From Auricularia sp. M13 (Eukaryota; Basidiomycota; Agaricomycetes; Auriculariales; Auriculariaceae), in NCBI GenBank assembly GCA_037042915.1, contig CM073194.1:1488001-1552000 (forward strand): a stretch of DNA of 64,000 nt. Direction: 5' to 3'. The position numbers were made by a program, and so were the translations under genes. Below the pieces are notes generated by a model that had not been told where the DNA came from, did not search any database, and saw only the letters and a program-made list of their open reading frames with translations. Positions 1 to 64,000 of the stretch are shown piece after piece; positions within the stretch are counted from its first letter, which is position 1; each line of letters starts with the position of its first letter.

Positions 1-35
1 CTCGAGTTTGTGTTTCTCACGCTGACTCCCCGCAG

Positions 36-1999
36 CTCGGGCTGGACAGAATGCGTGGGCTGCGCCGACCGCGCGGCATACGATCTCTCCGTGCACGCCC
101 GAAAGACGGGCGCGAACCTCAGCGCGAGCGTCCCGCTCAAAGAGCCCATACTGAAAGACGAGTTCGTCGCGGAGATCAACAAGAAGACGTTCGGGAAGCA
201 CTTTGCGCGCGACTATGCGGACGTCGTCAACGCGCTTACTGCGCTCGACCAGCCGAAGCTCATCGTCGCTGCGGCGGAATTGGAAAAGGGGTACGTCTGC
301 GCGCTGTGTGGTGCGCGGTAGGGCATGAGCTCATGCGGTGTGGGTAGGTCGGTCAGGATCCCGAGCGTGGACGGCAGCAAGACGTTCGAGCTCACCAAGG
401 ACCTCGTCACGATCTCCATGGTCACCAAGAAGGAGAGCGGTGCGTAGCTTTTTGCCTTTGTCGTCTTGGGTGTTCCACCCGCGTCCTCTCCAACTTTCTC
501 CCTTTCATTTGAGCCCATTACGTTTCAGCCTTTGTTTGTTATCCCTCCCCCCTATCCTGCTTCTCGTCCGATACCGTTTTTGCGTTTGCGTTTGCGTTTG
601 CGTTTTGCATTTCGGACGCCACCCATTCATTCGTGCCTCCATCCATCTGCCTGCCCGCCCCGTTCTGTTGGAAGGCTGCATGCGTCACGCGTTCCTGGCA
701 CCGAACCCTTCCTTCCCCGTCGGCCGCGGAACGCCCGAACTCTCTATGTGTTCAATTTTGTGCATTCCCCGAACCCACCGACCGCTCGCTTTGCTTCGCT
801 TGTTTGCTGACCCCTATCGCTTCGCCCCGCCCGCAGTGCGCACGTTCACGCCGAACGTGATCGAGCCGTCGTTCGGCCTCGGGCGCATCCTGTACTGCCT
901 GCTCGAGCACTCGTACTGGGCGCGCGAGGAGGACGAGGTCCGCGGGGTACGTCGCTTTTCTTTTCTTCCCGCGCTGTTCGTAGGCTACGGCCTTACTTTC
1001 CCCTGCGGGGAACGGTGGCATTGCCGTTGCGGCACGTGACGCTCAGTCCCTGACGACACGTGCCCAACGTCGTTGACTCTTTCCCGCGCCGTCGCTGACG
1101 CGCGCGCCCGCAGGTCCTGTCCTTCAACCCGCTCGTGGCGCCGACCAAAGTGCTCATCGTGCCGCTGAGCAGCAACCCCGTGTTCTTCCCGCTCGTCAAG
1201 GACGTCTGTGCGTAGCCGCCTCTTTGCTCGCTACAACGCGCTGACTGCCTCTTTCTTCCCTTGTGCCGTATTGCTAGCCGCCAAGCTGCGGAGCGCGGGC
1301 ATCTACGCGCGCGTGGACGACAGCGCGGCGTCGATCGGCCGGCGGTACGCGCGCAACGACGAGCTCGGCACGCCGTATGGCGTCACCATCGACTTTGCCT
1401 GTGCGTCCTTCCGCCCGGTGTGAAACTGCCTATCCACCCCTGACGCGCCGCGTTTTTCTGCAGCCGTGCAGAATGGGACTATGACCCTGCGGTGAGTGCC
1501 TGTTTGCGCGGGCGATAGGATTGCGAAGGCTGACGGGCTTGTTTGTGTTTGCGATCTGCTTTTGTGTTCGTTCGTTCATTCCGTTTTTTTGCTTTGCGTT
1601 CGTTTCCGTTTTGGCTGCGATTGTGGCCGTTTTGTTTGCCATTTCTTCGGCCGACATCTGCTCTCGACTTCGACCCGGGGACGCGACCTTCGTTCGGGGA
1701 AACTCGGGCTCGGCCATCCATCCTCCCGCCGCATCTCCCGCCACACAACGATCTTATCCTTTGACTCATGCTGCACGCGCCGTGCGCTGTTGGTTGTTGG
1801 TTGTTGGTTGTTGGTGCCTTGCCGGCGGACCACGGACGATGGGCGACGGGCTAAACACAGCGAGCGAGATACGATGAGGCAGCGCATCGGCCCGGTCGAC
1901 GAGGTGATCGCCGTGGTGACTGCGCTCGTGAACGGCACGCTCGACTGGGAGGCCGCGTGCGAGCGCCTGCCGGCGTATTCGGGGCAGCAGGACGTCTAG
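36..1999 (+). CDS. GRS1: Glycyl-tRNA synthetase, C-terminal part (5' end outside window)
   Basis: Class II aminoacyl-tRNA synthetase that charges tRNA-Gly in cytosol and probably mitochondria. The window opens in an intron; the first exon starts after the acceptor at 35. Spliced exons (about 36-290, 357-440, 837-948, 1114-1210, 1278-1400, 1464-1491, 1851-1999) read through without a stop. Class II motif 3 is visible as EPSFGLGRILYCLLEHSYW (about 857-920). The anticodon-binding domain follows, from VAPTKVLIVPLSSNPVFFPL to RRYARNDELGTPYGVTIDF and LRERDTMRQRIG, ending in GQQDV. The last intron (about 359 bp) is unusually long for this window and carries GGTTGTT repeats. Identity is secure from the motif series; exon edges are inferred from GT/AG signals. 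Confidence 0.93.
578..604. repeat. Hexanucleotide microsatellite in a GRS1 intron
   Basis: About four copies of GCGTTT lie inside the second visible intron of the glycyl-tRNA synthetase gene. This is a simple repeat with no other role visible. Confidence 0.8.
1788..1816. repeat. GGTTGTT minisatellite in the last GRS1 intron
   Basis: Short tandem copies of GGTTGTT/TTGTTGG lie close to the acceptor of the last GRS1 intron and probably account for part of that intron's length. Confidence 0.7.
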
Positions 2000-4900
2000 A
2001 GGAGCAGGTGCGTTCCTGTGCGAGGTGCATGCTGTCGTTCTGAAAGGGGAAATTTGCAGCTTGCAGGGGTCTCCACTTTGCACCGGGCACGCATTTGGCA
2101 GCTTGCACCTTGTTGTTTGGCTGTTCCCTCGTCCCGGGCGATGTTCGATGTTCTTGGATCCGATTTCAAAAATGATACATATCGCGCGCTGTACAGACCA
2201 CAGGTTCGAGTTCGAGTTCGGTTATACTTGCCTTGTCTCGCGATCGGGCAATCGAGTTGCCCGACGCAGCGCAGCGCATCTCACGCTGCACGGCTCAAAG
2301 TCTACTTTTGACTTATTCTGGCTCGGAAAGACTAATTCTCGAGCGACCCTGTGGCAAGCCAAGGCTCCCTCGCCTCGGCTAGGGTGTCTGCCGGCCGGCT
2401 TCGTCGTGGACAGATGCAGTCCGGAGGGGTGCTGCGCTGCGTTTCCTGTCATTGTCAGCGGCCAGCCTTCTGCGCCCGGATGAGTCCGCGAAGCTGGGAA
2501 TCCGGGATGCGAGGGAGTGGCCGGGAAATCTGCCACAGCTGCCACTCTGGGGAATCCACCAGTGAGCATTGACTATGGGCTCTCGGCATCCTTCGACTTT
2601 GTCAGTTGTCAGAGGTGTCGCGATCGGCGTGGCGTCCTGTGTTGTCGTTCGGCTCGAGAATGGCGAACTTCGCGGCCTTCGCGCTGAATGCTATTGCACT
2701 CCCTGGCACGCGGGAACGCCGTTCTGTCGGCCGCCCGATGCGATTGCCCAATGCCTGCTTATCCACGTGTTTGCCATATCTCATATCGGACGGTGCTGCG
2801 ATCTCAATCTCAGATGACGACGCCGGCGGTCGGGCCGTGGGCCAGGATGCTGCAGTTGCCCGCCCGCCAGAACTTGGGATAAGTGCACGTGGAGACAGCC
2901 TGAGCATGTATAACCGTATGATTCAGGTCGCGAATTGCGAGCGATGACGGAACGGTGTGCCCTCGATGTCGCCCCTGCGGCTATGTTACGTCCATTTTCG
3001 CATCATCGACGCGGATAACCAGCTGCCCTCGTTCTCCCATTACAGACAGCGCGTTTCGACTTACGGCAACGGCAACTGCGCGCCAACGCAGTCAGTTGTC
3101 GCTCCGTCGATAAGAGACGGGCGTATGAGTAACAGTGCCTGCTCATCGACGTCGTACGTGCCGGCGCGCGATGGACGGATGGGTTCGCTGCTCTTATCCT
3201 GCTTCGCGCCGTTATCAATCTTTCAACCTCGTCCCGGCTCGGGATCCTCGCCGTGCCAGGCGCTCCGTCTGCACTGCCAGGCAGCGCGATAGCATGCCAC
3301 TTCCAAGTTCCAACACGCCGGCGAACGCTCGACTGAATGATACAGGTAACAGCGGCGCGGGATCATTCAACTCAGCACGGAGGAACAACGAGGAACAATA
3401 CCGATCGCAAGTACTCCGCGTCTGGCGCCTATTCCGCCCAGGGAGAATACGTACTTGCGCGCTGGCCCCATTTGCTTATTATGGCGGCCGCTCTGCGAAT
3501 CTCACCATTCGAAACGGCCCCATGTCTATGCGCAGCCTGGTAATTTACGGAAGCCCCTCCTGCGCCCCCGGCGTCGAGGCGGCTACCATGGTGCCCGCAC
3601 CTCACGTGCCCGGCGTCGCTGCGTAGTACGGCAGCATCATGATTCTGGAATCTGCCAGGCTTGCGCAAGTCGCGGCGGCGGCGTTTGCTTGTTCCTCCAT
3701 TTGCAACGTGACTCGGACGCTGCCTCGCGCAATATGGCACCTGGATATGCACCTCTTCATCTGCTGATACTCCTCGGACGTCTTTTGCTTGTGCTTTTGC
3801 TTATCTGTAGTCGCCCGTCGCTCCTGCGGCGAAGCTGGCTCGTTTGGGGCAATCGAGATTAAAACGGCGCTCTGGCCTCCTCCCACAGTCAGGCTGGGCG
3901 CTCAACGCTGTATAGTATGACCTCCAGATCCAGATGTTTGCTGTTGCCGCAGTGTGGGCTTCCTAATGGCTGTGGCGTGCACCTCTATCTCTGTTCAGCG
4001 GTCCCAACTGGAAACGGCTACATGGCTTGCGTCTCTGCGTCTGCATCTGTACATGTGCGTCATCATCATGCGCGGCGGCTGCTAACCAGCTCTGTGGCTG
4101 CAACCGGGCCAAGAACGGCGGCCAGACCTGGAAGGCTGGAAGGCTGCCAGTGGAGTCTATTGCTCGCTCGTTCTCGCATCGCCGCTTGCTATGCGCTACT
4201 CCTCCCCGTGCTGCGTGGAACGCACCGTGCTACTGTAGTGGAATGTTACAGCCTGGATATGTGCACGTTGAGACTCGGGCTCGGACCCGCGCACAGTGTT
4301 GCCCCTCTGGCAACCTGGGACCTGTCCTGAACACTTGAACGCGAACTGAGCCCGCTATACCAGCTATGTTCATAACGATAGACCCCTTCCGAAAAAAGTG
4401 AACTACGTCGGAACAGCTGATCCGGACGTCCTAAGCGAGCCAACTCGCCACCGGATTGGCTGGCTGCTCGCTTAGGATACCTCGTATGGTAGGCGCCACC
4501 TCGCCGCGTCAAAACGCAGAAATCGGCCGTGGGGTCTATCGTTTTGAACATAGCTGACATCGGATGGCCACGCCACACAGCGCCGGGACGCCGTCACTTG
4601 ATGGTTATCTTTATGCGCCGCTCTCGCACGCTCCGTTCGGCCAGCCGCGCGCGCGAGAAAGGCGGGACACATGACCGGCTCACCACATGACCTCCAAGTT
4701 TAAGTCTGTCATCCGCCCGCGCGATGTCCCCACAAAGCCCAACACATCGTCGATCGCCGCCGCGTCACACTCCCCGCTTGTCGCTTGTCGCTTGCCTGCG
4801 TTGCCGGCCCTGCCCCGCCCCCGCAATCTGGGGGGAATTTAACTTGTTTGACTTGGAGCTCTGCCGAGTTATTTCCTCAGGTTCCTGAACGCGAAGCGAA

Positions 4901-6743
4901 ATCTGCCTCAGATTGCATTTTGGCTTGTCGCCAACTTCCAGTATGGAAAATTATGGAATGGTCTCTTGTGCCCCGGTATAGCTAGCGCGCGCCCCGGCCT
5001 CGGCGCTCGTTATATCGAGCTTGTTCGATCGCGGGTGGCGCAGGTGATCAGACTCGGAGGAACGCTCTCGCGGGATCAAACGCGTTTGATCGCATGCGCG
5101 CACGGTGTCGTCCGTTGGACAACTGACAGCGCGCAGCGCGATAGATACCTCAGTAGATGACCTTTGACCGGTGACCAATGGACGCTATGTTGCGCGCACG
5201 TGTGCTCGGGTGCTCGTTGTTTACCAGCCGGATTTTTCTGAATGGACAGGATGCGATATTCCGGGCTCGTTCACGTTCTCCCGCGGGGATGTCAGCATGA
5301 CATGTCTTCTGGGCTTCTCGTCCTCCCCAGCGTCATTTTACTGTACTGGGATGTTCATTGTGTGCTGCTTGTAGGCAGGGACTGCGAACTCACACCGGAA
5401 CGTGTCGCCGTTCAAGTTCTCCCACTCCAACGCGTTCGCCGGGACTGCGCTTCGTTCACCCACTTTTCTTGGACCGACCACTAATTATTCGCTCCTAAGG
5501 AGTGCGCAATTTACGCCATCATTAAAGCAGTCGTTTTCGCGCACGAGGCAGGCTAGGCGCTGTCCGGTCGACGTCCGAATGCACGTCGCGCAATAAAGTT
5601 ACTGGTACAGTACTGACGCCGATCACGACGCGCTCGCGGCCTTCGCGAAGATCTCGACGTCATAGCCAACCTCGCTGCTGAGCTAATGTAGCCAAGTTGT
5701 ACGAGTGGCCAGCGTCCAAGTTTGAGTCACTCCCGCTAACACCTGCAGGTTGCGGAAACGGACACGCCAGGACGTGTTAGGCTATCATGTGACCGAAAGC
5801 GTAGACGCCGTGGTTGAAACATGAAACAGGCCGGAGTGGCAGGGAGGGCCGAGCGGGACGGTCACCGTTCATGGGCACGGTGCCGCTGCGTTGCTGATCT
5901 GGGCTGAAGCAGGGGGTCAGCCATCTTTGTCCGAGACAGACAGACAGAAGCGACGAACGGTAATTGTGCAGGAGCACAACAAAGCACGGGAGTGGTCGAT
6001 CATGTGCTGCCGAATCGTGCGCTGAAGAATGCGGATGTGCGCTATGATAATGCTGTAATTTTCAGCCAGGCAGGCTGATGATAGGAGCTGCTGCATTGGG
6101 CGATTGCAAAACTCGACAGTTTTCGTGCTGCGAGAATAACAGGGTAGGCACTCTGGTTGGACTGAAGCCGTGAGTGATTGCACAAACCTGACAGGGAAAG
6201 CCGGCGGCTAAATAATTCGTCTCCTATGTTCGTACGACGGTCCTGGTCCCGAGCTGAACCGTGTAAAGCAGGAGCGAGTCAACTTTGTCCGAGGGAGTCC
6301 GCCTACGGAAAGAACAGCGGAACGACCATCATTGTGCAAGAAAAACCAATCACGAGTACAGCCAAATCACGCACATAGGGATGCAAAGCTCGACTGACTG
6401 TGGACAAGGGCGTCAGAGACAGACGTAAGAAGCTGATCTCCTTCCACAGAGCCCGAGCAATGATAATGAGAAGCCCCAGGAGAGGAACATCTATAATCAC
6501 AGAGCAAGAGCCTGTTCCTGGAAATTGAAGCCGCGAGTGATCGTGCGAATCCCACGTTGCGAATCCTTCCTTCCAAAGCCAGCCAGCGGACGAATCTTTC
6601 AGCTTCCAGTCTCCTATGTGGGCCGTTGCTGTGGCAATTTTTTAGTAGCCGTTGCCAGCACGCCTTAGCTGATCGGAAACGGGCGCGGCTGCGGGCGCTC
6701 ATCGCCGGGACCGTCTTGCCTTTCGACGAGCAGGGTGAAGACG
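2000..6743. other. Gene-poor interval of 4.7 kb
   Basis: No supported gene is seen on either strand. Open frames are short, lack splice-consistent continuations and match no family I recognise. The right end carries a degenerate direct repeat listed separately. This is the longest empty interval in the window; it may hold relics of mobile DNA too decayed to recognise. Confidence 0.6.
5904..6618. repeat. Degenerate tandem direct repeat of about 355 bp upstream of the bestrophin gene
   Basis: Blocks recur in the same order about 350-380 bp apart. Examples: CTTTGTCCGAG near 5935 and 6285, TGAAGCCG(T/C)GAGTGAT near 6164 and 6527, GTCTCCTATGT near 6219 and 6610, ATTGTGCA near 5963 and 6331. The copies are diverged and non-coding. 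Seen by eye only; a dot plot would fix the limits. Confidence 0.5.
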
Positions 6744-9216
6744 ATGCTGCCACGACGAGCGCAGACGTTCCACACAGCGGCCGAGTCGCTCAAAGACCAG
6801 AGCTTTTTCGTGCACCCGGTACTGTCGCCGTACAGCTCGAAAACGCACTTCGTCCCGAGCCTAGCCAATGCGGTTCTGGCCACGGCGCTCTTTCGCTGCT
6901 GGCACATCATCCTGTTCTTCTCGGGCTGGGCTGCGTGCGTAACGCTCATCACTCGATTCGTGCACGACATCAGCTTCCAGTCGACCCTGCTCAACGTATT
7001 CGGAACTGTGCGTCCACTGGCAGCCAGCCCAGAGCGAGATAGCAGCTCCTGGCGCACCGTAATAGCAACTGACGCCGGCGCGCCCCAGGTCCTTGGTTTC
7101 GTTATCTCGTATCGCACGTCGAGCAGCTTCGAGCGCTATGTACGTGCGCAAGCGACAGGCAGGCCGTCCCGAGTGCCGGCCGGCATCATCCTGGTTATCA
7201 TCTAACCCAGCGCGCAGAACGAGGGACGAAGACTGTGGTCGTCGATCATCTACGCAACGCGCTGTTTCGCGCGCGCCGTCTGGTTCCACGTGCCAGACTT
7301 CCCCGGCTTAGAGCCCGACAAGACGGAGGCGGAAACCCGCTCGCGCATTCTCGTCGAGAAGAAAACGATCATAAACCTCCTTCAAGCATTCAGGTCGGCG
7401 CTCTCAACGTCATTGCGCTTCCCCGTTCACTCACTGAACTGAACTCGGAATCAGCGTCGCTGTGAAGCACTACCTGCGCGGCGAGGATGGCATCTACTTC
7501 GTCGACCTGTACCCGCTCGTCAAGTTTCTGCCGTCGTACGCGCTCCCGATGTCCATACCGTCTCCGCTGCCTTCCCCGCTGCAAGGGTATGACAGCCTGT
7601 CTCCCGACGAGAAGGGACAGCCCCCGCAGCACCCCTTCGCCGCGCCAGGTCACCCCGCGCCACCCGTCCTCAGCGCGTCGACCTCCGCTCCGCACCTGCC
7701 GTCCACAACCGGCCCGCCCCTCCGCAAAGTACGGACACAACAATCCGCGCGCACGTATCCCACCATCGTCATTGGCTCGAACGGCGACCAACCTGGCGCA
7801 CCCCAGCCCCAGTCTCAACCCCCGGTGTCACAGCTCGCACGCATCCGCGAAGGGCTCTCGCCGTTTCTCCCTCCGCCCGTCACTAGCGGTGCTGCGGCTG
7901 ACAGCGGCTATCGCGTGCGCGGGCTCTCCACGGGGCTCGGGGAGGACCCGCCGCTCGCGCCGTCGCAGAACCCGCCCAAGTACCACCTCTTCGACGTCTT
8001 CCCGTTCTCGCTCTTCGTCAAGTTCCTCACCAAGCGCGGGAAGGACGTCAAGGGAAAACGCGCAGCCCGCATCCGCGCGCGCCTTGCGGCGGGGTCCAGT
8101 CACAACATCCCGCTTGAAATCTCGTTCTACCTCGCAAGTCTTTATTCCTTGTCATTTTCGCGTAACATCGGACGTACTGGCTAACTATCCAGGCAGACGT
8201 CCTATGTTTCCGCGCTGCAGCAGCGCAAATGCATCGACGTTGCCACGACAAGTACGCAAACTGGGCCCCTATCCGGAGCTAACGCGCTGTCCTCACGCAC
8301 ACGAATCCAGACTTGCTACTCAACTCACTGAACATGCTTGTTGACTCACTGACTGGTGAGACCGAACCCGTCGGATCACTTGAGCGACTTGCTCATTTCC
8401 CATCGTGATCAGGTCTTGAACGCATCTTAACGACACCGATCCCATTCAGTTACAACGTCCACCTGTGGTCGGTCACGATCATCTACGTCCTGACATTGGT
8501 GCGTTGATCCCATTGCATCTTTGCACAAAGGTGAATGACGAATATTGACTTGGTAGCCATTCCAACTGTGGAAAACCATGGGATGGCTCACGATTCCGGG
8601 CACTGCTATCGCAGTATGTGCAATTGCCGAGACGCTTGCGTCCTTCGCACTATTAACACCTGCTCGCAGTCATTCTTCTTCTTTGGATTTATTTCCCTGG
8701 TGCGCACGTCGCGCGGCTCCTGCTGGATGGAGCGCTGACCGTTCGCGCAGGGAGCTGAGATAGAGAGCGAGTCCTCGTTTCGTCCTCACGCTGGTGCCCC
8801 GCTAACCGTCGATGTGATGGTTAAACAGATCCTTTCGGTGAGCGTTGCTGCGTTTATGCAATCGAAAAGCGTGGATGCTGACGTTCAATTCCCCAAGGAT
8901 ATGACAAGAATGACCTGAACCTGTACGTCCTATGGCGCCCTCCTAAGCCCTGCTCACCTTCCAGGATTCCACCCTCAACAGAGACCACTTCACCAACACG
9001 CTCATCGCCGCAGAGCTCGTAGCGATCACGTCCGTGCCGCCGCCGAGTGTGTCGCAGTGGGCGTTCGTGCCCGAGAACGACCAGCTGTTCGCGCCGCTCG
9101 TGCGCGGCCACGGCGCGCCAAAATCGGGCGTCGCGTTCGAGAGGGTGATCCCGGAGGAGTGGGTGCGCCGCGGGGAGCCCCGCATGCGCGAGATGTTGAG
9201 AGGGGAGACGGTCTGA
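6744..9216 (+). CDS. Bestrophin-like (RFP-TM family) anion channel
   Basis: Predicted membrane chloride channel of the bestrophin/UPF0187 family. ATG at 6744 is chosen over an upstream in-frame GTG. Exons I infer: 6744-7008, 7089-7134, 7218-7393, 7455-8133, 8197-8251, 8311-8355, 8413-8498, 8557-8613, 8670-8699, 8751-8766, 8829-8837, 8898-8924 and a last exon from about 8967. Family hallmarks are GFVISYRTSSSFERYNEGR, LWSSIIYATRCFARAVW, PFQLWKTMGWLTIPGTAIA and the split EIENPFGYDKNDLNLD motif, followed by HFTNTLIAAELVAIT. Hydrophobic segments fit a four-helix pore. About 200 residues of proline- and serine-rich sequence after the second helix pair (7560-7975) look like an inserted cytosolic loop. 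Two introns appear to be GC-AG type and one exon is only 9 nt. Family call is firm; exact splice sites are inference. Confidence 0.88.
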
Positions 9217-9528
9217 GTGGGTATGACGACACCCGCATCGGATTTGCTCCCCTCGGCTTGCGTGCTCTCGCGGCATATCGAATCAAAAGGATACCCAATG
9301 ATCATGATAAAGGAAACGGGCAGAGGACTCGTAGATGCGATTATAGTGTCGCCTTCATGTTGTGTTTACGCTTTCGAGCATCTCGTTCGGATAAACTGTC
9401 GGTTGCACAAAGCGAGTCCGGCCGGCGCGCGAAGCGCACTATAACTGGCATTACAAAGCTCTAGCCTACAGCGGCAAGTGTACATTTGGATTCGTTACAA
9501 AGTCCTTCGGCGTTGAAAAGCTCTAGAC
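9217..9528. other. Intergenic space between convergent genes
   Basis: Shared 3' region of the bestrophin gene and the small minus-strand gene. No coding or structural signal seen. Confidence 0.6.
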
Positions 9529-9972
9529 TTAGAGGCCGCGGTTCAGCTCGGCAGTACGCGCGTGCAACTCCTCGCGGGTCTGCGGTGACTCGTTAGCATC
9601 TAGAACATTCGCAGTGCTGCGCACATACCGCTGGCTTGTCAAGGTTCTTGGATATTTCTGGCGACGGGATGTAAGGCCCCTTGGCCGCGTACGGGGCGAC
9701 CTGCGGGTACTGGTGCATGCCCTGGTTGAGGCCTCCGCCAGACTCTGGCATGCCAGGGGCGGTCGGGCCGCGGGTCAGATCAGCAGGATCGTTCGTCGTC
9801 TACTCGGCGCAGCAATGGTAAGCATTATAAGGACTCATATTCGAGGGACGGTGCGTACAGCAGGATGGGGCTGGATGGAGTAGGTCGGCTCCTTGTTGTC
9901 CTTGGGCGGGGCCTCCTTGGAGCGACGGCGCTCAGAGAGCTTGGACTTCATCTTGTTCATGAAGGACGACAT
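9529..9972 (-). CDS. Small conserved-looking protein of unknown function, three exons
   Basis: Exons on the minus strand are 9859-9972, 9629-9799 and 9529-9579, with introns of 59 and 49 nt, GTACGC and GTATGT donors, and phase 0 throughout. The protein is about 111 residues: a basic start (MSSFMNKMKSKLSERRRSKE), a polar middle rich in Pro and Gly, then VAPYAAKGPYIPSPEISKNL and a terminal REELHARTAELNRGL. There is no signal peptide or membrane segment. I do not recognise a named family. The clean splicing and phase agreement support a real gene. It is convergent with the bestrophin gene. Confidence 0.75.
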
Positions 9973-11121
9973 CGTAAAGGTTCGTAAAAGTGAGGTTGGA
10001 ACTGAGGTTGAGGTTGGGAACTAGGATTGCTTTTTGGTCGGAGTCAGGGGGTGGCGCGGACCTTTTATACGCTGTGCGTGGCTGTGCCGATGACATCGAT
10101 TGGCCAGAGCGTCATCTCGTCCCGCGCCACGACTCCACGGCCCTCCACTCGAGCCTGAGCCACCAGGCCCAGGGCTCTGGCGGCGAATGAGACTCAAGGA
10201 CGGTGCATACGACACGAGTTACAATGTCTTCGGCAAATACTGAAGAACTCGATAGGTTCCTAGGTACTGTACTTCTAGGTCCGTTGGATTTGGTTTGGAA
10301 AAGAGGTCACAAGTGCCATGTGCATTCGCAGTCCCCGTGCCACGTTGGGTTAGCGGGCAGCCTGTGTAGCCGGAATGCGGTATGAGGCAGGAAGCGTATA
10401 CAGGCTGCCAACCCCCGAAGATGTTGATTGAAGGCTTGTTTAGTATGCAGAACCGCAAGTGTCCTGGCTTGGTCCTGGTGGACACAGTTACTCGCTGAGG
10501 CTACAGCTCAATCACGCGTGGATCGATCATCCTCGTCAGCTACACGCTCATACCGACAATTCGCTGCGGCACTCAAAGCTACGCATTATTGTTCAGGCGC
10601 TGCTGTATTATTCTTGAATCTGGCCTTCTTTGAGCTCGAAATACGGTAGACGTACGCTTCATCATCTCTCGGTAGAAGACGCGGGGCCATTGGCATCGCC
10701 AGTTCGGGTCTGCGCTCTCGAATGGCGTGTCGACCGTCCCACCCAAACATCTTCCACGTGCACAGACTCTTCCTTTCCTTCTAGTGCGACAAGGGCGAGG
10801 GAAGCAGGTCACCGTTTCCCAGCCCCCAAACTGCGATGCGCGCAGAAGTCAAACGCGACAGAAAAGTGTGGAGCTTCGTTCACTCGACCCAATCTCCACT
10901 GGTAGCACCTGATGTCTACGCAGCAGGTCCCAGAGCGGACAAAATAACGGCTTCACACGTCCGCTAGAGAAGGTGATGTGCCGCTGAGCTAGGGCAGTGC
11001 CTCAGCAGGAGGAAGCCCGAAAGGCGCCCCCCACAGTATATTAAGCAACTCAGGCAGTTCGATCTATCACGACGCTTACCGCCGTCTCTTGTCTTGTCTC
11101 TTGACTGGTTGCTCTGTCGTT
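9973..11121. other. Divergent intergenic region
   Basis: About 1.1 kb between a minus-strand gene start and a plus-strand gene start, so it likely holds both promoters. A TATA-like tract lies near 11037-11043, about 80 bp before the plus-strand ATG. No gene seen. Confidence 0.55.
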
Positions 11122-12387
11122 ATGCTCAAGGATTTTGCATGGCGTACAATCCTCTTGAGTCCTTTCGTGGTCCTAGCCCAAACCAACGTCTTTGTCGAGG
11201 ATGATGATCCATCTCGTACGTTTTAAACAGTTGTACTGATCAGATGCTCACGGGTTTTCGTCAAGTTGTTTTCTCGCCTGAAAAATCCTCCTGGTTACGG
11301 AACTTCAACCCCCAGCCTGGGCCTAATGGCGCATTGGTTGATGACTATTATCATTCTGGGAGTTACACTAGCAGCATCTTTGCGGGCATGTCAATCACAC
11401 TCACTTTCAACGGTACGTATGATAAGCGTCTCATGAGTTTCCAAGTCGTTTCTCATTTATAGTCGCAGGGTCGTATATCGCATACTATTCGGACTTGTAC
11501 TACACACATGGTCTGGCAGAGGTATGTTGAGCTGATGACTACTTTTCCGTTCTAAATTCAATGATAGATCGATCTTGATGGAAACAAGACCACCTTCTCG
11601 ACATATAGTCACCTGGATTACGGAACACCACAAGTACTGCTTTTCGAGGCTCACATCGATCCCAATACACCAGATCACACGATCAAGCTCACGAATCTGG
11701 AGAATAAGACGATGGGATTCGACTATTTTCGGTGAGTATAATTTTCTTGTGATCCTCTGCCCTCTGCTAAGTCAGAAAAGGTACACTGCAGTATTTTCAG
11801 TGAGGTACGCATACCTCTTGGGTTTGACTATTATCGAATGACGGCAGTTGGTCTCTACGCCCAGCGGGCCGAGTTCTACGCCTCACTCGCCAGGCCTTAC
11901 GCCTCACCCACTGGGCTTGACGCCTCAATCCGGGTCTTCGCCGAACTCGGCGACTGGAAGCTCTGCACTTCCCTCTTCGTCCTCCATGCCGCATGATATC
12001 GCCACGGCGGATTTCTCAACGTCGACTGCGAGCACTACAAAACCACAGCCAACAAGGACGCATTCTGCAATTCCCTTGGTTTCGCATTCGAAACCTTCAC
12101 CTTCGGCCATGTCAAAACCCGAGATGATTGGTCTCAGCATCGCTGCAACGGCATTGGCGGTGATACTTGTCCTTTGCACTGTGTTGTGCTTGCGTCGCTT
12201 ACGCCAAGCGGGAGCTATCTCATACAGCGTGAGGGCCTGGCGCCTACTAGAGGAACCGCTGCAAGGCCTCACATCGACAACGACGGCTTACTCTGCGGCT
12301 CCATTGCCACTGCCGCCGATTTCACCGACTGACAAGTATCTGAGTCCCAAGGTTCACAATACCTTTGTGAGCCATCCGCATCTGTAG
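11122..12387 (+). CDS. Single-pass membrane protein with a secreted N-terminal domain (unknown function)
   Basis: Six exons: 11122-11215, 11266-11412, 11463-11521, 11568-11731, 11782-11800 (19 nt) and 11848-12387; all junction phases agree. Residues 1-20 (LSPFVVLAQT) look like a signal peptide. The ectodomain contains DDDPSLVFSPEKSSWLRNF, a GSYTSSIFAGMSITLTFN segment and YIAYYSDLY, resembling the beta-sandwich ectodomains common in basidiomycete single-pass proteins. A Ser/Thr/Pro-rich stalk follows, then one membrane helix (IGLSIAATALAVILVLCTVL, about 12127-12186) and a basic stop-transfer LRRLRQ. The short cytosolic tail ends SHPHL. The role is unknown; a cell-surface receptor or anchor is only a guess. 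Confidence 0.8.
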
Positions 12388-13065
12388 ATCTGAGACTCAT
12401 GCGGTGCTCATGGTACGGCGTACAGGTCTTGCCTCCGGGTGCGCCGGTAGGACACGAGTTTTACAGCGGTGCTATCGATGATCGCGAGTCCTTCGAGTCG
12501 GGCGCAAGATCACCTGAACTCGGAGCTCCTCCCTCGTATGCCTCGGAGGCCCATTGAACGTTCATGCTGTGGTAGCTTCTCCTTTGTTTTATTGGTGGAT
12601 GCGCAGACCACCCGACAGCTTTTCTCATACATGTTATCTTGAAGCCACGACGATTAGGGCGGGATGACCGTGTTGAGGTGGCGTTCCTCAGTACGCCGAG
12701 GCAAAAAAGGCTTTTTTGCCTCGCTAAGACAGCGGCGAGCGGACCTTGCAGAGCGCCATGATAACAAAAAAATTGAACAGATAGCTTCAGTACACGCACG
12801 TGCGCTGACAGAGCACGGAATGGACAGGGACAAAAGTCTCAGCCACGCAGCTCTGAACCACGCCCGGTGCAAATGAGCCGATCGTCAGGGAAAGTGGTTG
12901 CACCTCGTCAACAACAACCGCAAACACCCATCATGGGCCCGCAGCACGAGGGATTGGATGGGACGGGCGGGATTGACCGGTTGGTCCACCCACCGTAACT
13001 CATAAAGGGCGGGGTTTGTGTCGGCACTGAAGTTCTTCTCAACTCGCGCCGCGAACTCGCCCGGG
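12388..13065. other. Intergenic region with a short perfect hairpin
   Basis: No gene seen. A possible weak TATA element (CATAAAGG) lies near 12998, about 65 bp before the next ATG. Confidence 0.55.
12697..12723. repeat. Perfect 12-bp inverted repeat with a 3-nt loop
   Basis: CGAGGCAAAAAA pairs with TTTTTTGCCTCG around a GGC loop, about 310 bp past the stop of the membrane-protein gene. It could form a strong hairpin in RNA of either strand. It may act in 3' end formation, which is inference only. Confidence 0.7.
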
Positions 13066-13556
13066 ATGCTGTCCGCCATACCCGATAGCGATGAGATTGT
13101 TTTCGACCCGCCCTACGTTATCTGTGCTATAGAAATTCCCACCACATCCCCGGTCGTGGCTGGCTTTAGGGCCGCCACGTTAATGAAATACTTCGAGGTT
13201 GTGAAGGCGTTCTTTGCAAAGAACGCCCACTCCTTCGCCATCGGTGCGGTTCACACCGCGCTACATGTGTTGAATACCATGTATGAGGACGGCATGGTCC
13301 TCGCTGCTCCATACATCGAGCTGCTCAACTACCTCACACAGTGAGTATGCCAACCCAGCACTGCTGAACCATTGCTCACGCCCTGCATCCTAGAATCTGC
13401 TATGAGATTTCTAACCACCCCTCGATGGCGAACAGCGCCAGTCTGCCCTTCCTCCACAAGACCTGGAGGAAGGCCTTGTCCTTGACGTCCGCCGTGCACG
13501 ATCTATTCCAGTACGCCGACGACGTGCTGGACACCATCAACGCCGACAGCGCGTAG
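13066..13556 (+). CDS. Unknown small protein, intact member of a local duplicate pair
   Basis: Two exons (13066-13340 and 13394-13556) joined by a 53-nt intron with a GTGAGT donor; phases agree. About 145 residues, with no signal peptide or membrane helix. The core reads VVAGFRAATLMKYFEVVKAF and AIGAVHTALHVLNTMYEDGM, followed by a C-terminal helix-rich region ending LDTINADSA. No named family recognised. A decayed paralogue lies at 18631-19267 in the same orientation. Conservation between the copies at protein level shows the reading frame is real. Confidence 0.75.
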
Positions 13557-14284
13557 GGCACGCCGAGGAGTCCATGCCGGTGGCCTGCCTCGCGGGCGGG
13601 GCCGCCTTGACTGTATTTTTATCTGTCGTATGACCCCCATGCCCGCCAGACACGCCGCTGTGCCCCGCCGTCTGTTTTCCTGTTGTCGCCTCTACCACGC
13701 TGCTGCATCTGCCAGATTCATTGTACTGTATTGTACTCTACGACCTTGCCCGCTGTCTGCTGTCTCCATCGCCCTCGTCCATGTCTCCGTAGCCTCTGAT
13801 CCAGCCGAAAAAATAAAAATCGATAGCTGCCCAAATCCGAAGCAGACTTCGTCGTTACGGGCAGGTCGACCGTTGCTACCCCGCAGCAGAAAAAAATATG
13901 TCCGGAAAACGTGGTGGAGGGAGGGCCGGTCCGATTTTTGCGTCGGCCGCACGGCATCAGCGGAGCTTTCGCCGTTCAGACCTCAACCCTTGCCTCGCAT
14001 AGATTGGAACCCTACCCACCTCTCCCCGTCTCTTCGCAGCGACGACCCCCCCTGCACTCGGCGCGCAGAGTTCTTTGTGTTGGTGAAGGGACCAAGATTG
14101 AGAAACCGCAGACGCAGACCACAACCACGAACAGCGCACAGGCCCGGTTCGGCGAAGCACTCCAACCACGCAGCAGCGAGACAGTCTGGTAAGTGCAGAG
14201 ACGCGCCGTTGCCTGCGCGTCGGCTGAGCGCTCACGCTGCTGCAGACGACACGCAGATTATATAACTAGCCCATCGATCGAAGC
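13557..14284. other. Intergenic region
   Basis: 3' region of the preceding gene and presumed promoter of the next. No gene supported; open frames here are low in structure and lack splice partners. Confidence 0.5.
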
Positions 14285-15217
14285 ATGCCGCATAGAACCT
14301 CGACATCAAGCCCGCGTCCCGCGCTTCCACGCACGGCCTCGGAGGGTATGTCCGCGCAGAAGACGACGACGGGTCCTGCAATGTTGCAAGGTGTGCTCGC
14401 ATTGGCAAAGAAGGGACCCCTCCGTCAGGGCGCGGCTTCGGACTCGGAGGTCAGTGTTCGGCCGAGGTCTGGAAATTCCTCCGGGTCGTGTACTGACGCT
14501 CGACTGGCATCTACAGGACGAAGAGGATACAGTCCGTAATGTCCTAGACGACGCGGACGACATAAGCACCGACCCAGAGTGGGAACACCTGCACGAAGAC
14601 CTGAAGCGAGATGAAGAGTGGGAAGCCCTCGAGCTCGACATCGACGCGGAGCGGCCGGAATTCCAACGGTACGCCGAGCAAGAGCGGATAGGGAAGAACA
14701 GCAAGCAGTACGCAGAAAACTTCCTGCGAGCGCGACAAAAGGACTGATGCGTGGTACAGAGGAGCGCTTCATGCCTGGGTGGAAGCGTATAACTTCTACA
14801 TGTCGTCCATCACGGCGACAAAGCTCTTCGACACAAAGTTCCTGTCCTCCTGCGCACAAACGGCCGAGGAAAGCGAGCATCCCGAAGGTAAGGAGCGGAC
14901 GGACTCGAGTCCCCATGCACCGGGTGCCAGCAATACTTTCTTCATCATGATTCCCCCGAAAGAGGAGGCCCAGAGATGGCCTGCGGTTTCGGAAGAATGA
15001 TAAAAAAGAAATTGGTGCTGGCATCCAGGCGAAATGATCAATGCTTACGCCGCTCGTAGGTCCAGTGGACGAGAAAGTTCTGCGGGCAGATGTTGCGGGC
15101 GCCTTCACCGACCTCGGAACCAGCGGCCAACAGACACAGGCCGCAGATGATGGAATGCATGAGTGGATGCAAGTTTCGAAATACCCGTCGGTCGCCTGCG
15201 TGGCCCTAATTCTTTAG
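14285..15217 (+). CDS. Unknown acidic protein, frame broken near 14737
   Basis: Exon 1 (14285-14449) encodes a basic start with MLQGVLALAKKGPLRQG; exon 2 (from 14517) is strongly acidic (DEEDTVRNVLDDADDISTDP). In frame, exon 2 stops at 14747. The +1 frame continues sensibly as TDAWYRGALHAWVEAYNFYM (from 14743) and then through a GTAAGG donor near 14891 and an acceptor near 15059 into PVDEKVLRADVAGAFTDLG, ending at 15217. The shift sits on an A4 run (14737-14740); three A's would restore one frame. Either a one-base assembly error, a real frameshift, or a missed 40-nt intron from 14669 is possible. No family recognised. Confidence 0.55.
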
Positions 15218-16181
15218 GATTTTAAACTAGACTCACCTCTCGCGGCAGTGCGGCCCCCGATGTCGTAGAGCGAGATTCAGGCTGCAACGATGAAGATTCG
15301 AGCAGCTCTTCCACTGCTTTACCTTTGAGCTCTATGAGCCTCACGTGCGTTCGCTCCGGTGGCTGCGAGGCATTGGCTTGACCATCGATGTAGAACCAAG
15401 CACGTGACCACAGCTCACCTCATCGTTGCGCACCCTACGCATAGCATGGGGGCATCTGCGGGCCTGGTATGCTGGGCCACTGGAGCTCCAAACGCCATGG
15501 TTGACCGATGCTTTGCAGGCGTGGAAGAAACGCCTTGCGGCGCGACTGGCGCGATCTTTCGCTGCCTATTGAGCGATGTGAGCGTAGATTGAGCTGCAAG
15601 CCAGAGGTTTCTAACGCTTCCGGTTCAGATTTCGAACGTTCGCAGCTGCGAGCGTCCTCGTTGTCCGCGTAGGAGCGTGACGAGATTTTCGGCGAACGTC
15701 GGACTTTGGACGCTTCTCCTCTTCACCCTACCCACGCGATGGCTGGGGTTGTACCACCATTTGTATGCATCTTCTGGGACCCATCCTATCAAGTTGCTAT
15801 CTCTACCATCACTCGAACGCTGCGCGAGTTCATTGCGTCGAACACAAGGACAAGTACCCCCCCGCTCTTCCACGGCGCAGGCTCGTTTCTGTGAGCTCAG
15901 CCACACCACTATACAAAGCCCTGTTTGCCCTAGGGCCACGGTGAACGCTGCGAGGAAACCTGAGTCGAGCTTGTCTGCCGCGCTTGTGAATAGCCTGTTG
16001 GCTTCCAGCCACGGCTGCTCTCTCTTCTCAAGCGCGAATTTGGGCTACAGCACCTCAATAAATCTACTTCTACAACCCCGTGCTAACGTGAGTGCCACTG
16101 AGGGTTAGCAGCGCGTCAACTGGAAGGTGGATGCTCTATCGGTCGCAGCCGTCCACAACTTGCCAACCGACCACGACAGTG
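15218..16181. other. Interval without a supported gene
   Basis: Several medium open frames exist, for example 15677-16108 on the plus strand, but none shows a recognisable domain or splice-consistent extension. It probably contains the Maf gene promoter. Confidence 0.45.
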
Positions 16182-17205
16182 ATGATGTCCGAGAAACAAT
16201 CCCCGAGCGCCGTCCTGCCGCACGCGCTGAAGATGCCCGGCACAACGAAGCTGCATGGCAAGCGCTTCGTGCTCGCGTCTGCCAGCCCGCGACGCAAGGA
16301 GATCCTTGAGACGTTCGTGCGTTTTGCTCACACGTTTGCTCAGCCGATGCTGAGTGAAGCCATGTGCGCAGGGTCTGAAGCCGGAAATCGTAGTTTCGAA
16401 CTTCGCTGAAGATCTTACCCATGGCTCTTTCGAGAATTTGTATGAGTACCCGACGGCCACTGCAACTGAGAAAGCGGTTTCGGTGTACATCAAGCTTGTC
16501 GTACGCAGGATTCTTTTTTTTTCACGATCTACTCTTATTATGATCTTCCAGGACCAGGACCCAGACAACCCTCCGGATCTTGTTATTGGAGGTGCGAATT
16601 TTGCGGATTTTTCTGCTAATTGGATTCTCAACAAGCACCGCAGCGGACACGATTGTTCTGGCGCACGCAGCACCGCCGTCTCGTCGATACGACTCGACAG
16701 CGGACTTGGTCACCCAACCGGAAGTGCTCGAGAAGCCAGTGTCCAAGACAGACAACCTTCGTATGCTCCTAGACCTTAACGCCAAAGTCTGCGAAGTCGT
16801 CACAGGCGTGACAGTCGGTACGTCAGATTCACGTGTTCTGCACAGACTTGAACTTCATCGCTCAACCTTCGCACAGTGTACCCCATTCTGACTGCACCAG
16901 GCTACGGTGTAAAGTACGTGTCGATGAGGTTTTTTTCGGGAATTTCGGCTTACCCAGTGCCAAGGTCGATGGAAGAGCGCACCTTCGTTCACTTCGCAGA
17001 GAACCCTGTCGCGCTGCTCCAAGCGTACGCCGACTCGGGCGAGGGCATCGACCGCGCGGGCGGCTTTGCCATCCAGGGCCTCGGCGGCTCGCTCATCGCC
17101 AAGATCGACGGCGATTACAATAACGTCGTCGGCTTCCCCGCGGCGTCCTTCATGCGCTTCTTGAACCTCCTCGTCGAAGAGGAGGACGACTTCCTTGACG
17201 TGTAA
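16182..17205 (+). CDS. Maf-like nucleoside triphosphate pyrophosphatase
   Basis: Enzyme of the Maf/ASMTL family, which hydrolyses non-canonical or modified nucleotides to monophosphates in the cytosol. Exons: 16182-16316, 16372-16500, 16552-16591, 16644-16817, 16877-16913, 16965-17205, all in phase. Family motifs are KRFVLASASPRRKEILE (substrate loop S-x-R-R), ADTIVL after the fourth junction, a LRMLLDLNAKVCEVVTGV segment and the C-terminal GGFAIQGLGGSLIAKIDGDY with VVGFPAASFMRFL. A Met three bases downstream could also start it. Length of about 250 residues is normal for fungal Maf proteins. No fusion to a methyltransferase domain, unlike human ASMTL. Confidence 0.93.
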
Positions 17206-18630
17206 GGTGTAGGCCGGCGCCTGCTGTATTCTACTGCTCTCCCTCATAGACATGGACAATTGATGCTGCGTCTTTTGTAACATGGTCTGGTCCCTCCATG
17301 AACTGCATGACTGCGTGGCATTGCTGGCGTGTGAAGGCTCTCTCTCGTTGATCCTTCTCCGGGGCTTCGTGGGAGGCACTAGGTACGCTTTGGTATCACG
17401 ACTGTGGTTTGCGCTGACAGAGTCGCAGTCAACCTTTTTGCACATCACCAAGATATCGATCCCACCTTCGCGCTCTCCACGCCGATGCTAGGATCCTCAC
17501 GCATCTTCGTTATTCTCTACAAACACATCAGCCAACCCCACCGCCATGAACGTCTGGTCACCCGAAGTTGCAAAAGAAATCACGAGTCGTATGGCGAACT
17601 ACGGTGCGACGACTACGGCCTTCGTGTTCCAAATGACGTTCGGGCGATCTCAGACATGCATGACTGCCGCCCGCCGTTAAGACTGCTCTGCGAATTCGAC
17701 CGCTCTTGTGTCCGCGCAGCCAACGGACGGGGCGCTCGCGCCGTACATTTTTTCATTGCGCGGCAGATGCGGGCGGATGGGCTTTGAGGGGTACTCTGTC
17801 TGCCCTGCGGCGCGCTCGACGACCATGGTTGTCGCGCGCTGCTCCCACAAGCTCAGGCGCGTCTATCAGTTGCAAGGCCAGCTTCCAGTATGAATGGCGA
17901 TGCGGATGCGACTGCTGGCGACGTCTCGCGGGGGCGCACTTTCAGGGCATGCTCGTGCGGCGCTGGAACTGCCTGGACCTCGGGCTGCGCGCACCTGCCG
18001 GAGCAAGGTCATTCCCTGTCGATGCGCGCTTCTTGGGCGCTGTCGTGCTGGGCTGTGCGTTGAAAAAAAGGTGCCAGTGCAGACCATTCGGATGGCCTCA
18101 TCCTCGCGTTTTTCCATGGACAAACTCGACAATATGGACATCGGCGCATACGCGACGTAATGTGGCCAATGTCTTCCCTCCGCGAATCGCATTGGAGTCG
18201 CACATTGCGGCTGAGTAGCAAGCATCAACGCAGCAGAGCACAGCGGATCCCCTTGGGAGATCACAGATGGGTCGCTCCCCGCGAAGAACATGATTCCAGA
18301 TGCTGCATTTGGTTATCTACTGGATACCCCAGGTTGTACCTCTAATCCAGTGGTTGAAACTGCCCGGTTTAGTCACCGGAGTCGACCAAGTTTCAATGAT
18401 TGTCAAGCTCGAGAACAATGTTGTGGCGCATTACATTGGAGTCGAAATGCATTGTCAATGTCATATTGTGACGGAAGAAGCAGCAGTTCAGCCAGCCGCG
18501 AGGCGCTAAGCCCAACTTCATTGTTCGATGTCAGACCCTACTGTTATCGTGGCTCCTTTGTCCACCAAAGCTATAAAACTGGTCACAGAGCCCCCGCCGG
18601 TCACGCGATCTCCCTCTCATTCTGTCCAAC
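17206..18630. other. Interval with only weak coding hints
   Basis: An ATG at 17546 opens a frame of about 45 residues (MNVWSPEVAKEITSRMANYG) that may splice over 17678-17725 into further open sequence, but the frame soon ends and no domain is recognised. A second open stretch runs to about 18160. These may be a decayed or fast-evolving gene; I do not call it. Confidence 0.3.
18572..18578 (+). promoter_or_regulatory. TATA box upstream of the decayed duplicate
   Basis: TATAAAA lies 53 bp before the ATG at 18631. It suggests the second copy kept promoter sequence even though its reading frame is broken. Confidence 0.5.
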
Positions 18631-19267
18631 ATGACCGGCTCTGAGTCGCACACCCCGCGGGCAGAGCGCCCTGGTCTTTCCCCCACGTCCCACAACACCT
18701 TCAGTATTTTTCTAGACGAACACACCCTGGACATACTGCCACGAGCGGCCTATGTGTAAGTGAACAATTCATTGAGTCGAATGTTCGATTCTTACCTTGT
18801 GAAAGCGTTCTTTGCACTCACAATTATCTGGGCAGTGGAGGTTTCCAACACATTTCCGGTCGTGGCTGGCTTTAGGGTCGCCACGCTAATGAAATACTTC
18901 GACATTGTGAAGGCGTTCTTTGCAAGAACGCCCACTCCCTCGCCATCGGTGCGGTTCACACCGCGCTACATGTGCTGAATACCATGTATGAGGACGGCAT
19001 GATCATCGCTGCTTCATATGCGGACTTGCTTGAGCTCGACTTGCTCACCGAGTGCGTATCCCAACCTTCCAGCGCTGCTCAACCGTTTCTAAAGTCCCGT
19101 ACTCTAGGATCTGGTATGAGCTCTCGCGTCAACCCGCGATGGCCGACAACGCTGGCATGCCTGTTCCTTCACAAGGCTTGGAGGAACTTAGCTTTGTCAC
19201 TGACGCCCGCTTTGGACGATCGCTTCAGTACGAAGTACTGGACGCAATCAACAGCGACGGCGCGTAG
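18631..19267 (+). pseudogene. Decayed paralogue of the gene at 13066-13556
   Basis: Starts MTGSESHTPRAERPGLSPTS and continues through IIWAVEVSNTFPVVAGFRVA and TLMKYFDIVKAFFA, clearly matching the intact copy. An A3 run in the intact copy is A2 here (TTTGCAAGAAC), breaking the frame in the middle of the conserved core. The last exon shifts frame at least twice before rejoining (LQYEVLDAINSDGA). A duplicated scrap of the VKAFFA codons sits in what should be intron sequence near 18805. Multiple lesions argue for a true pseudogene rather than one sequencing error. Confidence 0.75.
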
Positions 19268-20198
19268 GGTTCACCGGAAACTCCATGCCGGCGACGTGCC
19301 CCACAAGCGGGACGCACTGAGCCCCGCCTTGGTGTTGTCTTCTCTGCCCTGTACCACCTCCCCAAAGTGGATGAACTGCTCAGCTACATGGATGCCGAGT
19401 GGGATTCCAGAGCGCACCGCTCGATCGGTGGATGCGCCAATCCACGACAAGGCATGGACACTTGAAAGGCACCGCTGGCTCATCGCCATGCCGTGCAGAC
19501 CATCTTCTGGCAACTTGATACCATACTTCCAGAAGCGGTGACAAATATATGCAAATGCTGGCTAACAAATTAAAGCCAGATGAGATTCCACGTCGTCACG
19601 TGCACGGGGGCTAAGTACATCGCTATCGCGAGCAGAGAGGGGAGAGGTCATTGATGATATGTATGTATGGGCTTTGCGTGGGTCAATTGGAATAATGCAA
19701 GTGAAAGGAAAGATATGCGACGGGGTTAGAGTTAGAGTTTGAGGGGGGTAGGCGTGGATGCAGAGGGGGAGGGGGGGGAGGGGGGGGTGCGACGGTTGCG
19801 ACGAACGAATAATACGAGCGCGAGCGGTTCAACTTCATGCGACGATGCCAACCAATACAGTGACGGTATCATTGAGTCGTTACTCGAGCGGCACGGCGAC
19901 TCAGCAGGACCTGCGGAGGAGCGCACCGTTAGCCTTTTGCAACCGGGAACTGCCAGGGAGGGACGCACCAAAACACAACCCCGGGAGAACGGTGACAGAC
20001 ACACAGACACAGAGACGTAGCTACATAGCGCGGAGCCGGCAGGCGAGCGGGCGGGAGATCTAGATCAACGAGGCGCGGGGGAGAGAGAGAGCACTCAGCA
20101 TATTCCGTACAAGTACACGCATCCAACTGGAAAATAGTAGAGGAGACAGCATCAGGGATCGCGACACCGACAATCGACCGTTGAGCGGTATGCAGAGC
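19268..20198. other. Intergenic region with a G-rich tract
   Basis: No gene supported. It holds a G-rich tract at 19742-19789 and a GA repeat near 20090. It is the 3' flank of ATG13, which is on the minus strand. Confidence 0.5.
19742..19789 (+). repeat. G-rich tract with G-quadruplex potential
   Basis: At least four runs of three or more G occur within about 50 bases, with short A/T/C spacers, satisfying the usual G-quadruplex pattern. On the transcript of ATG13 it would read as C-rich and lies beyond the stop codon. Confidence 0.65.
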
Positions 20199-23120
20199 TC
20201 AAAGCTCCATACGCCCGCCAATCAGGTCACTGGCGCTCGCGCCCTTCTCGCCGTCGCTGTCCGTACCCCCGGCGCTGCCGAGCCGCGGCCGCCAGCGCAG
20301 CTGCAGCGAGCCGCGGTCCGACGCGTTGTCGTCCGACTCGCCCGCGATGGCGGCCCTGCGGAACGGCGACTCGGCGTCGCCGCCGCCGTGCGTGGGCTGC
20401 GCCGAGAACGGCGAGTCGCCCGAGTCGCGTCGCAGCACAGACGGCCGCGCGTCGGCCGAGTCCCTGCGCTGCAGAAGCGGCCGCGACACCGGACCAGACC
20501 CAGAACTGGAGCTCTGCGCCTGGCCGGCAAGCGGCGACCCGCCCGAATCACGGCGCAGCAGCAGCGGCCGCGGTGGCACGTCGGGCACGCGGAACGGCGC
20601 GGGCGGCCGACGCGGCGGGTCTGCTCGCGCCTGCGCATCACGATCGTCCTCCGTCAGACTCGCCGTGCGCCGCCGCTGCTCGATGCCCTCCAAGCTTGCC
20701 GCAAACTGCGCATGCATCGCCGCAAGCTGGTCGCGCACCTCCCCTTGTGTCGTGGGTATCGCACCGGCGCGCAGCGCTCGCTCGTCCGGCGCGCCGGCGG
20801 ATATCTCGCGCGCGTGCCGCAGTGGCGCGCGCGCATCGATCGCCTGCACGAACGCGCCCAGATCGTCTGCCTGGGCTTGCTGGTTGGAGTTGGCGGGCGA
20901 AGGGGAGTAGCGGTGCGAGAACGTCGCGGAGAAGCGCTTCTGCTGCTGCGGTGGGACGGACGAGGACGGGTCGGACGGCGAGGACGACGCGCCGCCGAGG
21001 CTCCTCCGCTCGGCGAGGCTCGACGGCGTGTACGGCGGGCTGGGCCGCGTGATGCCCGCTGTCGACGGATTCGGCGGGCTCGGCCGTGTGATGCCCATGT
21101 TCTGGCTCTGCAGCGGCGGCGACGGCCGTCCGATGCCAAACCCCGCGCCGACGGGCGAGATGCTGCTGGGCGACGAGCTCAGGCCGGGCGCGGCGATGGG
21201 GAACGACAGAGGCCGGCCGGGCGTCAGCGGCGAGGGCTGCGCGCGCGACATGGTCGAGGATGCCGTGATGGTGGGCAGCGGCGAGTTCTGCCGCAGGGAG
21301 GACGCCGCGGGCGAGGGCGAGTGGAAAGAGCCCGAGAGCGTGCCGGACTTGAACGGGTGGATCGCGTTGATGGACGGCCGCCGGTTGGGGAACGAGACGG
21401 GGGAGGGCGACGAGATGTCCTGCGTAAGGGTATGAGCGCGAACGATCATATGTAGGGAAAAGAAAATCTGGACGAGGAGGGCAGTGGGAAAGATTGGAAA
21501 CAAGACGAAGAATCAGCACCAGAAGGGTGCATAAGGACGAGCAGGTTCTCGGATATAACGTGTGTGGGTCGTTGTGTGCGTGTGCGTGGGTGGCTGCGTG
21601 GGGTGCATGCGGGGAGATGGGTGGCCGGCCAGTTGCGACGGAACGAGACGCGCACCCGGAATCGGGGACATTTGGGCCCATGTGGACCCTGCTGCGCGTA
21701 TCCAGAATGGTGGGCAAGAGCAACGGCAGGGGAAAGGCAGGGGATACGGCAGGCCGGGAGCGAGTGGGTGGGTAGCTGCGATAGAATCGCGCGGTGCCGT
21801 CTATGACAGTGGAGGAAGGCCGGCAACATCAAGAAGAGTGGAAGACAGAATGGCGAGCATGAAGCAAGCAAGGATGGAAATAACGTACCGTGCTGGCTGC
21901 GCGTTCCATGGCGACGCCGCCTGTCCCTGCGCTGTCTCGTCTGGACCGTATCGAGCCCGCATCGTCGAGCTTGAGCATGGCGAGCTTGGGGCTTAATCCC
22001 TGCTGGCTCGCGCCACTGGAGCCGGCACCGACAGACTGCTGGTGCGGCTGCGCGGACGACGGGAATGCGACAGACCCATGGCCGGGCGACGGCACGTCGC
22101 GGTTGACGAGGAACTTGTCGAGCTCCGAGCGGCTTACGAGCGCGCTGGCGGGGCGCATACCTGGCCTCTGGGGCTGGGGGAGCGAGCCTGGGGACGAGCC
22201 GAGCGATCCGGCGTGCTGCGATTCGGTGCGGTGGCGGAGGACGGTCGGCGTGAACTCGAGCGCGCGCGTGGGGTCCGGCGCGGCCTCCTGCTGCAGGAAG
22301 CGCGAGCTGAGCAGCGACTCGAGCGCGTCGATCGAAAAGTCTGCGCTCTCGAGGTACCGCAGCGAGATGGCCAGCGCGCCGGACGGGTGCGCCACTGGCG
22401 GGAATGCGTGCGTCTGCGTGGGCACGGGCGGCGCTGTTGCGCTCAGCGGGGCGCCTGCATCAGAGTCAGCACCATAATTATACTGGGGGATTGGACACAC
22501 CAAAAGGCAGGGCGCCGGGGGGCTCGCCGCCGACGACGACGTCGATGGCCAGCGAATTGCGGGAACGGCGGCTGGCGCGCTTGTGGATGCGCCAGGCGGG
22601 CAGGGCGCGCAGCAGGCTGTAGAGCGCGCGGAAGGTCGCGATGGCGTGCTTGTAGACGGCGGGCAGCGTGATGTCGTCCGGCGGGCCCTGCGCCTGCGAG
22701 CCCGGCCGGAAGTCCAGCGCCCACTGCTCGAGCAGGATGCGGCGCGGCGTCGGGAGCACGGGCGTGCGGTGGGACCCGGGGCCGCCGCTGAAGACGACGA
22801 CCTCGCCGTTGTTGAGCTCGGGGATGACGAGCAGCACGCTGAGCACCAGCGGCGGCGGGACGCTCCCGGACGACAGCGAGCGATACGGCCGCAGCGGCTC
22901 GCGGAACATGTCCGTCTCGCCCGTCTCGAGGTTGAACTGGGCCTGGCTTAGCTGGGAGCCGGACGTTGGGACTGGCACGCACCCATTTATCCACCTTCTG
23001 GCGCGGCTGGGGAAGCTGGGGCCCGGTCGCGCGGGCATCGTGCACGACGAGCGCAAACTTGTTGAAGAACTTGTGCGCGATCTGGTCGGCCTTGACGCTG
23101 GGCGGCTCAGGCTGCGACAT
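20199..23120 (-). CDS. ATG13: Autophagy protein Atg13 (HORMA domain)
   Basis: Regulatory subunit of the Atg1 kinase complex that starts autophagosome formation. Exon 1 (22983-23120) gives ADQIAHKFFNKFALVVHDAR and KVDKW; a 46-nt intron leads to exon 2 (FNLETGETDMFRE, then RPYRSLSSGSVPPPLVLSVL, VLPTPRRILLEQWALDF, FRALYSLLRALPAWRIHKR), the fungal Atg13 HORMA fold. Exon 3 (from 21889) carries LAISLRYLESADFSIDALES. A 469-nt intron (21420-21888) precedes the Ser/Pro-rich disordered tail, with repeated RRDS motifs, ending IGGRMEL. Between exons 2 and 3 the frame changes by one at a G5 run (22485-22489, C5 on the coding strand) with no convincing intron; a homopolymer error or a weak 52-58 nt intron could explain it. 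Identity is firm. Confidence 0.92.
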
Positions 23121-24964
23121 GTAGGCTCGAGCGAGTTATGGGCGCATGCTGCACCGGCCCACCAGCGGCCAGGAGTGGGTGAGCTGCACGTAATAATACC
23201 AGTCAACAACTCAAACTCATTCATTTCCGCTTTCCTCCTGCCCTGCACTCCCCACCGCCTCTCACTGCCCCCGGAACGCCCACTGATACTACTGAGTCTA
23301 CAGCTCGAAGTCCCGGTTGACGCTCAGGCCAGCGCTGGCACCCTTCCCCGGACCCGGTCGCACCTTCCTCCCCCATTCGACTCACTCGCCACAATGGCAA
23401 GGGCGATCGCATCACGGAGGACCCCTATCTCAAATCTCTCAATTACACTCGTTGATCCCATCTTAATCCGCGCATACGCTACAGTATGACTACTTATCTT
23501 AAGTTTTAATCCGCGCGATATCTTGGTTATCATCCTCCCCATCCCGCAGCCCCAAGTTCCCAGCCGGGAACTGAGTTGCACCGGGGCCACGATCGTTGCA
23601 CAGCAGAAGCACACAGTGCCTTCGCGCGGGCTGCAAACCCGCTGCAAGAAACGGCGACCCTGTCGGTTGCAGCCTCCTGCTCACGCTGCCACCATCACGG
23701 ATCGTGCGTGCAGCATGAGTAACAGTACTGGCTGGTCGTGCATAATGCGTGTCCAGTCATGGCATGCCCCTGTCCCAATCACTTCAGAGCCCGTGCATGA
23801 TTTCACGATATCACCTGGGCAAGCGGAAGACTTCCGGATTGTCCTGAACCCTGGATGAGTATCCCAGCCCAACCAGAACGCAAGGCGGTCATAGAGTGGA
23901 CATTGGGTGGACATTGGACTGGAAGGTGCGCGCGGTCAACGCAACGCAACTGAGGCCGCTTGTCCAGAAGACCCAGGTTCGGGGAAGTTTATCGGCGATA
24001 GAAGAGACCAGAGGTGACTGTGGAGGTGCGCGGATGGAAGGCGAATAGAAGACTCTGAGGAGGTAACTCGAAAGCGTCCAGAATCCAGAGCGATGCCGAA
24101 CTGGGGCGTAGGAGGCCGACGCTTGCAATAGCGACTCATAAAGAAGACAATAGCCACTGGCCAGCATAGTTGCAGACTCAGAAAAAGTTGCAGCACGAGC
24201 ACCGACGCGATGCTTGACGGAAAGTGTCGACGGATACACGAGCGCGAGTCGCCGACAGATTTTTTCTCTCGCGCAGGTGCGAGCGAAAGCGAGGTGCAGT
24301 GCAAAGAGAAAAATCAGGACACACGCCATGTACGCCGGCAGAAGTGCTGTGCGCCGCGCGCCGAGTATAAAGCCACAACCCAGATATTTTTCTGGCAAAG
24401 GAGGAGGGAGCGAGCAGTGGGCCCATTTGAAGGGCCGCCGCCGCCGTTCCTTCGACCACGACGCTCTCGTCCGCACCGAGCCATCCAATGACACTGAGCG
24501 CACTCTGTACTCTTTCTTGTGGAACATGCGAAGAAAATGCGCGGCATGCTTCGGATGCTGTCTGTTTTTTGCGGCACTGTGAATCATATCGGGCAGCTGG
24601 GCTTATGCTGGGCAATAGCCTGACCACTTGGTCATCACTGACAACCTCTGACCTCGACACCGCTCATCCTGGGACTTTCTTGTGCGCCGACCGATCCATT
24701 TGGCCCGCCAGGGTGTAGGGAACCTGCACCGGTTACTGTAGCTAGCTTCTCTCGCGCTTGGTCACTTCCGTTTCCTGAAGACGAGTGTACTTGTGGCTTG
24801 ACTGGAACGCGGCTGGAAGACAACTTGTTCTCGCTGTTCTCGCTCATGATGGCTAAATCCAAATGTCCAGCTGGAATACGGTCGCTACGCACAGTCGTAC
24901 AGTTCGTCTGGTCTACACAAGATTCCTCAGACCCCCAAAGTGATACACAATCTATCCCGATCTG
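23121..24964. other. Intergenic region of 1.8 kb
   Basis: Lies between the ATG13 start and the 3' end of the DUF2235-WD40 gene. A 232-codon minus-strand open frame (23889-24587) has no recognisable domain, no conserved motif and no splice support, so it is not called. Confidence 0.5.
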
Positions 24965-27900
24965 TCAGACCTTGTCATCCTCCAGCGTATGCTCGACCGT
25001 CTCGGTGACACTGGCAGTCGCCGCATCGAGTCCGGCCTCCGCCTCTCCAGCGTCACCGGTACCGGCAGCCTCGATATGCGCAGTCGGAGGACGACCTTCG
25101 CCATGCCCTCCTGCCAGTGGCCCCTCTGAGCCTGGGACCTCACCCGCGGTTGCGTGCGGCTCTTGCACTGGCTCTGGGGCGTGCGCCGCGTCTGCGATTG
25201 GAGGTGCCGTCTGCTGGTCTTCTGCAAGCTGGGGTTCGTCGCCAGCCGCTGTGAGCAGAGTCGGGTGGGCGGCATTGGGAGCTGCGCCGTCGGACGGTGG
25301 TACCGGTTCCCTCGCATCTTCCGGCGACAAAGGCGCAACAGTCTTGCCCGGCGCAATCGCGTCTCCTGCCTCTGCCTCGCCATGCGCAGTCACCTTTCCT
25401 TCTCCATTTGTCGCGTCTCCCGCAGCCTCGACATGCGCGGTCCGAGGAGGACCGTCTCCGTGTGTGTGTGGTTCCTCAGAGCCTGGAACCTTGTCCACGG
25501 TCGCGCGCGGCTCTTGCTCTGGCTCTGGGGCAGCTCCGGCAGCTCCACCAGACTGTGCGGGCTGGTCTGCAACGGGCGGCGTCGACTCGTCCACAGGCTG
25601 TGGAGCGTCTCCAGCCGCTGTGGGCAGAGCCGGGTCGGCTGCAGACGGGGGATTGGGAGCTGCTGGGGGAACTGGTTCGACTGCTGGCATCGGCGCGGCG
25701 GCGGCGGCTGTCGCGTCGGAAGTGGGCGGTTGAGACTGAAACCGGCGGGTGTTGGGAGAAAACGCGGGTTTGTATGGGACTTTGCGGCCGCCGAGGGGAA
25801 TAGTAGGCATGCGGTCCCAGATGCGAATGTCGTAGTCGTCTGAGCCAGAGACCACGCGCGTGCCGTCGGGTGCGAAAGCCACACATCTGACGGCATCAGT
25901 GTGGCCTTCCAGCGGCAGGCCAACAGGCTCGCCCGTATCCACATCCCAAATGCGAACGGAACGGTCGCGGGAGCCTGAGACGACGTATTTTCCCATGGGC
26001 GAAAAGGCAACGCATAGCACGCCGCGGGTATGTCCAGTCATGACATGCACGACCTTTCCGGTTTCCATGAGCCAGACGCGGACCGAACCGTCCTCTGATC
26101 CGGATACAAGGAGCTTGTCGTCAGGAGACCACGCCACCGCACGTACGAACTGGTCGTGCCCGGTAAGCACAGACGTCCAGCGAGCCTCCCGATCCAATCT
26201 CATGACCACAATCAAGCACTCCACACACAGTGACACTGCAAGATAGTGGCCGTCTGACGAGAATGACAAACAGTAATACCAGATGTTCTCAGCGGTTGCG
26301 AATGCAAGCCGCTTTCCAGTGGATGTATCCCACAACGTGAAACCGGACGGGGTCGCCGATGCAATACGTTGCGAGCGGTCAGGCGAGTATGCAACGCAGC
26401 TGATTGGAGAGTTTCCGGGCTGGTACGCGCCGAAAATTTTAGCACGCGTCTCGGGATCCCAGACCTTGATCTCGCTGTCGTAGCCAGGAGTATGATATCC
26501 TCCTATCAGGATCTTGCCATCCCGCGTAATGGCACCGCAAAAAATGCCAGATTCGTCCACAATGGGCTCTCCCAAAGGCTTGCCGGTGAAAGCATCCCAG
26601 GTAATTATGGTATGGTCCCAGGAGGCTGAGACGATGCGCCTCGAGTCAGGCAAGAAGCCAAGTGACACGATCGGGCTCGTATGATGTCGCAGCGGTTTGG
26701 GAAACGTCCCTTGGGATATTATGTCAGCATATGTCAGCTATTGCAGCATTATTAGGCAACGTACGACCGCCCTGTGCTTGCGATCTGTCTAGTACCTGAT
26801 GGAGTGGCCGGGAGTTTCGCATTGCGTCGAATGAATATTCAAGACCGTAGAGCAAAAGTTGAATATCGTTGGCAAGATCTGCTGAGTGAGGCTCGGTGAT
26901 TTTTTCCCGGCAGATAACGAGCATTTGAGTGAGCAATTCTGAAACATTCTCGTTCGCATTGTCGTGGTTATTGAGATCCAAAAGTTGTTGTTGTCCCAAA
27001 GCTGGAAACTGATTTAACAAGATGATAGCTTTATTGATGGCGACACGTACCTGCGTCGCGGAGAACCCGCAAAGAAATCCTCTCTGTTGCAGAAAGGAGG
27101 CTTCGCAGTGCCACACGATTTTTGAGGGCTGTCAACAATTGCTCGATGTCGGAGTAAGGGTCGCGTTCGACCTCCAGGCCCGCCTTCTTGAGTAATTCCT
27201 TTGTCTCCGGGGAGACACCGTCGTAAACACGTTGACCCGGATGACATTTCCGATGGGCCCAAATGTGTGGCCTGCCAAGATGTGAGTTATGGTAATTTCC
27301 TTTACGGTCGGACTGACCAGTGCGTCGTGCCGCAGTCATTGTCATAGGTCAACCGCTTGATAGGAATGCATTCCAACAGATTCCAGAAAGGATTGAGCGG
27401 GATCGTCATCTTCAGTTCGGTTTTCCAACGGTGTGGCTCGTTCGTTATCTCGAGCCCCTGGATTCGTGCCTCGAACGACATCCACCGCAGAGCGGGGCCA
27501 AATTCTTGCATCTCTTCATTCAGAATTGCTCCACCGCCGCTGAGATTGTATGAGCAAACGCGGAGACAATAAATATGTACGAGGGCTTGCTGCTCACATG
27601 TCTGAATGCGAACCGGGGAACCAAACCTCCTTTGTATGCGGAGTAGTCTCAGAGGCGTCTTGAACAGCCTGTTGAACTGACTGGGACATCGGAGGGGCGC
27701 CGGTATTGCCTGAACCCGTATGCTCTGAGCCAATCGCGTTTCCATAGAGCGCTGGCGGAGAGGGCTTGACATCCGGCCCAAATTTGAAGGACGCCGCGGA
27801 AGAGAGCGCGTTTGAAGGCGCTTCACCTTCAGGCATGATCTTGTCCGAGGTCCTAATGACAGTGAGAACGGGGTTAAGTTTCAATCTACAGACAAAGTAC

Positions 27901-29644
27901 ACACCTTGTATCTTGAGCGCCCACATCCGGCCCCAGTCCTCCCCTCACAAATTCAGGAAGGAATTTGACGCGTTGTTCATCCAGCGCCAGCGCGTGGCGG
28001 AAATAGCAAACATGTGACATTCCGCTGGCCGTACCGGGCAAGGCCTTGCCTCGCACCACGCCAACCGAGGATACGGTGTCCCTGGACAAGTTTACTCAGT
28101 CGCAAAAACCAGAGTAGATGGGCGTGCACAACACGAACCAGACACCAACAAAGTGGACTTTCACGTCGCGAGCAAAGGCGATCTTGAAACGATCCTGCAT
28201 CGTGATGCCCCTTTTTGAATTGCCACTGGCCGGCGGACTCCCTGCGCCTTCAGGGCGGCCAATGGCTTCCTTGCTCGGTGAAGCCGAATCGGGCCCAATC
28301 GCAGTGATGACTTCTGGCGACATTGTAAAGACGTTCCACACCCACTGGAGAAATGCGAGAGCACAGAACAATAGCCAACAAACGATCTCCAGTATCGAAG
28401 AGGTGCGTTGGGATGCGGGCTGGGCTGTAGTGGCTTCATCCGAGGCGGCGTAAAGTTCATAGGCGCTGCCAGCATAATGAATAAGTCGAAATTTGAGGAC
28501 GATAAGTGAATGGAGCATTGCGTACAATGGGATCTGATCGTCGTTTCCTTTGTGAATAAGCCCCACCTACGTTCAACACGATCAAAATAGTCACGGAATT
28601 AATTATGATAGACTCTTACTGTGTTAATCATCGCGGACAGCGCTCTCACTTGATAAGCACCCCTCGAGAAACCTTCACATCTACTCAGCAAAAGTAGCAG
28701 TGCACGTGGGAGATACACACCAAATAGAAATATACGGTCTCCCTCGATGTAGTTGTCGGATAACCATGCGTATGCACTCAGAATGATTTTCTCGAAGCGT
28801 CTATACCAGGCGGAGTTAGCAACTATCAGATTGCCTGTCGTGCACTCACAGCGCAAAAGCTAGGTCTAGCTTATTAGCGATGACTTGCAGAAAATAAGCG
28901 AGCGACAGCCATGATGGACGGGCGTAGGTTCCGATACCGCTGTTGTAGAAGGTGAGCTGCTTCTCGTTGCTCTTGAGCAGCCGGCTGTAAAGTTCGACAA
29001 CGTTCGTATTCTAACTGAACGTTAGCCTTTCGCGGCCGACGGAGCGTCTGAATGCCACGTACCTTCTTGCTGAACTGATTAGATGTCCCGTCGATGCAGA
29101 CAACGAGATTCCGCCCGCCTCCACGGCATTTCGGGCACTTCAAGTTTGCGCCCACCGCAGAAGGACTGCCCTCGTTGAATGTGGTGGCCTTCCTATTCAT
29201 CTGGGCTCCTGCTGGTCGCGGGGCGGGCTCGTGCTTGGCAGGTGGTAGGGGTGAAGGAGAGACCTCCGGGGCAGATGGAGGAAGTGGTGACGGAGAAGAC
29301 TGCGCGGCGGAATCTGCAGCAGGGACGGGAAGACTTTTCTCTACCTCCGTTGGTGAGGAAACCTCTCCCGGAGCGGGCTGAGGGGAGGCGTTCGGCACGC
29401 CAGTGCTCGCGTCCGGTGGAACCTCCTTCGGGGCCTCGTCCCCGCCACTTCCGGATGGCGGCACGTTGGAGGAGGGTGAATTCGCAGTGGGGATGAGCGG
29501 GCTCTGCTGCACCGCCTCCGACGGCAAGGCAACATCCCGGGCTGGCTCGGAAGTCGAGTTCGCCACAGCTGGAGACTCGTGTGGTGACTCCGAGGAGGCT
29601 GGCAGACCAGAGCTCTCGTCAGGCGGCGTCGCTTCTCCAGACAT
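24965..29644 (-). CDS. DUF2235 alpha/beta-hydrolase with a WD40 propeller and proline-rich tails
   Basis: Eleven exons on the minus strand: 29063-29644, 28850-29010, 28721-28800, 28620-28672, 28139-28566, 27905-28081, 27598-27852, 27318-27539, 27051-27271, 26765-27001, 24965-26709; every junction is in phase. Order: Pro/Ser-rich N-terminus with a CPKC pair; DUF2235 hydrolase (Tle1-like) with NLVVCIDGTSN, nucleophile elbow GFSRGAYQVRA, VHFVGVWDTVSSVGVVRG, GMSHVCYFRHALALDE and WFPGSHSDIGGG, which supply a plausible Ser-Asp-His triad; a likely membrane helix (EIVCWLLFCALAFLQWVWNV) inside the hydrolase; a linker; seven WD40 blades (for example SGSRDRSVRIWDVDTGEPVG); and a 250-residue Pro/Ala/Glu tail with an internal duplication. 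DUF2235 proteins are probable lipases; WD40 likely senses or scaffolds. The biological role is unknown. Confidence 0.88.
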
Positions 29645-29860
29645 TGCGGAAGGAGGATTGCGATGGTGGGAAAACTGAGAGAAGGGCGAAGCTAGGCCGA
29701 TTAGAATTTATATACCCACGGAGTCCCTCGGGAGCGCGAGGCTGCACGGGCAGGGCTGGTTAATCAAAGACGTGTGGAAGGTGTGGCTCACAGAACTGTT
29801 CGGCGATTGGGTCCCACTGCTGATGGTGCTCAGAGCGGTAATGAACTGCATAGCTCTCTT

Positions 29861-30228
29861 CTAGGGATAGAAGGGATGCAGTTCCTGTTCAAATACCTCG
29901 AGGCGCGCCTGAAGAATGACAATACGTAACGACGAATGACCTTCTGGGTGTCGTATATCTGAATCACCTAACCCAAAATCAGGGGAGAAAAGGCTGATCG
30001 CGGGTCAACATACCGTCTACCATCAGCCCATCGCATGGTAGTCGCCTGCTCTTGCGTCAGTTCGACATGCAGCGGTCTCTGAACAAGCTCCTCCAGAAAG
30101 GATCTCGAAATGGAGGAGCAGGATGAAGCGTGAATCCGCGTTTCGCGCCTTCTCTGTACAGTGTTATCGTGGGCCGGTCCCCAAGCCACGCCGGCTAAGT
30201 ACGTCTCGTCATTCGCAGCAGACTGCAT
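29861..30228 (-). CDS. Possible small gene, unknown, uncertain splicing
   Basis: From ATG at 30228 the minus strand reads MQSAANDETYLAGVAWGPAH, then SSISRSFLEELVQRPLHVEL, TQEQATTMRWADG. An intron of about 46-55 nt ends at the acceptor near 29964, after which one frame gives LRIVILQARLEVFEQELHPF and a stop at 29861; an alternative splice gives IQIYDTQKVIRRYVLSFFRR. An upstream exon may exist (GTATGT donor near 30290). Composition is protein-like, but no family is recognised and the two endings cannot be decided by eye. Confidence 0.4.
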
Positions 30229-33041
30229 GTTTGAGGCGCTAGCAGGGTTGTTCAGTGATACGAACACATGCGAGGGGAAGACATACATACCTGCGGCGTA
30301 CGTGCAGTGTGTGGGTCGGGTGTGCCTTGTGTCGAAGAGCACTCACAGCCCGAGATGTGCGCATCCGATCGGGGGCCGGATTAAGGAGCGCGGGACTGTC
30401 AGATCTGGGCGCGCGACGTGCTATTACATACTCTGGAAGACCGCGGAAGCCTGAAGGAGGCGAGTTCCGAAGGCGGCTGGTTTGAACTTGAAGAGCCCAC
30501 GCTGCCACTGGCAGGTTGCCAGTAGGTCGACGAGCATCGCGCGTGCCTTTCCACCGTCATGCATCATAACGCCGTAGAAGCCATAGAAATGTCCCCGGCG
30601 GCTCGAGTTCGAGTTCTGCCCGGCGGACTGCTTGCTCCCAGTGCCTGTTGTGACCGAACTCGCGGCAGAGGCAGATGCATACGTGGACAGACGGGCAGAT
30701 GCAGATTCCGAGCCTCAGAAGTCGTGATAATGGTTCGTTCTGGCAGTGATTGAGCCTACTGATGGCGGTGGGTGCGCTCTATGGGACTTCGAGAACAGGC
30801 GCAGCGCAATAGGCCTGGCGGACTCGCCTCCTCAGTCGAGACGCGCTCAGGATCGCAACGCAAGAACAGGCTGGAGTCAATGATGGACGTATGGCGAAGC
30901 GCATGCGCGCTGGCATAATAGTCGATTTTCGCAGGGGACGCTACGCCGCAAGACAGCAAGCACAATATGTACTGCGCAAGGGCCGGAAGCCAAGTCTAAA
31001 AGAGCCGCCCAACAAGAAATGCGCACTGTGTATACCGACGTTGGAGTATAGGCAGGTTGGCCTGGGAGCTCGAAGGCGGAGCCGTGGCCAGCGTAAAAGG
31101 CTCTGCTCAGCGTATCGAGATTGGGCGGGCAATACTTCGACTTCTTTAGAAACATTACGCCGGCGCAGAGAACCCCTCTGTCAGACGGACTGGACGCGTA
31201 GAATGTGCTCGAAATGTGCATTCGGCTAGGAACCTCCACGCGCGGCGACCGCGACGGTGCATGCGCGTTCCGTTCATCCGCAAAAACCTTAAGCAGATAA
31301 CAATTGTGCATGATGACGAAGCACGGCATATGTGGGCTTGCGGCCGCGGCGGGAGGTCGAGGAGAGCAGGACGGGCCAATTTGGAGCGCCGACTCAACCG
31401 TGTCTTCGCTTCGTGCTAACGTTAGTGGTTGGCGATTGCACATGGTGCTACTCGATATGCGGCGCGCCACATGCCTGCCGCGCTGGGTGCGATCCCGCTG
31501 CACTTGCGCTCCGTGACGTAGCACGACGATTTGACGACTTATCTCCCGAGTCCCTCTTGCCCCTGCTGCACACGTTCAGGCTGCTTGCTCACCGTTGCGG
31601 ATACTTACTGCAATGGAATGGACTCTCCCGCTTTGTGACTTGCGCTACCAGACACTTGTGCATCTGGCTGCTTTGTGCCGAGAATCTGCCAGCTGACCTT
31701 CGCGATTGCGGTGGTTGATTTCACACTGATCGGATACGCTTGTGCTCTGAACCTTTTTCTAGACGGGTTGGATTTGGGACCTGCTAGTGGATTACGAACG
31801 AGCGCCGAGTCGAGATTGTTGTGGGAGACCTACGATCGCGCATCCCCTGAACGTTCCTTGACTTCGCGGGACAAGATATTCCTACGACGAGCGGCGTGTG
31901 CGTTCGCTTTGCGTTCAACGATCAAGCAGCCCGGTCGAGTCATTGCACGCCGCGACGAATAAAACTTGAACAGCATCGACGACCGTGACGGGGAAAGGGC
32001 GGCATATCAGTCACGATTCAGATAGAATGGTGTACGGCACCCCGTATTGTTTACGCTTTTGCCATTTTCCGAACAGATTAGACCGGTCTCTGGCTTGGAG
32101 CGAGAGCGTCGCGTCTGTGCTGCAGTGCACGCTAAGCCAGCCACAGGACTCATCATCATTGACAGGCTCTCCAGGCATGCAATATCAAAAGGAATGGCTT
32201 AGAGGCTTTCGAGTTGGACGAGGCAGGGAAGTTTCGCCCTCGGAACGCTAATTCGGGTGCATCAAGTTCGCGGGAGATCCTCGCCTTCGCGCGATCGCGG
32301 ATTTGCGTGACGCGCCTCGACTCTGACGCAGGAACACTCACTCTTTTGCTGTATCCTCGCTGTTCTTGGTCGATAACATACCTCGGATATGCTCGTTCTC
32401 TCTCTATCTCCCTCAAGGATTCACCTGACACGTCGCTCCAGCGCAGATGCCGCCTCCCTGGCAGGAGCGGCCCGCATCCGCGACACTTGGGCACTTCTTC
32501 TAGATGCCCCTTATTCGTTCGTGTAAAGACCAGCGTCAATTCGCCGTGACCGTCCACGGATTCCACGGACTCGCAGTCCGACTGCGCTCTTGCCAGCTTC
32601 TTAATATATATCAGCATACTATACTTGTCCGCGCCACGCAGCAATGCGGGACGAACAAGCGGGCTCTCGCGCGTATGTTACGGCACGGCCCCTGTACGAG
32701 GCTTCCATGAGAAGTCCTCGGATGTGTCATTCCAGAATTCCTGACCGAAAGGGGCGTGACAGCTTCCGGATTTAGAATGCATTTAGAGTGCGTTCTGGCG
32801 CACAGGGACGTCATCCCCGCGCTCCCACGCGCGTCATCCCCAGTGCCCAGTGCCCCAGAGAACGCGCTCGGCGCGTGATAAAGGTTTGGAGGGGTATATA
32901 AACCCCCTGCGACGCGCTCGTTGGGATTCACCCAACTCTTCCTCCTCCCTCAAACTCCACCCCAATCAGGTGCGCGCTGCCGCTGCCCCCCTCCGTCGTC
33001 GTCGCCGTCGCTGACGCGTCTCGCAGCCTTTACCAGCCACG
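30229..33041. other. Gene-poor interval of 2.8 kb
   Basis: No gene supported on either strand. Open frames such as 31524-30877 (minus) and 31332-31718 (plus) overlap each other and show no domains. The right end is the HSP12-type gene promoter. Confidence 0.5.
32895..32902 (+). promoter_or_regulatory. TATA box and stress-element-like motifs of the HSP12-type gene
   Basis: TATATAAA lies about 140 bp before the ATG at 33042. AGGGG/CCCCT pentamers, the core of yeast stress-response elements, occur near 32749, 32889 and 32903. Stress-induced transcription is inferred from these and from the gene product, not shown. Confidence 0.6.
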
Positions 33042-33401
33042 ATGAGCGACGCCGGACGCCAGAGCATGACCGACAAGGCCTCCGCCGCCCTCAAGGTCCG
33101 TCGTCGTCGTCGTCGCTGTCTCTGTCGTCGAGCTCACACGTCTTGCAGCCCGATAGCCAGAAGTCGATGACGGAGTCGATGGGCGACAGCGTCAAGGGCA
33201 CCGCCGACAAGATGGCCGGCGCCGTCCAGCCCGAGGTACGCTGCAGCTTTGTCTCCTCTCGTCTTGTCCTCATCGCTGTGACAGGGCAACAAGAGCGCAT
33301 CGCAGCAGGGCGGCGACGCTGTCAGCGGCGCTGGGTCGACACTCGGCGACATGATGGACAAGGGCATGGACATGCTGGGCATGGGCAAGGAGAAGAAGTA
33401 A
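33042..33401 (+). CDS. HSP12-type small hydrophilic stress protein
   Basis: Three exons (33042-33095, 33149-33235, 33285-33401) with GTCCGT and GTACGC donors, all phase 0. About 85 residues, with no hydrophobic core. It begins MSDAGRQSMTDKASAALK, then PDSQKSMTESMGDSVKGTAD, KMAGAVQPE, and ends LGMGKEKK, the pattern of the HSP9/HSP12 family, whose members are unfolded in water and fold on membranes during stress. The first exon is exactly 18 codons, as in two later genes of the window (41143 and 41784). A strong TATA box and stress-element-like motifs precede it. Confidence 0.88.
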
Positions 33402-34252
33402 ACGCGTGACGCGTGTTCCGTGCCCCCTTGTATCCATATCTTAGAATGAAAGCCCTCTAGCCCTGGTCGCCGTATTCCTTTGGCCACTGCAAGTGCTCCG
33501 CCGTTATCGCTGTCGTCTCCGGGTCCATCAAGCGCGTGCCGCCGAACTAGTCGGTCATGATGATCTAGGGCGCTGACATGCTCAGATTCGTACTGAGGCT
33601 GGCCAAGCGGCGACACGATGTATACGCCGAAATACGCAAGCTCAGACATCGCAACAAAGCCATAGCGCAAGCTGGTGTATGTCCATCGCCTCCATGGCAA
33701 CGGTATGCGGATAGAGGCCGAGGACGTGCAGATTGGTCCTAGAAGCGAGCAGTACACTGCAGCTGACTGAAACAGTCGACCAGTCGTTCCGAAGCATTTA
33801 CAAAGCAGTATTGTGCAGCAACGTGCCAGGAAGCAGGACGGTTTTGCACCGGAAGCTGCCCAACGCCGTGGGCGCACTCGTCAGCGCGTCAGCTTTCAGA
33901 GTACACGTAACCGCACATATCTGTGCAATTGCAGAAGACCACTCAGCGGCTTGAGCAGAGCATTCGACAGCTTGCGTACCGGTCACTGCGGGTGCCAAAA
34001 AAATGTACACGGCCGACAGTTCAGTGTGCATGGCCAACTAAGGCGCGTGTCATAGTTATGAAGCCACATAGCCGCCCTGTTGCATCGTCGCGAGTTCGAC
34101 TCGATCTGCGTCAGCGCCAGAGAGAATGTCGGCGATGTTGGCTCGGAGTCACGTGCGCGGTGGCCGTTGATGAGAAGCGCCGTGCGGAGCCGGAGTATCC
34201 CGAACCCCACCGTGTCTTTCTCTCTCTCTCCCATCGTCATAGGTAACGCAAG
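33402..34252. other. Intergenic region
   Basis: No supported gene. It includes a CT dinucleotide run just before the next ATG (about 34217-34232), which is common in fungal core promoters. Confidence 0.5.
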
Positions 34253-34988
34253 ATGGCCTCTCGCGCGCGCTCGCCGTCCGTAGAGATTCTTTGGTCTACA
34301 GTGCGGTCACGCTCGCCGTCGGTCGAGATTCTGGGTGTTAGCAATGGAAATGGAAATGGCAATAAGCAGGTGCGGCGTGCGCGTTGCAGCAAGGGAACGT
34401 GTTGGGAAGACGTTGCAATTGACGCGGTCGTAGGCGAGCACGAGTACGGGCAAGACGGCTGGCGTCAAGCGCAAGTCTGCGTCTGCATCTGCAGCGGACG
34501 CGCCGGCGCCGCGCGAAGCAGGAGGACGACGGGGCCCAGGAGCAGGAGCAGGCAGAGAAGGAGCGCTGGAAGTGGATTGATAGCACGCGGCCTGAGATGT
34601 ACGTTGTCGGTCTTACTTCCTTGCTTGCTTGCTTTCTTCCTTCTTCGTTCTTTTTTCTTTTCTTTTGCGCTGACGTCCAACGTGCCACTGTAGAGACCTC
34701 AAAGGCACGCGCATCCTGGCGCACAATGGCGGCGGGACGTTCTTCAAGGCGTCCGCGAAGGTGCGCCTCCCGCCTCCATCAAAATTTGTGTTGACTCTTG
34801 ACGTCGCGCGGGATGTACACTGTACTACAGTGTAGAGCGTGGCGGACCGGCTGGACAAGCTCGAGGCCTTCCTGGACGAGTGCGAAGGCGACGAGACGCG
34901 GCATCCGTGCTACGGCGAGCCGGAGCTGTACAAACCCAAACCCAAGCGCGTGTCCTCCAAGAACAAGAAGACGGCCAATGAGCATTGA
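34253..34988 (+). CDS. Unknown protein, first copy of a tandemly duplicated small domain
   Basis: Exons 34253-34369, 34495-34598, 34694-34761 and 34836-34988 are in phase. The N-terminus has a doubled RSPSVEIL motif. A charged linker (EQEQAEKERWKWIDSTRPEI) leads to the domain: LKGTRILAHNGGGTFFKASA and VADRLDKLEAFLDECEGDET, then RHPCYG and a basic tail (KPKPKRVSSKNKK), stopping at 34988. The same domain with the same intron position occurs again immediately downstream. No named family recognised. A nuclear role could be guessed from the basic tail but is not supported otherwise. Confidence 0.7.
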
Positions 34989-35279
34989 GCGCTGGACGTG
35001 GATCGACCAGGCGCGGCCGGACATGTGCGTTTTTTTTTTTTTTTTTTTTGTCTTGCATCTCCATCCCGCGTATTTTGCCCGCTGCCCGCTCTCAGTCGCT
35101 GACGCTGACGTTGTGACTGCAGCCAGATCAGAGGCACCAAGCTCGAGGCGTACAACTGCGGCGGGTGCTACTTCCGCGCGTCGGCGCGCGCGATTGCCGA
35201 AAGGCTGGACAAGATGGAGGCGTTCTTGGCTGAATGCGAGGGCGACGAGACGTGTCATCCGAGTTATGGGTGCCTGTGA
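34978..35279 (+). CDS. Second copy of the tandem domain, start codon overlapping the upstream stop
   Basis: ATG at 34978 lies 10 bases before the end of the upstream frame, in the overlap ATGAGCATTGA. Exons 34978-35024 and 35123-35279 read MSIERWTWIDQARPDI, IRGTKLEAYNCGGCYFRASA, IAERLDKMEAFLAECEGDET, CHPSYGCL. This matches the first copy residue for residue in its core and shares the intron after the Pro-Glu/Asp-Ile codons. The intron begins GTGCG and contains a T20 run. It could be a separate small protein, or the second half of one protein whose frame was broken at the junction. Confidence 0.6.
35030..35049 (+). repeat. T20 homopolymer directly after a splice donor
   Basis: Twenty T's follow the GTGCG donor of the second tandem copy. 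It is the longest homopolymer in the window and a likely site of assembly error. Confidence 0.85.
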
Positions 35280-35579
35280 AGCGCACGGCGCACATAGCCA
35301 CAGTATGTTGATGCTTACCCGCCCGCGATGCATGATGCATGATGCCCCGTGCGACGCGAATTCTGTCCCGCGAGGTACTTATCGCCAGAACGTCATTGAG
35401 ACCACACTACAGATACAAGTCGGCCGCGTGCCAGATCCAACACCTGTGACAGACATTGTACGCGAGACGCGAGATTTTTGAGCTGGTGGTGGCATGCCTG
35501 CTACAGTGGCCCGAGTGGGATTCTCCTTCCACGAGCGCCGGCCGTGAATGCGCACCAACCGCGTCCGTGACTAGTACTC

Positions 35580-37290
35580 TCATTGCCAGATATCGTCCCA
35601 GGTCTCATTCCACAGAAGATGACACTCCGGCCACGCGGCGCCGTCGAACCGCATGGACACCATCTCCGCAAAAGGGTGGAACGCAGAGAGTACATCCTCA
35701 TCATCAGTACCCCTGTATGTTTCCAAGTCGGTAACGAGGTAGACATTATCGAACGCGAGCGAAGACAACCTCCGCGCGTCCAGCAGTCGGCGAAGCACGT
35801 TGCTGATCGAGGCCATGCGCACGCGGACGGTGTGCCCGTGCGAGCGCACGCGCACGGTGTGCAGCTGCGGGCACCGGCCGTAGGGCCACTCGACGGCATG
35901 GTCGAACTCGGCCGGGTCGTAATCGAGCGGGAACCGCGGCTGCAGCGGCGACATGTCGAACGTCAGTTCGCGGAGAGCCGCGAGGCTGAAGGACGGCTCC
36001 ACGATCTCGGCGGGAAGGCTGGGCAGAGCATCGAGCATGATGTTGCAGCTGAGCTTCTCCGCGGCGGCCAGCACCTGCAGCCAGCTCGCGTCGGGCTCGA
36101 CGTTCTGGAAGATGCGTCGCGCGCCCGTCGTCTCCGTGAGCATAAAGTCGATGTCGTATGAGTACTGGAAGGCGACGTCTGTGAAGGGACCGGCGAGGAT
36201 TGGAAGCAGCTCCCGCAGTGTGCACGACTGGCCCCCTGGCAGGAGGCAGATCTTCGAATGCGGTACACGACCAATACGCTGGATGAGGGAGTCAACGAGC
36301 AGTCGGAAGGTGTCGCCGTCTATTTCGAGATGCAGCCGCTGCAGTGTATGCGGCAAAGCAAGGGAAAGCGTCGGGGCGTTGTCGAGAAGGGGTGCAGGCA
36401 GTCGGAGGAAAAGCTCCTCGAGTGCTGGGAACGACGATATCAATTGCCAGTCTTGTACTGTGAAGCCTCCATCCTCCAATACATCGATAACTAGCGTACG
36501 AAGCGTAGGCGATCCGGCGCAGGACGACAAGTGGGAGAGGGGGACGTTGTGTAGCTCGAGTGTCCGCAATCGCGGGGACGACAGAATGGGTAGATCAATG
36601 CTAGCACGGCGTTGCTCTTCTTCGAATTTGATAGAAAGGCTTTCTAGAATCGGTGCTCGGAGCTTGAGGATGGAGTCAAACCAGCTTCGCCAGCCTTCAT
36701 TGCCGTCATCATCCTCCGAGTCCGAGTCGCTTGAGGGGCACCATGAGGTCAAGGCTCCTGATGTGATGCATATGCTGCCTGAGAATGACGGAAAGCTTTT
36801 CGAAACGGATTGGATCGATATGGATGCGCTCCAGAGTCACCGGCATGCCGCACGCGCGATCGAGGAGCGTAGTCCACGCGTTCAGATTGGTTAGAGCAGG
36901 TATCGTGCTCCAAAGACGTCCAGGAGCTGCAAGCGATACCTGGCGCCATCGATGGCACACCGTCGCAGCGCGCATCCTATCACAGAAATCAAGGTGCGCA
37001 AAGATATCCACCAAGAGCTCGTCAAGCAGCCTGGCGCTCGCGCTATGAAGTGCCGTTTGTTCTCGCGCATATTGCTGGAACGTGGCGTGTACAATTTCGA
37101 GCACAGGCGGCCGGAAATCGGCTTGGTCAGCAGGCGACCTGGAAAACGGGCAATGAGTCGAAAACCAGGGACCTTAACTGCTGCTGTTCACGTACACCGC
37201 GGACTGCTTCGAGTATTGCGTCGCTTCAGCACATGCAGCTAGTATTGCGGCTTGCAACGCCCTTGTGCAGTGGTCTGAAAGGATAGGCAT
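35580..37290 (-). CDS. F-box protein with leucine-rich C-terminal region
   Basis: Putative substrate receptor of an SCF ubiquitin ligase. Exon 1 (37196-37290) encodes MPILSDHCTRALQAAILAAC and joins exon 2 (from 37138) in phase across a GTACGT intron. The F-box is at LLDELLVDIFAHLDFCDRMR, AATVCHRWRQVSLAAPGRLW. After HMHHIRSLDL the reading frame changes by one near 36735-36760 and continues as SDSDSEDDDGNEGWRSWFDS with leucine-rich stretches typical of basidiomycete F-box/LRR proteins, ending LWNETWDDIWQ. No intron fits that junction, so a one-base frameshift or assembly error is likely. The stop is about 300 bp past the tandem-domain gene. Confidence 0.78.
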
Positions 37291-37473
37291 GCTGCTAGCT
37301 GGTGGTGGTCGGGTCACAACCTCCTTCACATCAACTCCGACCATAACTAGTGTGATGAGCATTTGACACGTGACGATGAAACTATAATCGAAGATTATAT
37401 TGGAGCCTGCAAGTGGCATTGACAGACTGCATTCTATCGATTTGAACTACCACAGAAGCGGTGTATCTTTCAG

Positions 37474-40400
37474 TTACTCATCGTAGCGTTCCTCTTCGTC
37501 ATTCTGCCACACCTCTTCCTCCGGCGGATACTCCACCTGCTCTTGCTCTTCCTCCTCCTCGTACGCTTCCTCAACCGCCTCTTCATATGCCTCCTCCCGG
37601 GATGCATCTTCCTCTTCCTCCTCTTCTTCACGTTCGCGCCACGCAGCAGACGCATCATTGCCATCGTCCCCGTAGTCCCGCTCCCTCTCCTGATCCTCGT
37701 CCCGGTTCTCGGTAAAGTTCTCCAACGCATCAGAAAACCCGCCAGCGAGGTCAGCGCCCGCAAATCCAGCAAGGCCGCCGGCCAGCGCGCCCTGGATACC
37801 CTGCAGCCCGCCCGTGGCATCTCCCATGCCCACCATGCCGCGCGTCGCGCTCGTCTCCTGGTCCTGCGCGAATTGCTGCTCCTCCTCTTCGCTCAAGCGC
37901 TTGTTCAGCCCGTTTCGCACAGATTCCTAATGAAGTGAGTTTCGCTGCGGCAAACATGGGAGAGTCATCGGGAAGCGACGTACCTTCGAGAGCCCGTCGA
38001 TCGCCTGCTGCGCGATGTCGGGGTCAAGCCCGTTCAGCCACGTCTCCAGCTCCTGCATCATCTCGTTCTGAACGGCCGAGCGGCCTGTGGCATAGTACGG
38101 GTGATGGAATGCCTGAGAATAACCCGTCAGCTCTGACTCTGAGAGACGCCGCGTCCTTCCCGCACCTCCAGAATCTGAAGACGATGTGACGCAGATGAAA
38201 TCAGCGCACGAACTATGTGTGAGAAGCCGCACGCACAACCGTGATGACAGCATCCGGGTCCAGCTCCGGGTTTGCCCACGCCTGCGTGATGTGGTTCACG
38301 GCGTGCGTCACGACAACGCGCGCGATCTTGCCGGCGGGCTCGTTCAGAGTGAGAGCGAAGTGATCCTTCGCGGATTTCAGTATCTGATGGCGGGTCGAAA
38401 CGAAAGGGTGACTGCACGCGCGAACCTTGGACATTACACTGTGCGTGGGATCCGACGCGTCCGGGTTATCGAATACCTCGTATTGGTCCTCCGTCTCGAT
38501 CACCGCGTGGCTGCTCTCTCCGAGCACAGTTGTCACTTGCTCGAGGATGGGCGAGAGGTAGGGCTATGCAGATGAAAGCTCGAAGGTCAGACATTTCGAT
38601 GCTCCTCTGTGGTAGAAAGGCTCACAGCCAACAAGGTATAGATATCTGATCGAGCGTTAGATGCACTATTCTGACGTTGAGGGCACAGCTGCGTAACGCA
38701 CAGGTATTCAGAGAGTTGGTCAACTGGTCGATGAGGTCTGAGAGGCCGGGGATCATTTCCAGTTTCTTGATGACCTCCCGATAAACGCTGTCGCGCCACT
38801 TGAGGAGGTCCCAGAGTTGTTTCTGTACTTCGGGGGACGCGACGTTATCTGTGTGCCGACATTCAGAAATGGAATGGCACATAGGATAAAATCCGTACCA
38901 GGGTCGAAATGGTACGCCTTGGACTTCTGCTGCAAATCTTGGCCTTCGGAGACCTTCTCGTCCGCGCCGCCGCCGCCCATCACCTTTCCTAACACGCCGC
39001 GTAGGACTTCGAGATAGTTGCCTTGATCATTCTCCGACGCCTCTGATGCCTTCCAATAATAGTGTTGAGAGGCAGTTTACAAGGGGAAAAAATGTGGCGC
39101 CACACCTGCGACATGCGCCTGGAGAGATCAGTGACGCTCGTCTGGCTCATTTTGTCCGACGCCTCGCCCATAAGCGAGTGGACCAGATCGCGAGACGTGA
39201 ACGTGCCCGTGACGAGTGGCGGCGCAGGTCCCGTGGGCGTCTGGACCCAAACTACGGGCGTGATTCATGAGCTGTATACACCGGTGAGATGACCTGGAGC
39301 GCACCGTTGTCGCCGACGTGACAGAATACCTGGTCGTAGCCGAGTTTCCGCAGCGCGACCTCGCACCAGTTGCTGTGGGCGAGTAGATCTTCGAGTGTGT
39401 GCAGAGCCTGCCCCATGAGGCGGTAGGCTTCAAACGTCTCTGGGCCTTCCTCGAGGCCGGAGCGGCGGCCGAGGTCGATTGCCGCGCGCAGCGAACGGCG
39501 GATGTAGAGCGTCGAAGTGTCCCAGCCGCCGTCCTCGGTGGCCATATAGTTCTAGTACATTCGTAAGATAGATGTGCGAAGGAGAGCTGACAACAGCGCA
39601 ATCTTCTCACCTTCATGCCGTTCCGAGGGTCGATCTCAAGCTCTCGCGGGTTGACAGGAGGACGCAACCAAGGATCTGTGGGGCCTCGTTGAGGGCAAGC
39701 TTCCGGTGACGCGAAACGAGTACAAACTCACGGAATCGGCGTGCGTCGCCCTCTGCCTCGGCATATCCCCTAGTCAGGCATTCTGTCAGTTTCGTATGAA
39801 GGCGTGTATGTTACTTTACTTTGGGTTGTCGATATGTTCCACGGGAAGGTAGACGCCGAGGCGCTGAGGGGTAACCTCGAATTCCTCAGTCGCAAACCCA
39901 AATTCCTAGTGGCTGTCAGCTTGTGCAAGCTCAGAAGATGCGTGCATACCAGGAAGCCAAGTACTGAGACGACCAAGACCAGCGTCTCAGCGGTCAGCTT
40001 GGACAAGCCGCCGATGTCCATCGCCTTTCAATAAGCCGATCAGTTAGAGAAACAGTTTGTCCGGCAGGGAAGGCTCGTACTTGTGAGTAATCCCGCAACC
40101 AATTTCCCTGATGGAGTCAGTCAACCTTAGCTGAGTGCATGAGATGGATACTTGCAAAATAAATCTTCTTGACGTCTTCCTTACTAAACCGCTTGCCGCC
40201 GCTGGACCCAACGACCGAACGTGCAAAACTGAACAGGCCACCACCGGCAGCGCCGCCTGCAATCTTCACTAGATCCGAGATCACATTTTCGATATCACCT
40301 GCGAGCTGAATGAGCTTGTCGTTGTCAAGCAATCGAATGCTTTCCGCACCGTGTCGGAAAGCCTTGTCTATGGCGGATGGTCAGCGATGGCTGCGCCCAA

Positions 40401-40624
40401 AGCGAGGCACCGTACCGTTGAGGAATGCACTACCAGTTACAGCTTGTTAGTAGATGCTGCATGGGATCGGGTGATGGCGCACAAGTCGGGTATATCGCCT
40501 GTACAGGTGTGTGAGCATGCAGGCAGCAACAACGAGCCTTGTACGCACCCGCGCCGAACGCATGTACTGCCAGCGGCAGAATACACACAACGGTGAAGAG
40601 TAGGAAGGGCAAGGTGGTGGTCAT
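37474..40624 (-). CDS. het-c: HET-C family protein (heterokaryon incompatibility, TinC-related)
   Basis: Complete HET-C-type gene with many short introns. It starts with a signal peptide (TTTLPFLLFTVVCILPLAVH), then AFGAGDIPDFAFLNDKAFRH, LIQLAGDIENVISDLVKIAG, KRFSKEDVKKIYFGNWLRDY, SQAMDIGGLSKLTAETLVLV, ATEEFEVTPQRLGVYLPVEH, ALHTLEDLLAHSNWCEVALR, VVTHAVNHITQAW and an acidic Glu-rich tail ending EEERYDE. In Neurospora, HET-C controls vegetative incompatibility; the Aspergillus relative TinC binds the NIMA kinase. A glycine-rich stretch (KVMGGGGADEK) is present, though modest compared with Neurospora. One intron after KKIYF appears to be GC-AG, and one exon near 38625-38644 is only about 20 nt. 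It lies 184 bp downstream of the F-box gene start, on the same strand order. Confidence 0.93.
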
Positions 40625-41142
40625 TGTGCAAGCCGATGCGCGGGTGCAATGGCTTGGGCATGCCAGATCCGCGATCGGCTAGGCACAGCCGCTCAAGTTG
40701 GAAATTATTTCGATCCCGCGAAGGTTTCCTTCAAAATACGACCACTGTTATTCATTTCACTTGGTTGAGATACGGTGTGAGATAGTATTGGAATTCAAGC
40801 TGCCAGGCCGTAGGTATTACGAGGCTGGGCGAGGGCCCAACGACTCCGAGCCTTGCAAGTCCTGATTTATTGCATTGCCGAGTTCATGAGGAACCACCGC
40901 AAATTTGTTGCAGATATACGCCAGTTTTCCACCCTTCGTCGAAGGCGCGGTGACGTTCTCTTCAGCTAGCATGACCCGTTGAGCAGACCCGTGTCACCAT
41001 GATGTCAAGCGCGATCGCCTGCCCCTCTCTTCAAAGTGCCATAATAAAGGTTTTCCGAGAGAAGCGGCTGTGACCCCAACTCTTCCCCGAGACCTCTCCA
41101 ATCAATCTCACAGCGCTCTCAACCCACACCCCAATCCTCAGC
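40625..41142. other. Divergent promoter region
   Basis: Between the HET-C start (minus) and the next plus-strand gene. It includes an AATAAAGG element near 41043. No gene seen. Confidence 0.55.
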
Positions 41143-41500
41143 ATGTCCGATTCCAGCCGTGAAACTCGCACATCCACCGCGGGTGCCAACATCAAGGTTC
41201 GTCCTGCCACGCTTCTTCGTCGAGCGCGTCTACCTGTCGCTCATGCCTGCGCGCAGACGTTCCGTAACGGCGACATGCCCCAGGACGGCCTCAGGAACGA
41301 GCAGCTGAAAGGCAGCGTCGACAGCGTACGTCTTTCCCATATTTTCGCCCGCGTCCACGAGCGATCGCTGACGCCTAGCACAGAAACCCGGCTCCAACGA
41401 CAGCATAGGAGAAGCGGGCGGCGTGCTAGGAAGCATCGCGGACAAGGCCAAGAACGCGTTCGGCAGCCAGCCAGCTGCCAACGCGAACGGCAAGCCGTGA
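41143..41500 (+). CDS. Small hydrophilic protein, HSP12-like paralogue (weak)
   Basis: Three exons, 41143-41196, about 41260-41328 and about 41389-41500, all phase 0. About 78 residues: MSDSSRETRTSTAGANIK, FRNGDMPQDGLRNEQLKGSV, GEAGGVLGSIADKAKNAFGS and a terminal NANGKP. Sequence similarity to the gene at 33042 is low, but the 18-codon first exon, the second phase-0 intron, the size and the Gly/Lys/Asp composition match. Function as a stress protein is inferred. Confidence 0.65.
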
Positions 41501-41783
41501 GCGCGTCCGAGTTTCTCGCCTGTAAATGTACAATAGTCCCTCAGTCTGCGTGAAAAATCGATGATACGAATGAGCCTTCTTGAATGTTCGGGAGTGACGC
41601 AAACCAGAAAGGGGTTACTCACTGCGTAGGATCGAATGTGATGGAGCGACGGGGTTCGTGCCGAGTCCGTGTCGACGTCGTTCCGAACGGACGCCCCTTT
41701 CCCAGCGTGAGCTGCGTCCTCATAAGCAGCGCTAGCTTGCCACCGCAAAGTGCAACGATCCACCCCGTTCAACCCGTCACACA
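41501..41783. other. Short spacer between the two HSP12-like genes
   Basis: No coding signal. It holds the terminator of the first and the promoter of the second. Confidence 0.5.
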
Positions 41784-42158
41784 ATGTCACTCACCGGCAA
41801 GCAAAGCATCACTCGCGAAGCCGCGCACGCACTGAAGGTGCGCATGTCCAACCCTTGAGGACGCAGCAAATTGACCTTCAGGATAGCCAGAGAATCCGCC
41901 CATTGCGACCGTCTCGGACTTGGAGAAGGGTACGACCGACTGGCATCCGCCTCAGGTATGTATGTTGAGCCTGGAACACGAGTGTCCACTAATGAAGGTA
42001 CCGTGCAGAGGAGGATGAGCGTCACGGAACGCGCGAGCAACATGATGAGCGAAGCGAGCGGCATCGTGGGCGACTTGGGCCGAGACGTCTGGGGCATGAT
42101 GGGGATGGCGTCGGTCAAGAAAGACAAGAAGGAGAGCGAACTGCCCAGGCACAATTAG
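41784..42158 (+). CDS. Small HSP12-like protein
   Basis: Begins MSLTGKQSITREAAHALK, an 18-codon first exon (41784-41837) closely matching MSDAGRQSMTDKASAALK of the gene at 33042, followed by DSQR after an intron (41838-41880). The last exon (from about 42007) gives RMSVTERASNMMSEASGIVG, DLGRDVWGMMGMASVKKDKK, similar in layout to LGDMMDKGMDMLGMGKEKK. The middle exon edge is unsure: two donors (near 41928 and 41956) are possible. It ends 62 bp from the convergent dehydrogenase gene. Confidence 0.7.
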
Positions 42159-42219
42159 ACGGGCTGCGTTTCCTTAGCACAACTTGAATAACTGTCGAAA
42201 TAGTGAACAAAAACGTTAG

Positions 42220-43834
42220 CTAAGCCTTGTGTACACCAGCCTGCGCGACCTTCTCAGCCTCATCCCAAGGTAGATACTTGCTACTGAGTTCGATGGGCGC
42301 GTTGGTAGCGAACCAGGCGATAACGCTTCCCGGTGCCTCTGGCTTGAGCACAAGGCCGCTCTCGAAAGCAGTCTTCGCGAACTCGAGCATCGTCGGAGCG
42401 AAATGGTCTCGCCCTTTAACACCAGCTTCCACAGCCATGCTATGGGAGATAGATGTTAGCAAATGAGGGTACAAACGCATCGAGGTAAATACCTAGTCTC
42501 CACAAGACCGGGGTCGATAGCGAGGACGGGAATAGTCGGCTCCTCGACCGCAAGAGTCCTAGGTTATCAAAGAAAAGAAAAGAAAGAAGTCCAGTGCAAA
42601 ACCAACGGGAAAAAGGGACGTACGCGGCGAAAGCGTTCAGCGCTGCCTTGGTCGCGCTATAACCAGCCATGCCTTGGATAGGCATCACGGCCGCACTGGC
42701 GCTAACCAGGATCACGCGACCTTTCCCCTGGCGCAACGCAGGGAGTGCAGCTTGCACGAGAGGAAGAGCACTGAAAAAGTTGACATCGAATGCCTTCTTC
42801 CAGTCCTCTAGCGACGCGCGGGCAATGACACTGATGGCCTGGATGGCGGCGTTCAGAACTAGCGCGCGTAGTTCGCTCGTCTTGAAATGGCCAAAGGCAT
42901 CCTGGAGCGCTTTGGTGCTGGAAGCTGGGTCGGCTCTGCGGCAAGAAGGAAAGCAAATCAGCGGCGGCTGAATCCGAGGAACAAAATGAATGATTGCGCA
43001 CACATCGCCGTTAAGAATAAGCAGCTTCTCAGGATACTGGTCCTTGAGGGCGCGTAGTTCCGGGGAGTTCGAGCGAGCGAAGGTTGCAAGCAGCTCTCCG
43101 TCCCCGAGCAACTTCTTGGCGATTGCAAGACCGATACCACTGACACCAACACCGAGTGTTCTATTGAGAAACCCCTGTTTCTGGGGTTTCTGCGCAGATA
43201 ACAGGCGGAAACCCGACAAGATGATCCGATCAGATGAACCGGAAAGTCGGTTCGACCGTACTGTACGACTTCGCGCCATTCCTGCTGTGGTTATAGGATG
43301 TCCAGGGTTGAAATAGAGGTCATTTGACTTGATATTCTACCTGACAACATATTCAACTGGATGAGGGAATTCAAAGTGGGGTGAGCATCCTGGTCGGAAT
43401 AAAGGCAGCAGAACAGTGGCTGTCGCTGTCAACCCACAGGAAAGTCGCATATTCCGTTAGAACCTTTCTCGGGTTAGAACTGGTTGATTTAGTGCTGTTT
43501 TTTCTACCCTCAGGCCTGCTGACGGCGCAGGAGGATTACTTCTTAGAATCAGCCAGATACCTTCCGCTCTGTACGGAGATAGCAACGGACATGATCACCA
43601 GAATTTCTTTTTTGACGGACCTAAAACTACTAACAAGTCTTCAGCTCCCTCGCATTCGGCAATCCGGATCTCAAAGTCCGTGATCCAGTCATATCACCGC
43701 CAAAAACCCCGTAGAAACCCCGGAAAGGGGGTTTCTCAATAGAATCGTCCGTTAGACAGTACCAACGCAATATGATGTTTGCCATACCGAGAGGCTCCCG
43801 TGAGGAAGATGAATGCTGAATTAGCTGCGACCAT
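42220..43834 (-). CDS. Short-chain dehydrogenase/reductase with an element in intron 1
   Basis: NAD(P)-dependent oxidoreductase of the classical SDR family; substrate unknown. Exon 1 (43788-43834) encodes MVAANSAFIFLTGASR; splicing from the GTATGG donor to the acceptor at 43140 joins GIGLAIAKKLLGDG, rebuilding the cofactor-binding TGxxxGIG motif exactly. Later exons give LVLNAAIQAISV (NAA motif), GRVILVSASAAVM (catalytic Ser) and GYSATKAALNAFAA (YxxxK), then LAVEEPTIPVLAIDPGLVET, and end QAGVHKA. Intron 1 is 648 nt because it contains a 586-bp inverted-repeat element; an alternative start inside the element (about 43279) would lack the TGAS half of the motif. About 255 residues, normal for the family. 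Confidence 0.92.
43159..43744. mobile_element. MITE-like element with about 33-bp terminal inverted repeats
   Basis: The left end TTCTATTGAGAAACCCC and the right end GGGGGTTTCTCAATAGAA are inverted copies; similarity extends to about 33 bp per end, and each end also contains an internal GAAACCCC...GGGGTTTC palindrome. TA lies at the inner edge of both ends (43162-43163 and 43740-43741), compatible with a TA target duplication of Tc1/mariner type. The element has no transposase; its 100-codon open frame shows no domain. It lies wholly within intron 1 of the dehydrogenase gene. Confidence 0.8.
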
Positions 43835-44169
43835 GGATGTGGTGATGTCCAAGTTGGGATCTCTGCTCTGGAACGAGGCAGAATGGGCAGCTTTTGTACC
43901 TCCTTCCAATAGGATTGGTAAAGAGGGATACTTCGAGGATGATTAACTCATGAATCGATTGGATTGGTAAAGCAACAGCTTCAGGGAATCTCGTTTTGCG
44001 GATGACGAGAAAACAACAAAATCTTCAGCTTAGTCAGCAATGCGCGTTCTCGTTACTTTGGTGAACTGCAGCAACTCTCAAAGTTATGCACAGAATCCCG
44101 CAATAATGCTTCTTAAGGGCCTAGCTTAAGCCGTTAGTAGTCGTCAATCTTACCTGTTGGTCATGGTTC
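43835..44169. other. Spacer between dehydrogenase start and GST pseudogene
   Basis: Low-complexity, AT-richer sequence; no gene seen. Presumed promoter of the dehydrogenase gene. Confidence 0.5.
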
Positions 44170-44980
44170 GCCGGCGGACATGAAGCTCCCATCTGCCACT
44201 ATGCCAAATCTTGACTCGGACAAGGTCCCACCCATTGCCTTTGTCCTTGATGAGAGGTTCTTAATCCAGAGTGGGTATCCGGCGATAGCAAAGTCGGCGA
44301 GGTGGGCCCGACGTCGCCCATAATCCAGGCGCAGCCGGACCCCTGATTGTCCAAAAGCTCAGCAAGCTTCCCGCATGCTGCCTCGACCTTCTTCCAATAC
44401 TCCGCGCGCAAATCACGTGGAACCCATTGGTCGAGTGGCTTGCTCCACCACTCTGCACGCGTGCGAATGAAGTACTCTGCGCCACGGTCGTCCAGTTACC
44501 GGGCAGGACATGCAGACGATATCGACGAGGCCTTCGAGGATCACAAGATCGTGCCAGTTGACGAATGCGGCTTGCAGAGCGATCGTGTTGTCCGGGATGA
44601 GCTTCGGACCCCCGTTGCTAAAGTTTTCGTCGAGATGTAAGGCGATGAATGCTCCCTGCAGATTGGCGCTGGTCGACGATGACAGGGCAAGTGTACTTGA
44701 AATCCCCGTGCATTGCGCGCCTGTACCCTGGCTCGGCTCCAATGGCACGCATCGTGGGCTCAATATCTTGTTATTAAAGCCAGATAGTTTTGTAAGGTAC
44801 GCCGTGTAATTTCAATGCGAGGTTAGATGCATACATTTTCGTGTGAGTGGCACGCCGCTGCGTCGCCGCAACGTCGATTGCCCGACGTACTTACCGTGCT
44901 TTCCAGGTATCCGGAGACTATCAGCCCACTCCAGGCTTAGCAAGGACATCGTAAAAGGTGAAAGTTGTCTCGGTAGCCAT
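44170..44980 (-). pseudogene. Decayed glutathione S-transferase copy, head to head with the GST gene
   Basis: ATG at 44980 opens TFTFYDVLAKPGVG, then two stops (TGA TAG) where the intact family has Pro-Trp, then SPDTWKAR and a GTAAGT donor. Further on: LALKLHGVPYKTIWL followed by two more stops, IALHLDENFSNGGPKLIPDN, ALQAAFVNWHDLVILEGLVD, RAEYWKKVEAACGKLAELLD. A base is missing in the conserved PTFADF segment (near 44300), after which DFAIAGYPLWIKNL continues in another frame. At least four independent lesions make this a true pseudogene, paralogous to the gene at 45395. Confidence 0.85.
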
Positions 44981-45394
44981 ATTGAAAGGACTGATGGATG
45001 GCAAGAGAACAACGCGGAGTCTGAACTTGACAAGCATCCCTTTCCTTTTGATTTTCCGATCCCGCGCGGTACACGCACCCTTGATATACTACGCAAACCA
45101 TATTTTTCGTGAGCGATTGTTTGTTTCGCATGTAGGACGTATCTTGAACGCCGATAAACTTCCAGTCCTGACCTGCTACCGGGATTCCTATCACTATCAT
45201 GGTACCGACTTATTGACTGATCCAAGAACACCGGCTGAGCGCACTGCTTGGCAGCGCCAGTAGGAAATGCTCGGATTTCCCGTCCGCCGGATGTGCCCGT
45301 TGCACAGCTTGCAAAGCGCATATAACAAGCGGCAGTGCTAAGCGCTTGACTGAACCGTAGATCACCATAGCGTGCATCTACCTCCCTACCATCC

Positions 45395-46209
45395 ATGAGC
45401 TCCCCGCCACCAGTCACGTTTTACGACATCACGGCTAAGGGCGGGGTCGGGCCTTGGTCACCCAATACCTGGAAGACCAGGTGTGACCATCGAACGTCGT
45501 TGGCGGTCCCAGGCTCATTAACGCCTCGAATAGGCTGGCGCTGAACTACAAAGGGCGTGCCCTACAAGACCGAGTTCGTCTCATACCCCGACATCAAGGC
45601 CCGCATGCAAGAAATCGGGGCAGACATAGGCTACAAGGCGTCGTACGGCGAGGTCTACACGCTTCCGGTCATCGCGGACCACGCGGCGAACAAGGTCGTC
45701 ACCGACTCGCGCGCGATAGCGCTGCACCTCGACGCGCACCACCCGGGCCCGAAGCTCTTCCCCGTGGGCACGCGGCGTTTCAAACGGCGTTCATCCGCTG
45801 GCACGGCGACAACATCTTCAACGACGTCGCAACCATCGTCTGCATGTCCTGCCCGGCCGCGCTCGACGAGCGCGGCGCCGAGTATTTCACGCGCACGCGC
45901 AATGAGTGGTATGGCGACCCACCGCTCGAGGAGTGGGTGAAAGACCGTAAAGAGCACTGGTTGAAGATTCGTATGGGCTATGGCAAGCTCGCTGCCATCT
46001 ATGATGAAGCAGAAGAGGAGTTCGGGGCCGAGTGCTGGCTGATGGGTCCAGCGCCGACCTTTGCAGACTTCGTGGTCGCTTCGACGCTCATATGGATCAA
46101 GAAACTGATCAAGGAGCCTGGAGAAGGATGGGAGGCCATAAGCAAGTGGCACGGAGGACGCTGGGAGCGCTTCCTGAAGCAATGCGAGCCGTACATGGCT
46201 GAGAATTGA
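45395..46209 (+). CDS. Glutathione S-transferase-like protein, two compensating frame shifts
   Basis: Thioredoxin-fold N-terminus (VTFYDITAKGGVGPWSPNTW, exon 45395-45480; exon 2 from 45534) and all-helical C-terminal GST domain (WYGDPPLEEWVKDRKEHWLK, GPAPTFADFVVASTLIWIKK, WERFLKQCEPYMAEN). It resembles basidiomycete GSTs of the etherase-like group. Between about 45550 and 45774 the family-like protein (VPYKTEFVSYPDIKARMQEI, TLPVIADHAAN, RAIALHLDAHHPGPKLFP) lies one frame off: an extra base at the AAAGGG run near 45550-45555 and a missing base near 45772 cancel each other. The literal frame has no stop there but encodes unrelated sequence. Assembly error at both sites, or a relaxed gene, are the options. 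Confidence 0.75.
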
Positions 46210-46400
46210 TCTTTATTGTATGAGGCGCAATATGCGATGTTGTAAACTTGCTTTTCTGAGCTATTCAATACGTCGGAGCTGAAGCGCGGATGGCCCAATT
46301 TTCGGCGGACAATCTCGTTACAGTCAGTAAGCACCGCAACCATTTTCGACGTATTTTACAGCATGATTTCAGCAAGATACTGTGGGATTTTTTATGACCC
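46210..46400. other. 3' spacer between convergent genes
   Basis: Nothing recognised. Confidence 0.5.
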
Positions 46401-46643
46401 TTAAGACTCGGCTATCCCTGTACCGTTGCACCAGTTGCATGAACCCCAAACATTGCCGCGGCCGTTGCAGTTGCCACACTTCACATTTACGATCTTCATC
46501 CCTCTCCCGCCGCAATCGATGCAGGATGGGCCCAGCCGCGGGCATTCCACTCTCTGCAAGATGTCGCCGTCGCCGCGGCACACGTGGCATTCGTACCAGT
46601 CACCCCCTTTACCAGCGCAGAAGCCGCACGAGGGCAAGAGCAT
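46401..46643 (-). CDS. Small cysteine-rich CxxCxGxG protein (DnaJ zinc-finger-like)
   Basis: 80 codons containing four CxxCxGxG-type knuckles: CGFCAGKG, CHVCRGDG, CGNCNGRG, CNWCNGTG, plus CIDCGGRG. This is the pattern of the zinc-binding region of DnaJ proteins and of small chaperone-like zinc proteins. No J domain is present, so it is not a full DnaJ. The start chosen is the ATG at 46643; an upstream exon with further cysteines (CVHCSSRSRCSC, about 46655-46690) may exist. Probably binds zinc; the partner is unknown. Confidence 0.7.
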   Translation of the reverse strand: MLLPSCGFCAGKGGDWYECHVCRGDGDILQRVECPRLGPSCIDCGGRGMKIVNVKCGNCNGRGNVWGSCNWCNGTGIAES

Positions 46644-47082
46644 CGTGATCGTGAGCTACAGTGCACGCATCGAGGTGAGCTAAGAAGCATCACAAAGAAA
46701 AAAAACAGTTCACTCACTGCGCTGTTTTATGGAGAGTGTGTAGGAGATGCTTGACAGAGTGGGAGGTGCTTGGGAAAGACCCCCAGCCAGAGACGCGATG
46801 GAACATTCACTCCTTATCTATACGACAGGCTCTCAGCCGCAACAAGTCAGTCAGAGCCACATGAAGGGCTGCAATGGGCTTGGACACATTCTCAGAGGCG
46901 CCCACTGCCATAATGAGCTGATATGAGGTGAGATCGCTTTTCAAACATTTTGGTACCTGAACCGCTGCCAACAACGCTTACCATGCAGAATGTGAGAAGA
47001 AACCAAACCAGGGACATTCAGGGCAGCACATGCGAATGACATGACGGGGCCTACAGTTACAACACACATACTATAACTTGCG
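46644..47082. other. Interval without a supported gene
   Basis: No coding signal clear enough to call; it may contain the 3' remains of the cupredoxin-like fragment. Confidence 0.45.
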
Positions 47083-47236
47083 TTGAGATGAAGCCGGCGC
47101 CGGTGGCGTTGCACGGTGCGGCCAAGGAGCTCCGGGTGACGGTGGGCTCGCCGTTGGCCCAGGTGTAGCAGATGGTGTCGCCGGGCTGGGCGCTGACGAA
47201 CGGCGGCATGAAGCGGAAGACGCCCTTAACGGAGGC
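47083..47236 (-). pseudogene. Cupredoxin-like domain fragment
   Basis: The minus strand reads GVFRFMPPFVSAQPGDTICY, TWANGEPTVTRSSLAAPCNA, TGAGF. This matches the core of fungal extracellular serine-rich cupredoxin proteins (F-x-P, GDT-x-x-W/F, T-V-T-x-S-x-x-x-P-C). The copper-ligand His normally preceding TVT is replaced (GEPTVT). An in-frame stop sits just upstream (about 47243), and no signal peptide or second half is found, so this looks like a gene fragment. Confidence 0.6.
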
Positions 47237-47538
47237 GACTTAGCTTCCTGTCAGGGATAGCCTGCAGGACGCAATATTTTCCGCGTCATAACCAAACGCC
47301 AGCGCTTGGGTTTTAAGTCCAGCGGACTCGCGTCCTATATCTTGCGTTTCTCTTTTTCTGGCATATGTACAGAATGTTTCCGCTGAGTGCACCGTGACTG
47401 TGCAGCAGCAGGACAAGGTCAAGTTCAGTGAGCTGGCGCGTATCGTCCAAACTCCGACGCGGGGACCGAACTCCGACGCGGGGTCGGAGTTCGTCCCTTG
47501 ACCTCTTATTAGCCACTCGCCGCATTCTGTCGCGCGTC
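47237..47538. other. Upstream region of EAF1
   Basis: Presumed promoter. A near-perfect direct repeat of CTCCGACGCGGGG occurs at about 47451-47463 and 47469-47481, 18 bp apart. Confidence 0.55.
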
Positions 47539-50500
47539 ATGCCGCCTGGGTTCGACGAGGGCCGCCGCATGACCCGCAGTGCGCGGCGCGCGCGCCCTGA
47601 GCCGACGCCTGAGCCCCAGAGCCCCAAGAATCGCCGTCCAGCTCGGAAGAGTCGCTGGACATCGAGCTCGAGCGGAATGCCATTATTGAGGCGCGCATAC
47701 AGCGACTCAAGTGCGCCGCATTTTGCTTTGCGTTGCTTCCAGGCTCATATAATGCGAATTTAGGGCCGTGATACAGTCGCGCAAGGACCATCTACGCGAT
47801 ATGTTCGTGCTCTACAACCACCGCGCGAATCCAGGCACCTACTGCACGCCGGAGGACTTCATGGACACGGCGCCCGACAGGTCTACCGCCGACCCGCCGC
47901 ATATGAGCCCGCTGCTAGCTACGCTGGGAGAATGGCAGGTGGAAACGCCGCCTCTGACGCCTCCGATGGTTCAGGAATTGCCCGAGAGCGTTCTTGAGGA
48001 GGACAAGCTGGACATGGAGCGGCTGCAGGAGATTGTGCCGAAGCCCGTCCAGGCCAGCCCACCGCCTGTTATCGTGCCGCTGCCCGTCGTCGTCGAGGGT
48101 AACGCCGGCGACGATGCCGCGTCGGCGTATTCGGACGCTCAGGACATGGATATTGACGACTCGTCGTCGCCTCGCGTGAAAGCCGAACCTCTCGAGCTCG
48201 AGCAGGAAACTGAGGCGCAAATTGAGCAGCATCCCGCGCCACCTGAAGAGAGCGAGGAAGTGGCTGCACCACCACCGGAGGAGGAAGGTCAGCCAGACGA
48301 GCCGCTTGCTGCGGCCTCGCTTGACGAAGACTCGCCGATGACGGAGCCGCCTCCTTCGCCGCCCCGTGCGTCTCTTCCACCACCTGCTACGCGTGCGTCA
48401 TCTGTTACAACAGCACATACACCTGCCGCTGCTGCTGTTGTTGCCGCTGCTTCACCGCTATCCCAGCGTCAGTCTCCAGCTCCCGTGCATGCCGCCCGCG
48501 AGGCATCGGTCGCCGCTGCGAAGTCGCCGACGCCATCGGCACCTACTCCCATGTCTGTACACCGTGAGCGTAGTATTGCAGTCGCTACACCCAAGGCTGC
48601 GATGGACGACCAAATGCCTACACCGCGCGCTGCCAGTGTCACTCCCGCTCCGAAGTCACCCACACCCACCCCGTCAGCGTTGACCCCCGCCCGTCGAGAG
48701 CCTACCGCCCTTGCCGAAGAGGCTACACCGCTGCGAGATCCCACGCCTGCTTTGTCCGTCAAAGCACAGACGCCCGCCCCGAAGGAGCCCACGCCAGTAC
48801 CAACGCCTGCCCTTGTGTCTCACGCGTCGACGCCTGCTCCCGAAGAACTCACTGCCGCTTCTCGAGAGGTAACGCCTGTGCCTAAAGCTCGTACTCCTGC
48901 GCCGCCGCAGGACGAAACGCCTTTGCCCAAGGAACCAACGCCTGTACCACGTGAAGCCTCCGCTATGCTCAACGAGCCTTCGCCTCGTCCCCGTGAGGAA
49001 ACGCCGGTTAAGGATCCGACGTCGTCCCCGTCTCCGGCTGTCGTCGCGCAGGAGCAGCAGCAGCCGTCCTCGCCTGCGGCTCAGATCGTACTAGATGAAG
49101 TTGTCAATCTCGACGGCGACGGCGAGGAGCAGTCGGCCGCGGAGGTTAAGGCTCCCGAAGACGAAGACGTAGATATGTCGGACGGCACATCCACACCGAC
49201 TGTTGAAGCCGTGCTCGGAGGGGACGAGGACCCGGATGCCATGCAGACGGAGCCAGACGTCGCGCCAGCAGACGTGCCCGCTGAAGACGTGCAGTCGGAC
49301 GCGACGACGCCGGGGCCGACTACCGTGGCGCCATCGGTGCTCGAGCCGCCACCTGTCGCACGCCCGCTTCCGGTGTCACACATCAACTCCGCGCTCTTCC
49401 GTCCACCCGCTGCTTCTCAACCGTCACAGGCGCCCGAACCACACGCGTCGAACGCCTTCACGTCGCCGCAGCGCCGAGTCGCTAGGCCGCCCACCTCCAT
49501 CTACGCTTCCGCTGATACTACCACCATCGACTTCGCGCTGAACCCGAAGCCTACGACGGAGGCGGACAGCGGACTGCTTGTGCCGGAGAGCGACTTCACG
49601 CGGCGGCTGGCACTGCCGCCGCTCGCCGCTCTTCCGCCGACGTTCAACCATACCGTCAAGCCCGCGAAGCTGCAGCGCAAGCGCGAGAAGGAGAAGGAGC
49701 GCAAAGAGAAGGAAGGCGGTGGCGGCAAGGACGAGCGCGAGGGCCAGAAGGAGTTCATCCCGCTCGGCCTGAACCGCTGGGCAGCCCTTGTGCGCGCGAA
49801 TCCCGTCCACAAGCACATCAAGAAGGCCCCCAAGGTGCTCTTCACTGCGGACTGGCGGGTGCGTGTTGCGCGGATTTGCGTGTGTTTAGATGGGCTGATG
49901 ATTGCATTTGTGTTTGTGTTTTGCGTTTTATAGCTTGCGCAGGACGAGCTGCTGTTCCTGCGCGCGATGGACCGGATCGACAGGCTCAAGCAGGACGGCC
50001 TCTGGTCCTTCCGCCAGCCGAAGCGCGCGAAGCAGCCCGTGCATATCAAGGTGCATTGGGACTATCTGCTAGACGAGATGGTGCGTCTCTTCTGTTCTGT
50101 TCTGTTCCTGTTCAGGGCCGCGGTTTGCCTTCGTTGTTGACGCCCGGATAGAAATGGATGTGCACGGACTTCCGCGAGGAGCGCAAGTGGAAGGTCGCGC
50201 TGGCGTACGAGCTCGCCGCCGCGTGCCGGGCGTATGTGCAGGCGTCGCCGGAAGAGCGCCCCGCGCTGTGCGCGAAGTACCGGCTGCGGCGTGAGGAGCC
50301 CGCTGCCGCGGAGGAGGAAGAGGATGAGGATGTTGTGATGGACATGGACGTGGACGAGGACGAGAAGGCGCTGCCCGCTGTGCCGCCGTCAACGCCGCCG
50401 CCTGAACTGCCGCCGCCAGACGATCCGCCGCTCATCCAGGGCTGGCAGCCGCCTGCATACGGCACGCCCGACCCGCTGGGCGCGCCATCGCCGGAGCGTT

Positions 50501-52628
50501 TACCGAATTACGATCCGGAGACTGGGGAGATGGCGCTCGTTCAAACGGACTCCCAGCTCGAGCCCGCGGAGGATTTATCTGCACCACAGCCCGTGAGCCA
50601 GATGATAGACGATGTCGCGATGAAGACGGAGGAGACAGACCAGCCGCTCAGCCTCGGACTCGGCACATCTGCGGAGGTCGATGCGGGCGATGACGACGAG
50701 GGAGGACGCGAGGCGACCGCGGCGGCCGTTCTGGACGAAATGCGGTGCTGAAGGATGCCGCGCAGAACCCGACGCTGGGGGCCACAGGCGGCGCTTCGTC
50801 CAAGCTCGGGCCGTACAAGGCGCTGCGGGACCCCATCCTTGCGCTCGGCGAGGATGCGCTGTGGATCGACTTCAACGACCTGAAGCTCGATGACGCCGAG
50901 CGGGAGAAGCTACCGCTCGACGGCGTGCCGCTTCCTGAAATCTTCCCAGAGCTTGAAGTCTACGAGCCCTTGCCGCCGATCGATAGTGATATTGCGATGA
51001 ATATCCTCGAAGTCAAGGAGCACCCGTCCGACAAGCGCGTCGTGGACGAGACGGTCTCCGGCAAGCTGACTAGCACCAGCATCTTCATGGATACGAAGCC
51101 GACGCTCGTGGGCGCGCTTAATCCTGCGCAGAACTGGCGCAATGGCAAATGGGTCAATCTCGACGATGCTGTTATCCATCCTCCTGCTGTGCCCGCCGAC
51201 GATAAAGATTGGGATCACCATATGTCCGGTATGTCGAATAGATGCCTTGATCGTTTCGCCTGGCTAACTGTTATGCTGCAGATCTGTTCAAAATGCACGG
51301 CACATCCGCAACACCGCGCAACAGCTCGCTTCCGAAAATGCCTGTCAACGCGCACATACGCGTGGTCGACCTGCCATGGACGAAGGCGGACGACGACCTG
51401 CTCAAGTCGATCGTGGACCGCTTCCCGAACAACTGGCAGCTCGTCGCGGAATGGTTCAACAGCTCGCGCGTCACGATCGAGATGGATCGACGTTCGCCGT
51501 GGGACTGCTGCGAGCGGTGGCATCGCAAGTTTGGCATGGCGTCCGATGTGCCCCAGGCCGAGCAACCGCGCAGTCCGAGTCCGAACTTGTACGAGAGCTC
51601 GAACGTGCGCACGTTGAAGCGCTTGGCGAGCAATGCGGCTGCGGGCTCGAACACCGAGCCGAGGAAACGGAGACGGCTCTTGCATCTCCAGGACGCCGTG
51701 CGGAAGGTCGTCAAGAAGCGCGAACAGACGCAGCGAACCGCCAGTGAGTAGCCTTCGTCAGTTACAGTGGTTGCCGGGAGCTCAATGTTTTGCACAGGTC
51801 AGAGCAAGCGCGCAATCACCTCTAGCGTGCACGAGACGCACACGAAGATCGCGAAGAGCTCGCTTTCTGCGCTCGAGCTGACACGCGTGAAGCTCGAGCG
51901 CGACACTCAAGAGCGGCAGCGAGTCCAAGCCCATGCCGAGGCTTTACGCAACGCAGCGGCCTCGATCCAGCATAATCCAGCTCAACGACAGATGCTCTTG
52001 GTGCGCTATTTATCCAAGTCTCGTCGTCTCTAACGTATGCGCCCCAGGCGCAACAGCAACAACTCGGGCTTATGCGTGCTCCCGGTCAAATTGCTCAGCT
52101 TCCTGGGCAGGGTATGCCGAAACTGGCTGGTGTGCAAGGGTTGCCGCCAGGGATGATGGTCAACATGCAACAGCACATGCAGCACCTTTCGCAGGCGCAA
52201 CGAGCCCATATATTGCGAACGCAACAGGCACTGCAGCAAGCCGCGCAAGCGCAACAGGCGGCTGGTGTCGCGGCAGGAGCGCAAGCTGGATCATCGACCG
52301 CCTCGCCGCATTTGCAGTCGTCGCCCCCGCAGACGTCGCCGCCCCGACCAGGCCCGTCGGGGCAGCAGGGTACCGTGCCTCGGCCGGGGTCGGCAGTACC
52401 ACTCGATCCCGCTGCGTTCCAGGTCGCCCAGCAGCAGCAGGCGCTCCATGCGGCCATGATGCAGGGGTACAGCAACGAAGAGCAGATGCGACAGCGCATC
52501 GGCATTCAGAACATGCTGGCCAGCTCAGGCACTGTAAGCGAACCTCAACTTGACTTGTAATACTCCACTGATGCATCTGTTAGACTGGTGCTGCACCATC
52601 CCAGGGTTCGGGTCAACCGGGTGCATGA
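47539..52628 (+). CDS. EAF1: Eaf1/Vid21, scaffold subunit of the NuA4 histone acetyltransferase complex
   Basis: Platform protein on which NuA4 assembles; nuclear. N-terminal SPSSSEESLDIELERNAI joins IQSRKDHLRDMFVLYNHRAN over a 53-nt intron (47711-47763). A 600-residue Pro/Thr/Glu-rich region follows. The HSA domain spans HIKVHWDYLLDEM and KWMCTDFREERKWKVALAYE (exons 49934-50080 and from 50152). The SANT/Myb domain is WTKADDDLLKSIVDRFPNNW, QLVAEWFNSS, SPWDCCERWHRKFG (exon from 51282). The C-terminus is Gln-rich (about 52048-52628). HSA plus SANT in this order identifies Eaf1. The ATG at 47539 requires a 41-nt intron (47579-47619), or another one-base shift. A frame break at the A3 run 50738-50740 (an extra A would restore it) sits between VLDE and NAVLKDAAQNP. 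It ends 134 bp from the convergent methyltransferase gene. Confidence 0.9.
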
Positions 52629-52762
52629 TGAACGCGTTCGAGTCCATATGTTCCTATGTGTATATGTACCCCTGCTTTGACATCGCTTTCTGTATGCTCT
52701 CGACCTCGACAAATATAACTGACCACAGATGTACTTGGATCACTTGACCTTTGTGCAGCTGC

Positions 52763-53605
52763 TCATTCCTTCCTGACAAATCTTCCAACGCGGTGGTAGA
52801 ACAGGTTGAACGGCGTGTTGCTTTCGAGTTCCCACTCATCTGCGACAGCCCAGTCATCCGAAGCACGGATCCAGTCGAATATGGGCCGTCCGAGGGTGCA
52901 TCCATCAAGGATGTTGACCCAGAGTGGGTTGAGGACAGCCTGCAGTCTCCTCACCGTTGCGAGCGGACTGTCGGTGTGCTCGAAGCTGAGCAACTGCCCT
53001 CCGGGCCGGACGAGGCGCTGGATAAGCGCGCGCAGCGTCTCCTTGGGCGACGGCACGCTGCATAACGAATGGACGGAAATGAGCGTGTCAACCGACTGCG
53101 GGCCCAATGCTGCGATGATGCCCCCGATGTCCTCCGCGCCCATGCCCAGGATGACGAGCGTGCCGTCCGATTCGACGAAGCCGTTTTTAGTTGCGAGACG
53201 GCGGATGGAGGCATGGAAGGAGGTGTTGGGCTCGAGGGCGATATAGCGTGTCACTTTGCTTTTGTCGAGATAGAGGACGGTGTGGCCATGCCCTGCGCGG
53301 GAGGGGACTTGTCAGCCGGGGTGGGACTGAGAGAGGTTGGGCGGTACGTTACCTGCTCCGATATCGAGGACGATGCCAGTGGCATACGGCCTAATGAGTT
53401 TTTCCTTCATCGGGCGCGCCATGTTGTCCAGGTGCTGCGAGAATTCCGCCCAGACGTGCGAGAAAAACGTACGGCGCAGGGCCAGAGGGTGCAGCAGGAG
53501 AGAGGGGCTGCGCCAGATCTCCTTCACAGTGGGCCAAAAAGCCCAGCGAGTGAAGGTGACTATCTGGTAGAGGAGGTCGAGCAGCAGTTCCAGGATGGAG
53601 TTCAT
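52763..53605 (-). CDS. Class I SAM-dependent methyltransferase with N-terminal membrane anchor
   Basis: Two exons; intron at about 53287-53351. The N-terminus is hydrophobic (ILELLLDLLYQIVTFTRWAF), as in METTL7-type enzymes attached to the ER or lipid droplets. Motif I spans the junction: GIVLDIGAG-HGHTVLYL. Then comes YIALEPNTSFHASIRRLA (acidic loop), DTLISVHSLCSVPSPKETLR (motif IV), RLVRPGGQLLSFEHTDSP (post-motif) and a C-terminal GRPIFDWIRASDDWAV, WELESNTPFNLFYHRVGRFV. The substrate cannot be read from sequence. About 260 residues, typical for the family. Confidence 0.88.
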
Positions 53606-54328
53606 AGCTGAGTTTGAGGCGGAACAACAGCGGAGTTGAATATTTATCTGAGTTCGGTTTCAGCTGACGTAAGCACGATCGGTACCAGGCGAAGAATTCA
53701 TTCACTTTCATTGTGTCATTAACGTCGGCGGGGAAGGGGAGAAAACCCTGCAACATCCTGGGCCCACCTGAACCTTATCTTCAGTGGCCAACTGCCGCCA
53801 GGAGATGGCACGATTAACAATCGACTGCCCATGTGACCGATTTCATAACAAGAGTTCATTGCAAATATCATAGACTCCTTCAAGGAACGGGGGTGATCCG
53901 GGTGGATGGGTGGTCGGGGGTGGGGGGTTCAACTTTATGACAGGTCCTGAAAACTGAAAGAACATGTCTTCTTCGTTTTAGAAACTGGGCTACAGTTAAA
54001 TATTAACTTGATTAGTGGAAGAGAATGTTCACCTCTTTTTGAGAAGACTTTCATGAGTGGATCAGTTTCCTGTGACACTGATACCGGACAGTATCCCGTC
54101 CATAAAAAATGTTGAGTAGAAGTCTCTCCGGCTCCGTGAAATCAGACACAAAAAATTTGCCACCGATACAATATATAAAAACAAAAATAAAACCAGAACA
54201 ACGAAGATCATATAAGTAACCAGAGAGGTCTGATAATTTCCCCAAGTTGAACAACTGACAGTGTCGCGTCGCCGGGGCATGCCGGTCGGATTCTCCGCTA
54301 CGGCTTTTGTTTCGCATTCCCTACCACC
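53606..54328. other. Divergent AT-rich promoter region
   Basis: Between the methyltransferase start and CTR9. Noticeably AT-rich around 53980-54230. No gene seen; the minus-strand frame at 54051-54317 is not supported by any motif. Confidence 0.55.
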
Positions 54329-57300
54329 ATGGCCGACTCCGCGCGCCCGCCGCGGATAATGGAGATTCTGACCGGCGACGAGCTGATCGAGGTCAACATC
54401 GACGACCTCGAGGACGCCGCGCCCGAGGAGTACATTAAGCTGCTCGAGGACACGCGCTGCGGGACCTCGTACTGGACGCGGCTGGCTGGCGAATACTGGC
54501 GGCGTGGCCAACTGGACGTGGCTCACATGATGTGCGAGACGGCACTGGCGAAATTGGACCGTTCTACGCTGGGCCCTGTGTATGCCATGATCGCCAACCT
54601 GGAGCTTGCGCGGGCTCAACGGGCGCCCAAGCTCATAATGAAGGACGCCCGCGCGGACAAGCTTTCTGGTAAAACGAAAGCGGACCACATGTCGACTGCG
54701 AATAGCCTACTCAACCGCACTGGCAACATGCCGATCGACGAGACGCTACTGTTCCTCACGCGCGGCATCGTCCAGCTAGCCGGCCGCAGCTACGAAGAGG
54801 CCTTGCGTACCTTCGACGGAATTCTTGCAAAGCAGCCCAACAACGTTGTCGCACTCACTGGACGGGCGAGGATATATTTTCAAAGGCGACAGTTTGCTCA
54901 GGCTCTGAAAACATTCCAGCGAGTGTTACAGCTCGCGCCGAAGTCCTTGCCGGACCCGCGCATCGGCATTGGCCTCTGTCTCTGGTCTCTGGGCGCTCGC
55001 GAAAAGGCCCGTCTCGCGTGGGCACGCAGTCTCGAGCAGCACAACGGATCGTATTACCCGGCTTTGGTCTTGCTCGGCCTCGCGGCAATTAATGCGAGCA
55101 AGGACGTTCGTCTTCAGCCGGACGAGCGCGCGCACGAATATGCCACGGGTATCAAGCACGTCGAACTCGCCTTCAAGCTCAATAAGGCGAGTGCGGCCGC
55201 TGCGAATGCCCTCGCGGAGATGTTTCTGCGTAAAGGACCCGCGGCGTTGCCTACCGCGCTCAAGCTGGCAGAGCGCACCATCCAGCACGCAGATACCCTG
55301 TCACTTCTCGCAGATGGCCACATGCGCGCCGCCCGTGCTCTTCACGCCCAAGGTCACCTCCAGGAGGCTGCGAAACATTACGAAGCTGCGCCGCCCGTCA
55401 TTGGCGCGCTGGGCCTGGCCGCCGTGCAAATCCAAACGCAAGAATACGCCGCTGCGATGCACGGGCTCGAGAAGATCCTGCTGCCCCAGCCGCAGCAACA
55501 ACAGCAGACTAATGTGCCCGCGCCCAAGCTCGAGGTTATCATCATGCTCGCGTCGCTGCACGCTTTTGCGCGTCCCGGCGTGTCGGCAGCAGATCTGGCG
55601 AAAGGTCGCGCCCGGGCGCGCGAGCTGTATGAACGCGCACTGCGGGAGCTTGACCATGCCGGACGCGAATTGGCGAAGGCGAGCGGCGTCGTGGGTGACG
55701 ATGCCCGTGTTGCGGTGCGCGGGCTCGCGGAAGAGGTCGCCTTGCATGTCGAGATCGCGCGGCTGTGGACTGAAGACCCAGCACAACCCGCCCAGGCGGA
55801 GAAGGCGTTGAACGCGCTCAGCGAGGCCCTTCGTGTTGCGCGCGCCGCAAATGCCACGGGGGATGCCATCTACGCGCGTCTCGTCAACAATGTCGCTGCG
55901 CTGCGGCATGCGGAGGGCGGCTTGGAGATCGCGAAGGGGATGTACGAGGATGCGCTTGCTGTCGCCACTGCGCTCCCCTCCGATGAGGGCGAGGGCATCA
56001 GCGTGAGCGTGCTGTACAACCTGGGACGATGTCTCGAGGAATTGGAGGAGAAAGGTATTGCTGGCGTTGGTCATGGTGCTGCCACGGAGGTCTACAACAA
56101 GCTGCTCGCGCGGCATCCAGAATACGTGGACGGTGCGTCTTCTCGCCATTCGCGCGATCATCGCTGTACTAATGCCATGCGCAGCGAAAGTGCGGCTGGC
56201 GCACATGCTCGCGGCCACACACAGGATGAACGACGCACATGAGCTGCTCAAGCAGGCGCTACAGTCCTCGCCGACCGCGCTCAACCTGCGCGCGTACTAC
56301 ACCAACTTCCTGCTGCGCGTGGGCCTCTGGAAGCACGCGCGCGACTTCGCGTTCGGCACACTCCGCGACTGCGACAAAAACGACGTGTACGCGCTGTGTG
56401 CCTCGGGGCTTGTGGCGTACCACCAGGCGCGCGAGGCGGGTCGCGGGTTCGGCGGCGACGCGCCAATGGGCGCCGAGGAGCGCAAAAGGCGTTCATTCGC
56501 TCATGCGAGTTTTTCGACAAGGCACTCGCGCAGGACCCGGCGTGCGCTGTTGCAGCGCAGGGTCTCGCTATCGCGCTTGCTGAGGATGCGCTAGGCACAC
56601 TCGGCGGCGCGCTCGGCCCGCCGCCGCCGGGTTTCGACCACGCGCGCGCTGCGAGGGAGGCGCTGGATGTATTTGCGAAGGTGCGCGAGACTTTGACCGA
56701 CGGCTCGGTGTACGCCAATATGGGTCACTGTTACTACGCCCGGGACGAGTTCGATCGGGCGATTGAAAGCGTACGTATTTATTCTTCTTCATGGCACTGC
56801 CGCCACTGATGAGATTCGTTTCAGTATGAGACAGCCAACAAACGCTTTTTCGACGGGCGCAATGTCAGCAATTTGCTGTGTCTGTCTCGCGCGTGGTACG
56901 CGAAGGCAAATAAGGACCAGAGCTTTGCGGCCATGCGGACGGCGCTGAAATATGCGCAACAGGTGTGTGCAGTGAATTTTCGGCATTGTTTCTGCGTATT
57001 CACGTCGAGTAGGCTATGCATTGCACGCCGGGAGACAAGGCGATCGTGTACAACATCGCCATGATACAGCAGAAGGCCGCCGAAATGCTCTTCGGGCTCG
57101 AGCCCGCACGGCGCACTCTGGCTGACCTTCGCCGGGCGATTGAACAGGCTGAGCATGCGCAATCGTTCGTCCTTCTCTCCTGTTCTTGAGATTTGCATGC
57201 TTAGGCGCTGGCAGATTATTTGCGAGCCTCGCAGCGGATACGTCGACTATGTTGCCATACAGCCGCGACATTGCCGACCAGCGAAGACGCTACGGCGATA

Positions 57301-58103
57301 CCATGTTGCGAAAGCGCGCCGACCAACTGGCTGAGCAAGAGCGGTACGAGGAGGAGGTCGGGAAGAAGTACGAAGCGGTGCGGCAGAGACGATTGGAGGA
57401 GCAGCAGCGCGCCGCCGAGGAGGAGGTGCGTTTCCTTCTGCTCAGTGTGCCCAGCGGTAGCGATACTGACATGCACGGCCCGTGTCACAGCGAAAACGGC
57501 AAGAGGAGATGAAACGGCGAGCAGAGGAACTCGCCGAGTCGCGGCGGAAGGCAAAGGCGGAGGTCGAGGAGTGGACATCGCGCATGCAGGATGAGAGCGA
57601 GGAGGAGCGCGAGCGGCGCGCAGCCAAGAAGAGGCAACGCCAGCGGGACGAAGCTGGCGCCGTCGCCGGGGAGGACGGTAGCGCCGAGCCTGGCGCTGGC
57701 GGTGCGCCGAAGAAGCGCAAACGCCCCGCGGGCAGGAGCAGGAAGTCGGCTAAGCGCGCGAAGGGCAACGCTGCGGCTGGAGAGGAGGAGGTGGTTAGCG
57801 CGGGCGCATTGCCTAGCGAGGATGATGAGGAGGCCATCTTCAGTGCGCCAGAGGAACCTGCTCCCAAGGTACGTTTCGCCTTCTCGTTCTTGTTTGTGAG
57901 ATCCTCAGGCGTCTCTGTCTGTTTCAGCGTGTGCCAAAGAAGCGGGTTATAAAGGACGATGAGGACGAGGTCCCTGGAGACGCAGCCGCGCACAAGCGCA
58001 AGAAGATGTCAGTCATTCTTCTGTTTTCTCTTGTTCTCACGCGCTAATTGACTGTGATTCAAACAGAAAAAGCAAGGAGGTTATCTCGGACTCCGACGAG
58101 TGA
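54329..58103 (+). CDS. CTR9: Ctr9, TPR subunit of the Paf1 transcription elongation complex
   Basis: Nuclear scaffold of Paf1C, acting in RNA polymerase II elongation and histone modification. The large exon 1 (54329-56130) encodes EILTGDELIEVNIDDLEDA and a run of tetratricopeptide repeats (for example SYEEALRTFDGILAKQPNNV, QFAQALKTFQRVLQLAPKSL). Later exons give VYANMGHCYYARDEFDRAIE, VSNLLCLSRAWYAKANKDQS, LPYSRDIADQRRRYGDTMLR (a Ctr9 hallmark), then a coiled, charged C-terminus with basic nuclear-localisation-like stretches (KKRKRPAGRSRKSAKRAKG) ending KSKEVISDSDE. The frame breaks at an A4 run (56484-56487): five A's would give EERKKAFIRSCEFFDKALAQ. This is a likely homopolymer error in an essential-type gene. 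Confidence 0.94.
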
Positions 58104-59922
58104 TTGGCCACTATACTGTCGCTGTATTTTTGTTGCTGTCATGTCTGTGCTGTAAACATGCTATCTCGTTCTGTGCGATGAGTGTCGGGGAATAAGAAAT
58201 TATGCCATTCGGACTCAGCGGAGACGTCGGACGCCAAATTCATTTGCAACTTAACTTCCCTCCATGCGATGCCCTCGTTGACGAGCTCCTCCTCAGACTC
58301 GTCGTCGCCGAGTGCGCGAAGCCGCATCCCAGTGACGCCCGCCGTGCTCAGGACCATTTTCGCATCGTCAGCGGTCCATTATGCGCACCGCGTTCTTCAG
58401 ATTCTCGGGCTTCTTGCTGAGCTGCCTGGCTATCAGTCTCGCTGCAGCGCGCAGGCGCGGCGAGGGCATGCTTGGCATGGGCTAGAAAATGGCGTCCGAT
58501 ATGTATCGCCACCGTTGAACGGCATTCGGTTTCCAGTTGCAGAAGAAAGCGAACTTGAAGCTTGAAGCGCGGTTATGGCGACGATCTTAAATACGCTTAA
58601 ATACGCTGCTGTCGTTACCCTCGCCTCTTTAGGCGAATATATCGACCTGACCGTGTTGGGGCCCACAGCAAGAAGAATGCGACAGTCTGTGTCTCCGGGG
58701 GAGCACCATGCCATCTGCCCGTCTGCTCCTCCTGGCCCTGCCCACCTTCCCGCTCATCATGATCCCCGACTGTGCGCTCTGCGCCGAATCGAGCTACAAC
58801 TTTGACGCGCGCACAGAGATGAAGCAGCGCAGCGATACGTGCCTCGGTACAGGAAGCTGGCATAGGTCGTTTGTGCTCTTGCGATCGTTGCCGCCTGAAG
58901 TCGACCACTCGTTACGCTGTCCAGTCCGCCAGTTGTCTCCTTGAAGATCAGTCCAGGATTTCTTGCGGTCTTCAGCTGGCGATTCTATGTTCTCGATTGC
59001 CTGGCATGCCACCCTCAGGTTCGTGTCCGTATCGGATCTGACTAGACAACCCATACTTGGCTATATGGCTATAGGTGGACGTCCGGCTGCGTCTGTGCTG
59101 CAGTAGCTCCTGGACTGACTCAGAAGTGGGAGGTACGCGCGCATCGTTTTGTTTTTCATTGATTGTATTGAATCAATTCCTAGCCTCCAAGCTCCTTGCA
59201 TCCTAAGCTCCCTCAAGTCCTTGGACCAGTGCTTACATCGCTCAAACTCGTACATGTGCGGAGAAGCTGCCACAGCAACCACCACAGGGAGCAGGGCCCA
59301 GGATCCCGTGAGTGGTTGATAAGGATATTGCCTTGACCTTCAGATAAATGGCACAAGTTTCCCAAGAGTATAACAGCTGGATAGTATGCCGTGCTGTTGC
59401 ATTGAATATCTCCAGTGTGATTCCAGCTGTTTTACTCTTGGGAAACCTGTGCCATTTATCTGAAGGCCAAGGCAATATAAGTACTCATCAACTACTTAAG
59501 GGACCCTCAGCTCTGCTCCCAGTGGTTCACAAAGTTCATGAAGAGGTCCAAGCACAAGTGCTCCCTCTCAGCAAGAACAAGGAATGCTCCCAGTGCGCAT
59601 TGGTCATTCTGTAAGCACTCATGTAGCATGTTGTGCCCATCATGCATCAGTGCCTGTAGGAGTTCTGTCATAATCAGCAGCATTCAGGGTCTCTTCAGGG
59701 TGATTAAATACAGTAGTTGTATCCCATGCATTTCTACTTTTTTGTTTCACTTTCAGCGCTACTTTTCCGATTGCTATGTACTACCTGTCATTGTATGATG
59801 AGGTTTCAGGCATTCAGCGTCACGGTGGTCACTGCCAGCAGCCGGCAAGGTCCGATGGAATCGACACGTCTTCTTGCTTCCCCTAGCCCGCCGTTGACCG
59901 TACGCTCTCGCTGTCCGCCGCG
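58104..59922. other. Gene-free interval of 1.8 kb with a large hairpin
   Basis: No supported gene. Minus-strand open frames near 59061-59285 and 59500-59700 (for example ALMHDGHNMLHECLQNDQCA) have a protein-like look, could be transposon relics, and are broken by stops. Confidence 0.5.
59278..59535. repeat. Imperfect inverted repeat, arms of about 110 bp
   Basis: The left arm (59278-59393) contains CTTCAGATAAATGGCACAAG and TTTCCCAAGAGTATAACAGC; the right arm (about 59430-59535) contains their reverse complements GCTGTTTTACTCTTGGGAAA and CTGTGCCATTTATCTGAAGG. The loop is about 37 nt. The arms also share flanking GGGAGCAG/CTGCTCCC and GTTGAT/ATCAAC blocks. It could be a foldback element or yield a long hairpin RNA. 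Confidence 0.8.
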
Positions 59923-61503
59923 ATGTCGACCACGTCTGTACCCAAGGCTGAGTCCGATGAGGTCTTCAAGATCCTGCGCGCGCAAAAGGCCAACAAGGTC
60001 AGCCTGCATCCAGCTTGTTGCATCTAATCGGCCGCTGATAGGTGCGGGCGCGTTAGATTTGCTTTGACTGCAAGGCCAAGAACCCGACATGGACGAGCAT
60101 TCCTTTTGGAGTCTACATCTGCCTAGAATGCTCCTCCGTTCACCGCAATATGGGCGTCCATATTTCCTTCGTACGGTGCGGACGCCGCCATGATATTTCA
60201 GATTGCGACTCATAACCCTGCCATCTCAGGTCGACCAACCTGGATACATGGCAGCTGAATCAGCTGCGCGCGATGAAAGTGGGCGGCAATGCGTCAGCTA
60301 CCGAGTTTTTCAGCAAGCACGGCGGAGCGTCCTTCCTCGACAGCGTCGACGGCAAGAAGAAATACACAAGTGCCGTCGCCGACCTTTACAAGCAAGAAAT
60401 ACAAAAGCGGGTCAAGGACGATGCTGCACGGTCAGTCCGTCCAATCAGGCTCTCAACGATACTGAATTTCAGCCCAGCTTTCCGACGCGGATTTACGTCG
60501 AAGGTATGGCAGACCTCGCTGCGGCGCCCGAATCTGCTGGCGCCGGCGACGAGGACGACTTCTTCGACTCGTGGGACAAGCCCGCCAAGTCTGCGTCGCC
60601 TGCGCCGAAAGCGGCCACCCCTGTGCCCAAGGCGTCGCCCGCGCCGCCGCCGGTGGTCGGCGCGCCGCGCGTGTCGACACCGAAATTCGTCGCCGCGTCA
60701 CCTGCTCCCGCAGTGAAGCCCGGTTTGTCCAGCTCGTCGTCGACTGCATCTGCCCCGCGTGCCGGCAAGGCGAAGCTCGGTGCACGCAAAGCCGCGGCGC
60801 CGATTGATTTCGCCGAGGCACAGCGCAAGGCGGAGCAGGAGGCCGCGCGCATCGAGGCCGAGCGCGCGCAAGAAGAAGCGCGCCAACGCGCCGAGGCCGA
60901 GGCTGCCGCTGCCGCCGCGTCCGCCGCGGCCATCGACAGCCCGGTCAAGGAGGTCGCGGCGTCGCCGACGATCGTCGCGCCCAAGCCGCAGCACGCGCGC
61001 GGTGCGAGCCAGGACCTCGAGCGCCTGGGGATGGGCATGAAGCGGCTCGGGTTCGGCGGGACGCCCGCGGCGTCCGCGACGCCCAACAGCGTGCGCAAGG
61101 AGGACGAGGACGCGACGACGTACGCACGCCAGAAGTTCGGCAACCAGAAGGCGATCAGCAGCGACATGTACTTTGAGCGCAACACGTACTCGCCCGCGCT
61201 GCAGGCCGAGGCCAAGGAGCGCCTCTCCAACTTCCAGGGTGCGACGAGCATCTCGAGCAACCAGTACTTTGGCCGCGAGGAGCCCGAGGACAACGACAAC
61301 ATGAGCGCTAATGGCGAATCGTGGGAGACCACCGCGCGCGATGTCGTCCAGCGCGTAATGAGCAACCCGGACGTGCAAAACGCCGCGGAGAGTATACGCG
61401 CCGGTGCTCTGAAGGTTAGTTCTTTTGTATCCCACGATGATCATCTCCACTCACGCCTGACACGCAGCTCTCGGACTACCTCGCGCAAATGGGCGAGCGG
61501 TGA
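59923..61503 (+). CDS. GLO3: ArfGAP of the Glo3 / ARFGAP2-3 type
   Basis: GTPase-activating protein for Arf1, acting in COPI vesicle traffic at the Golgi. The zinc finger is [20 protein letters not shown] then [20 protein letters not shown] (CxxC-x16-CxxC with the catalytic Arg). Downstream: [33 protein letters not shown] Pro/Ala linker and an Ala/Glu coiled region ([20 protein letters not shown]) lead to the Glo3 regulatory motifs [20 protein letters not shown] and [20 protein letters not shown] last short exon gives [11 protein letters not shown]. Five introns, all in phase once acceptor choices at about 60056 and 60479 are made. Confidence 0.94.
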
Positions 61504-61708
61504 GCTTCGTCGCTTGCATGTCTTGGCTTTTTGCTTGGTTCGCTTCTGGTTTGAGATCATTCTTTGTTGATTTGCTGCGGGTACTACACGTACATATTGA
61601 AGCCCAATGCCAGTCACCATTCTTTAGTTCGCCCGCGAACTGCCCCGGGATCTACCGTGTTTTGCTTGCCTTTCTTCTCCGCGCAATTGGCAAGTGCCGC
61701 ACGCCACA

Positions 61709-63227
61709 ATGTCAGAAACACGAATGCAGCCGCATTGGACAGTTAATAGGAAGGCGTGGAATAAGGCGAGACCCATCTACCCCAACGTACACATGTCCCT
61801 GATTTTTTTTGCGTTATGTAGGCATGGGAAAAGCAGCTCAAGTCCAAGTTCGCGGTGCGGCGCCACTATCCGGACGTGGTCCTCGGAATTCCGGCCCTGG
61901 AGGCCAGCATGCTCATGGCGAGCCACCACCTCGCCGCGATGCAGTCCAGCCGGGACGAGCTCGTGACGCTGCAGAAGGACCTGAGCGCGTACATGATCGA
62001 GCATCCGGACTTTGAGCGCGAGTGGCTCGGCAGCTCTGAGGCGCGCCGCGAGGAGCTCATCCTGGAGGGCCTCGTGCGCACGTGCGAGGCCGTCGCGGAC
62101 ATGGAGGACCGCCGGACGAACGCGCCCGAGAGCTGCCTCGACTTTTTGCAGCGCCGCGGCGGGCGCGGCTTCCTCGACCTGCTCGCCCAAATGGAGGACC
62201 CGCCGCAGCCGGAGCCGCGCATCGTCCCGCACCCGGTCTACGACGCGCTCATTGGCGTCGGCCAGGCGGCCAGGCGCTCGCCCGCGGAGAAGCTGCTCGC
62301 GCGGATGCAGACTGTCACGCGCAATTTCTTTTTGGCGATGATGGTGTGGAATACGGTCCTGGCGTTCTATGGCGACAGTGAGAACTTTAGGGCAACGAAG
62401 CGCAGCAGGGAGGACAAGGCCGAGATGCGGCATATGAAGACCGCGCATCCTGAGCTGTACCGGGAGTCGAAGGAGGATAAGAAAGGGAGTCAGTGGAGTT
62501 GTCGCGCGTGCAGCAGGCTCGAGGAGTTGTTGCCGCCGGGTACGCGTTTGCTTAGCTGCGCCAGGTGCAATAAGGTCAATCGCGTCGTGAAGTACTGCGA
62601 CAGGTACGCAGGTCCCCATTCTGTTTGGGGGCGACTCGGAAATACTAAGCCATCTTTCGCAGGGAATGCCAGAAGCGCGACTGGCCGAACCACAAGCTCA
62701 TCTGTGGCAAGATTCTCGATGCCAACGAGGCCTTGAACCTTTTCGGTGGCGCCGACGGCAAAATGACTGCGGCCAACGACAACAGCAAGTATACATCGAC
62801 CACGGACTTCCCGAACCATACCCCCATCACACCCGATGAGATTGGGGACGTCAAGAGCATCCTGAGCGGCGACGGCAGCGCTGACGCGTCCGCGTTCCCC
62901 GCGCCGGTCGCGCCGTTCACGCACTCGCGGCACCTCAAGTACCAGATCAAGCTGCTCAAGGAAAACCCCGTGTTCGACTACTTCATCACGAACCCCGCGC
63001 CGCAGCCCGACTACGGCCTCGCGCTGCAGCACCCGATGGGCAAGATGATGTTCCACATCATGCGCCGCCGCGCGTTCCAGCGCGGTGAGCCGCACTCCGT
63101 GCTCATGATGTACAAGTACCTCGCCGACTCGGCGAAGAAGAGCGGCTCGCTGCCCAAGCTGCGCGAGCAGCTCGTGCTTGAATACGGCGTCGATACCAAG
63201 TTCCTCGAGAATGCGAGTTTGGATTGA
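61709..63227 (+). CDS. MYND zinc-finger protein
   Basis: The N-terminal exon is MSETRMQPHWT and joins WEKQLKSKFAVRRHYPDVVL after the acceptor at 61821; the donor is either 61739 (GTTAAT, 84-nt intron) or a doubtful 35-nt intron. A helical region follows. The MYND finger lies across an intron: CRACSRLEELLPPGTRLLSC, ARCNKVNRVVKYCDR, ECQKRDWPNHKLIC. This finger mediates protein-protein contacts. The C-terminal half (NPAPQPDYGLALQHPMGKMM, FHIMRRRAFQRGEPHSVLMM) looks conserved but unnamed; there is no SET domain. About 450 residues; ends LENASLD. Confidence 0.87.
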
Positions 63228-64000
63228 CGTTGATAGAAGTTGCGTCTGTATGTATGGCTTTCTGTTTGTCTTTGTAGCGATAGATTTCCCGACACATGTT
63301 TATGCCCGGCAATGTTTGAATGTGCATCGTTTAGCATTTGTTCCATTACGAGCTCAACGAACTGTCGGCAGCGCGGCGACCAATAACCACAATGCGACCC
63401 CTCTCCATTTTTCCGCTCAGACCTGAAGAGACCGCTTGCATGTGCCTTTAAATTTGGACTTTATGGGCTCAATTTGTGAATTTCTCTGCACTGAGTCTGC
63501 GTCGCGGATGGAATTTACCGCCACCGACTCGGAAGTTCTCCTGTTCCCGAGGGGAAACGAATTCTCTTCATGCGTGTGAAGGCATCGGAGATGAATTCGT
63601 TATCCCTGTTCCAACGGCCGTTAGTTACCGCTCCAATTCCGCGCTTGTTCACTTCCTTTGACACCCCCAGCTGTCTCTTCCAAACGCCGCGCTGAGTGAC
63701 AACATACATTCATGATCGGATCAACTCTCGCCTATGCTTTCGATATGTTCGGTTCACAGGCTGCCGCTTGGTTTTGGGTATCGCGCTCAAACTCGTAACA
63801 CCGCCGTATCTCGTCCATGCTCTGCTATCCCACATTTCTGTCCATTTGCGTGCCTGATCTACCTCCCACAATATTCTACATCTCCAGCGTTCATACAAGC
63901 CAGCCGTTCGCGTTGACGAACCATCTGAGCGACGAAGAAATACGATCCCTGTGGATCAGGAGCGCCAGCGCCAGCTCCTGAAGCCTACGCAGCGGGTGGT
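63228..64000. other. Right end of window, no supported gene
   Basis: Contains an EcoRI-site inverted repeat (AACGAATTC near 63556 and GAATTCGTT near 63593). A plus-strand frame from 63734 shows no domain. The next gene may begin beyond the window. Confidence 0.45.

Follow-up and report, generated by a model that had tools for sequence, protein, structure and literature searches.

Non-self recognition in fungi has been described mostly through NLRs, in which a NOD stands between effector and sensor. The window analysed here, a stretch of 64,000 nucleotides on C2 of Auricularia sp. M13, holds a gene in which a DUF2235 hydrolase and a WD40 propeller are found together, which raises the question of what kind of protein this is and whether it may belong to a recognition system.

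Gene model and genomic distribution of the fusion

Positions 29644..24965 (minus strand) were resolved as a single 12-exon gene model of 1,365 aa, in which a DUF2235/PF09994 hydrolase is followed by a helical linker and then by a single WD40 propeller of seven blades (Table 1). Structure prediction was run on the propeller, which one exon encodes whole. The PF09994 match, the gene model and the propeller fold uphold the fusion of a DUF2235 hydrolase to a seven-blade propeller that a preliminary description of the locus had proposed, and the long proline-rich tails named there were likewise found at both ends of the protein.

Table 1. Features of the fusion gene and its Het-C neighbour, in window coordinates
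Feature	Position	Strand	Basis or remark
Whole coding region, DUF2235-WD40 gene	24965..29644	-	gene model; spliced alignment reproduces aa 166–1092
Exon 1: Pro/Ser/Ala-rich N-terminal tail (aa 1–165), CPKC motif (aa 170–173), hydrolase start	29063..29644	-	
DUF2235/PF09994 Tle1-like hydrolase, aa 178–580	27476..29113 (span including introns)	-	PF09994, 245.8 bits (curated cut-off 27)
Predicted catalytic Ser277 codon (GFSRG)	28665..28667	-	aligned with solved Tle1 proteins
Hydrophobic segment aa 330–348, possible membrane helix, between Ser and Asp motifs	28339..28395	-	Kyte-Doolittle 2.2
Predicted catalytic Asp416 codon (WDTVSSVG)	28078..28080	-	aligned with solved Tle1 proteins
Predicted catalytic His556 codon (GSHSDIGGG)	27606..27608	-	aligned with solved Tle1 proteins
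Linker, aa about 600–775	26796..27418	-	no Pfam family above cut-off
Seven-bladed WD40 propeller, aa about 789–1083	25814..26698	-	in exon 12 (26737..24965)
Ala/Pro-rich C-terminal tail, aa 1091–1365, imperfect internal duplication	24965..25792	-	
Het-C gene (PF07217)	38216–39911	-	8.6 kb from the fusion gene

Two pairs of segments in the C-terminal tail (25062–25180 / 25419–25531 and 25218–25274 / 25587–25643) form an imperfect tandem duplication, with 79–83% identity and a spacing of 351–369 bp. Directly ahead of the hydrolase lies a CxxC motif, which might bind metal; it is present in the window gene (CPKC, 29126–29137), the C3 paralog, the C1:5.73 gene and 27 of the 28 loci of the C1 array described below, and absent in the unfused C6 gene.

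A genome-wide search with PF09994 gave 90 exon matches, which fall into 35 loci: 28 in an array on C1, one each at C1:5.73, C3, C2 (the window), C6 and C13, and two on C5. WD40 exons follow downstream in at least 31 of the 35 (the array loci, C1:5.73, C3 and the window); for the remaining four, no downstream WD40 was present among the matches listed. The array (C1:8,198,997-8,800,257) consists of two runs, with 10 DUF2235-WD40 loci at 8.20–8.32 Mb and 18 at 8.51–8.80 Mb, the last three of the 28 standing on the opposite strand. Every array locus models as hydrolase, linker and propeller in that order, and the introns at window residues 194, 248, 275, 306, 559 and 707 were matched in 28/28. The domain order of the window gene is also found in the C3 paralog, where 9 of 11 introns lie at the same residue and in the same phase.

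The array gene models are rough: 16/28 were obtained without a stop and 12/28 with one to three stops, most likely the result of poor intron placement in a variable insert. The C1:5.73 model carries several stops. The serine and histidine motifs were read in all 28 array loci and the aspartate motif in 27; in the exception (L029, C1:8.199 Mb) the frame of the motif does not carry on into the following exon. The propellers of 8.663 (L064) and 8.683 (L066) on C1 are cut short, and these three loci look like damaged family members. Two WD40 fragments without a DUF2235 match (C1:8,371,424-8,371,882 and C1:8,711,880-8,712,152) lie in the array region and are perhaps remnants of others.

The fusion model was drawn from DNA alone, and its last intron was placed differently in the window and C3 models, both of which would fit two separate adjacent genes, one for the hydrolase and one for the WD40 repeats, joined by a modelling error. 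Against this, the C3 gene, the C1:5.73 gene and the 28 array loci keep the order, strand and splice pattern of the window gene, and a single open exon of 400–497 aa spans linker and propeller in several loci of the first array run. We consider such an error most improbable; hydrolase and propeller form one gene.

The predicted hydrolase, the NOD search and the Het-C neighbour

A profile search of the PDB returned the Tle1 chains 9j3f (E 6.8e-9), 4o5p (7.1e-5) and 6sjl (5e-4), all aligned with the catalytic motifs; a single-sequence search gave a weak match only (9j3f_A, E 0.55). In the alignment to 9j3f_A, GFSRG, DTVSSVG and GSHSD stand in Tle1 order. These results support a Tle1-like hydrolase with putative Ser-Asp-His motifs and bear out the catalytic set (GFSRG, VWDTV, GSHSDIGGG) named beforehand, since the Ser277, Asp416 and His556 motifs align with those of solved Tle1 phospholipases. 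The related TleB is described as having a Ser-Asp-His triad and PLA1/PLA2 activity (PMC12421835).

The hydrophobic helix expected inside the hydrolase was recovered as the segment between the serine and aspartate motifs (Table 1), and it has a counterpart in the C3 paralog (Kyte-Doolittle 1.92). In the first array run, whose 10 loci were readable over this stretch, no counterpart was seen; locus 8.799 shows a hydrophobic stretch whose reading is doubtful.

According to the accessible text of a toxin survey, DUF2235 is the toxin domain Tox-ABhydrolase-1 and moved from bacteria to fungi before the ascomycete/basidiomycete split (PMC3482391). It is also reported among the domains raised in Armillaria attacked by Trichoderma (PMC10269595). 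A bacterial origin of the fusion itself was rejected: 0/80 DUF2235 ORFs (the best 80 of at least 576 relatives in an alignment-based scan) carried WD repeats, and the flanks of the same 80 held no WD-repeat ORF among ORFs of at least 100 aa, as judged with a WD-repeat model built from the DUF2235-WD40 family, which finds the fusion at 2.3e-73 and could miss distant WD40. A first scan with a one-protein query gave 45 pattern matches, none of them a relative.

A NOD was looked for with Pfam across the whole protein. Neither NACHT nor NB-ARC was found in the fusion, its linker or its tails, in agreement with the preliminary description, and a hidden NOD in the linker or tails was rejected on the same search, in which these regions gave only chance matches under the cut-off. 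The DUF2235-WD40 protein is therefore not an NLR; its C-terminal WD40 propeller does correspond to the superstructure-forming repeats of such receptors. Elsewhere in the genome there are 27 NACHT matches, none on C2 and none in the C1 array. A cluster of NACHT matches at C10:3.02-3.18 Mb has WD40 exons nearby, which suggests that the genome holds classical NACHT-WD40 genes alongside the NOD-less family.

The Het-C gene near the fusion had been taken as a hint of function, a suggestion that was not supported. PF07217 matches at three places in the genome, on C2, C7 and C8, none of them near the C1 array, so its nearness carries no weight, and a functional link was rejected, as there was no sign of a tie to the fusion gene. 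PF07217 presumably represents a different protein from Podospora HET-C, namely the Neurospora-type het-c. The HET-C recognised by Podospora HET-E is described as a GLTP-fold protein. Both Het-C and DUF2235 are named among the toxin domains of the survey cited above (PMC3482391). On the other side, downstream of the fusion gene, an exon of the autophagy gene ATG13 was found at 22481-23323 (minus strand).

Variability and exchange of the array propellers

In Podospora HNWD proteins, repeat codons 7, 9, 25 and 27 are reported to be under positive selection; they flank the conserved positions 8 and 26 and occupy the propeller's top face (PMC1805685, PMC2873952). From these papers, 28 recognition positions were fixed beforehand and mapped by motif to the residues flanking the conserved V and D of all seven blades, a mapping that is our own. 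Variability was counted over 26 full-length array propellers, leaving out 8.663 and 8.683.

Mean entropy was 2.29 bits at the 28 recognition positions and 0.43 at the other 272, and none of 20,000 random sets of 28 positions reached the former value. The 28 most variable columns include 22 recognition positions; each of the remaining six immediately precedes codon 7. Exposed bottom-loop positions 14–19 were conserved (at most 0.40 bits, with blade 1 shifted by one in that count). In the same propellers, pN/pS was 1.10 (bootstrap 0.91–1.38) at recognition positions and 0.35 (0.29–0.42) elsewhere; strict positive selection is not proved, because the first interval includes 1. The hydrolase segment from the aspartate to the histidine motif gave a pN/pS of 0.20 (28 loci).

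Seven of the 325 pairs share a hydrolase that is at least 95% identical, and among these the mean differences amount to 76% of recognition positions, 12% of other propeller positions and 3% of hydrolase residues. In the extreme pair, 8.541/8.563, 3/486 hydrolase residues and 19/28 recognition positions differ. The array propellers are thus hypervariable at HNWD-type recognition positions, and the catalytic motifs are almost invariant. A NOD-less recognition family armed with a predicted phospholipase activity is well supported.

The hydrolase and propeller parts were also compared in their histories. In AU tests on propeller DNA without the recognition codons, three of the five closest hydrolase pairs were rejected as propeller pairs (p 1.4e-5, 5.2e-5 and 0.0225) and two were not (p 0.269 and 0.258), the five pairs having been chosen after the trees had been seen. 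Divergence of the hydrolase correlated with that of the propeller framework in the first run (rho 0.49, 45 pairs) and not in the second (rho 0.005, 120 pairs). The rejections and the run-wise correlations together make propeller exchange likely for part of the family.

Clustering and expansion of the family, together with a hydrolase domain described as a bacterial toxin (PMC3482391), would suit a toxin or killer element whose hydrolase acts on other cells or spores and whose propeller gives self-protection or targeting. This we regard as improbable: Pfam matched no family in the N-terminal tail, neither a delivery module nor a neutralising partner gene came to notice, and a hypervariable face suggests binding and not delivery.

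Readings of the window gene and comparison with known systems

A diverged singleton, the window gene has one sister, on C3. The two group together in the hydrolase tree (0.945) and lie outside the array clade (0.992); the deep part of this tree is unreliable because the unfused C5 and C13 genes gave poor splice alignments (scores 9.5–56.5). Mean identity among blades 4–7 was 0.58–0.60 in three array genes, 0.40 in the C3 gene and 0.31 in the window gene. With a single close comparison and a hydrophobic segment not seen in the 10 readable loci of the first array run, the family reading extends to the window gene by inference only, and it may work like the array genes, in an immune role. The immunity-like effector proposed in the preliminary description thus gained ground through its paralogs, by way of the 26 hypervariable array propellers, and for the window gene itself depends on the comparison with C3.

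That comparison bears on a rival reading, which grants the C1 array its role as a recognition repertoire. The window gene and its C3 sister would, on this view, encode a conserved housekeeping lipase, bound to a membrane and using the WD40 as a scaffold to hold a single constant partner, for instance in the turnover of lipids or membranes. The branch of their own, the shared hydrophobic segment that the readable loci of the first array run did not show, the dissimilar, fixed-looking blades and the 70% identity of the two hydrolases fit such a role. Yet their propellers, 51% identical, have changed faster than the hydrolases, and the differences are denser at recognition positions (21/28, against 121/260 at the others; Fisher p 0.005, in the sole close comparison). 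We judge the housekeeping lipase rather unlikely, if still to be reckoned with.

An intracellular recognition-type phospholipase is the best explanation overall, and we give it about an even chance. We infer its enzyme activity, its control by the propeller, a ligand and cell death along the following lines. The Tle1-like alpha/beta hydrolase would probably be anchored or apposed to a membrane through the hydrophobic segment and controlled by the WD40 propeller, whose top face would bind another protein. Once the propeller met its target, either a non-self protein or an altered self protein, it would release or recruit the hydrolase, which could then cut membrane phospholipids and so cause damage or a lipid signal; the affected cell or hyphal compartment would probably die. 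Several points speak against this explanation. As the window gene lies outside the array clade and its blades are unlike each other, it may serve an ordinary function with an invariant partner. The hydrophobic segment occurs in the window and C3 genes and not in the 10 readable array loci, and pN/pS at recognition positions is not significantly above 1.

A wider proposal, which we advance tentatively and with somewhat less confidence, is a NOD-independent immune or allorecognition repertoire in which about 30 phospholipases descended from bacterial toxins serve as effectors, each coupled directly to its own WD40 propeller. The recognition face would diversify and be swapped between genes, and the enzyme would stay constant. 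Such a repertoire would outnumber the NACHT loci found, with the window gene as an older member anchored in the membrane.

No paper on a DUF2235-WD40 fusion was found in the open-access literature, and protein-architecture databases may list such fusions; nor was the combination of lipase, hypervariable propeller and array found in print there. The idea of a contracted, NOD-less receptor is not new, since fungal gasdermin-associated proteases with ANK, TPR or WD40 also join an effector enzyme to a repeat sensor and are, as described, mostly not NLRs (PMC10197012). Those enzymes are proteases that act on a gasdermin encoded next door, and not lipases.

Among NLRs, the fungal PLP-1 is reported to need its patatin phospholipase for cell death. 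Patatin NLRs of the PLP-1 type and SesB-like alpha/beta-hydrolase NLRs likewise tie a lipid-acting or hydrolase effector to a repeat sensor, but they are described with a central NOD and belong to other hydrolase families. Alpha/beta hydrolases are counted among the largest effector families of fungal NLRs, and in the available part of that study PF09994 is absent from the 19 Pfam start profiles (PMC9815663).

With the bacterial T6SS effectors Tle1 and TleB, the window protein shares the PF09994 catalytic domain and the Ser-Asp-His motifs; it differs in being encoded by an intron-bearing fungal gene and in carrying a WD40 propeller. The match stops short of the C-terminal membrane module of Tle1, the search profile itself having ended near the end of the catalytic domain, and the linker that follows has no Pfam family. 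If the recognition reading is true, a bacterial toxin fold would have been turned into the arm of a host receptor.

The closest likeness on the sensor side is to the Podospora HNWD/NWD proteins HET-E, HET-D and HET-R, where the specificity of HET-D and HET-E is reported to be set by the WD40 repeats. As far as the accessible text of the two Podospora papers goes, both systems have a C-terminal WD40 propeller, form a gene family, focus their variation at repeat codons 7, 9, 25 and 27 and give hints that repeats or propellers have been exchanged (PMC1805685, PMC2873952). Here, in contrast, there is no NACHT, a DUF2235 hydrolase takes the place of the HET domain as effector, and the blades are fixed at seven. 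Internal repeat identity, given as about 85% for HNWD (PMC4986451), is far lower in the three array genes (58–60%) and in the window gene, which also counts against the recognition-type phospholipase. In the array, the sensor face bears the HNWD signature and has a Tle1-like lipase attached to it directly. If the recognition reading is true, fungi would reuse the logic of the hypervariable propeller with several executioners, and near-identical enzymes paired with different sensor faces would offer a large new test set for the ligands of fungal WD40 propellers.
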